This document shows positions 1 through 64,000 of a DNA stretch of 64,000 nucleotides, piece by piece. Position numbers and translations under genes: made by a program. The DNA comes from Gracilibacillus orientalis. GTDB taxonomy: Bacteria; Bacillota; Bacilli; Bacillales; Amphibacillaceae. Within the stretch, counting starts at the first letter, position 1. Every line of letters begins with the position of its first letter. The DNA lies in the NCBI RefSeq assembly GCF_900114645.1, contig NZ_FOTR01000013.1:1-64000 (forward strand), given 5' to 3'. The notes beneath the pieces are model-generated. The model was not told where the DNA came from. It saw only the letters and a list, made by a program, of their open reading frames with translations, and did no database searches.

Positions 1-36
1 GACCCGACTGATTTTAACAATGATAAAGATAAATAA
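1..36 (+). CDS. possible C-terminal end of an upstream plus-strand gene (partial)
   Basis: Frame 1 from the first base stays open for 11 codons, reads DPTDFNNDKDK and stops at TAA (34-36). A plausible plus-strand terminator follows at 83-112, which is the main reason to suspect the tail of a real gene entering from the left. The peptide is too short to name a family, and an 11-codon open frame is common by chance. Confidence 0.25.
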   Translation, partial: DPTDFNNDKDK

Positions 37-82
37 TCAATTATTTTGACGTTTGTTATTCATTATATCAGGTCATTTGTTA

Positions 83-112
83 GGGCCGGTTGTTCCACAC
101 CGGTCCATTTTC
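83..112 (+). terminator. candidate intrinsic terminator, plus strand
   Basis: An 8-bp GC-rich stem with one G-U pair (83-90 against 99-106) and an 8-nt loop is followed by ATTTT. It would end a transcript entering from the left edge. Confidence 0.4.
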
Positions 113-119
113 ATTCTAA

Positions 120-148
120 CGAAAACCCACCACTTAATTGTGATGGGC
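120..148 (-). terminator. candidate terminator of the NRPS-like transcript
   Basis: On the minus strand CCCATCAC, a 6-nt loop, GTGGTGGG and then TTTT. It lies about 145 nt beyond the stop of the NRPS-like gene and faces the plus-strand terminator at 83-112, as expected for convergent transcripts. Confidence 0.5.
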
Positions 149-290
149 ATAAATCTTATAGAAAAGATAAAAATTCGCGTTCAGAACTCAGTTTTTTATC
201 ATTGGATATTTTTCAGATAACAATTGCTTTTAATGTATAGTAACTCACTTAGTTAGACGCTAGAACATCTATATAATGAAATTTGAATTA

Positions 291-3290
291 TTATACTTTA
301 ACAGATAACTTTAATTTTGGTGATGCTGGAATAAAGCCTATTTTTATCATGTAGTCAAAATATATATGCAACAACGAATGATTCATCTCCGGGCATTTCA
401 ATCCGCTTTCAGCTAAAGCTACCTGAGTATTTGACGAGTCATATTTTGGCATATTTTCATATAGCTCCCATGCTGTTTTATCTTTATAAAGAGGCTCAGT
501 TAACAATGGTAAAAAAGGTGTAAGTGCATTATCGCTTTGATTAAGTGTAGATTCAACTAATTGGTCGACCCATTCTTTATAAGGAGTTTTATTGATATTA
601 TATCCCATGTTTTTATTTATTTCTTCAAAAAAATCAACAATATCTAAACTCTGATTATATGAAGGCACCAAATGATATGCTTCGCCAAAGTTAGAGGGAT
701 TTCTACTAATTTCACAGATTGCTTTTGCTACATAATCGACAGGAACGAATTCCTTTCTTTGATTCGGAAGATCACCATAAGTTCCTAATTGAATACATCC
801 TTTTATCAGTCTAGCTACATAATCTTCAGTATTGTTAACTCCGGATCTACTATGCCCCATAATGAAACCAGGCCGGAATACTGTTACTGGCACTCCTCTT
901 TTATCAGCCTCCCACATTATTTTCTCTGCAACCCATTTACTCTGTGCATATCCTATGTCTTTGTAAAGATAGGTTTCACTAAAGTTTAAATTACTATCTT
1001 CCGTTATTTTATTTATGTTAGTAAAGAAACCAATTGGACCAAATACAGAAATGGTAGAAAGATAATGTACGGGTTTTAATTTATTGGCACAAGCAAAATC
1101 CAAAATGGTTTTAGTTCCTGTTACATTAGTGTTTTTATGCAATTCATAGGACTGAACATAATTGACTTTTGCTCCGTTATGATAAATAACATCTATAGTT
1201 TCAGACAATTGAGAAAAAGCATAACTTGATAATCCGAGTTTAGGTTTGTTTAAATCACCAGTAATTGGAATAATATTATATAAAAACTCTTTTTTCCAAA
1301 TAGAATACTTCTCCATGTTTTTTTGTATACGTTGCAAACCTTTTTGAGAACTAGAGTCTCTAACTAAACAGTAAATACGTGTTTCAGGATTAGTAAATAG
1401 TAACTCTTGTATTAAAAACGCACCTAAAAATCCAGTTGCTCCAGTTAAAAATATGGCTTTTTGCTTAAAAGAAGAAGGATTAAAATGTTGTAACGGTGCG
1501 ATTTTTTGATCTAACTGAACTTCTGCTGCTAAATCTAACGATTCTGCTTTAATCGAATCCTGGTTTAAAAATGTGCAAATTTTTGCGATTGTAGGGTATT
1601 CATACAAAACACTTGCAGGTAACTTAGTTTGGAGAGATTCCTGCATTTGAATAATTGCTCGAGCAACTAATATTGAATTGCCTCCGAGATCAAAAAAATC
1701 ATCATTTACTCCTATTTTATCAACTAATAAAATCTTTTCCCAAATACTAGTCAAACTCACTTCTTCTCTTTTTCGTGGCTCTTGATAACTAATACCCAAA
1801 TCAGGGCGTGTAAACATCTTTCCTGAGGACAACGCATTCCGATCAACTTTCCCATTATTTGTTAAAGGCAACTCGTCCTTTATTACATAATTAGACGGAA
1901 GCATATAGTTTGGTAATTTTTGCTCTAGAAATGCTTTTAAATATCTCAGTTCCAAAGTCATACGATCCTTTGGAACTACAAAAGCAACCAACCTTTTATC
2001 ACCTGGTGTAACTTCGTTTACCATAACTGTACAAGCTTTTATAGATCCAAATTGTGAAATGGTAGTTTCAAGTTCACCTAGTTCTATGCGAAACCCTCGA
2101 ATCTTCACTTGATGATCGACTCTTCCCAAAAATTCTATGTTCCCATCATCTGCTTGTCGAACCAAATCACCAGTTTTGTACAACCGTTCACCATTGTGTT
2201 CAATAAATTTTTCATCAGTTAATTCTTTTCGATTCCAATAACCTCGAGCAACTCCAAGCCCACCAGCAACGAGTTCACCAATTTCCCCATCTTTTACTCT
2301 CTTTAACTGTTCATCCATAATATAAACATTTGTATTTGTTATTGCATTACCAATCGGAATATTACGATTTAGATTCCAGTTGGAAGGAATTTCAAAAAAG
2401 GTTGTAAATACAGTGTTTTCCGTCGGGCCATACCCATTAATAATGCGGGTATTTTTCAAATTTTTCTTAGCTTTTGTAGCTGAAGAAGTTGACATGACGT
2501 CTCCACCAGTTATTAAATATTTAAGTCCATTCATGTACTCCAATCTTTCTTCCACCATTAAATTAAATAGACCTGTTGTAAGAAACATGATGGATATATT
2601 ATTTTCCTTTAAAATATTACAAATACTGGTCGGTGATGCTTTTCTGAATTTGGGGATCACTAGGGTCGCACCGTTCAATAATGCCCCCCATATTTCTAGG
2701 GTCGATGCATCAAAAGATATAGTCGAAACAAGAGGTATTGTATCCTGTTTATTAATAGAAATATAATTGGTATCACAAACTAATCGTATAATTCCTTGAT
2801 GTGGCACCATCACTCCTTTAGGTGTTCCTGTAGAGCCTGAAGTATACATCATGTATGCCACATCTGTTGGTTCTACTTCTTTTTGGTGATTAATGCGATT
2901 TGCAGCTACTATTTGAGTTGATTCATTATCTAGTAGTATAGCTCCAATATTGACTACTGGCATGTTAGAAATAATAGCACTGGTTGTGATTAGAACAGAT
3001 ATTTTCGAATCTTCAATTATAAACTCGATGCGTTCTTTTGGATTTGCTGTATCAATGGGGACATATATGGCTCCAATATTCACAATAGCTAACATTGCTA
3101 CTATAAGGTCTTTTGAACGTTCAAGAGATATACCTACTCTATCTCCTTTTCGTGTACCTTTCAAAAATAAATAATTAGAAAGTTGATTGCTAGACTTCTC
3201 TAAATTCTCGTAAGTTATTTTTTCTCCGTCTACTATTAGCGCAACCTGGTCTGGTGTTTCCTTAGCATGTTTTGATAAAATAAGACTCAA
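291..3290 (-). CDS. one-module NRPS-like carboxylate reductase (A-T-R)
   Basis: This cytosolic multidomain enzyme of about 1000 residues has no condensation domain. The adenylation domain (about 1-490) shows the ATP loop YTSGSTGTPKG (149-159), FDAS (193-196), NGYGPTE (285-291), YKTGD and the NGKVDR lysine (K481). The carrier domain follows with DLGGNS (S539 is the phosphopantetheine site). A thioester reductase of the extended short-chain dehydrogenase type completes it, with GATGFLG (617-623), STIS (745-748) and YAQSK (Y781, K785). The expected chemistry is ATP-dependent activation of an acid, loading on the carrier, and NADPH-dependent release as an aldehyde. Aligning by eye to GrsA, the pocket reads DALFIGGVFK. 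D194 indicates an alpha-amino acid, and the code is closer to the Val-type codes I remember than to others; this is inference. The TTG start used here lies 22 nt from the SD, whereas an in-frame ATT at 3305-3303 has ideal spacing. Lys2-type or CAR-type reductase names are alternatives. Confidence 0.9.
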   Translation of the reverse strand: MSLILSKHAKETPDQVALIVDGEKITYENLEKSSNQLSNYLFLKGTRKGDRVGISLERSKDLIVAMLAIVNIGAIYVPIDTANPKERIEFIIEDSKISVLITTSAIISNMPVVNIGAILLDNESTQIVAANRINHQKEVEPTDVAYMMYTSGSTGTPKGVMVPHQGIIRLVCDTNYISINKQDTIPLVSTISFDASTLEIWGALLNGATLVIPKFRKASPTSICNILKENNISIMFLTTGLFNLMVEERLEYMNGLKYLITGGDVMSTSSATKAKKNLKNTRIINGYGPTENTVFTTFFEIPSNWNLNRNIPIGNAITNTNVYIMDEQLKRVKDGEIGELVAGGLGVARGYWNRKELTDEKFIEHNGERLYKTGDLVRQADDGNIEFLGRVDHQVKIRGFRIELGELETTISQFGSIKACTVMVNEVTPGDKRLVAFVVPKDRMTLELRYLKAFLEQKLPNYMLPSNYVIKDELPLTNNGKVDRNALSSGKMFTRPDLGISYQEPRKREEVSLTSIWEKILLVDKIGVNDDFFDLGGNSILVARAIIQMQESLQTKLPASVLYEYPTIAKICTFLNQDSIKAESLDLAAEVQLDQKIAPLQHFNPSSFKQKAIFLTGATGFLGAFLIQELLFTNPETRIYCLVRDSSSQKGLQRIQKNMEKYSIWKKEFLYNIIPITGDLNKPKLGLSSYAFSQLSETIDVIYHNGAKVNYVQSYELHKNTNVTGTKTILDFACANKLKPVHYLSTISVFGPIGFFTNINKITEDSNLNFSETYLYKDIGYAQSKWVAEKIMWEADKRGVPVTVFRPGFIMGHSRSGVNNTEDYVARLIKGCIQLGTYGDLPNQRKEFVPVDYVAKAICEISRNPSNFGEAYHLVPSYNQSLDIVDFFEEINKNMGYNINKTPYKEWVDQLVESTLNQSDNALTPFLPLLTEPLYKDKTAWELYENMPKYDSSNTQVALAESGLKCPEMNHSLLHIYFDYMIKIGFIPASPKLKLSVKV

Positions 3291-3511
3291 ATTATTTGGT
3301 TTAATATAAAAACCTCCTATTTTTTCATATAATTAGTTATGGAAACTGTCGATCGATTGTTTCTGCGTGCTCAGATCAAAGATCTGACTTTTCAGCGCCA
3401 GATCTATCCCAGACAGGATACAATTGATTATACCCTCTAATCCTGTTTTTGCGCTTTTAGAACAAATGTTATTATTTTAAATGAATATTTCTCACCTCCT
3501 TTAAAAATCCG

Positions 3512-3547
3512 AAAAACACAAAAACTCCGTCAAAATAGACGGAGTTT
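3512..3547 (-). terminator. riboswitch expression-platform terminator
   Basis: A perfect 10-bp stem (3522-3531 with 3538-3547) and a 6-nt loop are followed on the minus strand by TTTTTGTGTTTTT. The 5' arm contains TCCGTC, which could instead pair with GACGGA just upstream (3545-3554 region). That gives mutually exclusive terminator and antiterminator hairpins directly after the c-di-GMP aptamer. Confidence 0.9.
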
Positions 3548-3549
3548 CC

Positions 3550-3645
3550 GTCGTATTCGGCAACTGGCTGGCATAGATTTATATTTCACCTTAGCCCCTA
3601 TAGCTTTGCGTCACCACTTTTCAATGGTTTTGCTATTATCGTACG
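3550..3645 (-). promoter_or_regulatory. cyclic-di-GMP-I (GEMM) riboswitch aptamer
   Basis: Read on the minus strand, the element has all the GEMM-I landmarks in order: GCAAAACC, a GAAA tetraloop, GTGGTGACGCAAAGC, a short stem, GGGGCTAAGG, then ATGCCAGCCAGTTGCCG. The closing stem may use CGTA (near 3640) with TACG (near 3553). It sits between a minus-strand promoter and an intrinsic terminator, with the NRPS-like gene as the only downstream gene. Class I riboswitches sense the second messenger c-di-GMP. From the overlap of the closing stem with the possible antiterminator I infer a ligand-induced OFF switch, but the sign is not certain. Confidence 0.92.
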
Positions 3646-3673
3646 ATAATTCAATTATTACTATTTAAATTTT

Positions 3674-3701
3674 ATATTAAGTTTAGCACAATATTTTTCA
3701 A
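3674..3701 (-). promoter_or_regulatory. sigma-A-like promoter for the riboswitch/NRPS transcript
   Basis: TTGAAA (3701-3696), a 16-nt spacer and TAATAT (3679-3674) on the minus strand. Initiation near 3667 would begin the transcript about 20-25 nt before the aptamer. Confidence 0.6.
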
Positions 3702-4110
3702 CTAGAATTTTTATTATTTTTGTAGGATTTAAGAAAAAGTGAAAAGACCCTTACATTTTATCTTGCCATGTTAATCCAGAAGCATTATTTAATGTTTCTA
3801 CTTATTTAACTTTTATATATAAAGATATCTCTTTTGAGTAAATTATGTATAATTTAAAATAGAAACTATTTAATTACACTATTGAATAAAAGAATTTTTG
3901 ACAATATATGTCGAAAGTAATTATAGTTTTGAATTATGGATTGTGGATCCTAAAGTAATAAAACTTTCGTATTATATGATCCAAATAATTCTAATTCATG
4001 TTGTTTTCACCTTTACAGTAACTAAATAATCATATTTTGTCAATATAATACAATAATAAACTTTTTTCACCATTTTCATTTAAAAATATTTAACATTACA
4101 CAATTTCTGA

Positions 4111-4139
4111 TTAACACTATTCGAGCTTACTATTATAAT
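4111..4139 (+). promoter_or_regulatory. sigma-A promoter of the PPTase gene
   Basis: TTAACA (4111-4116), a 17-nt spacer and a perfect TATAAT (4134-4139), about 75 nt before the PPTase start. The rest of 3702-4110 is very AT-rich. I see no gene or RNA structure there, and no riboswitch on this side of the divergent pair. Confidence 0.7.
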
Positions 4140-4214
4140 GATATAGTTCTAATGTTCAGAATTTACAGGAAATTTGTTCTTTGCTATTTTACAAAATCTT
4201 AAAGAGGTGATGTT

Positions 4215-4898
4215 ATGAAAATAGTTGCCACAAAAATAGATGATTTTGACTTAACCATACGGAATCGTTTTATATCTTCGATAAGTACTGAAAGGAGATC
4301 AAGACTTGAAAAGTATCGATCTGTAAATGACCAGATTCGATCTATTGTTAGCGAACTTCTTCTGAGAAAGTCAGTAATAGATTATTGGGGGATAGAAAAT
4401 AAATACATATCATTTTACTACAATGAATATGGGAAGCCTTTTTTTCAAAATTATCCAGACTTTCATTTTAATCTTTCGCATTCAGGAGAATGGGTTACCA
4501 TTGCTTTAGATCACTTTCCAATTGGTGTTGATATTGAACATATCGTACCAATTGATCTTAAGCTCGCACACCATTTTTTTAGTCCATCAGAAATTTATCA
4601 GCTAGAGAAACAACCAATCCAAAATAGACTTTCTTACTTCTATAAAATATGGACACTAAAAGAAAGCTTTATAAAAGGTGTTGGTAAAGGATTTTTTTTA
4701 TCTCCTGAAACATTTTCATTTGATTTAAAACTTGAAAAAATTGATCGTCACCCCAAGAATATAGATACAACATATTGGACGTTTAAACATTTTTTTCTGG
4801 ATTCAAATTATGTTTTAGCCATAGCAAGTTATAATCGAAGGCCAAAAAGTATTGAAATAATATCATTTCAAAAGCTAATTAAAGAAATAGATCTATAA
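4215..4898 (+). CDS. Sfp-type 4'-phosphopantetheinyl transferase
   Basis: A 227-residue enzyme of the Sfp/Gsp family that moves the phosphopantetheine arm from CoA to a serine of carrier domains. Family motifs are visible: NLSHSG (86-91), the Mg-binding GVDIE (104-108) and WTLKESFIK (146-154), with G-GKGF following. The length fits Sfp (224) rather than the short AcpS (about 120). The SD GAGGTG lies 5 nt before the ATG. It is divergent from the A-T-R gene, whose carrier serine is its obvious substrate, so the two probably form a pair. It may also serve other carriers, and nothing in the window tests this. It has no riboswitch, so it may be expressed independently of c-di-GMP. Confidence 0.93.
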   Translation: MKIVATKIDDFDLTIRNRFISSISTERRSRLEKYRSVNDQIRSIVSELLLRKSVIDYWGIENKYISFYYNEYGKPFFQNYPDFHFNLSHSGEWVTIALDHFPIGVDIEHIVPIDLKLAHHFFSPSEIYQLEKQPIQNRLSYFYKIWTLKESFIKGVGKGFFLSPETFSFDLKLEKIDRHPKNIDTTYWTFKHFFLDSNYVLAIASYNRRPKSIEIISFQKLIKEIDL

Positions 4899-4902
4899 AA
4901 AT

Positions 4903-4930
4903 AAGGAGCGCTTTTCCATGGCGCTCCTTC
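4903..4930 (+). terminator. terminator after the PPTase gene
   Basis: A 9-bp perfect stem AAGGAGCGC/GCGCTCCTT with a 9-nt loop follows the PPTase stop by 4 nt. The T-tract is weak, but placement supports the call. Confidence 0.6.
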
Positions 4931-4962
4931 CTTAACTACATAGATTTTGTATTCACGACTTA

Positions 4963-5740
4963 TTAAAATATGCCTTTATTTAATCCACGTTGTAAAGCGT
5001 TGACAACCATAGACGGACGACTAAGGACTTTATCATAAGGTGTATCTAAAAATTTCTGTAAAGAGCCGATTGTATTAGGACCTATTAAACCATCTACTTT
5101 AGCACCAACCTTACTTTGTAGTGCTTTAATGACTAAGTTACCCTTGTTGCCATTACCGAAATCATTAGTTGTACCATTCACGTTGTTACGTACTTGATCG
5201 CTTATACGCTTATAATGCCCTCTACTACTGTATCAAGGTATTCTTGCAATGCTCTGGTGTCTTGCCATTAACTCTTAAATTAGCCGTATTTTCTAATATT
5301 TTTTATAACCACTACCGGAATTAATACACAATTCTATTGCGATTTGAATCTAAGTTACCTGGTCCATGCCTATAAGTTGCATACCAACATTGTGCATTAT
5401 CTTCAAACGACTGGATAACTTGAATATCATCTACTTGGTAATGCCAAGATGCATCACGAGGACTATCAAACTGAATTGCATTGATTACTGCCAAATCATC
5501 TATTTGCGCTTCGCCAATTATGGCACGTTTTAAATAGCCTCTTTCGATTGTCGTATTTGCGATATGAACACTTGTATTATAGCTTCGTCAATAAACGTTA
5601 AGCCATCCAAGTGTATGAGATTACCACTTATACGGATGTCTTCTTTTTTAAGGTTAATCTGTGAAACTATGCCGTCCACTTCTACTTTTAGGTATAGTCG
5701 GATAGAAGGTTTACCACCGAATAGCCAAAAGAATAGCAAA
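4963..5740 (-). pseudogene. prophage scar: tail-protein piece joined to a frameshifted amidase
   Basis: From 5739 the minus strand encodes a fragment resembling phage tail/structural proteins (GNLIHLDGLTF, then in a shifted frame ERGYLKRAIIGEAQIDDLAV). The frame then runs directly into the middle of an N-acetylmuramoyl-L-alanine amidase (ASWHYQVDD, VIQSF, NAQCW). The amidase stops at RIVY-TAA near 5323. Recognisable amidase continues in other frames (LRVNGKTPEH, then HYKRISDQVRNNV) and ends in a peptidoglycan-binding repeat (VGAKVDGLIGPNTIGSLQKFL region, 4963-5181). At least two frameshifts and a large internal deletion are needed to explain this, so neither product is functional. The 72-residue C-terminal frame alone is unlikely to be made. 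Confidence 0.8.
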
Positions 5741-5804
5741 ACAGAAATTCACACCTAAAAAATGCAGAAACTATGAGTGATTGGGGTGATGGGGGGCTAT
5801 AAAA

Positions 5805-5909
5805 AATAGAGTAGGTCAATTAGTTAAAAATTACTGTACAAATGATCCTCTTAAGATAGCTGAATCCATGGGTATAGTGATTCCCCACGTTTTGCACACT
5901 AATTTCTAA
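5805..5909 (+). pseudogene. fragment resembling ImmA/IrrE-type metallopeptidase N-terminus
   Basis: The plus strand reads NRVGQLVKNYCTNDPLKIAE followed by SMGIVIP before a stop, which resembles the N-terminus of phage ImmA/IrrE proteins (LVKKYKTNDPFEIA type). The HExxH metalloprotease motif is absent and no good start is seen. It lies beside the tail/amidase scar, so both are probably remains of one element. The rest of 5740-6076 has no gene I can support. Confidence 0.45.
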
Positions 5910-6076
5910 ATGTCACAATTTGATATCGTATTCTTTCGACACCTGTTTATCTTGTATTATTTCATTTGCGCAACATTTAAATAAAGAAAAATTCGGCTAA
6001 TCGAAGTAGTTATAGTTAAGGCCTTCATTTACTAATAAAAAAATAATGAATTTTATACTGTCTTATAGTGTAAAAT

Positions 6077-6109
6077 AAAATAGAGAGACTGTAATAGCCT
6101 CTCTATTTT
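6077..6109 (-). terminator. rny terminator
   Basis: An 11-bp stem AAAATAGAGAG/CTCTCTATTTT overlaps the rny stop codon and is followed on the minus strand by TTATTTTACA. Confidence 0.8.
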
Positions 6110-7662
6110 GCGTATTCTACTGAGCGAGTTTCACGGATTACGGTTACTTTTATGTGACCAGGATAATCCAACTCATCCTCAATTCGTTTTCGAATATCTC
6201 TTGAGATCTTGGTAGATTCTGCATCATCAATTTCATCTGGTTTCACTATGATACGAATTTCCCTACCAGCTTGAATTGCAAATGATTTTTCAACACCTGC
6301 ATATGATTCTGAAATCTCTTCTAGTTTTTCTAAACGTTTAATGTAATTCTCTAGTGTCTCACTTCTTGCACCTGGACGAGCCGCTGAAAGTGCATCTGCT
6401 GCAGCAACGATTACTGCAATGACAGATGTTGCTTCTTCATCTCCATGGTGTGAAGCAACTGAATTAATAACAACTTCATTTTCTTTGTATTTCGTTGCTA
6501 GCTCTTTACCGATTTCTACGTGGCTACCTTCCACTTCATGGTCAATTGCTTTCCCAATGTCATGTAATAAACCGGCACGCCTAGCAAGTGTTTGATCTTC
6601 TCCGAGCTCAGCAGCTAATAGACCGGATAAATAAGCTACTTCCGTTGAGTGTTTTAAAACATTCTGTCCATAGCTTGTTCGATATTTCAATCGCCCTAAT
6701 ATTTTCACTAGATCAGGATGAAGACCATGAACTCCTATTTCAAACGTTGTCTGTTCTCCATAATCACGAATATATTCATCGACTTCTCGTCTTGATTTAT
6801 CCACCATTTCTTCAATTCTGGCGGGGTGAATACGCCCATCTTGCACTAATTTTTCTAATGCGATTCGAGCAATCTCACGACGGATTGGGTCAAAACCAGA
6901 TAAGATTACCGCTTCTGGTGTATCGTCAATTATTAGATCAATACCTGTTAGAGTTTCTAATGTTCGAATATTGCGTCCTTCACGACCAATAATTCGACCT
7001 TTCATCTCATCATTCGGAAGATTGACAACGGAAACTGTGGTTTCAGCCACATGATCAGCAGCACATCGTTGTAGTGCTAACGACAAGACGTTTTTAGCTT
7101 TCTTATCAGCTTCTTCTTTCGCACGATTTTCTGCTTCTTTGATAATCATGGCTGATTCATGTGTCACTTCTTCTTCCACACGTTGCAAAATAATTTGTTT
7201 TGCTTGATCCGTGGTATATCCTGATATCCGCTCTAATTCTGCTTGTTGCTCGCTTAACATTGCTCCAACTTTGCTTTCCATTTCTTCAATTTGTTGTTGT
7301 TTTTCTGTAAGCGAACCTTCTTTCTTTTCTAACAATAACTCACGCTTGTCTAAAGTTTGATCCTTACGATTAAGGTTTTCTTCCTTTTGCATGAGACGAC
7401 TTTCAAGCTTTTGAATTTCTGCTCGACGTTCTCTAAGCTCTTCATCCGCTTGTTGACGAATTATATGATTTTCGTCCTTCGCTTCTAGTAATGCTTCTTT
7501 CTTCGCAACTTCAGCGTTTTTATAGCCCTCTTCCACAATTTGTTTTGCTAATTCTTCTGCACTCGAAATTTTCTTCTCTGCAATTTTCTTTCTAATCAGA
7601 TAACCAACAACAATACCGACAAATGTAAGCAAAATGGAGATGATGATCGCTGTAGTATCCAT
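6103..7662 (-). CDS. rny: ribonuclease Y
   Basis: A 519-residue membrane-anchored endoribonuclease that initiates mRNA decay. Domains in order: one N-terminal transmembrane segment (about 5-22), a long charged coiled coil (about 30-195), a KH RNA-binding domain with [10 protein letters not shown] (222-231), and an HD domain with [12 protein letters not shown] whose His-Asp pair is near 367-368. I start at the ATG at 7662 because GAGGAGGTGAAAGT precedes it and the 11 codons upstream are not conserved. In B. subtilis ymdB and spoVS follow rny; here a prophage scar does. Confidence 0.97.
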
Positions 7663-7735
7663 ACTTTCACCTCCTCTTGCTATAAACTTGTACAATTTTT
7701 AAGTCGGCATGTACAATAATACGTTTTTAAAATTT

Positions 7736-7769
7736 ACATGTATAATATTTGTTGAATTATACATGTTAA
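7736..7769 (-). promoter_or_regulatory. rny promoter embedded in a perfect inverted repeat
   Basis: On the minus strand TTAACA (7769-7764), 16 nt, TATTAT (7747-7742). The same bases hold an 11-bp perfect inverted repeat, ACATGTATAAT (7736-7746) and ATTATACATGT (7756-7766), with a 9-nt spacer, which looks like an operator. The remaining 7770-7979 stretch has nothing else I can support. Confidence 0.55.
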
Positions 7770-7979
7770 TTTTAATCTTCTATTACTAGGATGTCAAGGA
7801 ATGTAAAGATTTTGCATCAATATGAAGGAACAGGTAAAACATACCGAATCTATAGTCTTATTCTTATTGTAAATGTAAAATAATGACTTTTGCATTCTGG
7901 CAGATCAGGCTTCTCATCCATTCTTCACTCCAGTATCCCATCAATTTCACTCTTGCCAAAGGCAATATAATATACTATA

Positions 7980-8014
7980 AAAGAAACTCCACAGTCAATT
8001 ACTGACTACGGAGC
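7980..8014 (-). terminator. recA terminator
   Basis: CTCCGTAGTCAG, TAAT, TGACTGTGGAG then TTTCTTTT on the minus strand, 10 nt past the recA stop. Confidence 0.85.
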
Positions 8015-8023
8015 ATGGATTTT

Positions 8024-9103
8024 TTATTCCTCTAGTAAACTCTCTTTGTTGCTCTCTTTAGAACTCTCTTTGGACTTCCCCTTGGAACCCTTTTTAGTTT
8101 CCTCTTCTGCGTTATCATCCTCAAGATCGTATTGAGCTCGAATAGAGAGATAGATTTCCTCTGCTATAGCTGGATTTTCTTTTAAGAATTGTTTGGCATT
8201 TTCACGACCTTGACCAAGTCTTTCACTGTTATAAGAGTACCAGGCACCACTTTTTAGTACAATATCTAAATTAGAGCCGATATCTAGTATTTCTCCTTCT
8301 CGCGATATACCTTCACCATACATAATATCAACTTCCGCTTGTTTAAATGGTGGCGCTACTTTATTTTTCACGACTTTAATACGCGTTTTGTTACCAACCA
8401 TATCATTTCCTATTTTTAACGTTTCTGCACGTCTTACTTCCAATCTAACAGAAGAATAGAACTTCAACGCTCTACCACCTGGAGTTGTCTCCGGACTACC
8501 GAACATAACACCGACTTTTTCACGGATTTGGTTAATAAATACTGCTGTTGTTCTAGATTTATTTATTGCACCAGATAACTTACGTAACGCTTGAGACATC
8601 AAACGAGCTTGTAAGCCGACGTGTGCATCACCCATTTCCCCTTCGATTTCCGCTTTTGGCACTAGGGCAGCTACTGAGTCAATAACAACCATATCTACAG
8701 CACCACTACGCACGAGGGCTTCAGCTATTTCCAAAGCTTGTTCTCCAGTATCAGGTTGAGATAGTAATAGATCATCTACATTAACACCTAGTCTTTTTGC
8801 ATATACTGGGTCAAGCGCATGTTCCGCATCGATAAACGCAGCTTGTCCACCTGCTCGTTGTGCTTCAGCAATTGCATGAAGAGATACTGTTGTTTTACCA
8901 GATGATTCTGGTCCATATATTTCAACTACACGTCCTCGTGGATAACCACCAACACCTAATGCAACGTCTACTGCAATGGATCCACTTGAAACGGTCGCTA
9001 CCTGTTGTTCTGCTTTTTCGCCAAGCTTCATAATGGAGCCTTTACCGAACTGTTTCTCAATTTGCTTTAACGCCATATCTAAGGCTTGTTTTCTATCACT
9101 CAC
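8024..9103 (-). CDS. recA: RecA recombinase
   Basis: A 359-residue DNA-dependent ATPase that forms filaments on single-stranded DNA for strand exchange and triggers LexA self-cleavage. It shows Walker A GPESSGKT (64-71), the VVIDSVAAL Walker B strand, and the loop 2 region following [14 protein letters not shown]. The C-terminal tail is acidic then Lys/Ser-rich ([14 protein letters not shown]), a low-complexity extension. Translation starts at GTG 9103 behind AAGGAGG. It is monocistronic, with its own SOS box and terminator. The cinA-recA order matches the competence-linked arrangement in other Firmicutes. Confidence 0.98.
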
Positions 9104-9169
9104 ATTAATTCCTCCTTCATATTGCTATTACTATCTTACAATCTTTCGGCAAGTTTCACAAGTATAAAA

Positions 9170-9183
9170 CGAATAAATGTTCC
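9170..9183 (-). promoter_or_regulatory. LexA (DinR) box upstream of recA
   Basis: CGAATAAATGTTCC fits the Bacillus SOS box CGAAC-N4-GTTCG with changes only at the fifth and last positions. It lies about 67 nt upstream of the recA start, so recA is expected to be LexA-repressed. Confidence 0.75.
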
Positions 9184-9228
9184 CATTATTTTCATGAAAA
9201 CAAATAACATTATTAATAAAAACCTGAA

Positions 9229-9274
9229 GAAAAGCATTTTTTCTAGTATTAGCTCTCTAGAAAAAATACTTTTC
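9229..9274 (-). terminator. long hairpin between cinA and recA (probable cinA terminator)
   Basis: An 18-bp stem with one mismatch (9229-9246 with 9257-9274) has arms rich in A and T, so the transcript carries a U-run at the base of the hairpin. It lies 22 nt beyond the cinA stop and separates cinA from recA transcription. Confidence 0.5.
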
Positions 9275-9295
9275 CTATCATACAAAAAAATATTT

Positions 9296-10543
9296 TCATT
9301 TCTTCAGATGATAGAATAGCAATTCAAAAGCCTTTTTAACTGCCCTATTACGAATTGTTTGACGATCACCATTAAATTGAAATCTCTCTGTGTAGTGCTT
9401 GTTATTGTGGTCACAAATGGAAATATAAACAGTGCCAGCTGACTGCTTTTCCAACTCTTCAGGACCAGCTACTCCAGTAAAACTAATACCCAGTTTAGAC
9501 TGATAAACTTTCTTTACTTGAGAAGCCATTGCTTCTGCACACTCTTTACTAACTGTTCCATGGGCTGCGATGAGTTCATCATTTACACTTAATGCCGAAA
9601 CTTTGGACGAAGGTTGATATACAACAGCTGCACCATTAAATATCGCAGATGCTCCACCTTGCTCCACCACTTTAGAAGCAAACGCTCCACCTGTCAAGCT
9701 TTCTGCGCTAGCAATCGTTAGGTGTTTCTGCTTCAACAGATCAAACACTGTCTTTTCGATAGTAACATTGTCATAACCGTAAAGATATTGTCCAACTTCT
9801 TTCTTAATCTTTAATTCTATCTGATCGATAAGCTGCTCTGCCTCTTGATTGTTTTCAGCCTTTGCCGTAAGCCTTAGAGCTACTTCACCTTCAGATGCTA
9901 AAGGAGCAATCGTAGGATTAGTTTGATTCGATACTAAATCTCTAAGGTTATGTTCTAGTTGTGACTCGCCAATCCCAATAAAGCGTAACATTCGTGACCT
10001 GATCACTGTTTTTAAAACGAATGTCTCTTTCAGAAAAGGCAGTACCTCTTCTGTCATAATCGCCTTCATTTCCCGTGGTACACCTGGCATGAACACCCAA
10101 AGTGTTTTATTATAGTCCACGATTATTCCTGGTGCAATACCGACTGAATTATGTAACACCTTTGAATCTTGGAACACATGCGCTTGCTTACGGTTATTAG
10201 GTGTCATTGTGCGATTAATTTTGGCAAAAAAAGCTTCCATTTTATTTATTGTACCTTGATCTTCTTCGATATGTAAACCTGAAATATGTTGAAAGGCTTC
10301 TCTTGTCAGGTCATCTTCTGTCGGACCAAGACCACCTGTTATGAAAACAATATCAGATCTTTTTCCTGCTTCAAGAAAAACTTCGGCCAGGCGATTAAAA
10401 TTATCACCAACTACTGAATGATAATAGACAGAAACCCCCTTTTCAGCTAATTGTTCTGAAATCCAGGCTGCATTTGTATTAACAATTTGTCCTAACAATA
10501 GTTCTGTACCTACTGAAACAAGTTCTGCTTTTACTTCTGTCAT
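9296..10543 (-). CDS. cinA: CinA-family protein (MoCF-like plus NMN amidohydrolase-like domains)
   Basis: A 415-residue protein. The N-terminal half is a molybdopterin-binding-like (MoCF) domain with VSVGTELLLGQIVNTN and FITGGLGPTEDDLT. The C-terminal CinA domain (about 250-415) has ASAESLTGG and VSFTGVAGP-type motifs typical of nicotinamide-nucleotide amidase. It is probably involved in pyridine-nucleotide salvage; the name comes from competence induction in streptococci. Its ATG overlaps the pgsA stop (TAATG, shared base 10543), so the two are translationally coupled. Confidence 0.95.
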   Translation of the reverse strand: MTEVKAELVSVGTELLLGQIVNTNAAWISEQLAEKGVSVYYHSVVGDNFNRLAEVFLEAGKRSDIVFITGGLGPTEDDLTREAFQHISGLHIEEDQGTINKMEAFFAKINRTMTPNNRKQAHVFQDSKVLHNSVGIAPGIIVDYNKTLWVFMPGVPREMKAIMTEEVLPFLKETFVLKTVIRSRMLRFIGIGESQLEHNLRDLVSNQTNPTIAPLASEGEVALRLTAKAENNQEAEQLIDQIELKIKKEVGQYLYGYDNVTIEKTVFDLLKQKHLTIASAESLTGGAFASKVVEQGGASAIFNGAAVVYQPSSKVSALSVNDELIAAHGTVSKECAEAMASQVKKVYQSKLGISFTGVAGPEELEKQSAGTVYISICDHNNKHYTERFQFNGDRQTIRNRAVKKAFELLFYHLKK

Positions 10544-11121
10544 TATTTAGAATCTCCCATCACATGCCAATTTTTCACAAAGTATTCTACCCCCGAAACA
10601 ACCGTAATGAGTAAAGCAGCATATAATAAAATACTATCGATTGGTAACCCAAGCGCAGAAAACGGAACATTATGCAGCAATAAGAAAATGATTGCAAGTA
10701 TTTGCAAAACTGTCTTTAATTTACCAAGTTGACCAGCAGCCAGTACAACTCCTTCTCCTGCTGCAACAAGTCGCAACCCAGTAACTGCAAATTCACGACT
10801 AATAATGATAATTACTACCCATGCAGGGGCAATTTCCATCGAAACTAACAAAATAAATGCAGCAGATACTAATAATTTGTCTGCCATCGGATCAAGAAAT
10901 TTCCCGAGATTTGTCACTAACTGATGTTTTCGAGCATAATATCCATCAAGCCAATCGGTTGCCGAAGCTACTGCAAAAATAATCAAAGCAACTAAATCAA
11001 CAATGGGAATGGACTGATCAGCAACATTCCACACTCCCCAATCAAATGGATAGGATAATAATAAAATAAAAATAGGTATAAGCATAATTCGTGATAATGT
11101 TATTCGATTAGGTATATTCAT
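10543..11121 (-). CDS. pgsA: CDP-diacylglycerol--glycerol-3-phosphate 3-phosphatidyltransferase
   Basis: An integral membrane enzyme of about 192 residues that makes phosphatidylglycerol phosphate, the committed step to phosphatidylglycerol and cardiolipin. The CDP-alcohol transferase signature is complete: DWLDGYYAR, eight residues, then GKFLDPMADK. Several hydrophobic helices follow. I prefer the ATG at 11121 (MNIPNRITLSR), which has AAGGAG 9 nt upstream, over the ATG six codons earlier that overlaps that SD. It is followed without a gap by cinA. Confidence 0.97.
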   Translation of the reverse strand: MNIPNRITLSRIMLIPIFILLLSYPFDWGVWNVADQSIPIVDLVALIIFAVASATDWLDGYYARKHQLVTNLGKFLDPMADKLLVSAAFILLVSMEIAPAWVVIIIISREFAVTGLRLVAAGEGVVLAAGQLGKLKTVLQILAIIFLLLHNVPFSALGLPIDSILLYAALLITVVSGVEYFVKNWHVMGDSK

Positions 11122-11201
11122 TTCCTGACACTCCTTCATATTTTAAAATAAATCGGACAAAACCGCCCGATTCCGCTCTGTTCTTATTCGTAACAGATTA
11201 A

Positions 11202-11463
11202 AAACAGCGAACTAATGAATATTTTCGGTGTGAAGCTTTCTTCCATTCTGATTGTATATGAGTGCTTAGCCGTTGTTGCGGAAAAATGCGACACTCCTGG
11301 AGGAATAGCGCGAGCTGAAGATCCACTTGGTGGTAAAGTGATTTTCTTTACCAAGTTAGCTGAAGCCGTGCCCTCGGAAAGGGAGTATTTTTCTGCAGCG
11401 ACGATCAAACACTCATCCAAAAAATGGATGAAGGCAAATTTAAAAAGGATAACTCCGCAGTTT
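11202..11463. repeat. composite palindromic intergenic element, copy 1
   Basis: The basic form of a repeat seen three times in this window. A core of about 130 nt (11272-11402) begins TTGCGGAAAAATGCGACACTC, carries CACTTGGTGGTAAAGTG and CTTTACCAAG arms, and closes with GGGAGTATTTTTCTGCAGCG, so its ends and middle pair with each other. The right end TCCGCAGTTT resembles the terminal repeats of copies 2 and 3; the left end (AAACAGCGAA) is more diverged. The open frames on both strands here (about 78-87 codons) are by-products of the palindrome. I recognise the CGCGAGC-GAAGA core as a common Bacillaceae intergenic repeat. Confidence 0.8.
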
Positions 11464-11500
11464 ATATTTTATGTATAGACAGTTTTCTTTGTTTCTGAAA

Positions 11501-11533
11501 ACATAACCCTCTTTAAGAACAAAAGAGGGTTAT
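11501..11533 (-). terminator. rodZ terminator
   Basis: An 11-bp perfect stem ATAACCCTCTT/AAGAGGGTTAT followed on the minus strand by GTTTTC, about 10 nt past the rodZ stop. Confidence 0.65.
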
Positions 11534-11543
11534 GAAAGAGCCT

Positions 11544-12425
11544 TTATTGTTTTTCTATCGTAATCCATACTTTTTGAACTAGAGATGCTTGTATTTCATC
11601 AGATAACTCAAGTTCTTCACCATTTATTTCAATATGGATGTTTTGCGGTTCACCGAAACTTAAGTAAAGCTCTTCTGCATCGGAAACATCAAGCTCTAAT
11701 GGACTTTCATCAGCTGTTAACGTTTTATAATATAAACTTTCATCTGACTGATCTTGTATGTCAAGCCAGTTTTTATTTTCAGAAGTGATAACCATGTTGA
11801 CATTCTCTTCAGTTGTTGTCAGATTATAGTAGGACTCGTTATTTTCATAGCTGTCCAAGGATAGCTCTGTTGTTAGTTCCGGTTCTTCTGCTTCTTCTCG
11901 CTCTTCCGGTTCATCCTCTTCCGCTTGCTCTTCATCTGTTGATTTTTCTTCACCCGGGCTCTTATATTCAACAGACTCACCAGCGGTATTATCATCATTT
12001 CCTGTCTGTGTCGGATCTGCTTCATCTCCAGTAAAATAGCCTTGTCTAAATAACCAAACCAACACGACAATACCAATAATTAACAAAACCACAATGACAC
12101 TAGGTAAGAAGGAAAAAATAACTGGTGTGTTTGTAGTTGTTCTATTTTTTTTACTACTTTTCACACGAGAAGGTGCTACTTTTTCCTCTTTTTCAAAAGG
12201 TAAGTCATTTTTGTACTCTTCCATTAATTCCTCTGGATTCAAACCAAGTACGGTAGCATATTCCTTAATAAAAGCCCGTACGTAAAAAGAACCGGGCATA
12301 ACATTAAACCGTTCTTGTTCTATCGCATCCAAATATCTTACTTGTATTTTGGTAAGGTTTTGAACGTCTTCTAATGTCATATTTTTGCTTTCACGTTCTT
12401 CTTTTAATCTTTCTCCGATTCCCAT
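11544..12425 (-). CDS. rodZ: RodZ-like cell-shape protein (YmfM)
   Basis: A bitopic membrane protein of about 293 residues. It has an N-terminal Xre-like helix-turn-helix (ERLKEERESKNMTLEDVQNL onward), a basic linker, one transmembrane helix (about 110-130), an extended acidic low-complexity stretch rich in E and D, and a C-terminal DUF4115-type beta domain. RodZ links MreB filaments to the membrane in rod morphogenesis. The start is uncertain: ATG at 12437 (MVLQMGIG) or 12425 (MGIGERL); neither has a strong SD, and I choose the one fitting the family. It lies upstream of pgsA as in B. subtilis, but a repeat element and a terminator now separate them. Confidence 0.88.
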   Translation of the reverse strand: MGIGERLKEERESKNMTLEDVQNLTKIQVRYLDAIEQERFNVMPGSFYVRAFIKEYATVLGLNPEELMEEYKNDLPFEKEEKVAPSRVKSSKKNRTTTNTPVIFSFLPSVIVVLLIIGIVVLVWLFRQGYFTGDEADPTQTGNDDNTAGESVEYKSPGEEKSTDEEQAEEDEPEEREEAEEPELTTELSLDSYENNESYYNLTTTEENVNMVITSENKNWLDIQDQSDESLYYKTLTADESPLELDVSDAEELYLSFGEPQNIHIEINGEELELSDEIQASLVQKVWITIEKQ

Positions 12426-12635
12426 CTGTAACACCATCCATCAATCATTTATCTATATTATCCGAACTTTATATGTTAACGCACTCTATAATAGTTGACG
12501 ATTATTTATTCCAGTATGTTTCATTTTAAACAATATGTCTTTATCATATCTTAAAATAAACCGATTGAAAAGTGAAATATACGTGAATCTTACAAATTAA
12601 AGAAATTTTTAAAAAGACGGAGATGATAAAGAATT

Positions 12636-12675
12636 TAAAAAACCCTATAAAACATATCATAATGCTTTATAGGGT
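12636..12675 (-). terminator. ymfJ terminator
   Basis: ACCCTATAAA paired with TTTATAGGGT (10 bp) followed by TTTTTT on the minus strand. The stretch 12438-12635 beyond it has no gene I can support. Confidence 0.85.
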
Positions 12676-12685
12676 AAATTCTGTA

Positions 12686-12943
12686 TTATTTTGTACCTTC
12701 GTTTTGAACAAGCTTTACCATGGTATTCGCAATGGCATGCTGTTCTTTCTCATCTGCTGCATTCCATAAGTCACTTAGCATTTTCTCTTGATCGTTTTTA
12801 GCTTGCACTTCTGTGGATAAGTAATTGCCAATATCATATGCAAGCTCTGAAACTGCTTGGTTACCTATACCATTATTTTGTGCATCATGCAATCGATCTC
12901 CTAAAAAATCCTTCCATGACTCAAAATTATCAATTACAGACAT
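12686..12943 (-). CDS. ymfJ: DUF3243 protein YmfJ
   Basis: A small soluble, acidic protein of 85 residues, conserved in Bacillaceae next to the ymfFHI genes. It has no known activity. I start at ATG 12943 (MSVIDNF) because AAAGGAGG precedes it by 7 nt. It matches DUF3243 in length and in the SWKDFLGDRL and A-ELAYDIGNYL-like positions. ymfK and ymfL, which follow in B. subtilis, are missing. Confidence 0.85.
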   Translation of the reverse strand: MSVIDNFESWKDFLGDRLHDAQNNGIGNQAVSELAYDIGNYLSTEVQAKNDQEKMLSDLWNAADEKEQHAIANTMVKLVQNEGTK

Positions 12944-13030
12944 GTTCATTCCTCCTTTATCAGCATACATTAGTATCTTTCGATAATTTTATAAAAATAT
13001 GCATACTAACAATAGGAAGATATTCTATAT

Positions 13031-13753
13031 TCATCCCCAAGCACCATTAACTCGGATTAATTCACCCTGTATATACTTAGATTGATTACTACAAAGAAAC
13101 TGAACAGCATCTGCAACATCCTCAGGTTTACCTGCTCTTTGCAATGGAATGTCTTGAATTAGCTCTTGTTTTTCCTGAGCGGTCATAGCTTGATTCATTT
13201 TGGTATCGATAAAGCCAGGACTAACCCCATTCACAAAAATATTACTTGGACCTAACTCTTTTGCTAAGGCTCTGATAAAAGCATTTTGAGCGCCCTTTAC
13301 GGTCGAATATGCAACTTCACAGCTCGCCCCAATTTCACCCCAAATCGAAGAAATCAATATGATCCGTCCAAATTTATTTCGTATCATATCAGGAATTAAT
13401 GCTTGCGCTATTTTCCATGGAGATTTCACATGTAATTGGAGCATTTCATCCATATCTTGTTCTTCCATATCTTGAAATAAGCCAAAATAAGACTTTCCGC
13501 TAGTATATATAAGCTGATCAATATCTTGCTGTGGCACCTGATGAATAAATTGAGCTAAACCTTCACTTGTGGATAAATCTGATTGAATCACATCAATTAT
13601 TTGATCGCTTGGTATTTGCTCCTGTAATTGCTCAATAGCTGTTCTGTTTTGATTATAATGCAAAAAGAGTGCATGCCCTTTATTTGCTAATTGGTTGGCG
13701 ATCGCCATCCCAATTTCCCCACTTGCACCAGTTATAATCGTTCTCTTCTCCAT
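13031..13753 (-). CDS. ymfI: SDR oxidoreductase YmfI (EF-P 5-aminopentanone reductase)
   Basis: A 240-residue short-chain dehydrogenase with the NADP-binding TGASGEIG near the N-terminus, the catalytic serine in LISSIWGEIG, and a YSTVKGA Tyr/Lys pair. It resembles FabG-type reductases. In B. subtilis YmfI reduces the 5-aminopentanone on the conserved lysine of elongation factor P to 5-aminopentanol, an activity tied to swarming motility. Position after ymfH supports that assignment rather than fatty-acid synthesis. efp is not in this window. Confidence 0.88.
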   Translation of the reverse strand: MEKRTIITGASGEIGMAIANQLANKGHALFLHYNQNRTAIEQLQEQIPSDQIIDVIQSDLSTSEGLAQFIHQVPQQDIDQLIYTSGKSYFGLFQDMEEQDMDEMLQLHVKSPWKIAQALIPDMIRNKFGRIILISSIWGEIGASCEVAYSTVKGAQNAFIRALAKELGPSNIFVNGVSPGFIDTKMNQAMTAQEKQELIQDIPLQRAGKPEDVADAVQFLCSNQSKYIQGELIRVNGAWG

Positions 13754-13763
13754 CGCTTATCCT

Positions 13764-15050
13764 CTATTCATTAGCTTTGACAAAACAAGTAGAAAGTTGT
13801 TCTTCATTAATCCAGTTTTTAGTAAAATCCTGCATATCAGCATGCGTCAGGTTTTCCAACCATTCGATACTTTCAAAGAAGTCAATACCTAATAATTGAT
13901 AATGTGTATATTGATTCGCAATAAATTCTAATGAATTCATCGCACGTAATATTTGGCCAATTTTCTTGCGTTTTATCCGCTCGAAACCTTGCTGATCCAT
14001 CGAAGTGGTTTGAAGGTTTAACAATTCTTGTTTTATCGCTTGGGCTAATTTTTCTGGATCTTTGGTGTTTCCACCGATAATGCTAAAGCCGAAATTACGT
14101 TCTAAGTGTGATTCACTACTAAACGATTGATCAATAAGGCCCGCTTCATACAACCGTTCATATGCCACACCACTTTTAGAAAATAAGTGGTCTAATACTA
14201 TATCCATTAACCATTCTTTTTCCATGAATTCTTTCGGATCTTTCGGAATAACACTCTCTTTTATACCTACCAAAGCTTTTGGAACGGAAACAGGCATTGT
14301 TATTGTTACTTCTTTTTCGGCTACTTCTTTCGGCTCATCTGGAAATTTTCTTGTGATCGGTGCAGGTGCCTCAAAATCTTTTTGATCTTGGTTATTTTTT
14401 ATAAATGCCATTGTTTCTTCAGGGTCAACATTTCCCGCTATAAACAGTGCCATATTATTTGGATGATAAAAGGTGCGATAACACGTATATAAATCATCTT
14501 TTGTAATATTATGAATCGACTCTACTGTCCCAGCAATATCGATTTGTACCGGATGGTGATGATAGAGACTTTTAATCGTTCCGAAAAACGCTCGCCAATC
14601 TGGCTGATCATCATACATACGTATTTCTTGTGCAATAATTCCTTTTTCTTTTTCAACAGATTGCTCAGAGAAATAGGGATTTTGCACAAAATCTACAAGT
14701 GTTTGTAAACTCTCTTTTATTTTTGAGGTTGCAGAGAATAAATAAGCTGTTTTTGTAAAAGAAGTAAACGCATTAGCTGAAGCACCCAGTTTTGAAAAAT
14801 CCTGAAAAACGTCACGATCTTCTTTTTCAAATAATTTATGCTCTAAAAAGTGTGCAATCCCATCAGGGACCGTCTGTAAATCTTGTTCATTTAGTGGAAC
14901 AAAGCTCTGGTCAATTGACCCATAATCGGTTGTAAAAATAGCAAAAGTTTTTGCCATCTCCTGTTTTGGTAAAATAAAAACGCGTAATCCATTCGAAAGT
15001 GTATCTGCATATATATTCTCTTCGATTTGTTGATAATGTTTATGCTTCAC
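13764..15050 (-). CDS. ymfH: M16-family peptidase-like protein YmfH
   Basis: 428 residues, with an inverzincin zinc motif HFLEH (about 67-71) and downstream glutamates, so the catalytic residues look intact, unlike its partner YmfF. The two-domain M16 layout is visible. YmfF/YmfH are associated with EF-P aminopentanol modification in B. subtilis; their exact substrate is not known to me. The start overlaps the ymfF stop by 11 nt, indicating coupling and probably a heterodimer. Confidence 0.9.
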   Translation of the reverse strand: MKHKHYQQIEENIYADTLSNGLRVFILPKQEMAKTFAIFTTDYGSIDQSFVPLNEQDLQTVPDGIAHFLEHKLFEKEDRDVFQDFSKLGASANAFTSFTKTAYLFSATSKIKESLQTLVDFVQNPYFSEQSVEKEKGIIAQEIRMYDDQPDWRAFFGTIKSLYHHHPVQIDIAGTVESIHNITKDDLYTCYRTFYHPNNMALFIAGNVDPEETMAFIKNNQDQKDFEAPAPITRKFPDEPKEVAEKEVTITMPVSVPKALVGIKESVIPKDPKEFMEKEWLMDIVLDHLFSKSGVAYERLYEAGLIDQSFSSESHLERNFGFSIIGGNTKDPEKLAQAIKQELLNLQTTSMDQQGFERIKRKKIGQILRAMNSLEFIANQYTHYQLLGIDFFESIEWLENLTHADMQDFTKNWINEEQLSTCFVKANE

Positions 15051-16323
15051 TTTGTTCCGCCTCCTTACTCGTCAACAAATAAATAGTATCAAGTTTCACT
15101 TTATTGGCGACATTCATTACTTGCTCTTTCGTAACAGTGTTTACCTTCTCTAATAATTCCTTAGGTGTAATGGATGATTGTGCCAACACACTTTGGTAGT
15201 GTAATTCAATCATACCGTGTGGGTTATCTAATGTTTCCCGTAATTGATTAATGGTCATTTCTTTCGTCTCGCTTAGCTCATTATCAGTAAACTCACCATT
15301 ACGCATTTCTTCCATCTGTTCTAAAATGATCTCTTTTGCTTTTTCATATTGTTCTGGTCCAATCCCGCTAAAGACAAACATTAATCCTTTATGACTTTCA
15401 ATTCTTGATGCAGCATAGTATGCTAAACTATGCTTCTCACGTACATTCATAAATAATTTGGAGCTAGGAAATCCGCCAAACAGACCGTTAAAAACATGTA
15501 ACGCTGGATAATCCTCGTCATCAAACGTAATATTGGTTCGATAACCAAAATGTAATTTAGCTTGCTTTATATCATCTTTTTCTATTAGTGTTTGTTCATT
15601 GGCACTTGCTACTTTCTTCCCTTTTTCAATTGGTTGCTGTTCTCTCTCATCTACCAATTCTGTGATTTTTCCCTCTACATATAAACCTTCAATATCACCA
15701 ACTGCAAAAATATCAAGATGATCCTGGTTCAAAATTTGTTGATAATAAGCATAAAGATCCTCTGCAGTAATCTTATCTAAATCTTCCTCGTATCCATGCA
15801 CACGTAAACGATATGCCTCTTCGTTACACATTTCCTCAATTAGGCGAGTGTTTGCAAAGCTTATTTTATCCTCTTTTAGTGATTCCATCTTGCTACGCAA
15901 GGTTTCTTTTTCACGAGCTACAATTTTGGGATCGAATCCTTGATTAACTAATTTTGGTTGATAAATTACTTCACGAAGAAAAGCAATTCCTTTATCTAAT
16001 AAATCCTGAGAACCTGCGATGTATTGTTCATTTGGCAATTCTAATCGAATATTTAAGATATGATTCTCACCTTTTTTACTACTGTCAACTGCTAAAACAG
16101 TGCCATATAGCTCATCAAGATGTTGCCGTAATTGTATGGCAGTAGGGTAATTCTCCGTACCTTGCTGCAAAATATAGGGAAGTAACGCTCTTTTCGTAAT
16201 ATTTTCTCTAGTTAACTTTGACGTGAACTTTAATGACAGGTGAATGGTTTTAAATTTCTTAGTATGTATAAGATGTAAATCATACCCTTCTCTTGGGATG
16301 ATTCGCTCTAAAGATTCGGCCAT
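15040..16323 (-). CDS. ymfF: M16-like protein YmfF, non-catalytic partner
   Basis: A 427-residue protein with M16 fold-like sequence (ALLPYILQQGTENYPTAIQLR, LDELYG) but no HxxEH zinc motif at the expected place, so it is probably the inactive half of a pair with YmfH. First gene of the ymfFHI(J) group. About 430 nt with a terminator separates it from ymfC upstream. Confidence 0.88.
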   Translation of the reverse strand: MAESLERIIPREGYDLHLIHTKKFKTIHLSLKFTSKLTRENITKRALLPYILQQGTENYPTAIQLRQHLDELYGTVLAVDSSKKGENHILNIRLELPNEQYIAGSQDLLDKGIAFLREVIYQPKLVNQGFDPKIVAREKETLRSKMESLKEDKISFANTRLIEEMCNEEAYRLRVHGYEEDLDKITAEDLYAYYQQILNQDHLDIFAVGDIEGLYVEGKITELVDEREQQPIEKGKKVASANEQTLIEKDDIKQAKLHFGYRTNITFDDEDYPALHVFNGLFGGFPSSKLFMNVREKHSLAYYAASRIESHKGLMFVFSGIGPEQYEKAKEIILEQMEEMRNGEFTDNELSETKEMTINQLRETLDNPHGMIELHYQSVLAQSSITPKELLEKVNTVTKEQVMNVANKVKLDTIYLLTSKEAEQSEA

Positions 16324-16487
16324 AATTCTACTCCTTTGAATTTATTTTTGTTGTCTTCTTTATTCTATCAAAAAGATCCAAATATTATGCTAAATGGAGA
16401 AGTTGTCTTCAAAGTATTTTTAGACCTATCACTTCCTCTCCTCTGGAAACAGCTATATTTCAATTATTTGACACAAATTGTATGAAA

Positions 16488-16532
16488 AGCTTAAAAACCC
16501 GTTACCTTACATCTAAACGGGTTTTTAAGCTT
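16488..16532 (-). terminator. long near-symmetric terminator downstream of ymfC
   Basis: A stem of about 19 bp, AAGCTTAAAAACCCGTTTA against the matching arm, with a short loop. Both strands carry a U-rich arm; it lies between ymfC and ymfF and could stop transcription either way. Confidence 0.8.
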
Positions 16533-16539
16533 CTTTTGC

Positions 16540-16740
16540 AAGATCAGAAAGTTCAAAGTAAACTTCCATCAGTAGTGTTTTGACACCAACTGATGGTTAG
16601 CGAAAGTTAGCAGGTTGTTATCTCCCATTTAACTCAAACCTTGAAGTGGGGATTTTGCTGACGATTATCCCGGCATCTATCCTATCTAGCTCCAAGCATC
16701 CAGAAACTAAGCTTGCGCGCACTCTGCACTTTTCTTAGGC
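16540..16740. other. structured intergenic motif, unknown
   Basis: Contains an 8-bp stem CCATCAGT/ACTGATGG (about 16567-16604), then a second imperfect hairpin around CTCCCATTT...GAAGTGGGGA (about 16622-16655), and an ending CTATCTAGCTCCAAGC. No coding potential. It may be a candidate small RNA or an insertion-sequence end. I have a weak impression of having seen such a tandem-hairpin unit in other bacilli. Confidence 0.35.
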
Positions 16741-16752
16741 CTTTCTACTTCC

Positions 16753-17475
16753 TTATAATCTTTTTCTTAAAACGTAAAAACTGAATACATCTGCTCTAAA
16801 AAAGTTAGCTGAATATAGTACTGGTTCGTTATCTTTTGTATAGTGCATTTGTCGTAATAGTAATAGCGCCTGATCTGGTTCACAATTTAAGATTGGTGAA
16901 ATTCTTTCATGATAACCGATTGGTTCTATATAAGCTACAGCATAATCTATTTGTTTCTTGGCGTATGTTTTCAAAGCTTGAAAAATAGATTCCTGACGAT
17001 GAATCAGTTCTAGTGGCATGGTACGTTTATCCACTCTGTCTATACAATAAACAACAGGGTCACCGTCTGCCGTACGCACTCGTTCTAACTGTGCAAATTT
17101 TTCAATTTCTAATGGATCAAATCGGCGCTTATCTTCATCTGTTGGTTCTGTAATTTCAGCAGAAATATATTGTACGCCCGGCTTTTTACCTGATTTTCGT
17201 ATCATCTCCGTAACACTGCCCAACTGTTCAATACCAGATGACAGAATCGGTTTTGTGTGTACAAAAACTCCCACACCTGGTCTTCGAATCAAGATATTTT
17301 CTTCCTCTAGAACGGCAATGGCGTCTTGAATTTCTTTACGTGTTACACCTAAACTTTTTGCTAATTCATACTCTGTAGGCAGTTTTTCTTTTTCTTTATA
17401 CTGTCCATCCTCTATTAAATTTTTAATATAATGAACAGCAGAGATTGATGATCCGTTATTTAAATTAGATAACAT
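16753..17475 (-). CDS. ymfC: GntR/HutC-family regulator YmfC
   Basis: A 240-residue transcription factor with an N-terminal winged helix (about 1-70, ELAKSLGVTRKEIQDAIAVL, RRPGVGVFV) and a C-terminal UTRA effector domain. Start chosen at ATG 17475 after GGGGGAAGCT; the 17 codons before it are not conserved. B. subtilis YmfC lies at the same place between spoIIIE and the ymf genes. The effector is not known to me. Confidence 0.88.
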   Translation of the reverse strand: MLSNLNNGSSISAVHYIKNLIEDGQYKEKEKLPTEYELAKSLGVTRKEIQDAIAVLEEENILIRRPGVGVFVHTKPILSSGIEQLGSVTEMIRKSGKKPGVQYISAEITEPTDEDKRRFDPLEIEKFAQLERVRTADGDPVVYCIDRVDKRTMPLELIHRQESIFQALKTYAKKQIDYAVAYIEPIGYHERISPILNCEPDQALLLLRQMHYTKDNEPVLYSANFFRADVFSFYVLRKRL

Positions 17476-17582
17476 AGCTTCCCCCAACCAATCTATATCC
17501 AATGTAAGTTTGTCATTACAACCCAATATAACACTATTAGATCGAATAATAAAGAATAGTTTGTCTCTTTTGAATTTTAGTA

Positions 17583-19901
17583 CTAGGATGAATAATTTGC
17601 TGTCATATCATCCGATGCTTGGCTTTGTAAAACAGTTCTAGGTTTTGAGCCTTCATATGGACCTACAATCCCTCTATCTTCCATCGCATCTATCAATCGA
17701 GCTGCACGCGTATAACCTACCCGGAAACGCCTTTGTAGCATGGATACACTGGCGGTTTGCATCTCTAGTACTAATTGTACCGCGTCGTCAAACAAGTCAT
17801 CATCCACTTCTTGTACCACTTCTGTTTCTTCTTCCGGAATCATTTCTTCTTGATATTGTGCCTTTTGTTGTTCCACACAATGATCCACAACTCGTTCTAC
17901 TTCTTCATCAGAAAGGAAGGCTCCTTGAATACGGACAGGTTTTGACAATCCGACCGGAATAAAGAGCATATCCCCTCGACCTAATAGCTTTTCTGCACCA
18001 CCAGAATCAAGGATTGTTCTTGAATCTGTTTGTGATGATACACTAAAGGCGATTCGTGACGGAATATTTGCCTTGATCACACCGGTAATAACGTCAACAG
18101 ATGGGCGTTGAGTTGCTATAATTAAATGAATACCAGCTGCACGTGCCATTTGTGCCAGTCTAGTGATTGCATCTTCTACTTCATTTGAAGCGACCATCAT
18201 CAAGTCAGCTAATTCATCTACAAGTACAAGAATATACGGAAGTTGTGGTTGCTGATCTTCTTCGGCAGCATTATGACGCTTAATATATTCATTATATCCT
18301 TCTATATTTCTAGTACCACTCTCTGAGAACAAGTCATAGCGTCTTTCCATTTCAGATACTACTTTTTTTAACGCCCTTGAAGCTTTTTTAGGATCAGTCA
18401 CTACTGGTGTAAGTAAATGAGGAATACCATTATATACATTCAGCTCTACTTTTTTAGGGTCGATCATCATCATCTTTACTTCATGCGGTTTTGCTCGCAT
18501 CAAAACACTGGTAATAATGCCATTAATACAAACACTTTTACCACTGCCTGTCGCACCTGCAACCAATAGGTGTGGCATTTTATTTAATTCTGCAATCACA
18601 GATTCACCAGCAATATCCTTCCCTAAAGCAAAAGCTAACTTGTTCTGAATATGATTCTTTTTCGTTTCCATCACTTCACGTAATGTGACCATTGCTGTTT
18701 CTTCATTCGGCACTTCTATTCCAACTGCTGATTTTCCTGGAATAGGTGCTTCAATACGAATATCCTTAGCAGCTAAAGCAAGTGCTAAATCATCATTTAA
18801 ATTAACGATTTTACTGACTTTAACACCTGCTTCAGGGTATACTTCATATTTCGTTACGGATGGACCAACATGGACTTTGGTAACACGAGCCTTCACACCA
18901 AAACTTTGGAACGTTTTTTCTAACTTGCGAACAACTCGTTGTATATGCGTTTTATCTTGTTGCTTACCAAAGTTTTTAGGAAGCTCTAATATATTCATTA
19001 ATGGTAATTGATAGTCCTGATTCTCAAATTCTGTTGTTGGTAATTGAGCTGACTCAGATTCATCCCATTTGTCTTGTTTTTCTTCTTCTTTGTCTTCTAA
19101 CTCTTTTGCATCTATTGTCTCTACATGTTCATTATTATCCTGGTCCATCACTTCTAAATCTTCATTTGCATATGCAATAGCTGGAAGTTCACTATCATTG
19201 TTATCCTGGTCACTCTCAAGTAAAACATCATTATCTTCTTCTTTTGTTTCTGTTACTGTTTCTTTTCGTTGTTCTTTCCATTCTACAAATCGTTGTTTAC
19301 TGTGTTGTAATTTTTCTTGTAATTTATGAAAAATAGTTGAGAATAAATCTCCGATTGATAGATTAAAAAATACAATAATCCCTACTAACATCATAAATGC
19401 CGCAACAATCATTGCACCATCACTTGAAAATAGAAAATAGCTAACTCCAAACATGATTGCAGCAAACATGCCGCCACCCAAATAGGCAGAAGTACGCTCA
19501 CCCTGGATATAATCTTTAAAAAAGGTAAAGCTTTGACCAGTAATAGAAGGATAGTTAGCTGGCTGTGAAAACGCTTCTTGAAATGTAAGAATATGTGTCA
19601 TTAATAAAAAACCTGCCAACACCAGATACGTACCTGTCCACTTTCGAGTTGCTAATTTTGGCCACTTTCGTTTCACCATAAGGTAGATACCCACGAATAA
19701 TAAAAATAGTGAAACAATAAAATACCAGGTTCCGAAGAAAAAACGAAAGACATTTTCTAGTAGAGATGAAATAGCCCCATCACTAATCAACGTTGCGCCA
19801 CTTCCAAAAATCGCCAAAAACACTAATAATAAACCTAATAATTCCTTCTTTATATTATTTTTTAATGGTTGTTTTTTCCTTCTTTTTTTTCTTTTTGCCA
19901 T
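17583..19901 (-). CDS. ftsK: DNA translocase FtsK/SpoIIIE
   Basis: A 772-residue membrane-anchored ATPase that pumps chromosomal DNA across division or sporulation septa. It begins with a very basic stretch ([11 protein letters not shown]), then about four transmembrane helices (30-195), an acidic Gln/Asp-rich linker, a RecA-like motor with [12 protein letters not shown] Walker A and [12 protein letters not shown] Walker B, and a C-terminal winged-helix gamma domain ([11 protein letters not shown]) that reads orientation motifs. ATG 19901 follows GAGGAG. Downstream of tepA/ylzJ as in B. subtilis, where the product is SpoIIIE. Confidence 0.96.
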
Positions 19902-19954
19902 ATAAACACTCCTCAAATCCCTAGACATTACTTTCACTGTAAATATGTATGAAA

Positions 19955-19981
19955 TACCCTTGCTGATTGTTAGCAAGGGTG
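19955..19981 (-). terminator. terminator after ylzJ
   Basis: ACCCTTGCT, 7-nt loop, AGCAAGGGT then ATTTCAT on the minus strand, about 60 nt beyond ylzJ; separates it from ftsK. Confidence 0.65.
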
Positions 19982-20040
19982 TCTAAATAGCTCTATTCTC
20001 ATTTCTATTATAGCATAGAATCCAAAATAGAACGAATATT

Positions 20041-20262
20041 CTATTGGGTATTTTCACTACTTGAAATAATCGTACCTGGAGAAAAGTGTTCAGCTAAATA
20101 ATCGTTTGGATTTGTAGATAATAATTGTACAATACGCATATCGCCGTTTTCTAACCTTTGGATACAACATGATTTATTTTGATAGTTGATAAATTCAAAT
20201 TGTTGGTAATCTTTTTCGGTATAATGAATATCCTCATAACTAAGTGGTGTATATAATATCAT
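20041..20262 (-). CDS. ylzJ: YlzJ-like conserved protein
   Basis: A 73-residue conserved Bacillaceae protein beginning [12 protein letters not shown], the typical start of the family. It has no known function or motif. Its start overlaps the tepA stop by 4 nt, so it is translated from the tepA message. Confidence 0.8.
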
Positions 20263-20978
20263 TGGATCAGCTCCTGAGAATCCTTTTTGCTTCCAATTAA
20301 TTCATTCAATTTCGACATTGCTCCACTTATACCGCCAACCTCATTGATTAAACCATACTTAACAGCATCTTGTCCGACTACATTTGTTCCAATATCTCTA
20401 GTTAAATTTCCTTTTTCGAACATTAATTCTTTCAATTTTTCTTCTTTGATATTAGAATGAGCCGTTACAAATTGAAGAACACGTTCCTGCATTTTGTCAA
20501 TATATTCAAATGTTTGTGGAACACCAATAACAAGACCTGTAAGCCGAATTGGATGAATTGTCATGGTTGCCGATGGAGTTATAAAAGAATAATCGGTTGA
20601 CACAGATATAGGTACACCAATTGAGTGACCTCCTCCTAATACGACTGAAACAGTCGGTTTAGATAATGATGCAATCATTTCTGATAAAGCAAGACCTGCT
20701 TCGACATCACCACCAACTGTATTTAAAACCACGACTAATCCCTCTATCTTAGGATTCTGTTCAATTGCAATTATTTGAGGAATAAGATGTTCATATTTGG
20801 TTGTTTTATTTTGTGGTGGTAGTTGGACATGTCCTTCCACTTGACCGATGATTGATAATACATGAATATTTGAGTCTGGTGCATTCGGTATGGTGGATTG
20901 CCCTAATTGTTGAATCTTTTCAACAAGTGATGATGACTGTGACTCTTTTTCTTTCGTTTCTTGTTTTTGTTGTTTCAT
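20259..20978 (-). CDS. tepA: ClpP-class protease TepA
   Basis: A 239-residue ClpP-like serine protease without an obvious signal peptide. A polar N-terminus is followed by a crotonase-like fold with [14 protein letters not shown], the nucleophile in GGHSIG and the histidine in TIHPIR. TepA is described as a germination or translocation-associated protease in B. subtilis. The SD AAAGGGG precedes the ATG. In B. subtilis ribonuclease J2 (rnjB) sits between dapA and tepA; here it is absent and only 178 nt separates them. Confidence 0.9.
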
Positions 20979-21108
20979 ACCTAATTACCCCTTTACTTCA
21001 TAGTAGTAATTAGTATGAACCAGCTTGCTTATTTCATTCTGTGAACATTAACAGTTATAAAAAGTGTTGCTTATGTATAGTTTATATTAAGGATAGTATT
21101 ATATCCAC

Positions 21109-21145
21109 AAAAAGAACCCGTTTCACATAGATAGAAACGAGTCCA
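21109..21145 (-). terminator. dapA terminator
   Basis: GACTCGTTTC/GAAACGGGTTC stem followed by TTTTTGTGG on the minus strand, just past the dapA stop. Confidence 0.85.
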
Positions 21146-21156
21146 TATAATAATCG

Positions 21157-22029
21157 TTATTGGAATGATTCAATTACTCTAAACAGATTTTGTTCTTCAA
21201 ATGGCGATAACGGTACTAACGGTAAACGAACAGAGCCTACTTCAATTTGTTGATATTTTAAGGCAGACTTGACTGGTGAAGGAGATGGTGCCATAAATAA
21301 TGCACGCATAATAGGAAGTAACTTACGATGAAGTCGACTTGCTTCATCCACTTTACCTTGTTCGAATAACTCAATCATTGCTTTCATCTCTTTTCCAATA
21401 ATATGGGAAGAAACAGAAACAATACCTGAACCACCAATAGAACGAATTGGTAAGGTTAATGAATCATCACCACTATAAACAGAGAAACCATCATCCACTT
21501 GTTCAAGTATAGAAGCAATTCCGTCCAGATCACCAGTAGAATCTTTTACCGCTACAATGTTATCGATTTGTGATAAGGCCACAACCGTTTCCACATTCAA
21601 GCGCACGACTGCTCTTGATGGAATATTGTACAACATAATTGGTAATTGGGTCTCTTGAGCAATCGCTAGATAATGTTGATATAACCCTTCTTGATTCGGC
21701 TTATTATAATATGGAGTTACAACTAACGCTCCATCTACTCCTATTTGTTCTGCTTCTTTGGTTAGATCGATCGAAGCCTGTGTATTATTACTTCCCGTTC
21801 CAGCAATAATAGGTACTCGACCATCGACTACTTTAACCACATGTTTAAATAAAGATATTTTTTCATCATGACTTAATGTCGGAGATTCGCCCGTTGTACC
21901 TGCTACAACAAGTCCCTCTGATCCAGTGGCAATTAAATGTTCTATTAATTGCGTCGTTATATTTAAATCGATACGATTATTTTCATCAAAAGGTGTCACC
22001 ATTGCAGTTAACAATCTTCCGAAATCCAT
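21157..22029 (-). CDS. dapA: 4-hydroxy-tetrahydrodipicolinate synthase
   Basis: A 290-residue TIM-barrel aldolase condensing pyruvate with aspartate semialdehyde, the first step committed to dipicolinate, diaminopimelate and lysine. VAGTTGESPTLSHDEK, the YYNKPNQEG loop with the catalytic-triad Tyr, and the Schiff-base lysine in VAVKDSTGDL are present. Last gene of the dpaA-dpaB-asd-dapG-dapA series. AAAGGAGATGG precedes the ATG. A 63-codon frame overlapping the dapG-dapA gap has a TTG start without SD and is not believed. Confidence 0.97.
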   Translation of the reverse strand: MDFGRLLTAMVTPFDENNRIDLNITTQLIEHLIATGSEGLVVAGTTGESPTLSHDEKISLFKHVVKVVDGRVPIIAGTGSNNTQASIDLTKEAEQIGVDGALVVTPYYNKPNQEGLYQHYLAIAQETQLPIMLYNIPSRAVVRLNVETVVALSQIDNIVAVKDSTGDLDGIASILEQVDDGFSVYSGDDSLTLPIRSIGGSGIVSVSSHIIGKEMKAMIELFEQGKVDEASRLHRKLLPIMRALFMAPSPSPVKSALKYQQIEVGSVRLPLVPLSPFEEQNLFRVIESFQ

Positions 22030-22206
22030 AATGTCACCATCTCCTTTCCAATCTCCTTCACCTTATTAGCAATTGCTAAACATTTAATATTTATTTTCGC
22101 TTCATGTATTGCCTTTTTTTTACAATATAGCTCATATATAGAAAAATGGCGAACATAATTATGCCATGAATATACAATTTCATCAATAGAAAACTTCAAA
22201 CATTTA

Positions 22207-23418
22207 TTATTCTAATTGAAATGCTTCATGTAACGCATTAAGTGCTGATTCTAAATGAACGTTTTGAATTAAAACCCATATAGTACGATGACTATCTGCC
22301 GATTGTAAAATCGGTATTTTATTACTAGTTAATGTCTGGACAATTTTGGATGTAACACCAGGCACACCTGACATTCCTGCTCCGACTAAAGAAATCTTCG
22401 CACAATCTTTCGTAATAATTGGTTGAAGGTTCAATGTTTCTAAGACTTGCCTAGCTAAATTCTCATCTCGTTCAAATATGGTATATATAACACCATTAGG
22501 TGATATATTGATGAAATCGACGGAAATCCCCGCTTCAGCCATCGCTTTAAATACTTTAACATGTAATTGTTGCGGCTCTTTAGCCTCTTGAATTTTTATT
22601 TGAGTAATTTTATTTACATATGCAATCCCTGTAGCCAATCGATCATGTACACTTTCAGAAAAACCTGTTTCAGAAACATTTGTAATAAGTGTTCCTTTAT
22701 CATTCAGTTTTGTAGAACGCACTCTAATGGGAACATTGGCCTGCATTGCAATCTCAACTGCTCGTGGGTGAATAACCTTTGCTCCTTGATAAGCTAAATT
22801 ACATATTTCTGTATATGAAATAGTTTCTAATCTTTGTGCATTGGTAACAATCCGAGGATCTGCTGTCATAATGCCATTTACATCTGTAAATATATCTGCA
22901 TATTCTGCTTGTAAAGCAGCAGCTAATGCAGTGGCAGAGGTATCACTCCCACCCCTGCCAATGGTTGTTATTTCATCATTCTCCGTTTTCCCTTGAAATC
23001 CAGCTACTACTACTACTTGATGGTCAGTTAAAACTTGATATAAATGATTAGTATCTACTGTTTTAATTTGTGCATTGGAAAAATTGCTAGTCGTAATAAT
23101 TCCAGCTTCTCCACCAGTCATTGCAATAGCATTTATTTGATGCTCCAGTAGATCATGCGAGAAAACTGTCGCAGATATTGTTTCGCCACAGGATAATAAT
23201 AAATCTTTCTCCTTATTACTTAAAATGGAATGATTTCCATCAATCAATGATAATAAAGCATCGGTCGAATAAGGCTCTGGGTACCGACCCATCGCTGAAA
23301 CAACTACAACTACTTTATAGCCTTCACTTAATGCTTCCTTGATATGACGAATAGCATATTCTCTGGATTCTTTATTTTTAACAGACGTGCCACCAAACTT
23401 TTGAACCAATACCCGCAT
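22207..23418 (-). CDS. dapG: aspartokinase I
   Basis: A 403-residue aspartate kinase phosphorylating aspartate for the lysine/dipicolinate/threonine branches. It has the VQKFGGTSV nucleotide signature, TIGRGGSDTSATALAAAL, and two C-terminal ACT domains (about 260-400) for feedback control. The gene between asd and dapA in bacilli is the diaminopimelate-sensitive DapG. It starts 13 nt after asd. Confidence 0.95.
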   Translation of the reverse strand: MRVLVQKFGGTSVKNKESREYAIRHIKEALSEGYKVVVVVSAMGRYPEPYSTDALLSLIDGNHSILSNKEKDLLLSCGETISATVFSHDLLEHQINAIAMTGGEAGIITTSNFSNAQIKTVDTNHLYQVLTDHQVVVVAGFQGKTENDEITTIGRGGSDTSATALAAALQAEYADIFTDVNGIMTADPRIVTNAQRLETISYTEICNLAYQGAKVIHPRAVEIAMQANVPIRVRSTKLNDKGTLITNVSETGFSESVHDRLATGIAYVNKITQIKIQEAKEPQQLHVKVFKAMAEAGISVDFINISPNGVIYTIFERDENLARQVLETLNLQPIITKDCAKISLVGAGMSGVPGVTSKIVQTLTSNKIPILQSADSHRTIWVLIQNVHLESALNALHEAFQLE

Positions 23419-23431
23419 GATCCCACCTCAT

Positions 23432-24484
23432 TTATTTATTGAGCCAGTTATTTTTTGCTAAAGACTCAGCAATTTGTACGGAATTCCAAGCAGCTCCTTT
23501 TAATAAGTTATCAGAGACTACCCATAAATGGAATCCTTTCTCATTATCTAAATCTTTTCGGATGCGGCCTACAAATACATCACATTTACCTGCTGCTTCT
23601 AATGGTGTTGGATATACCTGATTAGCTGGATCATCCTCTAAAACAATACCATCCGCATTCCTAATCGCTTCTTTGAACTGATCAACGGTTACACCATCTT
23701 TATCAACTTCCACATAGACACTTTCTGCATGGGATGTAAAGAGTGGTAATCGTACACAAGTTGCTGCAACCTGAATAGATTCATCATGCATAATTTTCTT
23801 CGTTTCATTTATCATTTTTATTTCTTCAAATGTGTATCCATTTTCTTGGAATACATCAATTTGTGGTAATGCATTAAAAGCAATCGGGTAATGATGCTTC
23901 TCTCCAGATACTGGTAATAATTCTGGCTTTAATTCTTCACCTTCTAAAAATGCCTTAGACTGTGAATGTAATTCTTCAACTGCTTCATTTCCGGCTCCTG
24001 ATACTGCTTGATATGTGGAAACAATTACTCTGGACATACCAAATTGATCTTGAACTGGTTTAAGAGCAGCTACCATTTGGATTGTTGAACAATTTGGATT
24101 TGCAATAATTCCATTATGCTTCTGGATATCCTCCTCATTCACTTCCGGTACCACAAGTGGTACTTCAGGATCCATTCGGAATGCACTTGTGTTATCAACA
24201 GCAACCGCACCACGTTTTACTGCTTCTGGTGCTAATTTTTTAGACACTGATCCACCAGCAGAAAACAGGGCAATATCTACTCCTTCAAAGCTTTCCGGAG
24301 TAGCTTCTTGCACCGTATATGATTTACCTTGAAAGTCCATTTCCTTTCCTGCTGAACGTTTAGAAGATAATAACAGTAATTCATTGATTGGAAAGTTCTT
24401 TTTATCCAAAGTTTCTAGCATTTTTGCTCCTACTGCACCAGTAGCACCTACTACTGCTACATTATATTGTTGTCCTGTTGCCAT
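23432..24484 (-). CDS. asd: aspartate-semialdehyde dehydrogenase
   Basis: 350 residues. Reduces aspartyl phosphate to the semialdehyde with NADPH. GATGAVG at the N-terminus and the catalytic cysteine in NPNCSTIQM are visible, as is the GEKHHYP segment with an active-site His. It lies between dpaB and dapG, so the spore operon also supplies the precursor of dipicolinate. Confidence 0.97.
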
Positions 24485-24578
24485 GTTTATTTGTCTCCTT
24501 CCATTTGCTTCAATGTTTAATTTGATATCTTTTTTATCATAACATATTATCGAGTATTCTTTAATTATTTCATCATAA

Positions 24579-25169
24579 TTACTTGTTTCTTTCTATAACT
24601 ACGGGCTGAATCTGCTTATATTCAAGTGCTTCCTTTACTGTTTCCGGAATTAATGTCATATCTGATACCATTGAATTTGGTTTTTTTATTGGATCGTCCT
24701 GACCAAATGGTACGAAATATATCAGCTTAGTAGACATCAACCGCATTAAATTAACGCCATTTAAGCCTAATGCATCATTAGTTGAAACACCAATTACAAC
24801 TGGATTTCCATTTCTAATCGTTGCTTTTGTTGCCATCAAAACAGGGCCATCCGTTATAGCATTTGCGAGACGACTCATGGAATTACCTGTTAAAGGTGCT
24901 AATAGCATAACATCTAGCGGCTCAACCGGTCCTAACGGTTCCGCATCTACAATAGTTGTAATCGGTTCTCTACCTGTAATTTCACGAACACGGGCCATAT
25001 GATCGTCAGCTTTACCGAATTTACTGTCAGTATCTTTAAATGTATATGAAACAACTGGGACTAATTCAGCACCTAACTCAATCAGTTTCTCCATTTGTGG
25101 ATAAACAGCTGCATAAGTACAATGTGATCCAGTTAAACCAAATCCAATCTTTTTCCCTTTTAAATCCAC
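24579..25169 (-). CDS. dpaB: dipicolinate synthase subunit B
   Basis: A 196-residue flavoprotein-like subunit (SpoVFB) that with DpaA makes dipicolinic acid for the spore core. [11 protein letters not shown] and [22 protein letters not shown] are typical. It starts with GTG 25169 behind ATAGGAGG. It is in the same reading frame as dpaA, separated by a single TAA and 33 open codons. The mother-cell sigma-K promoter upstream of dpaA should serve both. Confidence 0.95.
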
Positions 25170-25268
25170 TAAAATACCTCCTATACTTATATTCTTGTTA
25201 CAGAACCACAGGGCTAGCCAATTTGGGCTTACGTTATATGCCCAGTATATGCCTAGCTCATCTGTGTG

Positions 25269-26153
25269 TTACTTTAAGGAGGTGAATAGTATCTTAGCAA
25301 TACGATCAGCTAAAATTTCACCAGCTGTTGTCGGAGCTACCATTCCTGGTAAACCTAAAGCATGTATAGCTTTTATGCCTCTGGTTTTCGCGTATTCAAA
25401 ATCAATTCCACCTGGTTTGGATGCTAAATCGATAATAATCGCTTGGTTATTCATTTTTTCAATTAATGATTTATCTACTACTTTTGCAGGAATCGTATTG
25501 ATTAAAATTTGACATTCATCCATATAATTCTTTGCTTGGTCCAAAGAATACGCTCCCCATCTTCTTTGATAAACACGCGCCAAATCGGTTTCTTCCTTAG
25601 AAATAACAGCTACATTAGCTCCGAGACCAGCAAAACTATTAGCTGTTGTTTCACCAACTCGCCCATAACCAAAAATGAATACATTAGCATGGTGGATAGT
25701 GAAATCAGTATGTTGAATAGCAAGCATAATAGCTCCTTCAGCAGTTGGAATTGAATTATAAATAGCAACATCATTTCTTTCCATCAATTTGATTAGCTTC
25801 AATTTATTGTTTTCAATATGCTGATCCAGTTTTTGATTGGATATTCCAGTGAACACGACACAATTTTCTGGTAATCCCTGAAACCATGTTTCTGTTAATT
25901 GTATTTTCTCATTAGAGAACATTGTTTCGACGTAGCCTTCATCATCTATACCTGTAATTGGTAAAATGATACCATCTAATTTAGATGTATCTAAATTCTC
26001 GATTGTTGATTGCATGACACCTGTATAACTTTGCTCTACTTGTTCAAAACCTAATATTCGAATATTTAATTGATCAATCGTTTTAAGTGCGTGTATTAAA
26101 GGCAAATAACGTGCATCGCCTCCAATGATAGCAATTTGTTTAGTCTTTTGCAT
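25269..26153 (-). CDS. dpaA: dipicolinate synthase subunit A
   Basis: A 294-residue Rossmann-fold dehydrogenase subunit (SpoVFA). It has two nucleotide-binding-like segments, IAIIGGDARY at the N-terminus and VFIFGYGRVGETTA near 165. With DpaB it converts the dapA product to dipicolinate in the mother cell; dipicolinate with calcium gives spores heat resistance. First gene of the operon with a sigma-K promoter about 50-75 nt upstream. The SD GAGGTGA precedes the ATG. Confidence 0.95.
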   Translation of the reverse strand: MQKTKQIAIIGGDARYLPLIHALKTIDQLNIRILGFEQVEQSYTGVMQSTIENLDTSKLDGIILPITGIDDEGYVETMFSNEKIQLTETWFQGLPENCVVFTGISNQKLDQHIENNKLKLIKLMERNDVAIYNSIPTAEGAIMLAIQHTDFTIHHANVFIFGYGRVGETTANSFAGLGANVAVISKEETDLARVYQRRWGAYSLDQAKNYMDECQILINTIPAKVVDKSLIEKMNNQAIIIDLASKPGGIDFEYAKTRGIKAIHALGLPGMVAPTTAGEILADRIAKILFTSLK

Positions 26154-26203
26154 CTTGTCACCTCACCAAATCTCTGTCTAAACAAATAAATCTTATTTAA
26201 AAT

Positions 26204-26231
26204 TATCATATGAAAACACGGAACAGAAGTG
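26204..26231 (-). promoter_or_regulatory. sigma-K promoter of the dipicolinate operon
   Basis: On the minus strand CAC (26231-26229), 16 nt, CATATGATA (26212-26204). This matches the sigma-K pattern AC-N16-CATAnnnTA at every fixed base. spoVF is known to be a sigma-K operon in B. subtilis, so place and pattern agree. Confidence 0.8.
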
Positions 26232-26381
26232 AAGGGGCAAATACCCTAGGAATTACGAAAAGTGCAAAGCGCCCGTACAAACAGGCCCTGAACCGCAATG
26301 GATAACGGAAACACGACGAGGAACGGAATGGAGGTATCTGGAGATAACACTTGTGGTTTTATACCCAGTTCATTACCCTAC

Positions 26382-26412
26382 AAAAAAACGAAGCTTCAAT
26401 TAGCTTCGTTTT
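26382..26412 (-). terminator. ymxH terminator
   Basis: AAAACGAAGCT/AGCTTCGTTTT stem with a T-run on the minus strand, adjoining the ymxH stop. Confidence 0.85.
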
Positions 26413-26652
26413 TCAAACTTCATCTGTTTCTACAATAATCATATCGTCTCCAACTTTTTTGATTTGTTTCCAATCAATCCGTGAATAGGACTCTGACTTT
26501 CTTAATCCGAACATACTGTATTGTGGAATTGTAAAAGATATAATTTGTCCTGTTTTTTCATCGATTTCAAGATCTGATTGACCTAAAACACCCAGTCTGG
26601 ATCCTGTTGTTAAGTCTATCAACTCTTTACTGCTTAAATCATTAAAACGCAT
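26413..26652 (-). CDS. ymxH: PRC-barrel protein YlmC/YmxH
   Basis: A 79-residue beta-rich protein of the YlmC/YmxH family (PRC-barrel). The start is ATG 26652 (MRFNDLSSKEL), 7-8 nt after TGGAGGTG. The upstream in-frame codons overlap mlpA and are not conserved. It resembles sporulation proteins of unknown role. It follows mlpA by 19 nt, as in B. subtilis. Confidence 0.88.
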   Translation of the reverse strand: MRFNDLSSKELIDLTTGSRLGVLGQSDLEIDEKTGQIISFTIPQYSMFGLRKSESYSRIDWKQIKKVGDDMIIVETDEV

Positions 26653-26671
26653 CAATAACACCTCCAATCTG

Positions 26672-27898
26672 TTATTCAGGTGAAATAATGGCAGTTGCCA
26701 CACTATCAGACTGTAGTGTATCGAGAATATATTGAACATCATCTAGTTTCACATCATCAATCTTTTTCATAATATCATCGAGAGAAGGATGGCCCTGTGA
26801 CAATAATTCATTTCTCGCATTTCGGCCCATCTTGCTGTTAGTACTCTCTAGACTTAACATATAAAGTCCTTTTAGTTGTTCTTTACTGTTTTCCCACTCT
26901 TTAGTGGTTAAACCATTCTTTCTTAATTGATCAACGATATGATGAATTTTATCTTGGACAATATACAACTGATTTTTTGCTGTTCCCGCATAAATTGTTA
27001 ACATGCCACTGTCAATAAAAGCGCTATGATAGGAAAAGATTGAGTATGCCATTCCTGTTTTTTCTCTTATTTCTTGAAACAATCTAGAGCTCATACTCCC
27101 ACCTAACACATTATTAACAATCAACATGGCATATTCAAGTTCGTCTTCTATCCGAACACCTTCATATCCTAAACAGAGGTGGGCTTGTTCTGTTTCTTTT
27201 GTTTGTGAAATTTGTTTGGGATGAAATGTAGGTTTGCTTAAATATTTCCTATCAGATAAAGTCTCATTTCTCTGTACTGTAAGAGTTTCTTCCACCGTGT
27301 TAATAAAATTATGATTTGCATTTCCGGCGATCGACACAACGATGTTCTCGGGAATGTATTGATTTTGCAGATAGTGAAGCATATCTTGTTTTGACATCTG
27401 ATTAATAGTAGATTTTGATCCTAATATTGGTTTTGCTATTGGATGTTGTTGATAAGCTGCTTCAGCTAATAAATCATGGATAATATCGTCTGGAGTATCC
27501 TCTGTCATATTTATTTCTTCTAACACTACTTTCTTTTCTCTTTCGATCTCTGTTTGATCAAATGTTGAATGAAGTAGCATGTCTGCTAAAATTTCGATTG
27601 CCAATTCTTTATGAGTATCGAGGACTTTGGCGTAAAAGCAAGTATATTCTTTTGAAGTGAACGCATTAATTTCGCCACCAATGCCATCAAACGCCTCAGC
27701 AATCTCTTGTGGAGTTCGCTTTTCTGTTCCTTTAAATAACATATGCTCAATAAAATGAGATATGCCGTTTAGTTCTGGGTCCTCTTCTCTCGAGCCGGTT
27801 TTGACCCATATACCGATAGTTACCGACCTTACGGAAGTGACTTCTTCCAAAACAATACGCATCCCATTACTGCATTCTTTACGATGTAACAAATCCAA
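26672..27898 (-). CDS. mlpA: M16 zinc peptidase MlpA (YmxG)
   Basis: A processing-peptidase-like zinc protease of about 408 residues. The zinc motif HFIEH with downstream E in the GGEINAFTSKEYTCFYAK region is intact. B. subtilis MlpA/YmxG is linked to protease regulation. It uses TTG: two in-frame TTG codons (27898 and 27892) follow AGGAGG, at 2 and 8 nt; the second has normal spacing and is probably the real start. ylxY, which lies between pnp and this gene in B. subtilis, is absent and a repeat element fills the gap. Confidence 0.92.
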   Translation of the reverse strand: MDLLHRKECSNGMRIVLEEVTSVRSVTIGIWVKTGSREEDPELNGISHFIEHMLFKGTEKRTPQEIAEAFDGIGGEINAFTSKEYTCFYAKVLDTHKELAIEILADMLLHSTFDQTEIEREKKVVLEEINMTEDTPDDIIHDLLAEAAYQQHPIAKPILGSKSTINQMSKQDMLHYLQNQYIPENIVVSIAGNANHNFINTVEETLTVQRNETLSDRKYLSKPTFHPKQISQTKETEQAHLCLGYEGVRIEDELEYAMLIVNNVLGGSMSSRLFQEIREKTGMAYSIFSYHSAFIDSGMLTIYAGTAKNQLYIVQDKIHHIVDQLRKNGLTTKEWENSKEQLKGLYMLSLESTNSKMGRNARNELLSQGHPSLDDIMKKIDDVKLDDVQYILDTLQSDSVATAIISPE

Positions 27899-27949
27899 AT
27901 CCTCCTAAATTCCATGCTATAAGTACCTAAACTAAATCGTAGTAGATAC

Positions 27950-28789
27950 AAACTGCGCAACAGTGAAAATGTCTGTATTAAAGTTTCCTTCCATTCTGAT
28001 TAAAGATATGTACATGGATACGCTACGGCAGAACACTTCGCTTTTACCCAAGGGCACAAGTGCGACATCTGCTCAACCAAGTTTTCACAGTGTCTTCTAT
28101 GCAGTGGGCACGGCTTCAGCTAACTTGGTAAAGAAAATCACTTTACCAAGTGGATCTTCAGCTCGCGCTGTTCCCACAGGAGTCTCCGTATTCTGCCTAC
28201 GCTGATAATGATTTTCTGATGATTGAAAGGACAAAATCCATCTCGTGGATCTTTTCTCACTTAATCAGAAAACCATACGAAGCTGCGGAAAAATACGACA
28301 CTCCTGTGGGAAAGGAACAGTCTGAAGACCCCCGTGATGCGCCTGTGTCTTCTAGTAACGCTTCGTAGTATGTTTCCTCGGCGCAAGGGAACAAAGAAGT
28401 CTATTCAAGTAGTCCCCTGGCTGAAGCGTTCCCCGACGGCATAGAAAACACTACGAAAGCGCTTGAGTAGATGTTGCACTTGTGCCCTTGGTGAAAGGAA
28501 GTGTTTTTTCCGCAGCTTAGTGTGCATTTCTTATCATGCAAGAAGAAATCCATAGAATATCATTCCATAGTTCTCTTCTTTCGATAATCAGAACACTACG
28601 CAAAGCGGAGGTAAGATACGTAGACTCCTACGGGAACAGCGCGAGCCGAAGACCCCGCAAGAAAACGTACTTGGTTTTCTGAGGAGGCTGAGGCCGTGGA
28701 AAGCGCAGTATCTTACCGTAGCGTTTCCTAGCACTCACCATTAATCAGAATGAAAGCAGCAAATTCACATGACAGTTACTTCGCAGTTT
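27950..28789. repeat. composite palindromic intergenic element, copy 2 (largest)
   Basis: Bounded by AAACTGCGCA (27950-27959) and TTCGCAGTTT (28780-28789), near-perfect inverted termini, with inner inverted TTCCATTCTGATT and AATCAGAATGAAA. It contains at least three hairpin modules, each with the CGCGAGC/GCTCGCG core: an inverted one about 28020-28205, a damaged one 28280-28520 closed by CTGCGGAAAAA/TTTTTTCCGCAG, and a plus-oriented one about 28600-28730. Frames of 72-80 codons inside are palindrome by-products. It fills the whole mlpA-pnp gap. Confidence 0.85.
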
Positions 28790-28825
28790 ATGTGTTATGT
28801 ATTTCTTTTATATTTTCTGAAGGTT

Positions 28826-28858
28826 TAAAAAAAGAAACTGGTTGGCCAGCTTCTTTTT
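28826..28858 (-). terminator. pnp terminator
   Basis: AAGAAGCTGG, CCAA, CCAGTTTCTT then TTTTT on the minus strand, at the pnp stop. Confidence 0.85.
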
Positions 28859-28860
28859 GA

Positions 28861-30972
28861 TTAATTGTTTTCTTTTTCTTTTTCTTCAATTAGTACAGCT
28901 TTTCTTGAGAGGTTGACACGTCCTTGACGGTCGATTTCTTTTACTTTGACCATAATTTGATCGCCAATTGATACAACATCTTCTACTTTACCAATTCTTT
29001 CTTCCGCTAATTCCGAAATATGAACTAATCCTTCTTTGCCTTTAAATAATTCTACAAAAGCACCAAATTTTTCAATACGTTTCACCGTACCTAGATACAT
29101 TTGTCCAACTTCTACTTCACGAACAATATCTTCAATTACTTTTTGAGCTTTTTTGTTCATCTCCGTATTAGTGGAAGAAATAAAGACATGTCCATCTTGT
29201 TCAATATCAATTTTAACGCCAGTTTCTTCAATGATTTGATTGATTTGTTTACCACTTGGACCAATCACATCACGAATTTTATCTGGTTTAATATCCATTG
29301 TTAAAATTTTTGGAGCATAGTCAGACAATTCATTTTTAGGCTCTTGAATCGTTTCTAACATATGGGAAAGAATGTGCATGCGACCTATTTTTGCTTGGCT
29401 TAACGCTTCATCTAGGATTTCGCGAGATAAGCCTTCAATCTTAATATCCATTTGCAGCGCTGTAACACCTTTTTCTGTACCCGCCACTTTGAAGTCCATA
29501 TCTCCTAAAAAGTCTTCCATACCTTGAATATCACTTAAGATTGAATAGTCTTCACCGGTTTTGACAAGTCCCATGGCAATACCGGCAACTGGTGCTTTTA
29601 TCGGCACTCCAGAATCCATCATTGCTAATGTACTTGCACAAATACTTGCTTGAGACGTAGAACCATTAGATTCTAGTACTTCCGAAACAAGACGTATTGT
29701 ATACGGGAATTCTTTTTCATCTGGTATTACTTTTTCTAAGGCACGTTCACCTAATGCACCATGCCCAATTTCACGTCGACCTGGTCCACGGATTGGTCCT
29801 GTTTCCCCAACACTGAAAGATGGGAAATTATAGTGATGCATAAAACGTTTGGATTCTTCTGCATCTAGACCATCAAGAATTTGCACATCACCCAATGCTC
29901 CTAATGTACACACACTCAATGCTTGTGTTTGACCACGAGTGAATAGACCGGAACCATGTGTGCGAGGTAATACCCCAATTCTAGAAGATAACGATCTGAT
30001 TTCATCAATTTTTCTTCCATCTGGACGTATTTTTTCTTTTGTAATCAGTCGACGAACTTCTTCTTTCACAATTTTATCTAAAACAGCCGCAACTTGTTTT
30101 AATGTGTCAGCTTCTGCCTCAGCTTCTTCATATTCTGCTTTTATTTCTGTTTTGACTTGATCAATTGCTACCTCACGCGCATGTTTTTCTTGTACCTGTA
30201 TTGCTTTTACTAGTCGATCTTTTGCTTTCTTTTCCACTTCTTCTACAATAGAATCATTAGGTTCAAATAATTTAATATCTGTTTTTTCTACTTGTAATGC
30301 TTCAATGATTTGTTCCTGAAAAGCTATTAACCGTTTAATTTCTTCATGACCAAACATAATCGCTTCTAGCATAATTTCTTCTGGTACTTCGTCTGCTCCA
30401 GCTTCTACCATGTTAACCGCATCTTTTGTACCAGCTACCGTTAGATCAATATCACTTTTTTCACGTTCATCTAATGTTGGATTAATAACAAATTTTTCGT
30501 CTACTCTTCCTACCACGACACCTGCAATTGGTCCCGCAAAAGGTATGTCAGATACGCTTAAAGCGATCGATGAACCGATCATTGCTGCGATTTCAGATGG
30601 TAAATTCTGATCCACACTCATAACAGTACTAATTACCTGTACCTCATTCCGAAAACCATCTGGAAACAATGGTCGAATGGGACGGTCAATTAGTCTTGAT
30701 GTTAATACTGCTTTTTCACTCGGTCTACCTTCTCTTTTAATAAAACCACCTGGGATTTTACCAACCGCGTATAAACGTTCTTCATAATTGACGGTTAACG
30801 GGAAAAAAGGTAAATCTTTTGGTTCTTTTGAAGCTGTTGCAGTTGCTAATACAGCTGTGTCACCATAATGCACCATACATGCTCCATTTGCTTGTTTGGC
30901 CAACTCTCCAATTTCAACACGAAATGGCTGACCAGCTATTTCTGTTGAAAATACTTTCTTTTCTTCTACCAT
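28861..30972 (-). CDS. pnp: polynucleotide phosphorylase
   Basis: A 703-residue phosphorolytic 3'-5' exoribonuclease of the degradosome. It has two RNase PH domains joined by a helical linker, then KH ([20 protein letters not shown] region, about 555-620) and S1 ([26 protein letters not shown], about 625-690). ATG 30972 (MVEEKKVF) lies behind GAGAGGAG; the 12 codons before it are not conserved. Downstream of rpsO but with its own leader, as in other bacteria where it is autoregulated. The 269-nt gap to rpsO shows no other gene. Confidence 0.97.
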
Positions 30973-31209
30973 TATTGTACTCCTCTCAAAACAACTATGC
31001 TTGTACATTACTACTTATATTTTAGCACGTTGTTTCCACATATGTAACTAGTTCCATTTATTAAACATAATTCGGAATAATATTAGTATTTTCTATTTTG
31101 CATAGAAATAATCAATATGTCATGTATTTCTTTAACAAAAATCATGATTTCTGAAAATATATACATATTCCTTGTTAAGTTATTATTCCCACTAGTTTTT
31201 TACATACAG

Positions 31210-31235
31210 AAAAAGCGGGATCACTCCCGCTTTTT
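31210..31235 (-). terminator. rpsO terminator
   Basis: AAAAAGCGGGA, TCA-type loop, TCCCGCTTTTT symmetric stem about 7 nt past rpsO. Separates rpsO from pnp. Confidence 0.9.
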
Positions 31236-31241
31236 GTTGGT

Positions 31242-31511
31242 TTATCGACGTAAACCTAAATTTTGAATTAGTGTACGGTAACGTGAAATGTCGTTATTAC
31301 GTAAATAATTTAACAAGTTACGACGTTTACCTACCATTTTTAATAGACCACGGCGTGAATGGTGATCTTTCTTATGAAAACGCAAGTGGTTATTCAAATT
31401 ATTAATTTCCTCAGTAAGGACAGCGATTTGAACTTCTGGTGAACCAGTATCGTTCTCATGTGTTTTGTATTCTGTGATAATTTCATTCTTACGCTCTTGT
31501 GTTATAGCCAT
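31242..31511 (-). CDS. rpsO: 30S ribosomal protein S15
   Basis: An 89-residue primary binder of 16S rRNA. The signature [19 protein letters not shown] and the [19 protein letters not shown] helix are intact. ATG 31511 (MAITQERK) is preceded by AGGAGGTG. It precedes pnp in the usual order. Confidence 0.98.
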
Positions 31512-31520
31512 CCTATTCAC

Positions 31521-31605
31521 CTCCTAATATTTCCAGTTTGAAACCCCAATCCCCTAGCAATCGCCGGAGAAATCGAATAGCCAAGTGGATGGTTTCCGTA
31601 TTAAA
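31521..31605 (-). promoter_or_regulatory. candidate structured leader of rpsO
   Basis: On the minus strand GGAAACCATCC near 31595 can pair with GGATTGGGGTTT near 31545, enclosing a GC-rich stretch just upstream of the rpsO SD. S15 leaders of Geobacillus and relatives bind S15 for autoregulation, so this is a reasonable candidate, but I did not match a consensus. Confidence 0.3.
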
Positions 31606-31639
31606 GGTTACAACTTTTCGACTTAAAATGCAAGTGGTT

Positions 31640-32593
31640 TTATTCATTTATTGTAAAAAAATCACGAGTTTGTTCTTCATCTTCTTTCAGCTTATCTACC
31701 AATTCATCAATTCCTGAGAACTTTTCTTCGTCTCGAATATATTTTTTCCAATACACGACTATTTTTTCGCCGTAAATATTCTCATCAAAATCGAAGATGT
31801 GTACTTCAAGTTTAGTATTTTCACGATCATCTGTAAATGTTGGATTATATCCAAGGTTGGCCATACCATAAAATTGCTTATCTCCAACTTCCACTTCTAC
31901 AGCATATACACCTATTCTCGGTAAAAAATAATAATCCTCAATCAGTAAGTTTGCAGTTGGATAGCCAATGGTTCGACCACGTTTATCCCCATGAATGACT
32001 TCACCTGTTAAGGAATAAGGCCTGCCAAGTAATATCTCTGCTGTTTTCATGTTCCCTTGTTCCAATTCATTACGAATCCTAGTTGAACTAATTTTATCTT
32101 CTTGATAATCTAATCTACCTATAGTTGTAATCTCAAGTTCGTTACCAATAAACTCATGAATATTATCCATATTACCTGAACCTTTATGACCAAATGTAAA
32201 ATCAAACCCAGCAACTAAATGAGTTATATGTAAGGTCACAATAAAATGATTGATAAATTCTATTGGTGTTAACTTAGCTAATGATTGATCAAATCGAATA
32301 ATATATAAACGTTCCACCCCTAATGCTTCAATCTTTTTAATTTTGTCTTCAATAGGGGTAATATACCGCACAGAATCTTTTTTCTTTTGCAATACTACAG
32401 AAGGATGCGGATCAAAAGTGATCACTGCAGATTCTTTTTTTGTTTGGCTGGCGATATTAATTGCTTGCTGTATTACCGCCCTATGTCCTTTATGAACCCC
32501 ATCAAAAAAGCCAATAGCAGCTACTGTATCTGGCAAATTGTCTTTTTCAAAATCATGGGGATATACAAGTGATTGCACTTTCACCTGTTTCAC
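31640..32593 (-). CDS. ribF: bifunctional riboflavin kinase/FAD synthetase
   Basis: 317 residues. The N-terminal adenylyltransferase domain has the AIGFFDGVHKGH nucleotide motif and SSTRIRNELEQG; the C-terminal kinase domain (about 185-310) has GYPTANL and the YNPTF/E metal-site region. Makes FMN then FAD. Called ribC in B. subtilis. It begins directly after the truB stop and ends the group before rpsO. Confidence 0.96.
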   Translation of the reverse strand: MKQVKVQSLVYPHDFEKDNLPDTVAAIGFFDGVHKGHRAVIQQAINIASQTKKESAVITFDPHPSVVLQKKKDSVRYITPIEDKIKKIEALGVERLYIIRFDQSLAKLTPIEFINHFIVTLHITHLVAGFDFTFGHKGSGNMDNIHEFIGNELEITTIGRLDYQEDKISSTRIRNELEQGNMKTAEILLGRPYSLTGEVIHGDKRGRTIGYPTANLLIEDYYFLPRIGVYAVEVEVGDKQFYGMANLGYNPTFTDDRENTKLEVHIFDFDENIYGEKIVVYWKKYIRDEEKFSGIDELVDKLKEDEEQTRDFFTINE

Positions 32594-33505
32594 CTACTTT
32601 CTTTCATTAAATCTGAAAACACGAGCTGGTTTTATTTCTTTCTTATTATCATGTATTTGATATATAGCTACAATTTGATTGTGATAAGTCATTCGAAAAA
32701 AAGTCGTATTAGGTATTGGACTAGGTAATGGAAATTTTTGCCCATGATATACTTTTTCCTTCGTATCCTCATCTACATCCAAGTTATCTAAATGAGCAAG
32801 TACTTTATTTATTGATAATAGTGGAATTGGTTCGTTATTCTGCAAGTGGTCTTGAACTTGATCAAGAGTAAACGTGTCTTGTTCTGACAAATTCCCAGTA
32901 GCTATTCTCACTAAATGGGACATATGGGAAGGAAACCCCAAAGCTTTTCCGATATCAACACATAGTGTACGGACATATGTACCTTTAGTACATGTAACTT
33001 CAAATTCAATAGCTTGTGTCTTATCAACTTTATCATATGTTGTAGACAAAAAACGAATATTGTGTATTTGCACTTGACGAAAAGGTCTTTCAACTGATTC
33101 ATTGGCCCTTGCATATTCATATAGTTTTTTTCCATTCACCTTTACTGCTGAATATAGAGGGACTTGCTGTGTAATTTCACCACAAAATTCTTGCAATACC
33201 TCATGAATGGATTCTCTCGATATTTCGTTATCAACATTCTCTTGATCCTGTATTTCTCCTGTTTGATCTTCCGTATCGGTAGAAAACCCCAATGTTGCCG
33301 TTGCTCGATATGTTTTAGTAGTATCCATTAAATATGGGACAATTTTCGTTGCCTCGCCTAGACAAATAGGTAAGAGTCCTTCCACTTCTGGATCCAGTGT
33401 ACCAGTATGCCCTACTTTTTTTGTACCTAGTAATTTTCTAACCTTAAAAACACAGTCATGTGATGTCATGCCTTTATTTTTCCATAAAGGTAAAATCCCG
33501 TCCAT
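32594..33505 (-). CDS. truB: tRNA pseudouridine-55 synthase
   Basis: 303 residues. Isomerises U55 of tRNA in the T-loop. The catalytic aspartate is in GHTGTLDPEVEGLLPICLGEATK; the KGTYVRTL and PLYSAVKVNGKKLYEYAR motifs are present. The C-terminal PUA-like part follows. A hairpin with T-run lies between rbfA and truB. Confidence 0.97.
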   Translation of the reverse strand: MDGILPLWKNKGMTSHDCVFKVRKLLGTKKVGHTGTLDPEVEGLLPICLGEATKIVPYLMDTTKTYRATATLGFSTDTEDQTGEIQDQENVDNEISRESIHEVLQEFCGEITQQVPLYSAVKVNGKKLYEYARANESVERPFRQVQIHNIRFLSTTYDKVDKTQAIEFEVTCTKGTYVRTLCVDIGKALGFPSHMSHLVRIATGNLSEQDTFTLDQVQDHLQNNEPIPLLSINKVLAHLDNLDVDEDTKEKVYHGQKFPLPSPIPNTTFFRMTYHNQIVAIYQIHDNKKEIKPARVFRFNERK

Positions 33506-33539
33506 ACGTTACCTCCACTTTCATTAAATGTAGACATTC

Positions 33540-33568
33540 AGAAAACCCTTGTAAAGACAAGGGTTCTC
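33540..33568 (-). terminator. terminator or attenuator between rbfA and truB
   Basis: AACCCTTG, 6-nt loop, CAAGGGTT then TTCT on the minus strand. It would partly separate truB-ribF from the nusA-infB transcript. Confidence 0.65.
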
Positions 33569-33685
33569 ATTTATTTATAAAATATACATCCAGAGATGTC
33601 TATCTAGATCCAGAGCTCAGCGTCTAGGGTAATTTCCCTCAATAAAGAAAGCTTACTAATTGGTGGAATTCGCTGGCACTTTTTC

Positions 33686-34042
33686 TTATTGCTCTTCTTC
33701 TGATTCGTTTAATTCTTTAAGAATATGTTCGATTCGATTTCCTCTTTCAATGGTGTCATCGAAGTCAAACATTAATTCTGGTGTTTTTCTCAGTCTAATA
33801 CGTTTACCAATCTCCGAACGGATAAACCCTTTTGCTTTAGCAAGTCCAATTAGAGATTCTTGCCTTTTGTTTTCATCACCTAAAACCGAGATAAAAACTT
33901 TTGCTTGTTGCAAGTCTCCGGTTACTTCTACATCAGTAATTGTAACAAACCCTATTCTAGGATCTTTCATTTTGCGGGATATGATATCACCAAGCTCTTT
34001 TTTCATTTGTTCGGCGACTCGATTAGAGCGTAATTCCCCCAT
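33686..34042 (-). CDS. rbfA: ribosome-binding factor A
   Basis: A 118-residue KH-like 30S maturation factor. It has [24 protein letters not shown] at the start, then [16 protein letters not shown] and [18 protein letters not shown]. It follows ylxP in the nusA-infB operon. Confidence 0.96.
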
Positions 34043-34068
34043 CTATATCACCTCTTTCCTAACTTACA

Positions 34069-34347
34069 TCATCTGATTTCAGTATTTGTAATAGTCCGTT
34101 CTATTTCCGTAAAGGAATCGAGTAGACTTAGTGCTTGTTGGATAATTTGTTGACTAATTTCACTCGATTCGGATACAGCGACTATCCCCAGCTTAGATCG
34201 TTGCCATAAGTCTTGATAATCCATTTCAGAGATAGCAATATTTAAATCTTTACTAAGACGACTTTTAATCCTTTTTAATACAGATCGTTTATCCTTTAAA
34301 GAATGACATTCATACAAAAAGATTTCAACTTCTGCATAGGTGATCAT
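34069..34347 (-). CDS. ylxP: DUF503 protein YlxP
   Basis: 92 residues with the family start [31 protein letters not shown] small conserved protein always near infB and rbfA; a ribosome-related role is likely but unproven. Its ATG overlaps the infB stop (ATGA). Confidence 0.93.
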
Positions 34348-36443
34348 GAAATTTTAATTTCCTCCATCACATATGCTTCAATTACATCGCCTTCTTTAAT
34401 ATCATTGTAGTTTTTAATCGTAATACCACATTCGTAATTTTGTGCGACTTCTTTCACATCATCTTTATAGCGTTTTAATGTATCAATTTCACCTTCAAAG
34501 ATGACTACACCATCACGAATCAAGCGAATACCAGCATTTCTGGTTACTTTTCCATCTGTTACGTATGCACCTGCTATTGTTCCAATTCTGGATACTTTAA
34601 AGATTTCTCTTACTTCCACTTGACCAATCACTTTTTCTTCAAATTCAGGATCAAGCATACCTTTCATAGCAGCTTCGACTTCTTCAATTGCTTTATAAAT
34701 GACACGGTGAAGACGAATATCAACTTTTTCTGATTCTGCTGCTTTTTTCGCGTTATTATCTGGTCGGACATTAAACCCAATAACGACGGCATTAGATGCT
34801 GAAGCAAGAATAATATCAGATTCCTTGATAGCACCAACACCAGTATGAATGATGTTAACTTTCACACCTTCTACATCGATTTTTTGTAATGATGCTGCTA
34901 ATGCTTCCACAGATCCATGTACGTCTGCCTTAATAATTACGTTAATATCTTTGATTTCACCTTGTTTAATTTGCTCGAATAAATCATCTAAACTGACACG
35001 AGACTGTGTACCACGTTTTTCTTCCAATTGTTTTTCTTGTCTCATTTCACCAATTTGGCGTGCTTGCTTTTCGTCTTTAAACACAACAAATTGATCTCCT
35101 GCTAATGGTACATCATTAAGACCTGTAATCTCAATAGGTGTAGAAGGTCCAGCTGAATTAATACGTTTCCCTAAATCATTTACCATCGCACGAACACGAC
35201 CAAACGTATTACCAACTACAATGGGATCCCCTACTTTTAGTGTACCATTTTGAACGAGTAATGATGCAACAGGACCGCGACCTTTATCCAATTGTGCTTC
35301 TATGACCGTACCATTAGCACGTCGGTCGGCATTAGCTTTTAATTCTTCTACTTCTGCCACAAGAAGGATCATTTCTAATAAGTCATCAATTCCTTCTCTT
35401 TTTATAGCAGAGAGTTGTACGAAGATTGTATCTCCACCCCAGTCTTCAGGAATTAATTCATATTCTGTTAACTCTTGCATCACACGATCGGGATTTGCTC
35501 CTTCTTTATCCATTTTGTTCACTGCTATTATAATCGGCACTTCTGCTGCCTTGGCATGGTTGATTGCTTCAATGGTTTGTGGCATTACACCATCATCAGC
35601 TGCTACCACTAAAATAGCAATGTCAGTAACTTGAGCACCACGTGAACGCATGCTTGTGAACGCTGCGTGCCCCGGTGTATCAAGGAAGGTAACTTTTTTA
35701 TCATTTTCTCTTACTTGGTATGCACCGATATGTTGGGTGATACCGCCCGCTTCACCGGCTGTTACCTTTGTATGGCGAATGGAATCAAGTAAAGTGGTTT
35801 TACCATGGTCAACGTGCCCCATAATCGTTACAACAGGAGGACGCTCCTCTAATTTATTCGGATCATCTTCATCAATATATGTTGCAAGGTCTGCTTTATC
35901 TATTTCTATTTCTTGTTCCACTTCTACGCCAAATTCACTACAAATTAATTCTAATGCATCTTCATCGAGATCTTGGTTTTTTGTTGCCATAACACCTGAA
36001 AACATTAACTTTTTAATGATTTCATTTGTTTTTTTATTTAATTTTTCTGCTAATTCTGCAACTGATATCGAACCAGAATAGGTTATTTTACTAGGCATTT
36101 GTGGTTGATTATTAGTTGGTTTTTTTGTCTCTTGTCTTTTGTCTTGTTGTTTATTATTATTTTTCATTTGTTTTTTTGATGATTGATTATTGTTAGGCTT
36201 TGTATTTGGTTGATTCTTTGCTTGTTTCTTTTTTGGTTGTTCTTTTGGTTGTTCTTTTGGCTGTTCTTTTGGTTGTTCTTTTGGTTTTGGTTGAAAGCTT
36301 TGATCAAGCTTTGTTTTCATATCATCTGAAATAGTAGACATATGATTGGAAACCGGAAGCTCTAATTCTTTAATTTTATTAATAACTTCCTTACTGGTTT
36401 TATTTATTTGTTTTGCGTACTCATATACTCGTATTTTTGACAT
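34344..36443 (-). CDS. infB: translation initiation factor IF-2
   Basis: A 699-residue GTPase placing initiator tRNA on the 30S subunit. An N-terminal IF2_N motif (IRVYEYAKQ) is followed by a Pro/Lys/Gln/Asn-rich linker with a four-fold PKEQ repeat (about 58-73), a second IF2_N, a G domain ([24 protein letters not shown]) and C-terminal domains. ATG 36443 follows CGGGGGTG. It is shorter than Gram-negative IF2 because the linker is short. Confidence 0.97.
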
Positions 36444-36447
36444 ACGT

Positions 36448-36768
36448 TCACCCCCGAATATTTTCATCAAGTAATGCAATCAATTTCTTCGCAAATCCTT
36501 GTTCATGAATGGAAATAGCTACACGACCTGATTTACCAACTGCTTGTGAAAGTGTATCTCGATCATCTACAAAGAAATAAGGAATGTTATAAAACGTACA
36601 TTTATTTGTTATTTTCTTTAGTGTCTGATCACCTATATCACTTGCAATTACAACAATTCTTGACTTTTTTGACTGAATTTCTTTGACAATTAGTTCTTCA
36701 CCAAACGTACATTTACCTGCACGATTAGCTAGCCCAATTATATTAAGATAAGATTTTTGATTGACCAC
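36448..36768 (-). CDS. ylxQ: L7Ae-family RNA-binding protein YlxQ
   Basis: About 106 residues of the ribosomal L7Ae/L30e/S12e fold, with [21 protein letters not shown] and [15 protein letters not shown]; probably a K-turn or RNA-binding accessory protein. The GTG at 36768 has AAGG at good spacing and follows the ylxR stop; an upstream TTG at 36783 would overlap ylxR. Between ylxR and infB, as usual. Confidence 0.9.
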
Positions 36769-36769
36769 A

Positions 36770-37039
36770 TTATTCGCCTTCAATCTGTGTTCTTAATTCT
36801 TCATATATTTCTTGTGAAAATTTTACTTCTAACTGTTTTTCCAGTGTACCATTTTTTTCTGCTTGGTTAATTACTTGTAAATCCTTGGATACATAAGCTC
36901 CTCGCCCATTTTTCTTTCCAGTAGGATCTACAAAAACATCACCATCTTTAGTTTTCACTACTCGAATTAAAGACTGCTTAGGCATCATTTCTTGTGTAAC
37001 AACACATTTTCTTAGTGGTTTCTTTCGTTTTTTAACCAT
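36770..37039 (-). CDS. ylxR: YlxR family nucleic-acid-binding protein (DUF448)
   Basis: 89 basic residues with the family hallmarks LRKCVVTQEM, LIRVV and DPTGKKNGRGAYVSKD. YlxR homologues are linked to RNase P or to transcription control; I cannot choose. Starts behind AGGAGG, 12 nt after nusA. Confidence 0.93.
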   Translation of the reverse strand: MVKKRKKPLRKCVVTQEMMPKQSLIRVVKTKDGDVFVDPTGKKNGRGAYVSKDLQVINQAEKNGTLEKQLEVKFSQEIYEELRTQIEGE

Positions 37040-37051
37040 ATGAATACCTCC

Positions 37052-38200
37052 TTACTTAAATAGATCTTCATCCATATCTTCGTAGGATTCTTCATATTCC
37101 AAGCTATCCTCATATTCTAAAGCCTGTATACTTTCTTCAATCTCTTCTTCTGAAATGAGACCTTCTTCTTTAGCTTCAGATTCACTTTTAATATCAATTT
37201 TCCAACCTGTTAATTTGGCAGCCAACCTAGCATTCTGCCCTCGTTTTCCAATCGCAAGCGATAGTTGATAATCGGGAACTATAACAGTAGTTGCTTTTTC
37301 ATCCTCATCAACATTTACCCGAATAACTTTTGAGGGGCTAAGTGCATTGGAAACATAGACAACAGGATCTTCAGACCATTCTACAATGTCAATTTTTTCT
37401 CCTTTTAATTCATCGACAATAGTTTGTACCCTTTGTCCTTTTTGACCTACACATGACCCTACTGGATCAATTTCCGGATCCTCAGCATGAACAGAAATCT
37501 TAGACCGATCTCCTGCTTCACGAGCTACAGATCTAACTTCTACTGTACCATCATAAATCTCCGGTACTTCCATCTCAAATAATCGCTTCAACAATCCTGG
37601 ATGTGTCCGGGATAGAAAAATATTAGGACCTTTATTTGTATTTTCCACTTTGGTTACAAATACTTTAATTCTGTCATGAACATTGTATGTCTCGGTTGGC
37701 ATACATTCAGACTCCGGTAATTTGGCTTCCACTTTACCCAAATTCACATAAATGAAACGACCGTCCATACGTTGAATAGTCCCATTCATTATGTCTTCTT
37801 CACGGTCTATATACTCATTATAGATAATGCCCCGTTCAGCTTCTCGAACTCGTTGTGTTACTACTTGTTTCGCAGCTTGTGCTGCAATTCGACCAAAATC
37901 TTTTGGCGTTACTTCAATTTCTACCACGTCACCAATCTCATACGCTGGATTAATACCTTGTGCTTCCTCCAGGGAGATTTGTTGATTATGATCTTCTACT
38001 TCTTCCACAATTTCTTTCTGTGCAAAAACACCCATCGTTCCAGCTTCTTCATTTAAATCCACTCTAACATTGGTTGCTGATTTAAAATTCTTTTTATAAG
38101 CAGAAATCAAAGCAGCTTCCAAAGCTTCCATAAGAATATCTTTATTGATTCCTTTTTCCTTTTCTAAATAATTCATTGCGTCGAACAATTCTCTGTTCAC
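37052..38200 (-). CDS. nusA: transcription termination/antitermination factor NusA
   Basis: 382 residues. It has an N-terminal RNA-polymerase-binding domain, S1 (about 135-200) and two KH domains (EIDPVGSCVGQKGQRVQTIV, SLAIGKRGQNARLAAKLTGW). The acidic tail is short and lacks the repeats of E. coli NusA, as in other Firmicutes. It begins with GTG behind AAGGGGGAG. Second gene of the rimP-nusA-ylxR-ylxQ-infB operon. Confidence 0.97.
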   Translation of the reverse strand: MNRELFDAMNYLEKEKGINKDILMEALEAALISAYKKNFKSATNVRVDLNEEAGTMGVFAQKEIVEEVEDHNQQISLEEAQGINPAYEIGDVVEIEVTPKDFGRIAAQAAKQVVTQRVREAERGIIYNEYIDREEDIMNGTIQRMDGRFIYVNLGKVEAKLPESECMPTETYNVHDRIKVFVTKVENTNKGPNIFLSRTHPGLLKRLFEMEVPEIYDGTVEVRSVAREAGDRSKISVHAEDPEIDPVGSCVGQKGQRVQTIVDELKGEKIDIVEWSEDPVVYVSNALSPSKVIRVNVDEDEKATTVIVPDYQLSLAIGKRGQNARLAAKLTGWKIDIKSESEAKEEGLISEEEIEESIQALEYEDSLEYEESYEDMDEDLFK

Positions 38201-38214
38201 AAATGTCTCCCCCT

Positions 38215-38688
38215 TTAATCAAAAGTTACTGCTAGACGAGCTTTCGCGATTTTGGCAAATGGAATCTCCACTTCTTTTTGCTTCGTTTTTTCTTTATATC
38301 GAATAGTTGCGTTACCATCCTTGAAATCAACTAAATCTCCTGTGAATTCCTTTTCGCCAGAAATCGGTTCATATAGCTTCACATAGACATGCTTTCCAAT
38401 ATGTTTTTCAAAATCCGTTTCTTTTTTTAATGGACGTTCTACTCCTGGTGAAGAAACCTCTAAGAAATATGCTTCAGTAATAGGATCTGCTTCATCCAGC
38501 TTAGTACTTAGCCTTTCAGAAACTTGACCACATTCTTCAATATCTACACCATCATCTTTATCGATGTATACACGCAAAAACCAATTCGGTCCTTCTTTTT
38601 CATATACAATATCTACAAGTTCTAAAGAAAGCTCATCTAATATGGGTTGAACTAGTTCTTCTGTTTGTTGTACTATCTTGCTTGCCAT
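38215..38688 (-). CDS. rimP: ribosome maturation factor RimP
   Basis: 157 residues with [25 protein letters not shown] and [23 protein letters not shown], both family signatures. Helps 30S assembly; B. subtilis YlxS. First gene of the nusA operon. ATG behind GGAGGTATT. Confidence 0.96.
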
Positions 38689-38960
38689 TCTAATACCTCC
38701 TCCACTGCGGTTATGTCCTTTAAGATATATTTCCCATATTTATTAAACGATACACACATAAAATGATTCTAAGCCAAATGTCGGGTGTTAAGTAATCATT
38801 AACTTCTTATTCATTGAAGGTTTATAAATTTTTTCGTGATGAATACTTATTTACTGCTACAATATACCGGCTTTCCAAAAATTATATAATAGTTACTTCC
38901 TGAATAGGTATGTATCCAACAAACTTTATCGAACCCTTCACGCATAATTGAAGCCGGAAT

Positions 38961-38997
38961 GATAAATCCCTTGCCAAATAATGGCAAGGGATTTATC
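38961..38997. repeat. 15-bp perfect inverted repeat between polC and rimP
   Basis: GATAAATCCCTTGCC (38961-38975), 7 nt, and the exact complement (38983-38997). Neither strand has a following T-run, so an attenuator is less likely than a structured RNA or a protein site. It lies upstream of rimP. The rest of 38689-39031 shows no gene. Confidence 0.6.
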
Positions 38998-39031
38998 AAA
39001 ACCCTATATCGTTCTTAAATGAAGCTAAGAA

Positions 39032-39059
39032 GAAAGAGTGGGAATCTCCCACTCTTTTC
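39032..39059 (-). terminator. polC terminator
   Basis: AAAGAGTGGGA, 3-nt loop, TCCCACTCTTT and then T-rich sequence on the minus strand, about 120 nt after polC. Confidence 0.8.
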
Positions 39060-39177
39060 TGTCCGCATCAAATGAAATCTGTTTAAAATATAGCATGAAT
39101 GGTGGAATAATGCAAGGGATTTACAGGATTTATCCAATAAAAGTTCCATCCAATACCTAGTAATGGCTGATGTTCGA

Positions 39178-42100
39178 TTAAAACAGGGATAATTGGTTTT
39201 TTTCTGCCATTCCGTCTAAACAACCATGCTGGTCAAGATATTCTATTACAGTTTTAGAAATGCGGCTACGTTCTCGTAAATCTTCTTTAGACAAGAATTC
39301 ACCGTCTTTTCGCACTTTTTCAATATTAATTGCAGCATTTGTACCTAACCCATCCACAGCATTAAACGGTGGAATCAGACTGTCTCCATCTACTAAAAAT
39401 TCCGTTGCAGAGGAACGGTACAAGTCTACTTTTTGAAAATAGAAACCTCGTTCATTCATTTCTAAGGCTAATTCTAAAACAGTAAGTAAACTTTTTTCTT
39501 TAGGTGGAGCATCGTTACCTTTATCCAATATTTCCTTGATTCGTTTGCGCATTGCTTCTGAACCCTTGACCATTGTATCTAATTCAAAATCACCTGCTCT
39601 TACAGTAAAGTAAGCTGCATAGAAATAAATAGGATAATGCACTTTAAAATAGGCAATTCGAATCGCCATTAGTACATATGCTGCCGCGTGTGCTTTCGGG
39701 AACATGTATTTTATCTTTTTGCAAGAATCTATATACCAGTCGGGAACATCATGTTTCTTCATTTCTTCGATCCATTCCGGTTCTAAGCCTTTCCCCTTAC
39801 GAACAAATTCCATAATTTTAAAGGCCAGTGATGCTTCTAATCCTTTATGCATTAAGTACACCATAATATCATCACGACAACCTATAACATCTGGCAAACC
39901 ACAAATACCATTATTGATAAGCTCTTGTGCATTACCTAACCATACATCAGTCCCATGACTCAGACCGGATATAATGACTAATTCAGCGAATGTTTTAGGC
40001 TTAGTATCTTCAAGCATCTGGCGTACGAATCTTGTACCAAACTCAGGTACACCTAATGTGCCTGTCTTACACATAATTTGTTCTTCTGTAACACCTAATA
40101 CTTCAGGACCTGAAAAAATCTTCATGACTTCATCGTCATGAGTCGGTATTGTTTGTGGGTCCATTCCACTTAAATCTTGCAACATGCGGATCATGGTTGG
40201 ATCATCGTGGCCTAGTATATCAAGTTTCAACAAATTATCGTGTATCGAGTGGAAATCGAAGTGTGTTGTCAGCCATTCTGAGTTTCTATCATCTGCTGGA
40301 TATTGAATTGGTGTAAAATCATATATTTCTTTATCATCTGGTACAACAATAATACCACCAGGGTGTTGTCCAGTTGTCCGCTTAGCACCAGTACATCCTT
40401 TTACCAAACGATCGATTTCCGCTTGCTTCAGCGTTAATTCTTTGTCACCCGCATATCCTTTAACATAACCGTAAGCTGTTTTTTCTGCCACCGTACCAAT
40501 TGTTCCTGCACGGTATACATTATCTTCTCCAAAAAGCACTTTTGTATAGTTATGGGCACGCGGTTGATATTCACCGGAGAAGTTCAAGTCAATATCAGGT
40601 ACCTTATCCCCTTTAAATCCTAAGAAAGTCTCAAATGGAATATCTTGTCCATCTTTCTTCAATTCTGCATTACATTCAGGGCACTTCTTGTCTGGCAAAT
40701 CAAAACCACTACCAACGGAACCATCATTGAAAAATTCGTTATACTTACATTCCGGACATACATAGTGTGGAGGTAATGGGTTAACTTCTGTGATCTCTGT
40801 AAAAGTTGCAATCAATGAAGAACCGACAGACCCCCGTGAACCTACTAAATACCCATCATCTAATGATTTTTTCACTAATTTTTGCGAAATTAAATAAATA
40901 ACCGCAAAACCATGGCCGATAATACTCTTCAGTTCCTTTTCTACTCGACTTTCAATAATTTCTGGAATCTGGTCGCCATAGACAGATTTAGCAAAGTTAT
41001 AGCTTAATTCTCGAATTTCTTCATCTGCACCATCGATATTTGGTGTATAAAGATCCTCTTTTACTGGTTTTATCTCATCGATTTGGTCGACGAGTGCGTT
41101 CGGATTGGTGATGACTATTTTTTTTGCTTTTTCTTCTCCCAAAAATGAGAATGCCGCCATCATTTCGTTTGTTGTACGAAAATATGTGTTCGGTAATGTT
41201 TGTCTATTTAATGGATTACCACTTTGTGAAGAAATCAGTATTTGCCGATAGACACTATCATTCTTTTCTAAATGATGGACATTTCCCGTAGCCACGCATG
41301 GCTTATCTAGTTCTTCAGCAAGTTGAACAATATTACGAATAATATCGAATAACTGCGCTTCATTCTGAACTAATTCTCTATCATAAAGATGCACAAAATT
41401 CTCGGGAGGTTGGACTTCTACAAAATCATAGAACTGTGCCACTTTTTCAGCTTGTTCTTTTGACTTTTGCATCATCGTTTCGAATACTTCTCCTTTATCA
41501 CATGCCGTACCTACTAAAATACCTTTTCGAAATTGTTGTAACTTTGACCTCGGTATACGTGGGACACGGTAGAAATAATCGATATGTGCTAATGAAACCA
41601 ATTTGTAAATATTTTTCAACCCTTCTTGATCTACTGCTAACAAAGTAGCATGGAAAGGGCGGGAACGTTGATAAGCATTTCCTTCTCCCATGTGCTGATT
41701 AAATTGGTTATGATTATCAATTCCACGCTCAATTGATAATTTAACAAACTTCCATAATAAATAACCTGTTGCTTCTGCATCATAAATGGCACGGTGGTGC
41801 TGGGTAAGCTCAATATCAAGTTTCTTACAAAGTGAGTTCAAACGGTGATTCTTTAATTCCGGGAACAGCAAACGCGCTAATTCCAAGGTGTCAATTACAG
41901 GATTACTTGCCTCTTCATAACCTATACGCTTAAACCCTGTATTTAGGAACCCCATATCAAAATCAGCATTATGTGCTACTAAAATAGCATCTCCCATCCA
42001 TTCACTAAATTCCTTTAATACTTCATCGACTTCTGGGGCGTCTTTAACCATATCATCTGTAATTCCAGTCAAATTGGTAGTGGTATCAGATAAAGGATGA

Positions 42101-43464
42101 TGAGGATTTGCAAAAGATTCATAGCGATCTATAATTTCGCCATTATGCACTTTAACGGCAGCAAGTTCAATAATCGTGTCATATATTGCAGATAAACCCG
42201 TCGTCTCCACGTCAAATACGACATATGTAGCATCTGTTAATATACGATCAGATTCATTATAAGCAATTGGTACACCATCATCAACAACGTTTGCTTCTAC
42301 GCCGTATACAATTTTCACACCATGCTTTTGTCCGGCAGCATATGCTTCTGGATACGCCTGCGCAACCGCATGATCCGTAATGGCAATAGCTTTATGCCCC
42401 CATTTTCCAGCTTGTTCAACCAATTTCGAAGCAGACACAACTGCATCCATTTGGCTCATTAAAGTATGCGTATGTAATTCAACACGTTTTTCTTCTTTAT
42501 ATCCTTGATCTTCTCGTGTAACGGAAGCTGCCTGTTGAATATCCTTTGCCATCATCGTTAATTCATTCGTGAAATTATCCGTCTGTACTATTCCTTTAGC
42601 TTTAATCCACATATCTTCTTTTAACTGCTTAAACTTATCAACATCTTGATCCCCTTTTGAAAACATCTTAATTTGAAAAGAATCAGTATAGTCTGTCACT
42701 TTAAGTATCAATAAATGTCGACCAGATCGTAATTCTCTGATGTCAGCATCAAATACAAATCCTTGAAAGACAACATTTTTTTCTTCTTCTATGACATCCT
42801 CCATAGGTATAGCATTTTCTTTGATAGGATAACCAAGCTGAACAGGTCCTGAGGGACTCTCTGGTTTCGCTTCTTTTGCTCGTTTCTCTTGCTCTTTAAA
42901 AGCTTCTTCCACTTTTTTGCGGTCTTCCATTGCTTTTTCCTGTTGGAATTTTTCGATTTCCTCTTGTTGTGCAGCTACTTCGAGTTTAATGACTTGTTTT
43001 GGTATTCCGACTTTCGTACAGAATTGATCAAATTGAGTTTGAATTGCTTTACCCCACTGTGCTTCAATTTGATTACTCACAGTTAACATAATATTATTAT
43101 CGTTAAATAGAGGTTTTTTATGTTCAAAAGCACGATATTTAGGCGATTCACTCATCAATTCTGATAAAAAGATTTGCCAATAGTGGAATCGTTCCTGTTC
43201 ATCTAAAGTGTGTTGATCAACTTTAATGGTCCAAGAAACTCTGGCAATAGATGAAAATGCTTCGGTTAATTTCAAAATAAATGCTTGATATATATCTGCT
43301 GGAATAGTCTGTTCAAGGTGAAAATAAAAGTGCCATAATTGATTCGACCGATATACTTCCAGTTTTTCAATTGCACCATTTTGAAAGTATTTGTTCTTCA
43401 TATCATCGGCAATACCAACCTGCTTCATTAGTAACTGAAATTTTTCCTGATTAGAGATACTCAT
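39178..43464 (-). CDS. polC: DNA polymerase III PolC-type alpha subunit
   Basis: The 1428-residue replicative polymerase of low-GC Gram-positives. Order: N-terminal domains, an OB fold (about 235-320), a PHP domain ([15 protein letters not shown]) interrupted by a 3'-5' proofreading exonuclease ([31 protein letters not shown]), a zinc-binding region (CPEC repeated in the [11 protein letters not shown] and [10 protein letters not shown] segments), and the palm with the catalytic PDIDLNF. Length and layout match B. subtilis PolC (1437). A repeat element sits upstream in place of a tight link to proS. Confidence 0.98.
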
Positions 43465-43568
43465 TTTCGATCTCCTTTACCTATTAATCTTTTCTATTAT
43501 TTTATCATAAGACAAAACCGACCAAAACCAGTACGATCCATCACTTCTCCATTGTCTGTAATAGATAC

Positions 43569-44108
43569 AAACTGCGCACAAGTGAAAATTCATTTTGGGA
43601 GAGATGTTCTTCCATTCTTCTGGAAGTGACTGCTAATTCATCGCTGCGGAAAAATACTCCCTTTCACCCGAGGGCACAAGTACAACATCTACTCAAGCAG
43701 AAATCGCCTTCGTAGTGTTTTCTATGCCGGGGGCACGGCCTCAGCTAACTTGGTGAAGAAAACCACTTCACCAAGTGGATCTTCGGCTCGCGCTATTCCC
43801 CCAGGAGTGTCGCATTTTTCCGCAGCTTAGAATAGTGTTCTGTTCAAAAAGACAGGGAATCCATAGAATAGAATATCAATAGTTCTATTCTTTCCGTTAT
43901 CAGAACACTATGCAAAGCGTAGGCAGAATACGCAGACTCCTACGGGAACAGCGCGAGCCGAAGGCCCCGCAAGAAAACGTACTAGGTTTTCTGAGGAGGC
44001 TAAGGCCGTGCCCGTGGAAAGCGAAGTATTCTGCCGAAGCGTTTCCCAGCACTCACCATCAAAAAGGAGGAAGAAAGCAAATCCACGCAAAAAGTTACTG
44101 CGCAGTTT
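43569..44108. repeat. composite palindromic intergenic element, copy 3
   Basis: Perfect terminal inverted repeats AAACTGCGCA (43569-43578) and TGCGCAGTTT (44099-44108). Two modules lie inside in opposite orientation. A minus-oriented one (about 43650-43830) closes with GCTGCGGAAAAA arms and contains an extra block of about 60 nt absent from copy 1. A plus-oriented one (about 43920-44045) closes with GGCAGAATAC/GTATTCTGCC and carries the GGGAACAGCGCGAGCCGAAG core. It lies between polC and the proS terminator. Enclosed frames of 60-79 codons are not genes. Confidence 0.87.
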
Positions 44109-44156
44109 ATGGTAAATACAACATATTTTGGATTTTTCTCTTCATTTAAATAGATA

Positions 44157-44189
44157 ATTCCCTTGCCTGCGATGTAGAGACAAGGGAAT
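44157..44189 (-). terminator. proS terminator
   Basis: ATTCCCTTG/CAAGGGAAT 9-bp stem with a 15-nt loop, then TATCTATTT on the minus strand, at the proS stop. Confidence 0.7.
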
Positions 44190-44196
44190 ATGATTA

Positions 44197-45894
44197 TTAC
44201 AACAATGAACTGATTTTTTCTACTAATTCTGATACGTGAAGATCTTCTTGCTCACCGTTCTCTCTTAGCTTGCACTCCACATAGCCTTCTTGAGCTTTTT
44301 TACCAACCGTTATTCTTACTGGTAATCCAATTAAATCACTATCAGCAAACTTAACACCTGGTCGTTCTTTACGATCATCAAATAAAACGGAGATATTGTT
44401 TTGTTGCAATTGTTTATAAATATCTTCTGATAAATCTAGTTGATCCTGTTTTTTCGGGTTCACTGCAATTAAATGGACATGATAAGGTGTTATTTCTTTT
44501 GGCCATTTAATGCCATTCTCATCATGGTATTGTTCCACAATCGAAGCTAATGTACGTGAAACACCAATACCATAACATCCCATTGTCATTGTTTCCTGTT
44601 TACCTTGTTCGTTTAAATATTGTGCACCTAACTTTTCAGCATAGAATTGACCTAATTTGAATATATGTCCTACTTCAATTCCTTTGGCAAATTTGATTTT
44701 TCCCTGGCCGTCTGGGGAAGGGTCCCCTTCTTTGATAAAACGAAGATCTTGATAGGAAGATGCATTGAAATCCCGATCAGGGTTTACATTCTGATAATGT
44801 TTGTCATTTTCATTGGCACCGCAATAGCCATTGCGGATAGCAGCAACTGCATGATCTGCAACTACTTCTAAGTCTTTAGGTACATGAACAGGTCCAATGG
44901 AGCCTACCTTTGTATTTAATAGTTGTTTCGTTTCTTTTTCAGATGCTAATTCTACATGAGTAGCGTCTAATGCATTCTTCAGTTTAATATCATTAATTTC
45001 ATGGTCTCCACGGGACAAGACTAATACATATCTTTCATCTACTTTGAACAGTAAAGACTTGATCCCTTTAGCTAAAGGTTGTCCTAAAAATTGAGAGACC
45101 TCATCCATTGTATTATAACCTGGAGTATCAACTATCTCTAATTCCAGTGCAGTTTCATCACTTTGTTCATAGGTAACATTGACTGCTGCCATTTCAATAT
45201 TGGCTGCAAAATCAGAAGTGTCAGAAAATGCAATCGTATCTTCACCTATCTCAGATAATACCATGAACTCATGGGTATCTTTACCACCCATTGCACCTGA
45301 ATCGGCAATAACCGCCCGGAAATTCAAACCACAACGCGTGAAAATATTTTGATAAGCTTGGAACATTTTCTGATACGCTTCATCCAGACTCTCTTGATTA
45401 GTATGGAACGTATAGGCGTCTTTCATGATAAATTCTCTACCTCTTAAAAGACCAAATCTCGGGCGCTTTTCATCGCGAAATTTAGTTTGAATCTGGTACA
45501 CATACAGAGGCAGTTTTTTATAACTTTTTACTTCATCACGGATAAGACTTGTAACGACTTCCTCATGAGTGGCACCTAATGCAAATTCTCTTTCGTGGCG
45601 GTCATGCAATCGCATCAATTCAGGCCCCATACTATACCATCTTCCTGTTTCTTTCCACAGCTCAGACAGTTGCAGAGAAGGCATTAACATCTCTACAGAA
45701 CCTGCTTTTTCCATTTCTTCACGTACAATTTTTTCAACATTTTTTAACACTTTATTCCCCATTGGTAAAAAGCTGTATACACCTGAAGCTGTTTGTCTAA
45801 TATATCCTGCACGAACTAACAACTGATGACTTTTAATCTCAGCGTCTGCAGGTGTTTCCTTCAGTGTTGGGATTAATGTTTGACTTTGTCTCAT
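44197..45894 (-). CDS. proS: prolyl-tRNA synthetase (bacterial type)
   Basis: 565 residues of class II synthetase. It shows [25 protein letters not shown] (motif 1 region), [25 protein letters not shown] (motif 2) and [18 protein letters not shown] (motif 3), an INS editing insertion between motifs 2 and 3 (about 225-405) that clears Ala-tRNAPro, and a C-terminal anticodon domain. No T-box leader is evident. It follows rseP as in B. subtilis. Confidence 0.98.
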
Positions 45895-45946
45895 CTTTTA
45901 ATCTCACCTCGTTAATTTCGATATTAACCTATAGAGCATTCATCAA

Positions 45947-47203
45947 TTATAAAAACAGCCGTTGAATATCATTCCATGTAACGACAATCATAAGCAACAT
46001 CAATAATGCAAATCCAATAAAATGAACGATACCTTCTTTTTGTGGGTCGATCGGCTTGCCCCTTACTGCTTCCATACCAACAAACAAGAGTCTGCCTCCA
46101 TCTAATGCTGGTAAAGGCAAAAGGTTAATAATTCCCAAGTTAACACTTAATATTGCTGTCCAAGTTAAAAAGTTCATGAAACCGGTTTTTACAACCTGAT
46201 CTGTAGCATCATAAATTCCAACCGGTCCAGATAACACATCAATGGAGAATTGACCGGTCACTAATTTGCCTAAGTTTGTTAAGATCAATGTGGAATAACG
46301 ATATGTTTCCTCTAAGCTGTACGGAATGGTTCGAATAAACGATTTTTCTAATGCAAGAGTAACGCCAACTTGTCCAACATTCTGTTCAGGTGTTTCGATT
46401 AATGCCGGAGTGACTTCGAGTGGTACTTGCTCGTCATCTCGTAAAACTATCATTTCCAACGGTTCATTTGGACTTGCTTCAACGATCTCTTGAAACTCTT
46501 CCCATTTACTAATACTTTGCCCTTCTATCTCAATTACCGTATCATCTTCTTGGAAACCAGCTTCTTGAGCAGGACTATTATCAACAACAGAGCCAACTCG
46601 TACATCTTCAACTGGTACTCCTTGAATATTCGCTAATACAATAAAAATCACTACTGTAAGCACAAAGTTCATGAATGGACCTGCGAACAGTTGCAAGGCT
46701 CTTTGTCCAACAGTTTTTGAAGCAAATTGACGATTGTATGGGGCTATTTGGGTTGCTTTTTCATCCATAATGAAGGACGCTTTTTCATTTACACGGAAGG
46801 AATACTTCTCTTCTTCATTCATTTCATAGCCTTCAATTCTTAATCCATGATCTAAATCAATATGTTCTACTTCAATCACGAAAGCATCAGGATGTTTGGC
46901 TTTATTGTTTACAATAATTTGGTTTACTTCTCCATCGTCATTAAAAGTTAATCCGATATGTTGTCCGGGTTTTATATCAATAATTTCTGGATCCTCACCT
47001 GCAACCCGAACATATCCCCCCATTGGTAACAATCTGATTGTATACAATGTTTCATTCTTTACCGTAGAGAATACTTTTGGGCCAAACCCTATCGCAAACT
47101 CTCGTACAAGCATTCCGGTTCTTTTGGCAACATAATAATGACCAAATTCATGAATAGAAACAAGTAGGCCAAACATTAAAATAAAGGCAATAACGGTTGT
47201 CAC
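45947..47203 (-). CDS. rseP: site-2 zinc metalloprotease RseP/RasP
   Basis: A 418-residue membrane protease cutting anti-sigma factors and signal-peptide remnants inside the membrane. It has the zinc motif HEFGH (18-22) in the first helix, a PDZ domain (about 190-280), and NLLPLPALDGGRLL in a later helix with the third zinc ligand. B. subtilis RasP cleaves RsiW and FtsL. It starts with GTG behind GGAAGGAG. Follows dxr. Confidence 0.96.
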   Translation of the reverse strand: MTTVIAFILMFGLLVSIHEFGHYYVAKRTGMLVREFAIGFGPKVFSTVKNETLYTIRLLPMGGYVRVAGEDPEIIDIKPGQHIGLTFNDDGEVNQIIVNNKAKHPDAFVIEVEHIDLDHGLRIEGYEMNEEEKYSFRVNEKASFIMDEKATQIAPYNRQFASKTVGQRALQLFAGPFMNFVLTVVIFIVLANIQGVPVEDVRVGSVVDNSPAQEAGFQEDDTVIEIEGQSISKWEEFQEIVEASPNEPLEMIVLRDDEQVPLEVTPALIETPEQNVGQVGVTLALEKSFIRTIPYSLEETYRYSTLILTNLGKLVTGQFSIDVLSGPVGIYDATDQVVKTGFMNFLTWTAILSVNLGIINLLPLPALDGGRLLFVGMEAVRGKPIDPQKEGIVHFIGFALLMLLMIVVTWNDIQRLFL

Positions 47204-47230
47204 TCAAAGCACTCCTTCCCTATACATTCA

Positions 47231-48373
47231 TCAATATTTTTCATACGTTTTGTTTCTAATTTCCTGATCAATCGCATTGATTGTTTCTAAATCAGGTTGT
47301 TTAACAAAAGAATGGTTTGTCATGGCGTTCTCGATTACTTCTTCAATTTCTAAAAATGTAATCTTTTCTCGCAAAAACAAATCTACAGCTGCTTCATTCG
47401 CCGCATTTAAAACGGTAGGTAATGAACCACCTTTACGTCCTGCTTGGTATGCAAAAGCTAAACACGGAAATCTGTCCATATCCATCTTTGAAAAATGAAG
47501 CGTACTAATTTCTACTAAATCAAGACTTTTGGAAGGTGGTAGTGCCAATCTATCAGGATATGTCAAAGCATACTGTATTGGTACCCGCATGTCAGGTGTT
47601 CCTAGTTGAGCAATAACACTTTTATCAGCATATTCAACCATTGAATGAATAATACTTTCTTTATGCTGAATTACGTCTATTTTGTCATAGGGTATATCAA
47701 ATAACCAATGTGCCTCGATTACTTCAAGGCCTTTATTCATCATTGTTGCAGAATCGATCGTTATTTTTGCACCCATATTCCAATTAGGATGATTGAGCGC
47801 ATCCTTCACTGTTACACCACGTAACTGTTCCCTTGTTTTATCACGGAAACTGCCACCTGAAGCAGTCACGATAATCTTATTTACATCTTTCCGTGATTCT
47901 CCATTAAGAGCTTGAAAAATAGCTGAGTGTTCACTATCAACCGGTAATAAGTCTACCCCATACTTCTTAGCAGCTTCCATAACTATATGCCCCGCTGTTA
48001 CCAAGGTTTCCTTATTAGCTATAGCTATTTGCTTTTTATGTCTGATAGCTGTTAATGTAGCGCTCAATCCAACGCTTCCCATCACCGCATTAACTAATAC
48101 ATCTGTTTTCGGATCTGCACTTACCTCATCCAGTGCTTCTCTACCAACTAGTATTGTGCTTTGGTCTGTATGTATCAGCAGTTCTTTTCTTACCTTTTCA
48201 TCTTGAACTACTATTATTTTCGGTTTAAAGGCCTTTATTATCTCTGTTGCCTTGTCTACATTTTTACCAAAAGCAATGCCATATAATCGAAACTGATCAG
48301 GATGCTCTTTGATGACATCTAATGTTTGTAGACCTATAGAACCTGTAGCTCCTAATAATGTGATATTTTTCAT
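47231..48373 (-). CDS. dxr: 1-deoxy-D-xylulose-5-phosphate reductoisomerase
   Basis: 380 residues. Second step of the non-mevalonate isoprenoid pathway. NADPH motif [14 protein letters not shown], metal-site residues in [13 protein letters not shown], and substrate loop [24 protein letters not shown]. It supplies the isoprenoid precursors for UppS two genes upstream. Confidence 0.98.
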
Positions 48374-48399
48374 AACCGTAACTCCTATTGTTAAATAGT

Positions 48400-49182
48400 C
48401 TATGATATAAAAGTGATAAAATGTAATAAAGGGAAAACAAATAACCAGCTATCAAAACGGTCTAATATACCTCCATGGCCTGGTAATATTTTTCCTGAAT
48501 CTTTCACATCATAATGTCTTTTTATAGCCGATTCAACAAGATCACCTATTTGAGCGAATACAGAAGCTATAATTGTAACTATAACAACTAATATTGTTGA
48601 TTCGTGTACTTGAAAAAAGTATTGAAAAATAATTGCTACTAAACAAGCAATTAGTATTCCGCCCAACGCCCCTTCAATTGTCTTCTTCGGACTAATTTGC
48701 GGCCAAAGCTTGTTCTTTCCAAATGTTCTTCCGAAAAAATAAGCTCCTGTATCTGTTGACAATATTACTAGAATAGCATAAAAAATATAGACTAGTCCAT
48801 TTTCGGCGTCCCTAGTTTGAATGAAATAATAAAAACCCAAACCGACATATATAGATGCTAAAATTAAAAAACCGGCATCTTCAAATGTAAATTTATTTTT
48901 AACTAACACCGTATAACCAAGTAAAACTAACACAAAAAACATGAGTAGTTCTAAACGTGTTGAAAATAATAAATATTCATCTTGAAATAACAGAGACCAT
49001 AATAAAATAACACCTAACACTGTTGGTATTGGATACTTTGTCATCTTTCTCATATGTAAAAGTTCCAGAAAACCTATTGTGGCAATGATATACATGATTA
49101 TTTGAAAGGGAAAGCCACTTACTATTATAAATGGAAAGAAAAGCAAAATTGCAATAACTGCAGTAATAATTCTTGTTTTCAT
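48400..49182 (-). CDS. cdsA: phosphatidate cytidylyltransferase
   Basis: 260 residues, about seven or eight transmembrane helices. Makes CDP-diacylglycerol for all phospholipids, including the PgsA reaction. The family signature [20 protein letters not shown] followed by GILDR is complete. Between uppS and dxr. Confidence 0.97.
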
Positions 49183-49196
49183 ATTGTTTTCACACC

Positions 49197-49964
49197 TTAT
49201 ATTCCACCATAACGACGTTTCCGTTTCTGAAAATCGTTGATAGCTTTCTCAAATTCTTCTTTACTAAAATCAGGCCACAATGTATCTGTAAACCATAATT
49301 CTGTATAAGCGGATTGCCAGAGCAAAAAGTTACTAAGTCTTAATTCACCACTAGTCCGAATCAAAAGATCAGGATCCTTTATATGAGAAGTATATAAATG
49401 GTCACTTAAGGTAGTTTCTGTAATCTCTTCAATCTCATACTTGCCTTCTTGTACTTCTTGGCAAATTTCTCTTATGGAACGTATCATTTCAAACCGACTA
49501 CCATAATTGATAGCAATATTTAATATTAAGCCAGTGTTATCTGCTGTTTGCTCTTTTGCTCTCATAATCGCTGCTTTGGTATTTTTGGGTAAGTCATCGA
49601 ATTCACCAATAGTCTGTATACGTACATTTTCATCAACTAATTCAGGCAAGTAATGCTGCAAGAAATCGATTGGCAACTTCATGATGTATTCTACTTCAGT
49701 TAATGGGCGCTTCCAATTTTCCGTTGAAAATGCATATAATGTTAATATCTCAACTTGTAATTGATTTGCTGCCTTTACAATTCGCTTGACATTATCCATT
49801 CCTTCTCGATGACCGGCAACACGTGGCATTCCTCTTTTTTTAGCCCACCTGCCATTCCCATCCATGATGATGGCAATGTGTTTGGGCATATTTTCAGACA
49901 CTGTTTCTGTAAAATCCGCCGTACTTTCTTTACTATTTTTAAAAGGAAGTTTGAACAAACGCAT
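49197..49964 (-). CDS. uppS: undecaprenyl diphosphate synthase
   Basis: 255 residues of cis-prenyltransferase. IIMDGNGRWAKKRG with the catalytic Asp, the ENWKRP segment, and the C-terminal DLLIRTSGELRLSNFL motif are present. It makes the lipid carrier for peptidoglycan. N-terminal 25 residues before MPKHIAI are a variable extension. Confidence 0.97.
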   Translation of the reverse strand: MRLFKLPFKNSKESTADFTETVSENMPKHIAIIMDGNGRWAKKRGMPRVAGHREGMDNVKRIVKAANQLQVEILTLYAFSTENWKRPLTEVEYIMKLPIDFLQHYLPELVDENVRIQTIGEFDDLPKNTKAAIMRAKEQTADNTGLILNIAINYGSRFEMIRSIREICQEVQEGKYEIEEITETTLSDHLYTSHIKDPDLLIRTSGELRLSNFLLWQSAYTELWFTDTLWPDFSKEEFEKAINDFQKRKRRYGGI

Positions 49965-50044
49965 AATTATCCTCCATCATTAAAAAACCGTTCTATTCAC
50001 TATTTAATATATTTAAATATAGGTATAGTTACTATGTAAAGTGG

Positions 50045-50070
50045 AAAAACCCTCTTCTTATTAAGAGGGC
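50045..50070 (-). terminator. frr terminator
   Basis: GCCCTCTTAATA/AAGAGGG stem followed by TTTTT on the minus strand, about 35 nt past frr. It separates frr from uppS. Confidence 0.85.
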
Positions 50071-50105
50071 TTCTACTCTCATTATATATTCTACCTTGTT
50101 TTTGC

Positions 50106-50663
50106 TTAGACTTCCATAATTTCTTGTTCTTTTTCTTTTGTTAAATCATCAATTTTTTGAATGTGTGTATTTGTTTGACTTTGCACATCATCTTGAAAAC
50201 CTCTTAAATCATCTTCTGTAAGGTCACCATTCTTTTCATCTTTCTTCAATTGATCATTAGTCTCACGGCGAATATTACGGATTCGTACTTTGGATTCTTC
50301 CGCATACTTACCAACAACTTTCACTAGGTCTTTACGACGCTCTTCTGTTAATGGAGGTATACTAATTCTAACTACATTTCCATCGTTGGATGGTGATAAC
50401 CCAAGATCTGCTTTTTGGATGGCCTTTTCGACACCAGAAACTGTAGATTTGTCAAATGGTGTAATAACTAACAAACGTGCTTCTGGCGCAGAAATAGATG
50501 CCAGTTGGTTTAATGGTGTTAGTGCACCATAATACTCAACTTGTACACCATCTAATAAAGCCGGGTTTGCTCTGCCAGCTCTAACTGTTGCTAGGCTTTT
50601 AGAATATGCTTTCACTGCTTGATCCATTTTCTCATTAGTTTCTTTAATTAACTTTTCAGACAT
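50106..50663 (-). CDS. frr: ribosome recycling factor
   Basis: 185 residues; splits post-termination ribosomes with EF-G. Family sequence [24 protein letters not shown] and the long helical arms are present. It begins 3 nt after pyrH. Confidence 0.98.
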
Positions 50664-50665
50664 GT

Positions 50666-51388
50666 TTAACTCCCCCTTATAATAGTTCCAATATTTTCAC
50701 CAATTACAGCTTTCTTAATGTTTCCTTCCTCTGAAATGGAGAATACCAATAATGATATGTTGTTATCCATACACAATGATGATGCCGTTGAGTCCATTAC
50801 GCCTAATCCTTCATTTAAGATTTCTAAATAAGACAACTCTGTATATTTTTTAGCTTCTTTGTTAACCTTTGGATCGGCAGTATATACACCATCTACGTTA
50901 TTCTTTGCCATCAAAATAACATCTGCTTCCACTTCTGCTGCTCGTAATGCTGCAGTTGTATCAGTTGAGAAATAGGGATTACCAGTTCCAGCAGCAAAAA
51001 TAACCACACGTTTTTTCTCTAGATGTCTAATAGCTTTACGGCGAATATATGGTTCTGCTACCTGACGCATTTCGATAGAAGTTTGAACACGTGTTGGAAC
51101 GCCTACATTTTCAAGACTATCCTGTAAGGCTAAAGAATTCATTACAGTTGCTAACATCCCCATATAATCAGCATTTGCACGATCCATGCCCATTTCACTG
51201 CCTACTTTACCACGCCATATATTGCCACCACCAACAACAATTGCAACTTCCACACCTAATTCAACAATATCTTTTACTTGTTTTGCCACTGATTGGATAA
51301 TAGATGGCTCAAGGCCAAACCCTTGTTCACCACTCAGAGCTTCTCCACTTAATTTAAGTACAATTCTTCTGTAGTTAGCAGTAGCCAT
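50666..51388 (-). CDS. pyrH: UMP kinase
   Basis: 240 residues of the amino-acid-kinase fold. [25 protein letters not shown] and [13 protein letters not shown] are visible. Phosphorylates UMP to UDP. ATG 51388 (MATANYRR) is behind ATGGAGG; the longer frame upstream contains the promoter and is not coding. A sigma-A promoter lies 25-50 nt upstream. Confidence 0.97.
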
Positions 51389-51410
51389 AATTACCTCCAT
51401 ATATGTAAAT

Positions 51411-51439
51411 ATTATAAAGAAAACAAAGATTTTCGCCAA
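51411..51439 (-). promoter_or_regulatory. pyrH promoter
   Basis: TTGGCG (51439-51434), 17 nt, TATAAT (51416-51411) on the minus strand, giving a leader of only about 15 nt before the start region. The rest of 51440-51794, AT-rich, has one small hairpin (about 51514-51535) and no gene I can support. Confidence 0.7.
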
Positions 51440-51794
51440 GTAAAAGGGTAAAATCTTCAAGTTTTAAAAATATATCATTTAAAAAACTTGTTTTTTCGTC
51501 GTAACGTTACTTAGCAAACGTATTGGCTTGCTAATAAATGCTTTATGCCATTTGACTGCAAATCCTTTTGACGAAAGCATTCGTGATTCTTATATTTAAT
51601 TCATCAAATTATATAACATTCTTATTAAAAAAAATAGTATTTTTATATTTTTATTTAATAAAGCATGTTGCTTAACTAAGCCCAAGAAAGAAATTAACTA
51701 TTGGCAACCAGTGTCTGAGCGTTTCTATTCGTCGTCAGGTGCCAAATAATTCACCCAAGCAAACTTCCATATTAATAAAAATGATATGTCTTCA

Positions 51795-51822
51795 AAGAAA
51801 AGGGACACCAAGTGCCCCCTCA
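51795..51822 (-). terminator. tsf terminator
   Basis: GGGGCAC, TTG-type loop, GTGTCCC then TTTTCTTT on the minus strand, just past the tsf stop. Confidence 0.85.
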
Positions 51823-51832
51823 TCTTATCATG

Positions 51833-52720
51833 TTATTTCTTGTTTACTTGACTCATTACTTCTTCTGCAAAGTTATCTTCTCGTTTTTCAATTCCTTCGC
51901 CAACTTCATAACGAACGAAAGATGTAACTGTTGCGTCGTGGCTTTTCGCAACTTGTTTCACTTTTTGATCAGGGTCTTTTACAAAACTTTGCTCTAATAA
52001 GCAAATTTCTTCAAAGAACTTGTTAAGGCGACCTTCTACCATTTTTTCAACAATATGTTCTGGTTTACCTTCGTTTAGTGCTTGAGTTTTAAGTACTTCA
52101 CGTTCTTTTTCAACTTCTTCTCCTGAAACTGCATCACGAGATAGATATTTAGGGTTTACAGCAGCTACGTGCATCGCGATATCTTTGGCTACTTGCTCAT
52201 CAGTTGTTCCTTCAAGAACTGTAACTACTCCAATGTTACCACCCATGTGGATATATGCTCCAAATGCATCATTATCCGTTTTGTTAAACATTGTGAAACG
52301 ACGTAATGAGATTTTCTCACCGATTTTTGCAATGTTAGAGTTGATGAATTTTTCTAGTGTTTCACCATCTCCATTTAGTGGTTGTTGTAAAGCATCTTCA
52401 ACAGTTTCTGGTTTTTGAGAAAGAATGTGTTTAGCAAGATCCTGCGCTAATGTTTTAAATTGATCATTTTTTGTAACGAAGTCTGTTTCGCAGTTTAATT
52501 CTAACAATACCGCTTCATTACCTGAGACTTCTACATGAGCAGATCCTTCCGCAGCAACACGATCGGCTTTTTTGGCAGCTTTAGAGATACCTTTTTCGCG
52601 AAGATAATCAATAGCTTGATCAATGTCACCATCAGTTTCTTGAAGTGCTTTTTTACAATCCATCATACCTGCACCAGTTTTTTCTCTTAGTTCTTTTACT
52701 AATTTTGCTGTAATTGCCAT
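51833..52720 (-). CDS. tsf: elongation factor Ts
   Basis: 295 residues; nucleotide exchange factor for EF-Tu. The signatures [18 protein letters not shown] and [15 protein letters not shown] are present. ATG 52720 (MAITAKL) has AAAGGAGG upstream, so the eight preceding codons are excluded. It follows rpsB across a terminator-like hairpin. Confidence 0.98.
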
Positions 52721-52753
52721 TAGAGCTTCCTCCTTTAATATCATATATCGCTG

Positions 52754-52788
52754 AAAAAAAGGTGATAAAAGGTCTCCCTCTTATCACC
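52754..52788 (-). terminator. attenuator-type hairpin between rpsB and tsf
   Basis: GGTGATAA/TTATCACC stem (52761-52788) followed by TTTTTTT (52760-52754) on the minus strand. A hairpin here would reduce tsf transcription relative to rpsB. Confidence 0.8.
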
Positions 52789-52799
52789 AAAACCTTTAA

Positions 52800-53552
52800 T
52801 TACTCTTCTACAGATTCAACCTCTGTTTTTTCTGTAGCTTCTGCTTCTACAGCAGCTTCTTCTGTTACTTCTCCTTGCTTCGCTTCTAAAATAGCATCTG
52901 CCATTTTTCCAGTAAGAAGTTTTACAGCGCGAATCGCATCATCATTCGCTGGAATTACATAATCAATCTCATCCGGATCACAGTTTGTATCAACAATACC
53001 TACGATCGGGATGTTTAATTTATGTGCTTCTGCAACAGCGATACGCTCTTTTCTAGGGTCAATAATGAATAAAACATCAGGAATTTTATTCATATGTTTA
53101 ATACCGCCCAAGAATTTCACTAAGCGTTCTTTTTCTTTAAGAAGACCAACAACTTCTTTCTTCGGTAATACTTCGAAGGTTCCGTCTTCTTCCATTTTTT
53201 CGATATCTTTTAAGCGATTGATACGTTTACGGATTGTTTCAAAATTAGTTAACGTTCCACCTAACCAACGTTGATTAACAAAGAACATTCCTGAACGGAT
53301 CGCTTCGTCTTTTACTGATTCTTGTGCTTGTTTTTTTGTACCAACGAATAAAACAGTTCCATCGTTTTCAGCAACTTCTTTTACGAAATTGTACGCTTGT
53401 TCTACCTTTTTTACTGTTTTTTGTAAGTCAATAATGTAAATACCGTTACGCTCTGTGAAGATATACTTCTTCATCTTTGGGTTCCAACGGCGTGTTTGAT
53501 GTCCGAAATGAACACCAGCTTCTAGTAGTTGTTTCATTGAAATAACTGCCAT
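52800..53552 (-). CDS. rpsB: 30S ribosomal protein S2
   Basis: 250 residues. [22 protein letters not shown] and [29 protein letters not shown] are signature regions. An acidic Glu/Ala-rich tail (about 230-250) is typical of bacilli. The leader of about 100 nt behind the promoter at 53670-53698 may carry autoregulation. Confidence 0.98.
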
Positions 53553-53669
53553 GAATATTTTCCTCCTATAAATTGGTTTTTATTCCTCCATTTGTTTCAT
53601 GTGATACAAGGACTAATTATTAGCACCACTCGTATCTTCCACAAACGTGTGTATTTAACACCGAAAACA

Positions 53670-53698
53670 AATATACCATAATGTATAATTGCAAGCAA
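53670..53698 (-). promoter_or_regulatory. rpsB promoter
   Basis: TTGCTT (53698-53693), 17 nt, TATATT (53675-53670) on the minus strand. It starts only 9 nt beyond swrB, so rpsB-tsf need not depend on the flagellar operon. Confidence 0.65.
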
Positions 53699-53706
53699 GC
53701 GATATT

Positions 53707-54180
53707 TCATTTTTTTTGTTGAAATTTCAATAATAATTCTACTTCTGTTTTACCTTTGTCCAGTTTTTTTGCTATTTCATCTACTGTATGACCTTTCTCA
53801 TGCAAATGTAGCACAGAAGCTGTAGTGGAACGTTCTACAACATCTTCAACTTGTTCAACATGTGAGATCGGTTGATATTCTGTTGTATCTTTAGAAGTGT
53901 CAAATTCTGCAACTGGTTGTCTGACTTGTTGTTGCTCTTGTTTATTTTTATTATTTACAGACTTGTTATCATTTAACTTTCCTACTTGTTTCACAAAATT
54001 TTCGTTTTCTTCTTTTAATTCTACCAAATAAACGGCAAGTGTATCTTCGATATTTTTCACTTGCTGGTTAACATTATCTTCAGTTGTCGTTAGCATATCT
54101 TGTTTTAATTTCAGTTGTCTGATAATAACAAAAGTTACAATATGAATAATAAAACTAAGCAATAATAATAAATATAACAT
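53707..54180 (-). CDS. swrB: SwrB-like (YlxL) membrane protein
   Basis: 157 residues with one N-terminal transmembrane helix (about 2-20), a cytoplasmic coiled coil and a C-terminal helix-turn-helix-like repeat (VDEIAKKLDKGKTEVELLLKF). Topology, length and position between sigD and rpsB match B. subtilis SwrB, which promotes flagellar basal-body export activation during swarming. Overall identity is low, so the name rests mainly on context and layout. Confidence 0.72.
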   Translation of the reverse strand: MLYLLLLLSFIIHIVTFVIIRQLKLKQDMLTTTEDNVNQQVKNIEDTLAVYLVELKEENENFVKQVGKLNDNKSVNNKNKQEQQQVRQPVAEFDTSKDTTEYQPISHVEQVEDVVERSTTASVLHLHEKGHTVDEIAKKLDKGKTEVELLLKFQQKK

Positions 54181-54190
54181 AATCTACCTC

Positions 54191-54496
54191 TTAACCATTA
54201 AAGTCCACTTTATTTCCTAGGTAAGGATGTCTGAATTGAGATCGTTGCTGATCGTCTTTTTTCTTATCTTCTGGTGTTGTTTGAAAGCTGTTGTCCCTTT
54301 TTTGCTTGTTATTTTTTAGTTGTTCACTTGCTTCTTGTTCTAAAACCTGCTTTCGTTTCCTCAACTCTTCATTAGCCATTGACTTTGCTAGCTGATTCTG
54401 ATCAATCCTGCCCTGCTGCTGCATTTGATCCTGTATCTTACCAGCATCCTGCGTTCTAGGAAGCGCAACCTGCATTTCTACAGCTTTCCAACTCAT
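54191..54496 (-). CDS. conserved small hydrophilic protein, unknown
   Basis: 101 residues, very rich in Q, K, E and N, without membrane segments. The N-terminal MSWKAVEMQVALPRTQDAGK looks like the conserved part; the rest is a probable charged coiled coil. Tight spacing between fapA and swrB places it in the flagellar operon. I do not recognise a function. Confidence 0.7.
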   Translation of the reverse strand: MSWKAVEMQVALPRTQDAGKIQDQMQQQGRIDQNQLAKSMANEELRKRKQVLEQEASEQLKNNKQKRDNSFQTTPEDKKKDDQQRSQFRHPYLGNKVDFNG

Positions 54497-54559
54497 AGGA
54501 TACCTCCTATATTGAAATAAACATCCGCACTTTCATACACTTACAGTATAACAGTTTAG

Positions 54560-55933
54560 CTAGAGAGATTGAATCATAACTTCTTTTTCTTCTAAATATG
54601 CTTGAAAGTATTGATGTTCTTGGTGCAAAACTCGTTTATATTTACCGAACATTAATACAACATGCTCATATGCTTTTCCGTTTACCATTAATTTCATTCC
54701 GTCATGATTACCAATTTCAAATTGTAATTCATTTAATTCGTTTTCTACTATTTGAAGCTTTTCTGTAGTCTTTTCAAGCATATTCCACTGTTTTAATAAC
54801 ATAATCCGTTCTTTTGTTGGTAATTCACCAACAGCATCCTTCTTTTGTTTCAATTGGTCACCTAACATGCGCAATTTATGCTGGTTATCTTTTAACTCTT
54901 TCTGTTCTTTTTTTAAATCGCTTACACTATCTAATCTTTTTTTACTGATTCCAAAGGCTAGTTCCGTTTTTGAATTTGCTAAGTTCCCTACATTCTTTAC
55001 TTCAATCACTTTCCCTGCTGAACAACTGCCACCGATAATACTTCCGTTAGCACAAAAAATATTTTGTTGTGTAACACAATGGGAATGCATAATCGATTTT
55101 TTTACCTTCAGATCATTTCCTGCAGTCACTTCTGCTTGATTAATATAACCCACTTCAATATTTGCTCCTGCAGTAACAACTGCTCTCTCCATACCGGCAA
55201 TACCTTCTCTTATTAATATATTGCCACCTGCATTAATATAAGATGCTTCTACAATACCATACACCGTTACATCACCATTTGCTGTCACACTAAAACCAGT
55301 AGGGACATTTCCTTTAATCATTACGGAACCATTAAATTCTATATTACCTGTTTCAAGTGTTAAGTCACCATTTATTTCATAAAGTGGATACACATTGATT
55401 ACTTGAGCACTAACAGATAATTGCCCATTTGAAGTAGCAATAAATGTATTCTCGGCTTCATCAAAAGAAACATTTTCTCCTGGTTTACACTTATAATGTT
55501 TACCTTTCTTTTGTTTAAGCGATTCATTAAATATATCAATCCCTGGTTCACCATCAGTAGGTAGTATTAATTGTGCTAAAATATCATTTTCGGCAACCAT
55601 AGGAATTCTAGTAATATCTCTAAAATTCTTTTTTTCTTCTTCGGCTAAAGAGCGATCTGTCGATTGTTTTACAACTAATTTACCATCTGTACCGTTTTCC
55701 GGTTTCTTCCCTTCAGCGATGACCAATTCATTATTTTCTATCAGTTCTTGTTTCCAATCTGATTTTGCTAAGTTCATAACTCCGAATATGATGTCGTAAC
55801 TTGATAGTAACTCTAGAACATCTTCTTCTGTTATGTCTTCAGCTGCATCTGGATCTTTCACATACAAAGTTGCTACTAGTCGGTTTTTCGAGATATTTAT
55901 ATCTATTTTTTCTTTTATTTCATTCATGATCAA
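54560..55933 (-). CDS. DUF342/FapA-family protein
   Basis: 457 residues. A central beta-solenoid region (about 180-330) of repeating G-N-[IV] strands (NGDLTLETGNIEFNGSVMIKG, NAGGNILIREG) is the FapA/DUF342 hallmark; a C-terminal coiled coil follows. FapA proteins influence flagellar assembly or cell polarity in other bacteria. Start: ATG 55927 is likelier than the TTG at 55933. B. subtilis has no such gene here, to my knowledge. It lies directly after sigD. Confidence 0.85.
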   Translation of the reverse strand: MIMNEIKEKIDINISKNRLVATLYVKDPDAAEDITEEDVLELLSSYDIIFGVMNLAKSDWKQELIENNELVIAEGKKPENGTDGKLVVKQSTDRSLAEEEKKNFRDITRIPMVAENDILAQLILPTDGEPGIDIFNESLKQKKGKHYKCKPGENVSFDEAENTFIATSNGQLSVSAQVINVYPLYEINGDLTLETGNIEFNGSVMIKGNVPTGFSVTANGDVTVYGIVEASYINAGGNILIREGIAGMERAVVTAGANIEVGYINQAEVTAGNDLKVKKSIMHSHCVTQQNIFCANGSIIGGSCSAGKVIEVKNVGNLANSKTELAFGISKKRLDSVSDLKKEQKELKDNQHKLRMLGDQLKQKKDAVGELPTKERIMLLKQWNMLEKTTEKLQIVENELNELQFEIGNHDGMKLMVNGKAYEHVVLMFGKYKRVLHQEHQYFQAYLEEKEVMIQSL

Positions 55934-55948
55934 GCCCCGCTTATACTA

Positions 55949-56713
55949 TTATATTTTTTTATATAAATGACGAACTTTTACTATAGCTTGTTTATGAATT
56001 TGCGAGATCCTTGATGTTGTTAAGCCCAGTATTTTACCTATTTCCGTAAATGTTAATTCTTTATCATAAAATAAACTCAATACCATTTGCTCATTTTCAT
56101 TTAATTGTTGGATACATTTCGATAATTCTTGATAATTTTCCTTTTGCACAAGATTACCTTCAGGTAAAGGTTCCCTATCGTCCGGAATTAAATAGCCGAT
56201 TCCTTCTTTTGTTTCCTCTGAATTGTTTTTACTTTTTTCTTCCATTGATAAGAGATTAGCAAAAAAACTATCTTTTAGTGAATCCTCTACTTCTTCCACA
56301 GTCAAACCAAGATATTCAGCAATTTCATCAGTGGTTACATCTCGTTGAAGTGATTGTTCTAACGATTCCATTGCATGATCGATTTTTTTCACTTTATCTC
56401 GTGTCGTTCTGGGTAACCAGTCTTCTTTTCTTAACCCATCAATTATGGCTCCCTTTATTCTAAAAGAGGCATACGTATCAAATTTTAAATCACGACTATT
56501 ATCAAACTTTAAAATCGCATCAAACAATCCATATAACCCTAAACTTTTGATATCATCTTTGCTAACATTTTTAGGCAGATTAACAGCGATTCGTTGGACA
56601 TGATAATTTACAAGATACATATAGTTTTCAATTAAATCATTCGTATTTTCTTCACTTTTGTTACTTAACCATTTATTCCACAAGTTTTTTTCCATTGATG
56701 TATCTTTGACCAT
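55949..56713 (-). CDS. sigD: RNA polymerase sigma-D (FliA) factor
   Basis: A 254-residue sigma-28 family protein that transcribes flagellin, motor and autolysin genes. Regions 2 (FDASYRDLKFDTYASFRIKGAIIDGLR-like), 3 and 4 (LTFTEIGKILGLTTSRISQIHKQA) are all present. ATG 56713 lies behind GAGGTGATT. Located at the end of the che genes as in B. subtilis, where position in the operon sets the motile fraction of cells. Confidence 0.97.
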   Translation of the reverse strand: MVKDTSMEKNLWNKWLSNKSEENTNDLIENYMYLVNYHVQRIAVNLPKNVSKDDIKSLGLYGLFDAILKFDNSRDLKFDTYASFRIKGAIIDGLRKEDWLPRTTRDKVKKIDHAMESLEQSLQRDVTTDEIAEYLGLTVEEVEDSLKDSFFANLLSMEEKSKNNSEETKEGIGYLIPDDREPLPEGNLVQKENYQELSKCIQQLNENEQMVLSLFYDKELTFTEIGKILGLTTSRISQIHKQAIVKVRHLYKKI

Positions 56714-56747
56714 CGAATCACCTCATTTCAAAAATAACTAAAACTAC

Positions 56748-57239
56748 TTAAATTTGCATAACTCCACTATTTACCGTTCGTACTTCCAGCATTCCTGTTT
56801 CGATATTGAACTCAATAGTTCTCCCTTTATTGCCACCAACATCTTGTGCAACGATTGGAATTTTATGTTCCTTTAATTTGGCAAGCACTGCTTCGATATT
56901 TCGTTGACCAATATTCAACATATTGTTATCAGACTTAAAGGAAAACATTTGTGCTCCACCTGCTATTTTAGCTTTCAGCTTAGATCGACAGACTCCCTCA
57001 GTTAAAAGTTGTTCCAACAATAAATCAATCGATGTATCTGCGTACTTCATTTCATTTAATATGCTTTTGTTGGATGCCGTCGAATCTGGTAACATGACAT
57101 GTGCGAGTCCTGCTATCTTCTGTTCATAAATGACAACACCAACACAAGACCCTAAGCCAGATGTTTTTAAAGTATTCGGTACATGAGTTACTTTTAGATC
57201 TGCAATACCAACTTTTATAACAGTTGTTATGATTGTCAT
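56748..57239 (-). CDS. cheD: chemoreceptor glutamine deamidase CheD
   Basis: 163 residues. The catalytic Cys is in GLGSCVGVVIYE (C32) and the His in GLAHVMLP (H47). Deamidates receptor glutamines and is sequestered by CheC. Its start overlaps the cheC stop by one base. Confidence 0.96.
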   Translation of the reverse strand: MTIITTVIKVGIADLKVTHVPNTLKTSGLGSCVGVVIYEQKIAGLAHVMLPDSTASNKSILNEMKYADTSIDLLLEQLLTEGVCRSKLKAKIAGGAQMFSFKSDNNMLNIGQRNIEAVLAKLKEHKIPIVAQDVGGNKGRTIEFNIETGMLEVRTVNSGVMQI

Positions 57240-57862
57240 TACTCTTCGACCCCTAGTGCTTTGAAAATTTCATCAAAAGAGTCAGGGTCGGGTAATAAAA
57301 AGAAATGGCCTTTCACCGACTCGTTTGATTCTTCTTCTTCCTCAATCATCGTATCAATTATAATGGCATAGTCGCTTTCTTGCGAAATTTCAAGAAGGCC
57401 TTGCATTAAAATAGCCGCTGCCATATCAATCGTTAAATTCGGCACGGTTGGCTGCATATTAATAGATGTAAAATCAGATAAAGCAGATAAATAAGATCCA
57501 GAAAGAATATTACCAATCTCAGATATAGCTGAAATAGCCAGATCATTTTCTTCGATATTATCCCCTGATGTACCAGTCAATTGTTCAACTAACGAACGTG
57601 CCTCTACTGGTGATAGTACAAAAAACATACTGCCAGGTGCTTCACCTTGTATTCTTAAAAACACACTTACAATGACTTGTTCAGGACCACCTACAAATGC
57701 CATCAGTTCATTAAAATCGACAATCTTGATGGCAGGTACCGACATGTCTATCTTCTTCCCTAATAAGCTTGAAAGTGCTGTAGCGGCATTTCCTGCCCCA
57801 ATATTACCTACTTCCTTTAATACGTCTAAATGATGTTGCGATAAATTTTCTATATCTACCAT
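57239..57862 (-). CDS. cheC: CheY-P phosphatase CheC
   Basis: 207 residues with both phosphatase helices, EVGNIGAGNAATALS (about 17-31) and EIGNILSGSYLSALS (about 117-131), each with the E...N pair. Removes phosphate from CheY-P and binds CheD, linking adaptation to the response. Confidence 0.96.
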   Translation of the reverse strand: MVDIENLSQHHLDVLKEVGNIGAGNAATALSSLLGKKIDMSVPAIKIVDFNELMAFVGGPEQVIVSVFLRIQGEAPGSMFFVLSPVEARSLVEQLTGTSGDNIEENDLAISAISEIGNILSGSYLSALSDFTSINMQPTVPNLTIDMAAAILMQGLLEISQESDYAIIIDTMIEEEEESNESVKGHFFLLPDPDSFDEIFKALGVEE

Positions 57863-57866
57863 TTTT

Positions 57867-58337
57867 CTAACCTTCTTGTCCTAAAGTAGCAGCACGATAT
57901 GATTCTTGTGATAATACTTTTTCTAATTCTAAAAACATAATCAATCTCTTGTCGACTTTTGCTACGCCTCCAATATAATCCGCGTCGATTGTTCCGATAA
58001 CTTTTGGAGCAGGTTCAATCGCATCTTCTGGAATATCCAATACATCATAAGCGGCATCGACAATAAATCCAACATCATTCGATTCCATATGAATAATGAT
58101 AATTCTTGTACTTTCCGTTTGTTCTATACTTTCCATTCCGAATCGCTCACGTAAATCTATAATTGGCGTAACTACACCACGAAGATTAATAACACCTTTA
58201 ACGAAAGTCGCTGTTTTTGGCACTCTAGTAATAAATTGCATTCGCTCTATAGCTCCAACGACTTCAACCGGAATCGCATATTCTTCTTTATCCAATTCGA
58301 TAATAATCGATTTATGATTGTTTGTTATTTCTTCCAT
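57867..58337 (-). CDS. cheW: chemotaxis coupling protein CheW
   Basis: 156 residues of a single CheW domain (VKGVINLRGVVTPIIDLRERFG). Couples receptors to CheA. Tight spacing to cheA and cheC. Confidence 0.96.
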   Translation of the reverse strand: MEEITNNHKSIIIELDKEEYAIPVEVVGAIERMQFITRVPKTATFVKGVINLRGVVTPIIDLRERFGMESIEQTESTRIIIIHMESNDVGFIVDAAYDVLDIPEDAIEPAPKVIGTIDADYIGGVAKVDKRLIMFLELEKVLSQESYRAATLGQEG

Positions 58338-58347
58338 GTTAACCCTC

Positions 58348-60393
58348 CTAGTTAATTAATGTATTGGTATCAACAATTAATGCTACTTGTCCATCACCTA
58401 AAATAGTGGCACCTGAAATCGCGAATACATCTCCTAAATAGTCACCTAAGGATTTCAATACAATCTCTTGTTGTCCGATGAAAGTATCCACAACCAATCC
58501 CGCCATTTTATCCCCTTTGCGAATAATAACAATGGAATATAATTCGTCACCTTGTCCTTCAGTTGGCACTTCAAATACATTTTTTAAATCTATCAACGGT
58601 ACTACTTTTCCTCTAAAGTCAATTACCTTTTTGTTGTGGGCATTTAAAATCTCTGATTTGCTAATAATTGCCGTTTCAATAATGGATGATAGTGGGACTG
58701 CATATTTTTCTTTCTCTACTTCTACTAATAAAACGGATATAATAGATAATGTTAATGGTAATTGAATAGAAAATAATGAACCTTTTCCTTCTTCTGACTC
58801 GATCGTAATAGTTCCACCAAGTGACTCGATCGTATTTTTCACTACATCTAAACCTACACCACGACCCGAAACATCACTGATTTTATCAGCAGTAGAGAAA
58901 CCACTGGACATGATCAATTGATACACTTGTTTGTCTGTTAATTGCTTGGCTTCTTCTTCAGTAATAACATGATTAGAAATTGCTTTGTCCAATACTTTTT
59001 CTCTGTTTATTCCTGCTCCATCATCAGAGATTTCAATAAAGACATGATTGCCACTATGATAGGCTTCTAATAATAAGTCTCCTTCTTCCTTTTTTCCTGA
59101 TGCTTGTCGTTTCTCTGGTGTTTCTATTCCATGATCTAATGCGTTGCGAATCAAGTGAACTAGCGGATCGCCAATTTCATCGATCACCGTTCGGTCTAAT
59201 TCCGTTTCTGCACCAACAATATCCAATTTGATTTTTTTACCTAAATCTTTTGACAGTTGACGCACCATTCTTGGAAAACGATTAAAAACTTGTTCAATCG
59301 GCACCATGCGCATATTTAAAATAATACTTTGCAGATCTCCAGAAATCCTTGTCATTCGCTCTACGGTCTCTTGTAATTCTGCATTCTTAAGATTTGCTGA
59401 AATCTGTTCCAGACGTCCTCTATCAATAACCAATTCCTCAAATAAATTCATTAAACCATCAAGCCGATCAATATTAACCCGAATCGTCTTACTTGTAACG
59501 CCTTTTCCAGTTTTTTTCTTACCCTCTGCGTTTTTACTTTTTGGCGATTCCTTAACCCCATCTGTTGATTGTTCATTTTCAGCTATATTTTGCTCATTGT
59601 CATCTCCCTGAGCATTTTTATCCTGTTTGAACATGGATACAGTAACTTCTTCAATTTCAGAAACCTTTAGAATTTTTTGTTGTACTTCTTCCGGACTATC
59701 CTTCGTTACTATTAACACATGAAACTGAAGATCAAAGTTTTCTTCTTCTAGCTCCTGTACTGTAGGATCAGCCTTAATTACTTCCCCAATTTGCTCTAAT
59801 ACTTCAAAAACCATATATACTCGAGCCGCTTTTAATAGGCAGTTTTCATTTAATTTTATTTTTACTTCTAAATTTTCGAAACCATTTTCTTTTGATTGAT
59901 CTATAATAGCTAATTCGAATTGATCTAACTGGTTAAAATATACTTGCTCATTATTTGCTGGTTTTGGTTCATTATCAGCAGCCATGGTTGATTCATTTAA
60001 GTTTTCTATATCTTGATTATTCTCAATAGTCTGTAATGTCTGTACAAGTTCTTGCACATCTGAGGCACCATCGCCACCTTCAACTATATCCAAAACCATT
60101 CCTTCAAGCTGGTCCACCGCCTGAAATATCATATCAATGATTTCAGATGTTATTTTCACTTGATCATTTCGTGCTGCATCTAGTACATTCTCCATATTAT
60201 GTGTTAAATCGGCCAGATCTTTATAACCCATCGTTGCAGACATCCCTTTTAGAGTGTGTGCAGAACGGAAAATTTCGCCTATTGTATCCATGTTTTCCGG
60301 TTCATTTTCTAGAACTAATAGTTGATTGTTTAATGATTGAATGTGCTCTTTACTTTCCTCAATAAATACTTCAAGATACTCGTTATTTTCCAT
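58348..60393 (-). CDS. cheA: chemotaxis histidine kinase CheA
   Basis: 681 residues. P1 phosphotransfer domain with His46 in SAHTLKGMSATMGY; P2 CheY/CheB-docking region; an acidic linker; P3 dimerisation; P4 ATPase (LIRNALDHGIE, DDGAGI, GRGVGLDVV); P5 CheW-like regulator. All core residues appear intact. Confidence 0.98.
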   Translation of the reverse strand: MENNEYLEVFIEESKEHIQSLNNQLLVLENEPENMDTIGEIFRSAHTLKGMSATMGYKDLADLTHNMENVLDAARNDQVKITSEIIDMIFQAVDQLEGMVLDIVEGGDGASDVQELVQTLQTIENNQDIENLNESTMAADNEPKPANNEQVYFNQLDQFELAIIDQSKENGFENLEVKIKLNENCLLKAARVYMVFEVLEQIGEVIKADPTVQELEEENFDLQFHVLIVTKDSPEEVQQKILKVSEIEEVTVSMFKQDKNAQGDDNEQNIAENEQSTDGVKESPKSKNAEGKKKTGKGVTSKTIRVNIDRLDGLMNLFEELVIDRGRLEQISANLKNAELQETVERMTRISGDLQSIILNMRMVPIEQVFNRFPRMVRQLSKDLGKKIKLDIVGAETELDRTVIDEIGDPLVHLIRNALDHGIETPEKRQASGKKEEGDLLLEAYHSGNHVFIEISDDGAGINREKVLDKAISNHVITEEEAKQLTDKQVYQLIMSSGFSTADKISDVSGRGVGLDVVKNTIESLGGTITIESEEGKGSLFSIQLPLTLSIISVLLVEVEKEKYAVPLSSIIETAIISKSEILNAHNKKVIDFRGKVVPLIDLKNVFEVPTEGQGDELYSIVIIRKGDKMAGLVVDTFIGQQEIVLKSLGDYLGDVFAISGATILGDGQVALIVDTNTLIN

Positions 60394-60400
60394 CGGTATT

Positions 60401-61450
60401 TCACCTCTTCTTTTGGATTTTTTGCACTAATACGTCACTAACATTGTCTATGTCTTCTACATAATCTACTAAACTAGTTTTTTCTGCTGCTTGAGGCATA
60501 CCATAGACTACACACGTTTCTTTTGACTGCGATATAGCAATGGTTCTAGGGTGTCGTTTTTTTAGATGTAACATGCCTTTTGATCCATCGCTACCCATTC
60601 CGGTTAACATTACTGCAAGAGGATGACAATTCTGTACATGGGCAACGGATTCGAACAGTACATCTACAGATGGTTGATGTCCATTAACTGGCTGTTCTTG
60701 TTTAACTTCTGCATACAATTGGCTATTAATTTCTTTCACTCTAAATTGATTACCGCCTGGTGCTATGTACACTTTTCCGTTCTCTATTAAATCTCCATCT
60801 TCCACTTCTTTAACCGTTACGTTGGATAATTTATCGAGGCGTTCAGCTAATGACTTGGTAAATCCTTTTGGCATATGCTGCACAATAACAACCGGTGATT
60901 GAAATCCAATTGGCAACTTCGTGATTACTTGTTGTAATGCTCTAGGCCCTCCAGTTGAAGAGCCTATTGCTATAATTGGCCGGTTACTTGAAATGGGTTT
61001 ATAATCTTTCTTTTTAATCGAAGGAGATGTGTTTATTGATAACTTGTAATTAGCACGTGATGCATGCTCTACTTTTTGTACTATCTCTGATTCAATATCC
61101 TTAATATTTAAGGATATTGATCCAGAAGGTTTTGCAATAAAGTCAACAGCTCCGTATGACATTGCCTCTATAGTTTTATCTGCCCCAGATTTCGTTAAAC
61201 TTGACACCATGACAACAGGTGTCGGTGCCATTTTCATGACTTCCTTTAACGTTGATATTCCATCCATTAACGGCATTTCAACATCTAAAGTTATAACATC
61301 AGGTTTTAATTCCATTACTTTTTTTAATGCATCATTTCCATTTCTTGCTGTAGCGATCACTTCTAAATAAGCAGATGAATGGATAATATCTGATATCATT
61401 TTTCGCATAAAGGCTGAATCATCAACGACTAATACAAGTTTTTTGTTCAT
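60401..61450 (-). CDS. cheB: receptor methylesterase CheB
   Basis: 349 residues. N-terminal receiver (VVDDSAFMRKMI, phospho-Asp in TLDVEMPLMDG, VMVSSLT) and C-terminal methylesterase with the Ser in GSSTGGPRAL, the His in VVQHMPKGFT and the Asp in MLTGMGSDG. Adapts receptors together with CheC and CheD. Confidence 0.97.
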   Translation of the reverse strand: MNKKLVLVVDDSAFMRKMISDIIHSSAYLEVIATARNGNDALKKVMELKPDVITLDVEMPLMDGISTLKEVMKMAPTPVVMVSSLTKSGADKTIEAMSYGAVDFIAKPSGSISLNIKDIESEIVQKVEHASRANYKLSINTSPSIKKKDYKPISSNRPIIAIGSSTGGPRALQQVITKLPIGFQSPVVIVQHMPKGFTKSLAERLDKLSNVTVKEVEDGDLIENGKVYIAPGGNQFRVKEINSQLYAEVKQEQPVNGHQPSVDVLFESVAHVQNCHPLAVMLTGMGSDGSKGMLHLKKRHPRTIAISQSKETCVVYGMPQAAEKTSLVDYVEDIDNVSDVLVQKIQKKR

Positions 61451-61456
61451 AGATTT

Positions 61457-62311
61457 CTACCTTTCTGTCATTAATTTTCTGAGTCTCTTTAGAAATCCTG
61501 AATTATCTGATTTTTTGGATGGTTCCCCTAGATAATGATTGCTAACATTTTCAATTGCCACTGATGCTTTTGATTTAGGGTTATGTATGATAAAAGGTTG
61601 CTGTGCTAATACAGCATCTGTAACAGCTGAATCATCAGGGATTGTTCCAAGCGGTATTACATCATGATCTAAAAATCGTTTCACAGCACTATTCATACGA
61701 TTCATGATATCAATACTTTGTTTTTTACTTTTAGAACGATTAACAATTAACTGAAACTTTATCGGTTGTTGTAATAAAACTTGCTTTATCATGGAATATG
61801 CATCTGTCATGGCAGTTGGTTCTGGAGTCGTTACAAGAATACATTCATCGACTGCTAAAATATAATGAATGGTTTCTCTCGTAACACCTGCCCCCAAGTC
61901 AAAAATAATATAGTCATATTCTGCCAAAAGTAGTTCTAATTGCTCGATGAAATATTGTAATTTTTCTTCATCAAGATAGAAAATATGCTCCTGTCCACTA
62001 CCACCAGCAATATAAGACAAGGAGTTTGGACCTACTTCTATAATATCATATATTGACAATTTATTCTCGAACAGATTTATAATAGAATAGTTAGAACTTT
62101 TCCCTAATAAAATGTCAATATTCCCCATGCCAACATCCAAGTCAAATAGCAAAACTTTTTTTCCTTTGCTAGCTAGGGATAATGAAAAGTTTAGTGCAAT
62201 ATTAGACTTCCCAACTCCGCCTTTACCACTAACTATAGCCATAGTTTTAGCATGGTAATGACTGTGTACATCTCTTAATTTTTGTCTTAGCTTCGCTGCT
62301 TGATCAGTCAT
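61457..62311 (-). CDS. flhG: MinD-like ATPase FlhG (YlxH)
   Basis: About 284 residues. The deviant Walker A is GKGGVGKSN; FDLDVGMGNID and FDLGAGV are the switch regions. Regulates flagellar number and placement with FlhF. ATG 62311 (MTDQAAK), one base after the flhF stop, is likelier than the TTG at 62323. Confidence 0.95.
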   Translation of the reverse strand: MTDQAAKLRQKLRDVHSHYHAKTMAIVSGKGGVGKSNIALNFSLSLASKGKKVLLFDLDVGMGNIDILLGKSSNYSIINLFENKLSIYDIIEVGPNSLSYIAGGSGQEHIFYLDEEKLQYFIEQLELLLAEYDYIIFDLGAGVTRETIHYILAVDECILVTTPEPTAMTDAYSMIKQVLLQQPIKFQLIVNRSKSKKQSIDIMNRMNSAVKRFLDHDVIPLGTIPDDSAVTDAVLAQQPFIIHNPKSKASVAIENVSNHYLGEPSKKSDNSGFLKRLRKLMTER

Positions 62312-62312
62312 A

Positions 62313-63422
62313 TTAATCACCAACTATTAATTTCGCAATTTGCTCTATGGATATTTCTTCAATATCATCAGGTACATCCTGACCATTAGTCATATAAGCA
62401 ATACCGATTTTATATTTTAAGCATAAGTTTAATACAGGACCATAAGTAGTTGTTTCATCTTTTTTAGTTAAAATAAGTTGTTTAATTGGTATATTATCAA
62501 ATTGTTGATAAATCTCTTCTAGGTCTTTTGCCCTTGTAGTTAATGAAAGAACTAAATACGTATTGACTTCATGGTTTAAGTCGACAATTTTACCTAATTC
62601 TTTAATATATTTTTCATCTCTGAAATTTCTGCCAGCTGTATCGACAAAAACATGATTATAATTTTTGAATTTTTCCTTTGCCTTTTTATAATCCTCTAAG
62701 TTGTATGCAATCTCTATTGGAACGTCTAAGATCTTGGAGTAAGTCTTCAACTGTTCAATTGCAGCAATTCGATAGGTATCTGTTGTTATGAAAGCAACTT
62801 TTTTTTGTTTATTTAATACACAATGAGCTGCTAATTTTGCTATCGTCGTCGTTTTTCCGACTCCTGTAGGTCCAACTAAATGAATAAACTGTTTGTCGAA
62901 TATTTCTCCACCGAAAGTTCCTTTGTTTGCTATCCGGTGTTTTACTTCAAACGATAATTGATCCCATACTTTGCTTTCTTCGACCTCATCATTATTAAAC
63001 CTTGTTTGTATAGATTCTATTAATTCGTAAGCAATTTCCTGATCTACTTCTTGTTTGATAAGATGATCGTATACCAACTGATATGGTAGCTTGAAAGTCA
63101 AATCTTTCGTAGCATTCTTTTGCATCCATTGCTTCATGTCACGTAATTCTTTTAAAACTTCTTCTTGATTGGGACTTACGGCTGTTGATTCAACCTCAGG
63201 TTTAGATTCAACTACATGTTTTTGCGTCTTAGTCTTTTTCCGCGGTAATTTTGTCTGGTCGATTGCCGCTAAAACTTCTATTTTTCTCTTTTTAAAAAGT
63301 CCTAAAAATCCACCTTCATGTATAACTTTTGAATTTAATATGACTGCATCTGATCCTAGTTCTTTTCTGACGAATTTCATCACTTCTGGCATTGTCGAAC
63401 CCTTAAATTTTTTCACTTTCAT
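62313..63422 (-). CDS. flhF: flagellar SRP-like GTPase FlhF
   Basis: 369 residues. N-terminal basic B domain, then NG domains of the SRP GTPase family: GPTGVGKTTTIAKLAA (P-loop), DTAGR, and TKKDET. Sets flagellar location; FlhG stimulates its GTPase. The ATG overlaps the flhA stop by 4 nt (ATGA). Confidence 0.97.
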   Translation of the reverse strand: MKVKKFKGSTMPEVMKFVRKELGSDAVILNSKVIHEGGFLGLFKKRKIEVLAAIDQTKLPRKKTKTQKHVVESKPEVESTAVSPNQEEVLKELRDMKQWMQKNATKDLTFKLPYQLVYDHLIKQEVDQEIAYELIESIQTRFNNDEVEESKVWDQLSFEVKHRIANKGTFGGEIFDKQFIHLVGPTGVGKTTTIAKLAAHCVLNKQKKVAFITTDTYRIAAIEQLKTYSKILDVPIEIAYNLEDYKKAKEKFKNYNHVFVDTAGRNFRDEKYIKELGKIVDLNHEVNTYLVLSLTTRAKDLEEIYQQFDNIPIKQLILTKKDETTTYGPVLNLCLKYKIGIAYMTNGQDVPDDIEEISIEQIAKLIVGD

Positions 63423-64000
63423 GCTACGTTCACCACCCCGATGCTTTGAATTTCTGCAGTTGGTTCAATCTCATTATATGAAAGTACGACCACGTGTGGA
63501 TAGAAGCGATCTAATAATTGTTTAAAATACATTCGAATGGTTGGCGAACATAAGATGACTGGTGTCTCTTCCTGTAAACTCATGTTCTCAACATTTTCTG
63601 AAACAGAGTGAATCACTTGTTGTTGTGTATCAGGATCCATCGCTAGATAACTGCCATATTCAGTTTGTTGTATATGTTCGGCAATTAATTTTTCAACCTC
63701 ACCTGAAACAGTGATCACTTTTAATTGTTGCTTACCTTGTACAATATCACTCGTGATTTGAATGGATAATGATTGTCTTACATATTCAGTCAGCAGATCT
63801 GTATCTGTTGTCATTTTTGCAAAATCTGCTAATGTTTCGAAGATAACTGGTAAATTTTTCACAGATACATTTTCACGTAACAGTTTAGCCAATACCTTTT
63901 GAACATCTCCAACTCCTAGTGGCTCTGGTGTTACTTCTTCTACTAAAATTGGATTTGATTCCTTTAAATGATCTATTAATTGTTGTGTTTCTTGTCGACC
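63419..64000 (-). CDS. flhA: flagellar export component FlhA, C-terminal part (partial)
   Basis: The last 193 codons of a gene entering from the right edge; the frame is open to base 64000. It has GVGDVQKVLAKLLRENVSVK, VILCSPTIRMYFKQLLDRFYP and YNEI, the cytoplasmic FlhAC region that receives export substrates. The membrane part is outside the window. Confidence 0.95.
   Translation of the reverse strand, partial: GRQETQQLIDHLKESNPILVEEVTPEPLGVGDVQKVLAKLLRENVSVKNLPVIFETLADFAKMTTDTDLLTEYVRQSLSIQITSDIVQGKQQLKVITVSGEVEKLIAEHIQQTEYGSYLAMDPDTQQQVIHSVSENVENMSLQEETPVILCSPTIRMYFKQLLDRFYPHVVVLSYNEIEPTAEIQSIGVVNVA

Follow-up and report, generated by a model that had tools for sequence, protein, structure and literature searches.

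Aureusimine synthetase of Staphylococcus, AusA, is a two-module nonribosomal peptide synthetase (NRPS) with a condensation (C) domain and a terminal reductase (R) domain, partnered by the phosphopantetheinyl transferase (PPTase) AusB, and we know of no riboswitch before ausA. High c-di-GMP commonly accompanies attachment. HamD of Burkholderia (fragin/valdiazen) is described as an NRPS-like protein with adenylation, carrier and thioester reductase domains (A-T-R) that is required for a diffusible signal (PMC5878181). Cd1 of C. difficile is a c-di-GMP-I OFF switch whose strands T and H form the terminator and whose strands T, A and H form the antiterminator, reportedly without a detectable P1 (PMC9262584). 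In Bc2 of Bacillus thuringiensis, a GEMM-I aptamer with a terminator precedes cap/cbpA, which encodes a cell-wall adhesin (PMC4933901, PMC7423583); Bc2 responds to c-di-GMP with A11 as a ligand base, and it is an ON switch before this collagen adhesin both in vitro and in vivo (PMC4933901). Since the Bc2 terminator spans +151 to +197 and the aptamer starts at +76 (PMC4933901), the terminator must overlap the aptamer by our own arithmetic; at an offset of 9, also our arithmetic, A11, C37 and A38 become positions 20, 46 and 47, which puts an A at position 20. In the Geobacter riboswitch Gmet_0970, an A-to-G change at nucleotide 20 switches the selectivity from cGAMP to c-di-GMP (PMC6456294).

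Here we analyzed a 64,000-nucleotide stretch of the Gracilibacillus orientalis genome (hereafter the window), in which a GEMM-I leader precedes a stand-alone A-T-R gene. The same genome has a twin of this leader at another locus, where it precedes a pilin/adhesin gene.

Results

The A-T-R gene occupies 291..3305 on the minus strand. Its frame extends 5' to an AUU codon (3305-3303) and runs for 1004 codons without a stop, encoding 1004 aa if AUU is the start. The Shine-Dalgarno (SD) sequence AGGAGG (3313..3318, minus strand), which is kept in the twin leader, lies 7 nt 5' of AUU, and the TTG at 3290 taken as the start by the open-reading-frame program is 22 nt from AGGAGG. No ATG, GTG or TTG was found at a proper distance from this SD, and the start sites of aligned orthologs fall within 1-2 residues of AUU 3305, which is probably the start. 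A terminator-like hairpin (125..148, minus strand) about 140 nt past the stop codon is the probable transcript end; the contig (C9), whose first base is the window start, ends 290 bp past this stop, so the initial remark that no exporter lies close by can apply only to the other side.

Pfam matches to AMP-binding, AMP-binding_C, PP-binding and NAD_binding_4, NCBIfam matches above cut-off to TIGR01733 and TIGR01746, and the motifs YTSGSTG, GYGPTE, LGGNS, GATGFLG and YAQSK place A, T and R domains with their catalytic motifs in a single chain that has neither a C nor a TE domain, the composition of an NRPS-like A-T-R protein. The best NCBIfam model of the protein is AusA, at 749.6 bits against an equivalog cut-off of 2500, and that of the neighboring PPTase is AusB, at 82.5 bits against 225, both scores thus lying below the equivalog level; AusA and AusB are again the best models for the corresponding pair in genome G236. 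The protein is therefore probably a one-module enzyme related to aureusimine synthetase. In the PDB, the A-T portion matches gramicidin synthetase LgrA best, and the adenylation pocket, extracted by eye from this alignment, reads DALFIGGVFK as compared with DGLYIGGIMK in LgrA module 1. With the pocket position numbers, and valine as the LgrA module 1 substrate, as we take them to be, the substrate would probably be a branched-chain amino acid, most likely valine.

The same A-T-R order is found in amino-acid reductases of primary metabolism of the Lys2 or carboxylic-acid-reductase kind, and the protein does match TIGR03443 and NF041592. Such a role is nevertheless very improbable, because these matches fall far short of their equivalog cut-offs (500.1 against 1030.1 and 201.9 against 1300 bits), both are below the AusA score, and the occurrence of the gene is sporadic: A-T-R was found in one of the 17 genomes of the genus.

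The divergent gene (4215..4898, plus strand) encodes a PPTase of 227 aa with ACPS and AASDHPPT_N domains. Sfp-type enzymes are marked by the motifs GVDIE and W-x-x-KES, and the window protein carries GVDIE and WTLKES along with the N lobe of the AASDHPPT_N type. The sequence between this gene and an rny-like gene looks degenerate by eye. In searches that scored 2 to 10 candidates per genome, five A-T-R orthologs were found (G236, G159, G301, G428 and B. xiamenensis/G396), four of which were aligned with the window protein at 51-59% identity. A PPTase adjoins four of the five, and the three of these PPTases that we compared differ in type from the window enzyme (24-30% identity). Such separate pairings with PPTases of different type speak for a functional coupling of A-T-R and PPTase. 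When frames of at least 80 aa were considered, the PPTase was the only neighbor shared by the first 17 kb of the window and ortholog loci L027, L028 and L029, in agreement with an earlier proposal of a self-contained two-gene unit, while locus L018 had not even a PPTase neighbor. No GEMM-I riboswitch was detected at the four ortholog loci that were scanned for it, and a conserved three-part locus of riboswitch, A-T-R and PPTase is thus not supported.

A promoter-like sequence toward the PPTase, TTGACA-18-TATAGT (3898..3927, plus strand), matches 11 of 12 positions, in a scan that is weak as such (27 promoter-like sites, 30.9 expected in shuffles) and that we do not count as evidence. Within its spacer lies TGTCGAA (3909-3915), presumably a Spo0A box.

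The riboswitch proposed in the initial annotation was confirmed with the covariance model RF01051, which matches 3556..3644 (minus strand) over its full length (model 1-87); the match scores 73.7 bits, where the gathering score is 35, and has an E value of 1.4e-12 in a search of all 64 kb. Between the terminator and the A-T-R start no second known RNA family was found; among nine matches at E<=10, only RF01051 was above its gathering score. The other parts named at the outset, the terminator, the stand-alone A-T-R gene and the divergent Sfp-type PPTase, were all recovered as hairpin, domains and motifs. The stated order also holds, but the riboswitch is 'directly' before the gene only loosely, as about 210 nt separate the terminator from the start codon.

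Both twin aptamers carry A at position 20 (Vc2 numbering), the sequence mark of GEMM-Ib (3',3'-cGAMP) riboswitches, and neither has the G20 of the classical c-di-GMP pocket. G is found in the other 30 of the 32 distinct aptamers compared. Of 57 hits in a wider riboswitch search, 30 were retrieved, six of which did not fit the pattern applied. The c-di-GMP gating claimed initially is thus upheld for the fold and becomes less certain for the ligand. Could 3',3'-cGAMP, or both dinucleotides, be the natural ligand, with A20 as the guanine-reading base? The rarity of A20 and the selectivity change of Gmet_0970 (PMC6456294) speak for it, but Bc2, with A at the same place by offset, answers c-di-GMP (PMC4933901), so that A20 is compatible with a c-di-GMP response.

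Hypr cyclases have a serine in place of an aspartate of GGDEF proteins. The genome holds four GGDEF genes, which could supply c-di-GMP, and all four GGDEF proteins found retain the canonical aspartate, so a Hypr source of cGAMP is not supported. We regard cGAMP, alone or together with c-di-GMP, as an unlikely natural ligand; the ligand would be a cyclic dinucleotide, probably c-di-GMP.

The expression platform (3518..3558, minus strand) comprises an A strand, GAAUACGACGGA, a T strand, UCCGUCUAUUUU, and an H strand, GACGGAGUU; T and H pair as the terminator, a hairpin of 14 pairs at 3551-3518 (minus strand), and A and T pair as the antiterminator. The terminator scan is weak by itself (four terminator-like sites in 6.1 kb; shuffles 2.4, s.d. 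1.6), and identity of the switching segment with the paralogous leader at 41 of 41 bases is the better indication of a terminator. The 3' strand of the aptamer and the 5' strand of the terminator thus form the antiterminator, a Cd1-type OFF arrangement in topology only. This topology predicts that A-T-R is made at low ligand, which fits the low-ligand expression proposed initially and is not proof of it.

In an energy model that leaves out ligand, tertiary contacts and kinetics, the antiterminator GAAUACGACGGA/UCCGUCUAUUUU was the minimum-energy state until the H strand emerged, with a P1 of UCGUA/UACGA competing with it. At full length the terminator was the minimum with or without P1, so OFF switching would need to be kinetic. 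Applied to the EPS riboswitch that this genome also carries, the same topological reading gave no clear ON/OFF answer, so it is unvalidated here. It is possible that the switch is instead ON, the ligand blocking the terminator so that A-T-R and the pilin/adhesin are made at high c-di-GMP, as in the sessile state. This reading draws on the ON behavior of Bc2 before its collagen adhesin and on its A11, position 20 by offset (PMC4933901), and also on the LPXTG pilin/adhesin behind the twin leader and the common association of attachment with high c-di-GMP. However, the aptamer in the window is overlapped by the antiterminator strand and not by the core terminator, so the ligand should free the terminator, whereas the Bc2 terminator, by our arithmetic, must overlap the aptamer. 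We keep OFF as the predicted direction.

The initial annotation missed the paralogous leader. The roughly 780 bp of non-coding DNA between the PPTase and A-T-R genes (3290..4079, minus strand) has a copy at 80% identity on contig C22 (L031, 5541-6254), which includes the riboswitch, the terminator, the ribosome-binding site and the upstream region, and the gene behind it encodes an LPXTG pilin/adhesin of 2168 aa. Past 4079 the similarity is weak and reaches 4208. The copy keeps both promoter hexamers, 19 bp apart, and TGTCGAA, and it lacks 56 positions, over several gaps, of the leader spacer (3360..3504, minus strand), in which the window has a second SD-like sequence, AAAGGAGGTGAG, at 3491-3502. 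No remnant of A-T-R or PPTase was found at the C22 copy by tblastn (best E 2.0 and 8.9). When 16 congeners were queried with the 376-bp leader, as opposed to the whole block, only short aptamer-core matches appeared, in four of them. A phage or plasmid origin of the leader is not supported: three plasmid and four phage records, six of these seven from C. difficile, match just 50-78 query bases in the aptamer region, and the 24-base platform pattern had no hit in viral contigs.

The leader might be a mere passenger, a copied block that no longer regulates an A-T-R gene that is perhaps poorly translated from AUU or decaying. The missing ATG, GTG or TTG at a proper SD distance, the sporadic occurrence and the degenerate sequence beyond the PPTase would agree with this. 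We judge it quite unlikely, as the 1004 codons are stop-free and encode the catalytic motifs, the SD is 7 nt from AUU in a region where 53 of 58 bases are conserved between the twins, and the riboswitch is more conserved than the upstream flank (92% against 83% identity; Fisher p 0.012), a P2 difference from U-G to C-G keeping the pair.

Discussion

The explanation that we favor, with moderate confidence, is that A-T-R is a one-module relative of aureusimine synthetase under a GEMM-I OFF switch and is switched jointly with the pilin/adhesin through the copied block. The A domain would activate one amino acid, branched-chain and most likely valine, the Sfp-type PPTase would arm the carrier domain, and an amino aldehyde would then be released by the R domain with NAD(P)H; this aldehyde may leave unchanged, condense or be reduced. 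Transcription of A-T-R would run through the riboswitch. With the cyclic dinucleotide (probably c-di-GMP) bound, the aptamer would hold the A strand, leaving T free to form the terminator with H and stop transcription; when the ligand is scarce, A would pair with T and RNA polymerase would read through. Since the same regulatory block precedes both genes, they should switch together, and the common control region suggests one signal for both the small molecule and attachment. Standing against this explanation are the requirement for kinetic OFF switching, the ON precedent of Bc2 and A20, and further the lack of a usual start near the SD, the sporadic occurrence and the ortholog loci without a riboswitch.

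A bolder version, which we hold to be decidedly unlikely, is a portable cassette of divergent promoter region and GEMM-Ib-like (A20) OFF switch that passed from A-T-R/PPTase to the pilin/adhesin and made a two-gene regulon for 3',3'-cGAMP or both dinucleotides. If true, release of a reactive amino aldehyde would be coupled to attachment in a Gram-positive bacterium, in a regulon separate from the c-di-GMP riboswitches of G20 type that this genome also carries. On the favored explanation, a cyclic-dinucleotide signal would be linked to a one-enzyme small-molecule pathway. Two leaders in one genome that are 80% identical and precede unrelated genes offer a case for studying how a riboswitch spreads to another gene, and the A20 pair makes the ligand rule for position 20 testable in a Gram-positive genome, beyond Geobacter.

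A lichenysin precedent had been invoked for a riboswitch before an NRPS. Our literature searches for c-di-GMP riboswitches with lichenysin or nonribosomal peptides, for c-di-GMP-I riboswitches with biosynthetic gene clusters, and for A-T-R, NRPS and amino aldehyde in Bacillus found no paper on them, and PMC10535407 and PMC7911051, which came up in related searches, had no bearing on the question. The precedent nevertheless has a genomic counterpart: in genome G059, a c-di-GMP-I riboswitch lies immediately 5' of an NRPS condensation domain. As in the window, GEMM-I precedes an NRPS, but there the condensation domain comes first, position 20 is G and the platform sequence is another. AusA and AusB are the best models for both window proteins, yet the AusA model is 2373 aa long, and the window A-T-R has one A and one T domain with no condensation domain among its Pfam matches, so a dipeptide aldehyde is not expected; the window PPTase gene is, moreover, divergent from A-T-R. 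HamD and its Mgo/Pvf relatives are also close, HamD sharing the A-T-R architecture, but HamD works together with further ham enzymes, none of which is adjacent to the window gene, where one side has 290 bp to the contig end. Bc2 resembles the window leader in A at position 20 (by offset) and, through the C22 twin, in the adhesin downstream; it differs as an ON switch whose terminator overlaps the aptamer, whereas the window platform is Cd1-like and has its second copy before A-T-R. Cd1 has the same platform arrangement as the window leader, which differs from it in a possible P1, UCGUA/UACGA, and may differ in A20.

The A-T-R locus

On the minus strand, covariance-model search matched RF01051 at 3556-3644 with 73.7 bits, and this GEMM-I aptamer is followed on its 3' side by a strong hairpin with a U-rich tail (3518-3551), a spacer of ~210 nt and the SD AGGAGG, before a frame of 1004 codons with AMP-binding, carrier and thioester-reductase domains (A-T-R, 291-3305). 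A gene for a 227-aa protein, an Sfp-type phosphopantetheinyl transferase (PPTase) by its domain content, starts at 4215 on the plus strand. The arrangement of riboswitch, terminator, A-T-R and divergent PPTase proposed in the initial annotation is thus borne out by the aptamer, hairpin and domain matches, and the system is real and somewhat unusual. The SD of the A-T-R has no ATG, GTG or TTG at suitable spacing. An AUU at 3305 lies 7 nt past the SD and, by alignment, at most 1-2 residues from the ortholog starts, and the TTG at 3290 lies 22 nt from the SD; judged from the sequence, the start probably needs correcting to AUU 3305. A terminator-like hairpin (125-148) stands 3' of the A-T-R, and beyond it the window begins at the contig end (C9:1).

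Elsewhere in the window, the stretch between the PPTase and an rny-like gene (4960-5800) is decayed coding-like sequence resembling, by eye, a lysin with peptidoglycan-binding repeats, and an RF01494 rliD match (30799-31058, plus strand; 50.3 bits, gathering 50) lies antisense to a pnp-like frame (28861-31008, minus strand).

A duplicated regulatory block

The strongest new point is that one regulatory block occurs in duplicate, connecting a one-module NRPS with a pilin/adhesin, and that the ligand-reading base is changed in both copies. When the 376-bp leader (3295-3670) was searched in 17 genomes of the genus, a second copy of the full-length type was found only in the same genome, on contig C22, and matches in congeners covered 43-82 bases of the aptamer core in 4 of 16. 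Pairwise blastn aligned the two copies over 526/660 positions (80%; 57 of the positions are gaps) and 53/59 around the SD, with a weak match of 45/60 (E 0.003) beside the PPTase start. The similarity therefore extends beyond the riboswitch, covering most of the non-coding DNA that separates the PPTase and A-T-R genes and stopping near both coding regions. Identity is 92.9% (92/99) in the aptamer with its 5' hairpin, 90.2% (46/51) in the platform and 83.4% (322/386) upstream of the riboswitch (riboswitch versus upstream region, Fisher p 0.012), and a 41-base switching segment has the same sequence in both.

The gene that follows the C22 copy encodes 2168 aa, with SpaA repeats and a signal of the LPXTG type; the protein scores above cut-off for the SpaH/EbpB pilin family, and the gene is preceded by an SD of its own ~180 nt beyond the copied block. 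At this site tblastn found no A-T-R or PPTase remnants. At the A-T-R locus a promoter-like TTGACA/TATAGT (3898-3927, plus strand, spacer 18) points to the PPTase and carries in its spacer TGTCGAA, which we take to be a Spo0A box. Its C22 counterpart (L031, ~5700-5720, spacer 19) has no gene downstream. The C22 copy thus keeps a promoter-like site that faces no gene, and it also keeps an SD of the A-T-R type and, with no frame behind it, the ATATTAAA context; these leftovers hint that the A-T-R locus might be the source of the block.

Four GEMM-I riboswitches were found in this genome, before an EPS-type cluster (C17), the pilin/adhesin gene, the A-T-R gene and on C10, the last being a c-di-GMP-I-GGC variant (G000:C10:46648-46736; Rfam RF03167, 65.1 bits) with a Pyr_redox_2 gene ~500 nt on. 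Of 9 genomes chosen from the family of Bacillus xiamenensis (G396), 7 have GEMM-I matches, and single genomes contain 13 (G479) and 11 (G489) of these riboswitches. In C. difficile phages and plasmids (records H31-H36) there is a segment that shares 79% identity with the aptamer region.

Distribution and function of the A-T-R enzyme

The A-T-R was found in 1/17 genomes of the genus (E <= 1e-120), 1/159 of the family (1e-200) and 9/397 of an order-wide sample (1e-150). The nine comprise the own genome, four stand-alone orthologs at 51-59% (G236, G159, G301 and B. xiamenensis, the only named match), longer frames of 4610 aa (G259) and 1486 aa (G275), and two frames of 977 aa, 34% identical and interrupted by one stop in the matched part (G353, G373). 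The family of G236 has it in 5/41 genomes, adding G428, and that of B. xiamenensis in 2/80; in the class it was found in 2/398, the own genome and a 4000-aa frame (G896). Sequences resembling the A-T-R are common elsewhere: of 160 plasmid records with a match, 64 have one place that spans 80% or more of the protein, with identity below 60%.

A PPTase of 220-223 aa lies immediately upstream of the A-T-R on the same strand in G236, G159, G301 and G428 (the last by eye, from its start); none was seen within the 14 kb surrounding the B. xiamenensis gene. The three of these PPTases that were compared are 24-30% identical to that of the window. The window PPTase is closer to that of the C14 NRPS cluster (41% over 153 aa), and the genome has three PPTase-superfamily genes in all. 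No neighbour protein other than the PPTase is common to the window locus and the ortholog loci; L027 and L028 also have a lipoprotein-like pair in common (34%). Conservation of the three-part locus elsewhere, which the initial annotation proposed to check, was not supported, as no GEMM-I was detected at four ortholog loci (L027, L028, L029, L018) even at E 0.5. Thus A-T-R and PPTase are found together repeatedly, with neither the kind of PPTase nor the order of the genes constant, and the riboswitch appears to have been added in this lineage. The precedent given in the initial annotation, a c-di-GMP riboswitch before an NRPS gene, has a genomic counterpart, since one match of the B. xiamenensis family scan, a c-di-GMP-I riboswitch at G059:C1:348949-349041 (L059), directly precedes an NRPS that begins with a condensation domain and by eye resembles srfAA/lchAA.

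The best NCBIfam models are AusA and AusB. The adenylation pocket, read by eye from an LgrA alignment at positions presumed from GrsA numbering, is DALFIGGVFK (DAFFIGAVFK and DSFFVGGIFK in two orthologs), which would suit a branched-chain residue such as valine. HamD is an example of an A-T-R protein with a role in making a signal (PMC5878181).

Ligand of the riboswitch

We take position 20 to be the first G of GGCAAA in Vc2. It is A (UAGCAAA) in both twins and G in the other 30 of 32 distinct aptamers, namely those in the retrieved loci that fitted the pattern (30 of the 57 hits of the B. xiamenensis family scan were retrieved, and 6 of these 30 did not fit). In the contact list of PMC7288161, G20 reads one guanine of the ligand, and according to PMC6456294 replacing A by G at this nucleotide shifts a cGAMP riboswitch of Geobacter to c-di-GMP. 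A response to c-di-GMP is, however, described for Bc2 of B. thuringiensis, in which the ligand is bound by A11, C37 and A38, equivalent to positions 20, 46 and 47 when 9 is added; cGAMP is not mentioned in the passages seen (PMC4933901). The four GGDEF proteins found in the genome have the canonical aspartate and not the Hypr serine (three by pattern, the fourth, L086, by eye). Given the response of Bc2 and these GGDEF proteins, c-di-GMP is probably the ligand despite A20.

Direction of switching

In the platform, UCCGUC is flanked by two copies of GACGGA. The first GACGGA, within GAAUACGACGGA, lies immediately after the aptamer and can form an antiterminator with UCCGUCUAUUUU, which in the energy model is the minimum-energy state until the second arm emerges; the second can pair with UCCGUC as a terminator (core -14.1 kcal/mol). 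A possible P1 (UCGUA/UACGA) occupies the antiterminator strand. Because the terminator is the energy minimum of the full-length leader with or without P1, the effect of switching would have to be kinetic. The same topological reading gave no clear answer for the EPS riboswitch of this genome. Bc2-cap is an opposite precedent, an ON switch whose terminator overlaps its aptamer by the coordinates given (PMC4933901). The platform is arranged like that of Cd1 in the scheme of PMC9262584, in which the antiterminator of Cd1 is said to have transient stability, and by this likeness the riboswitch would, on balance, be an OFF switch.
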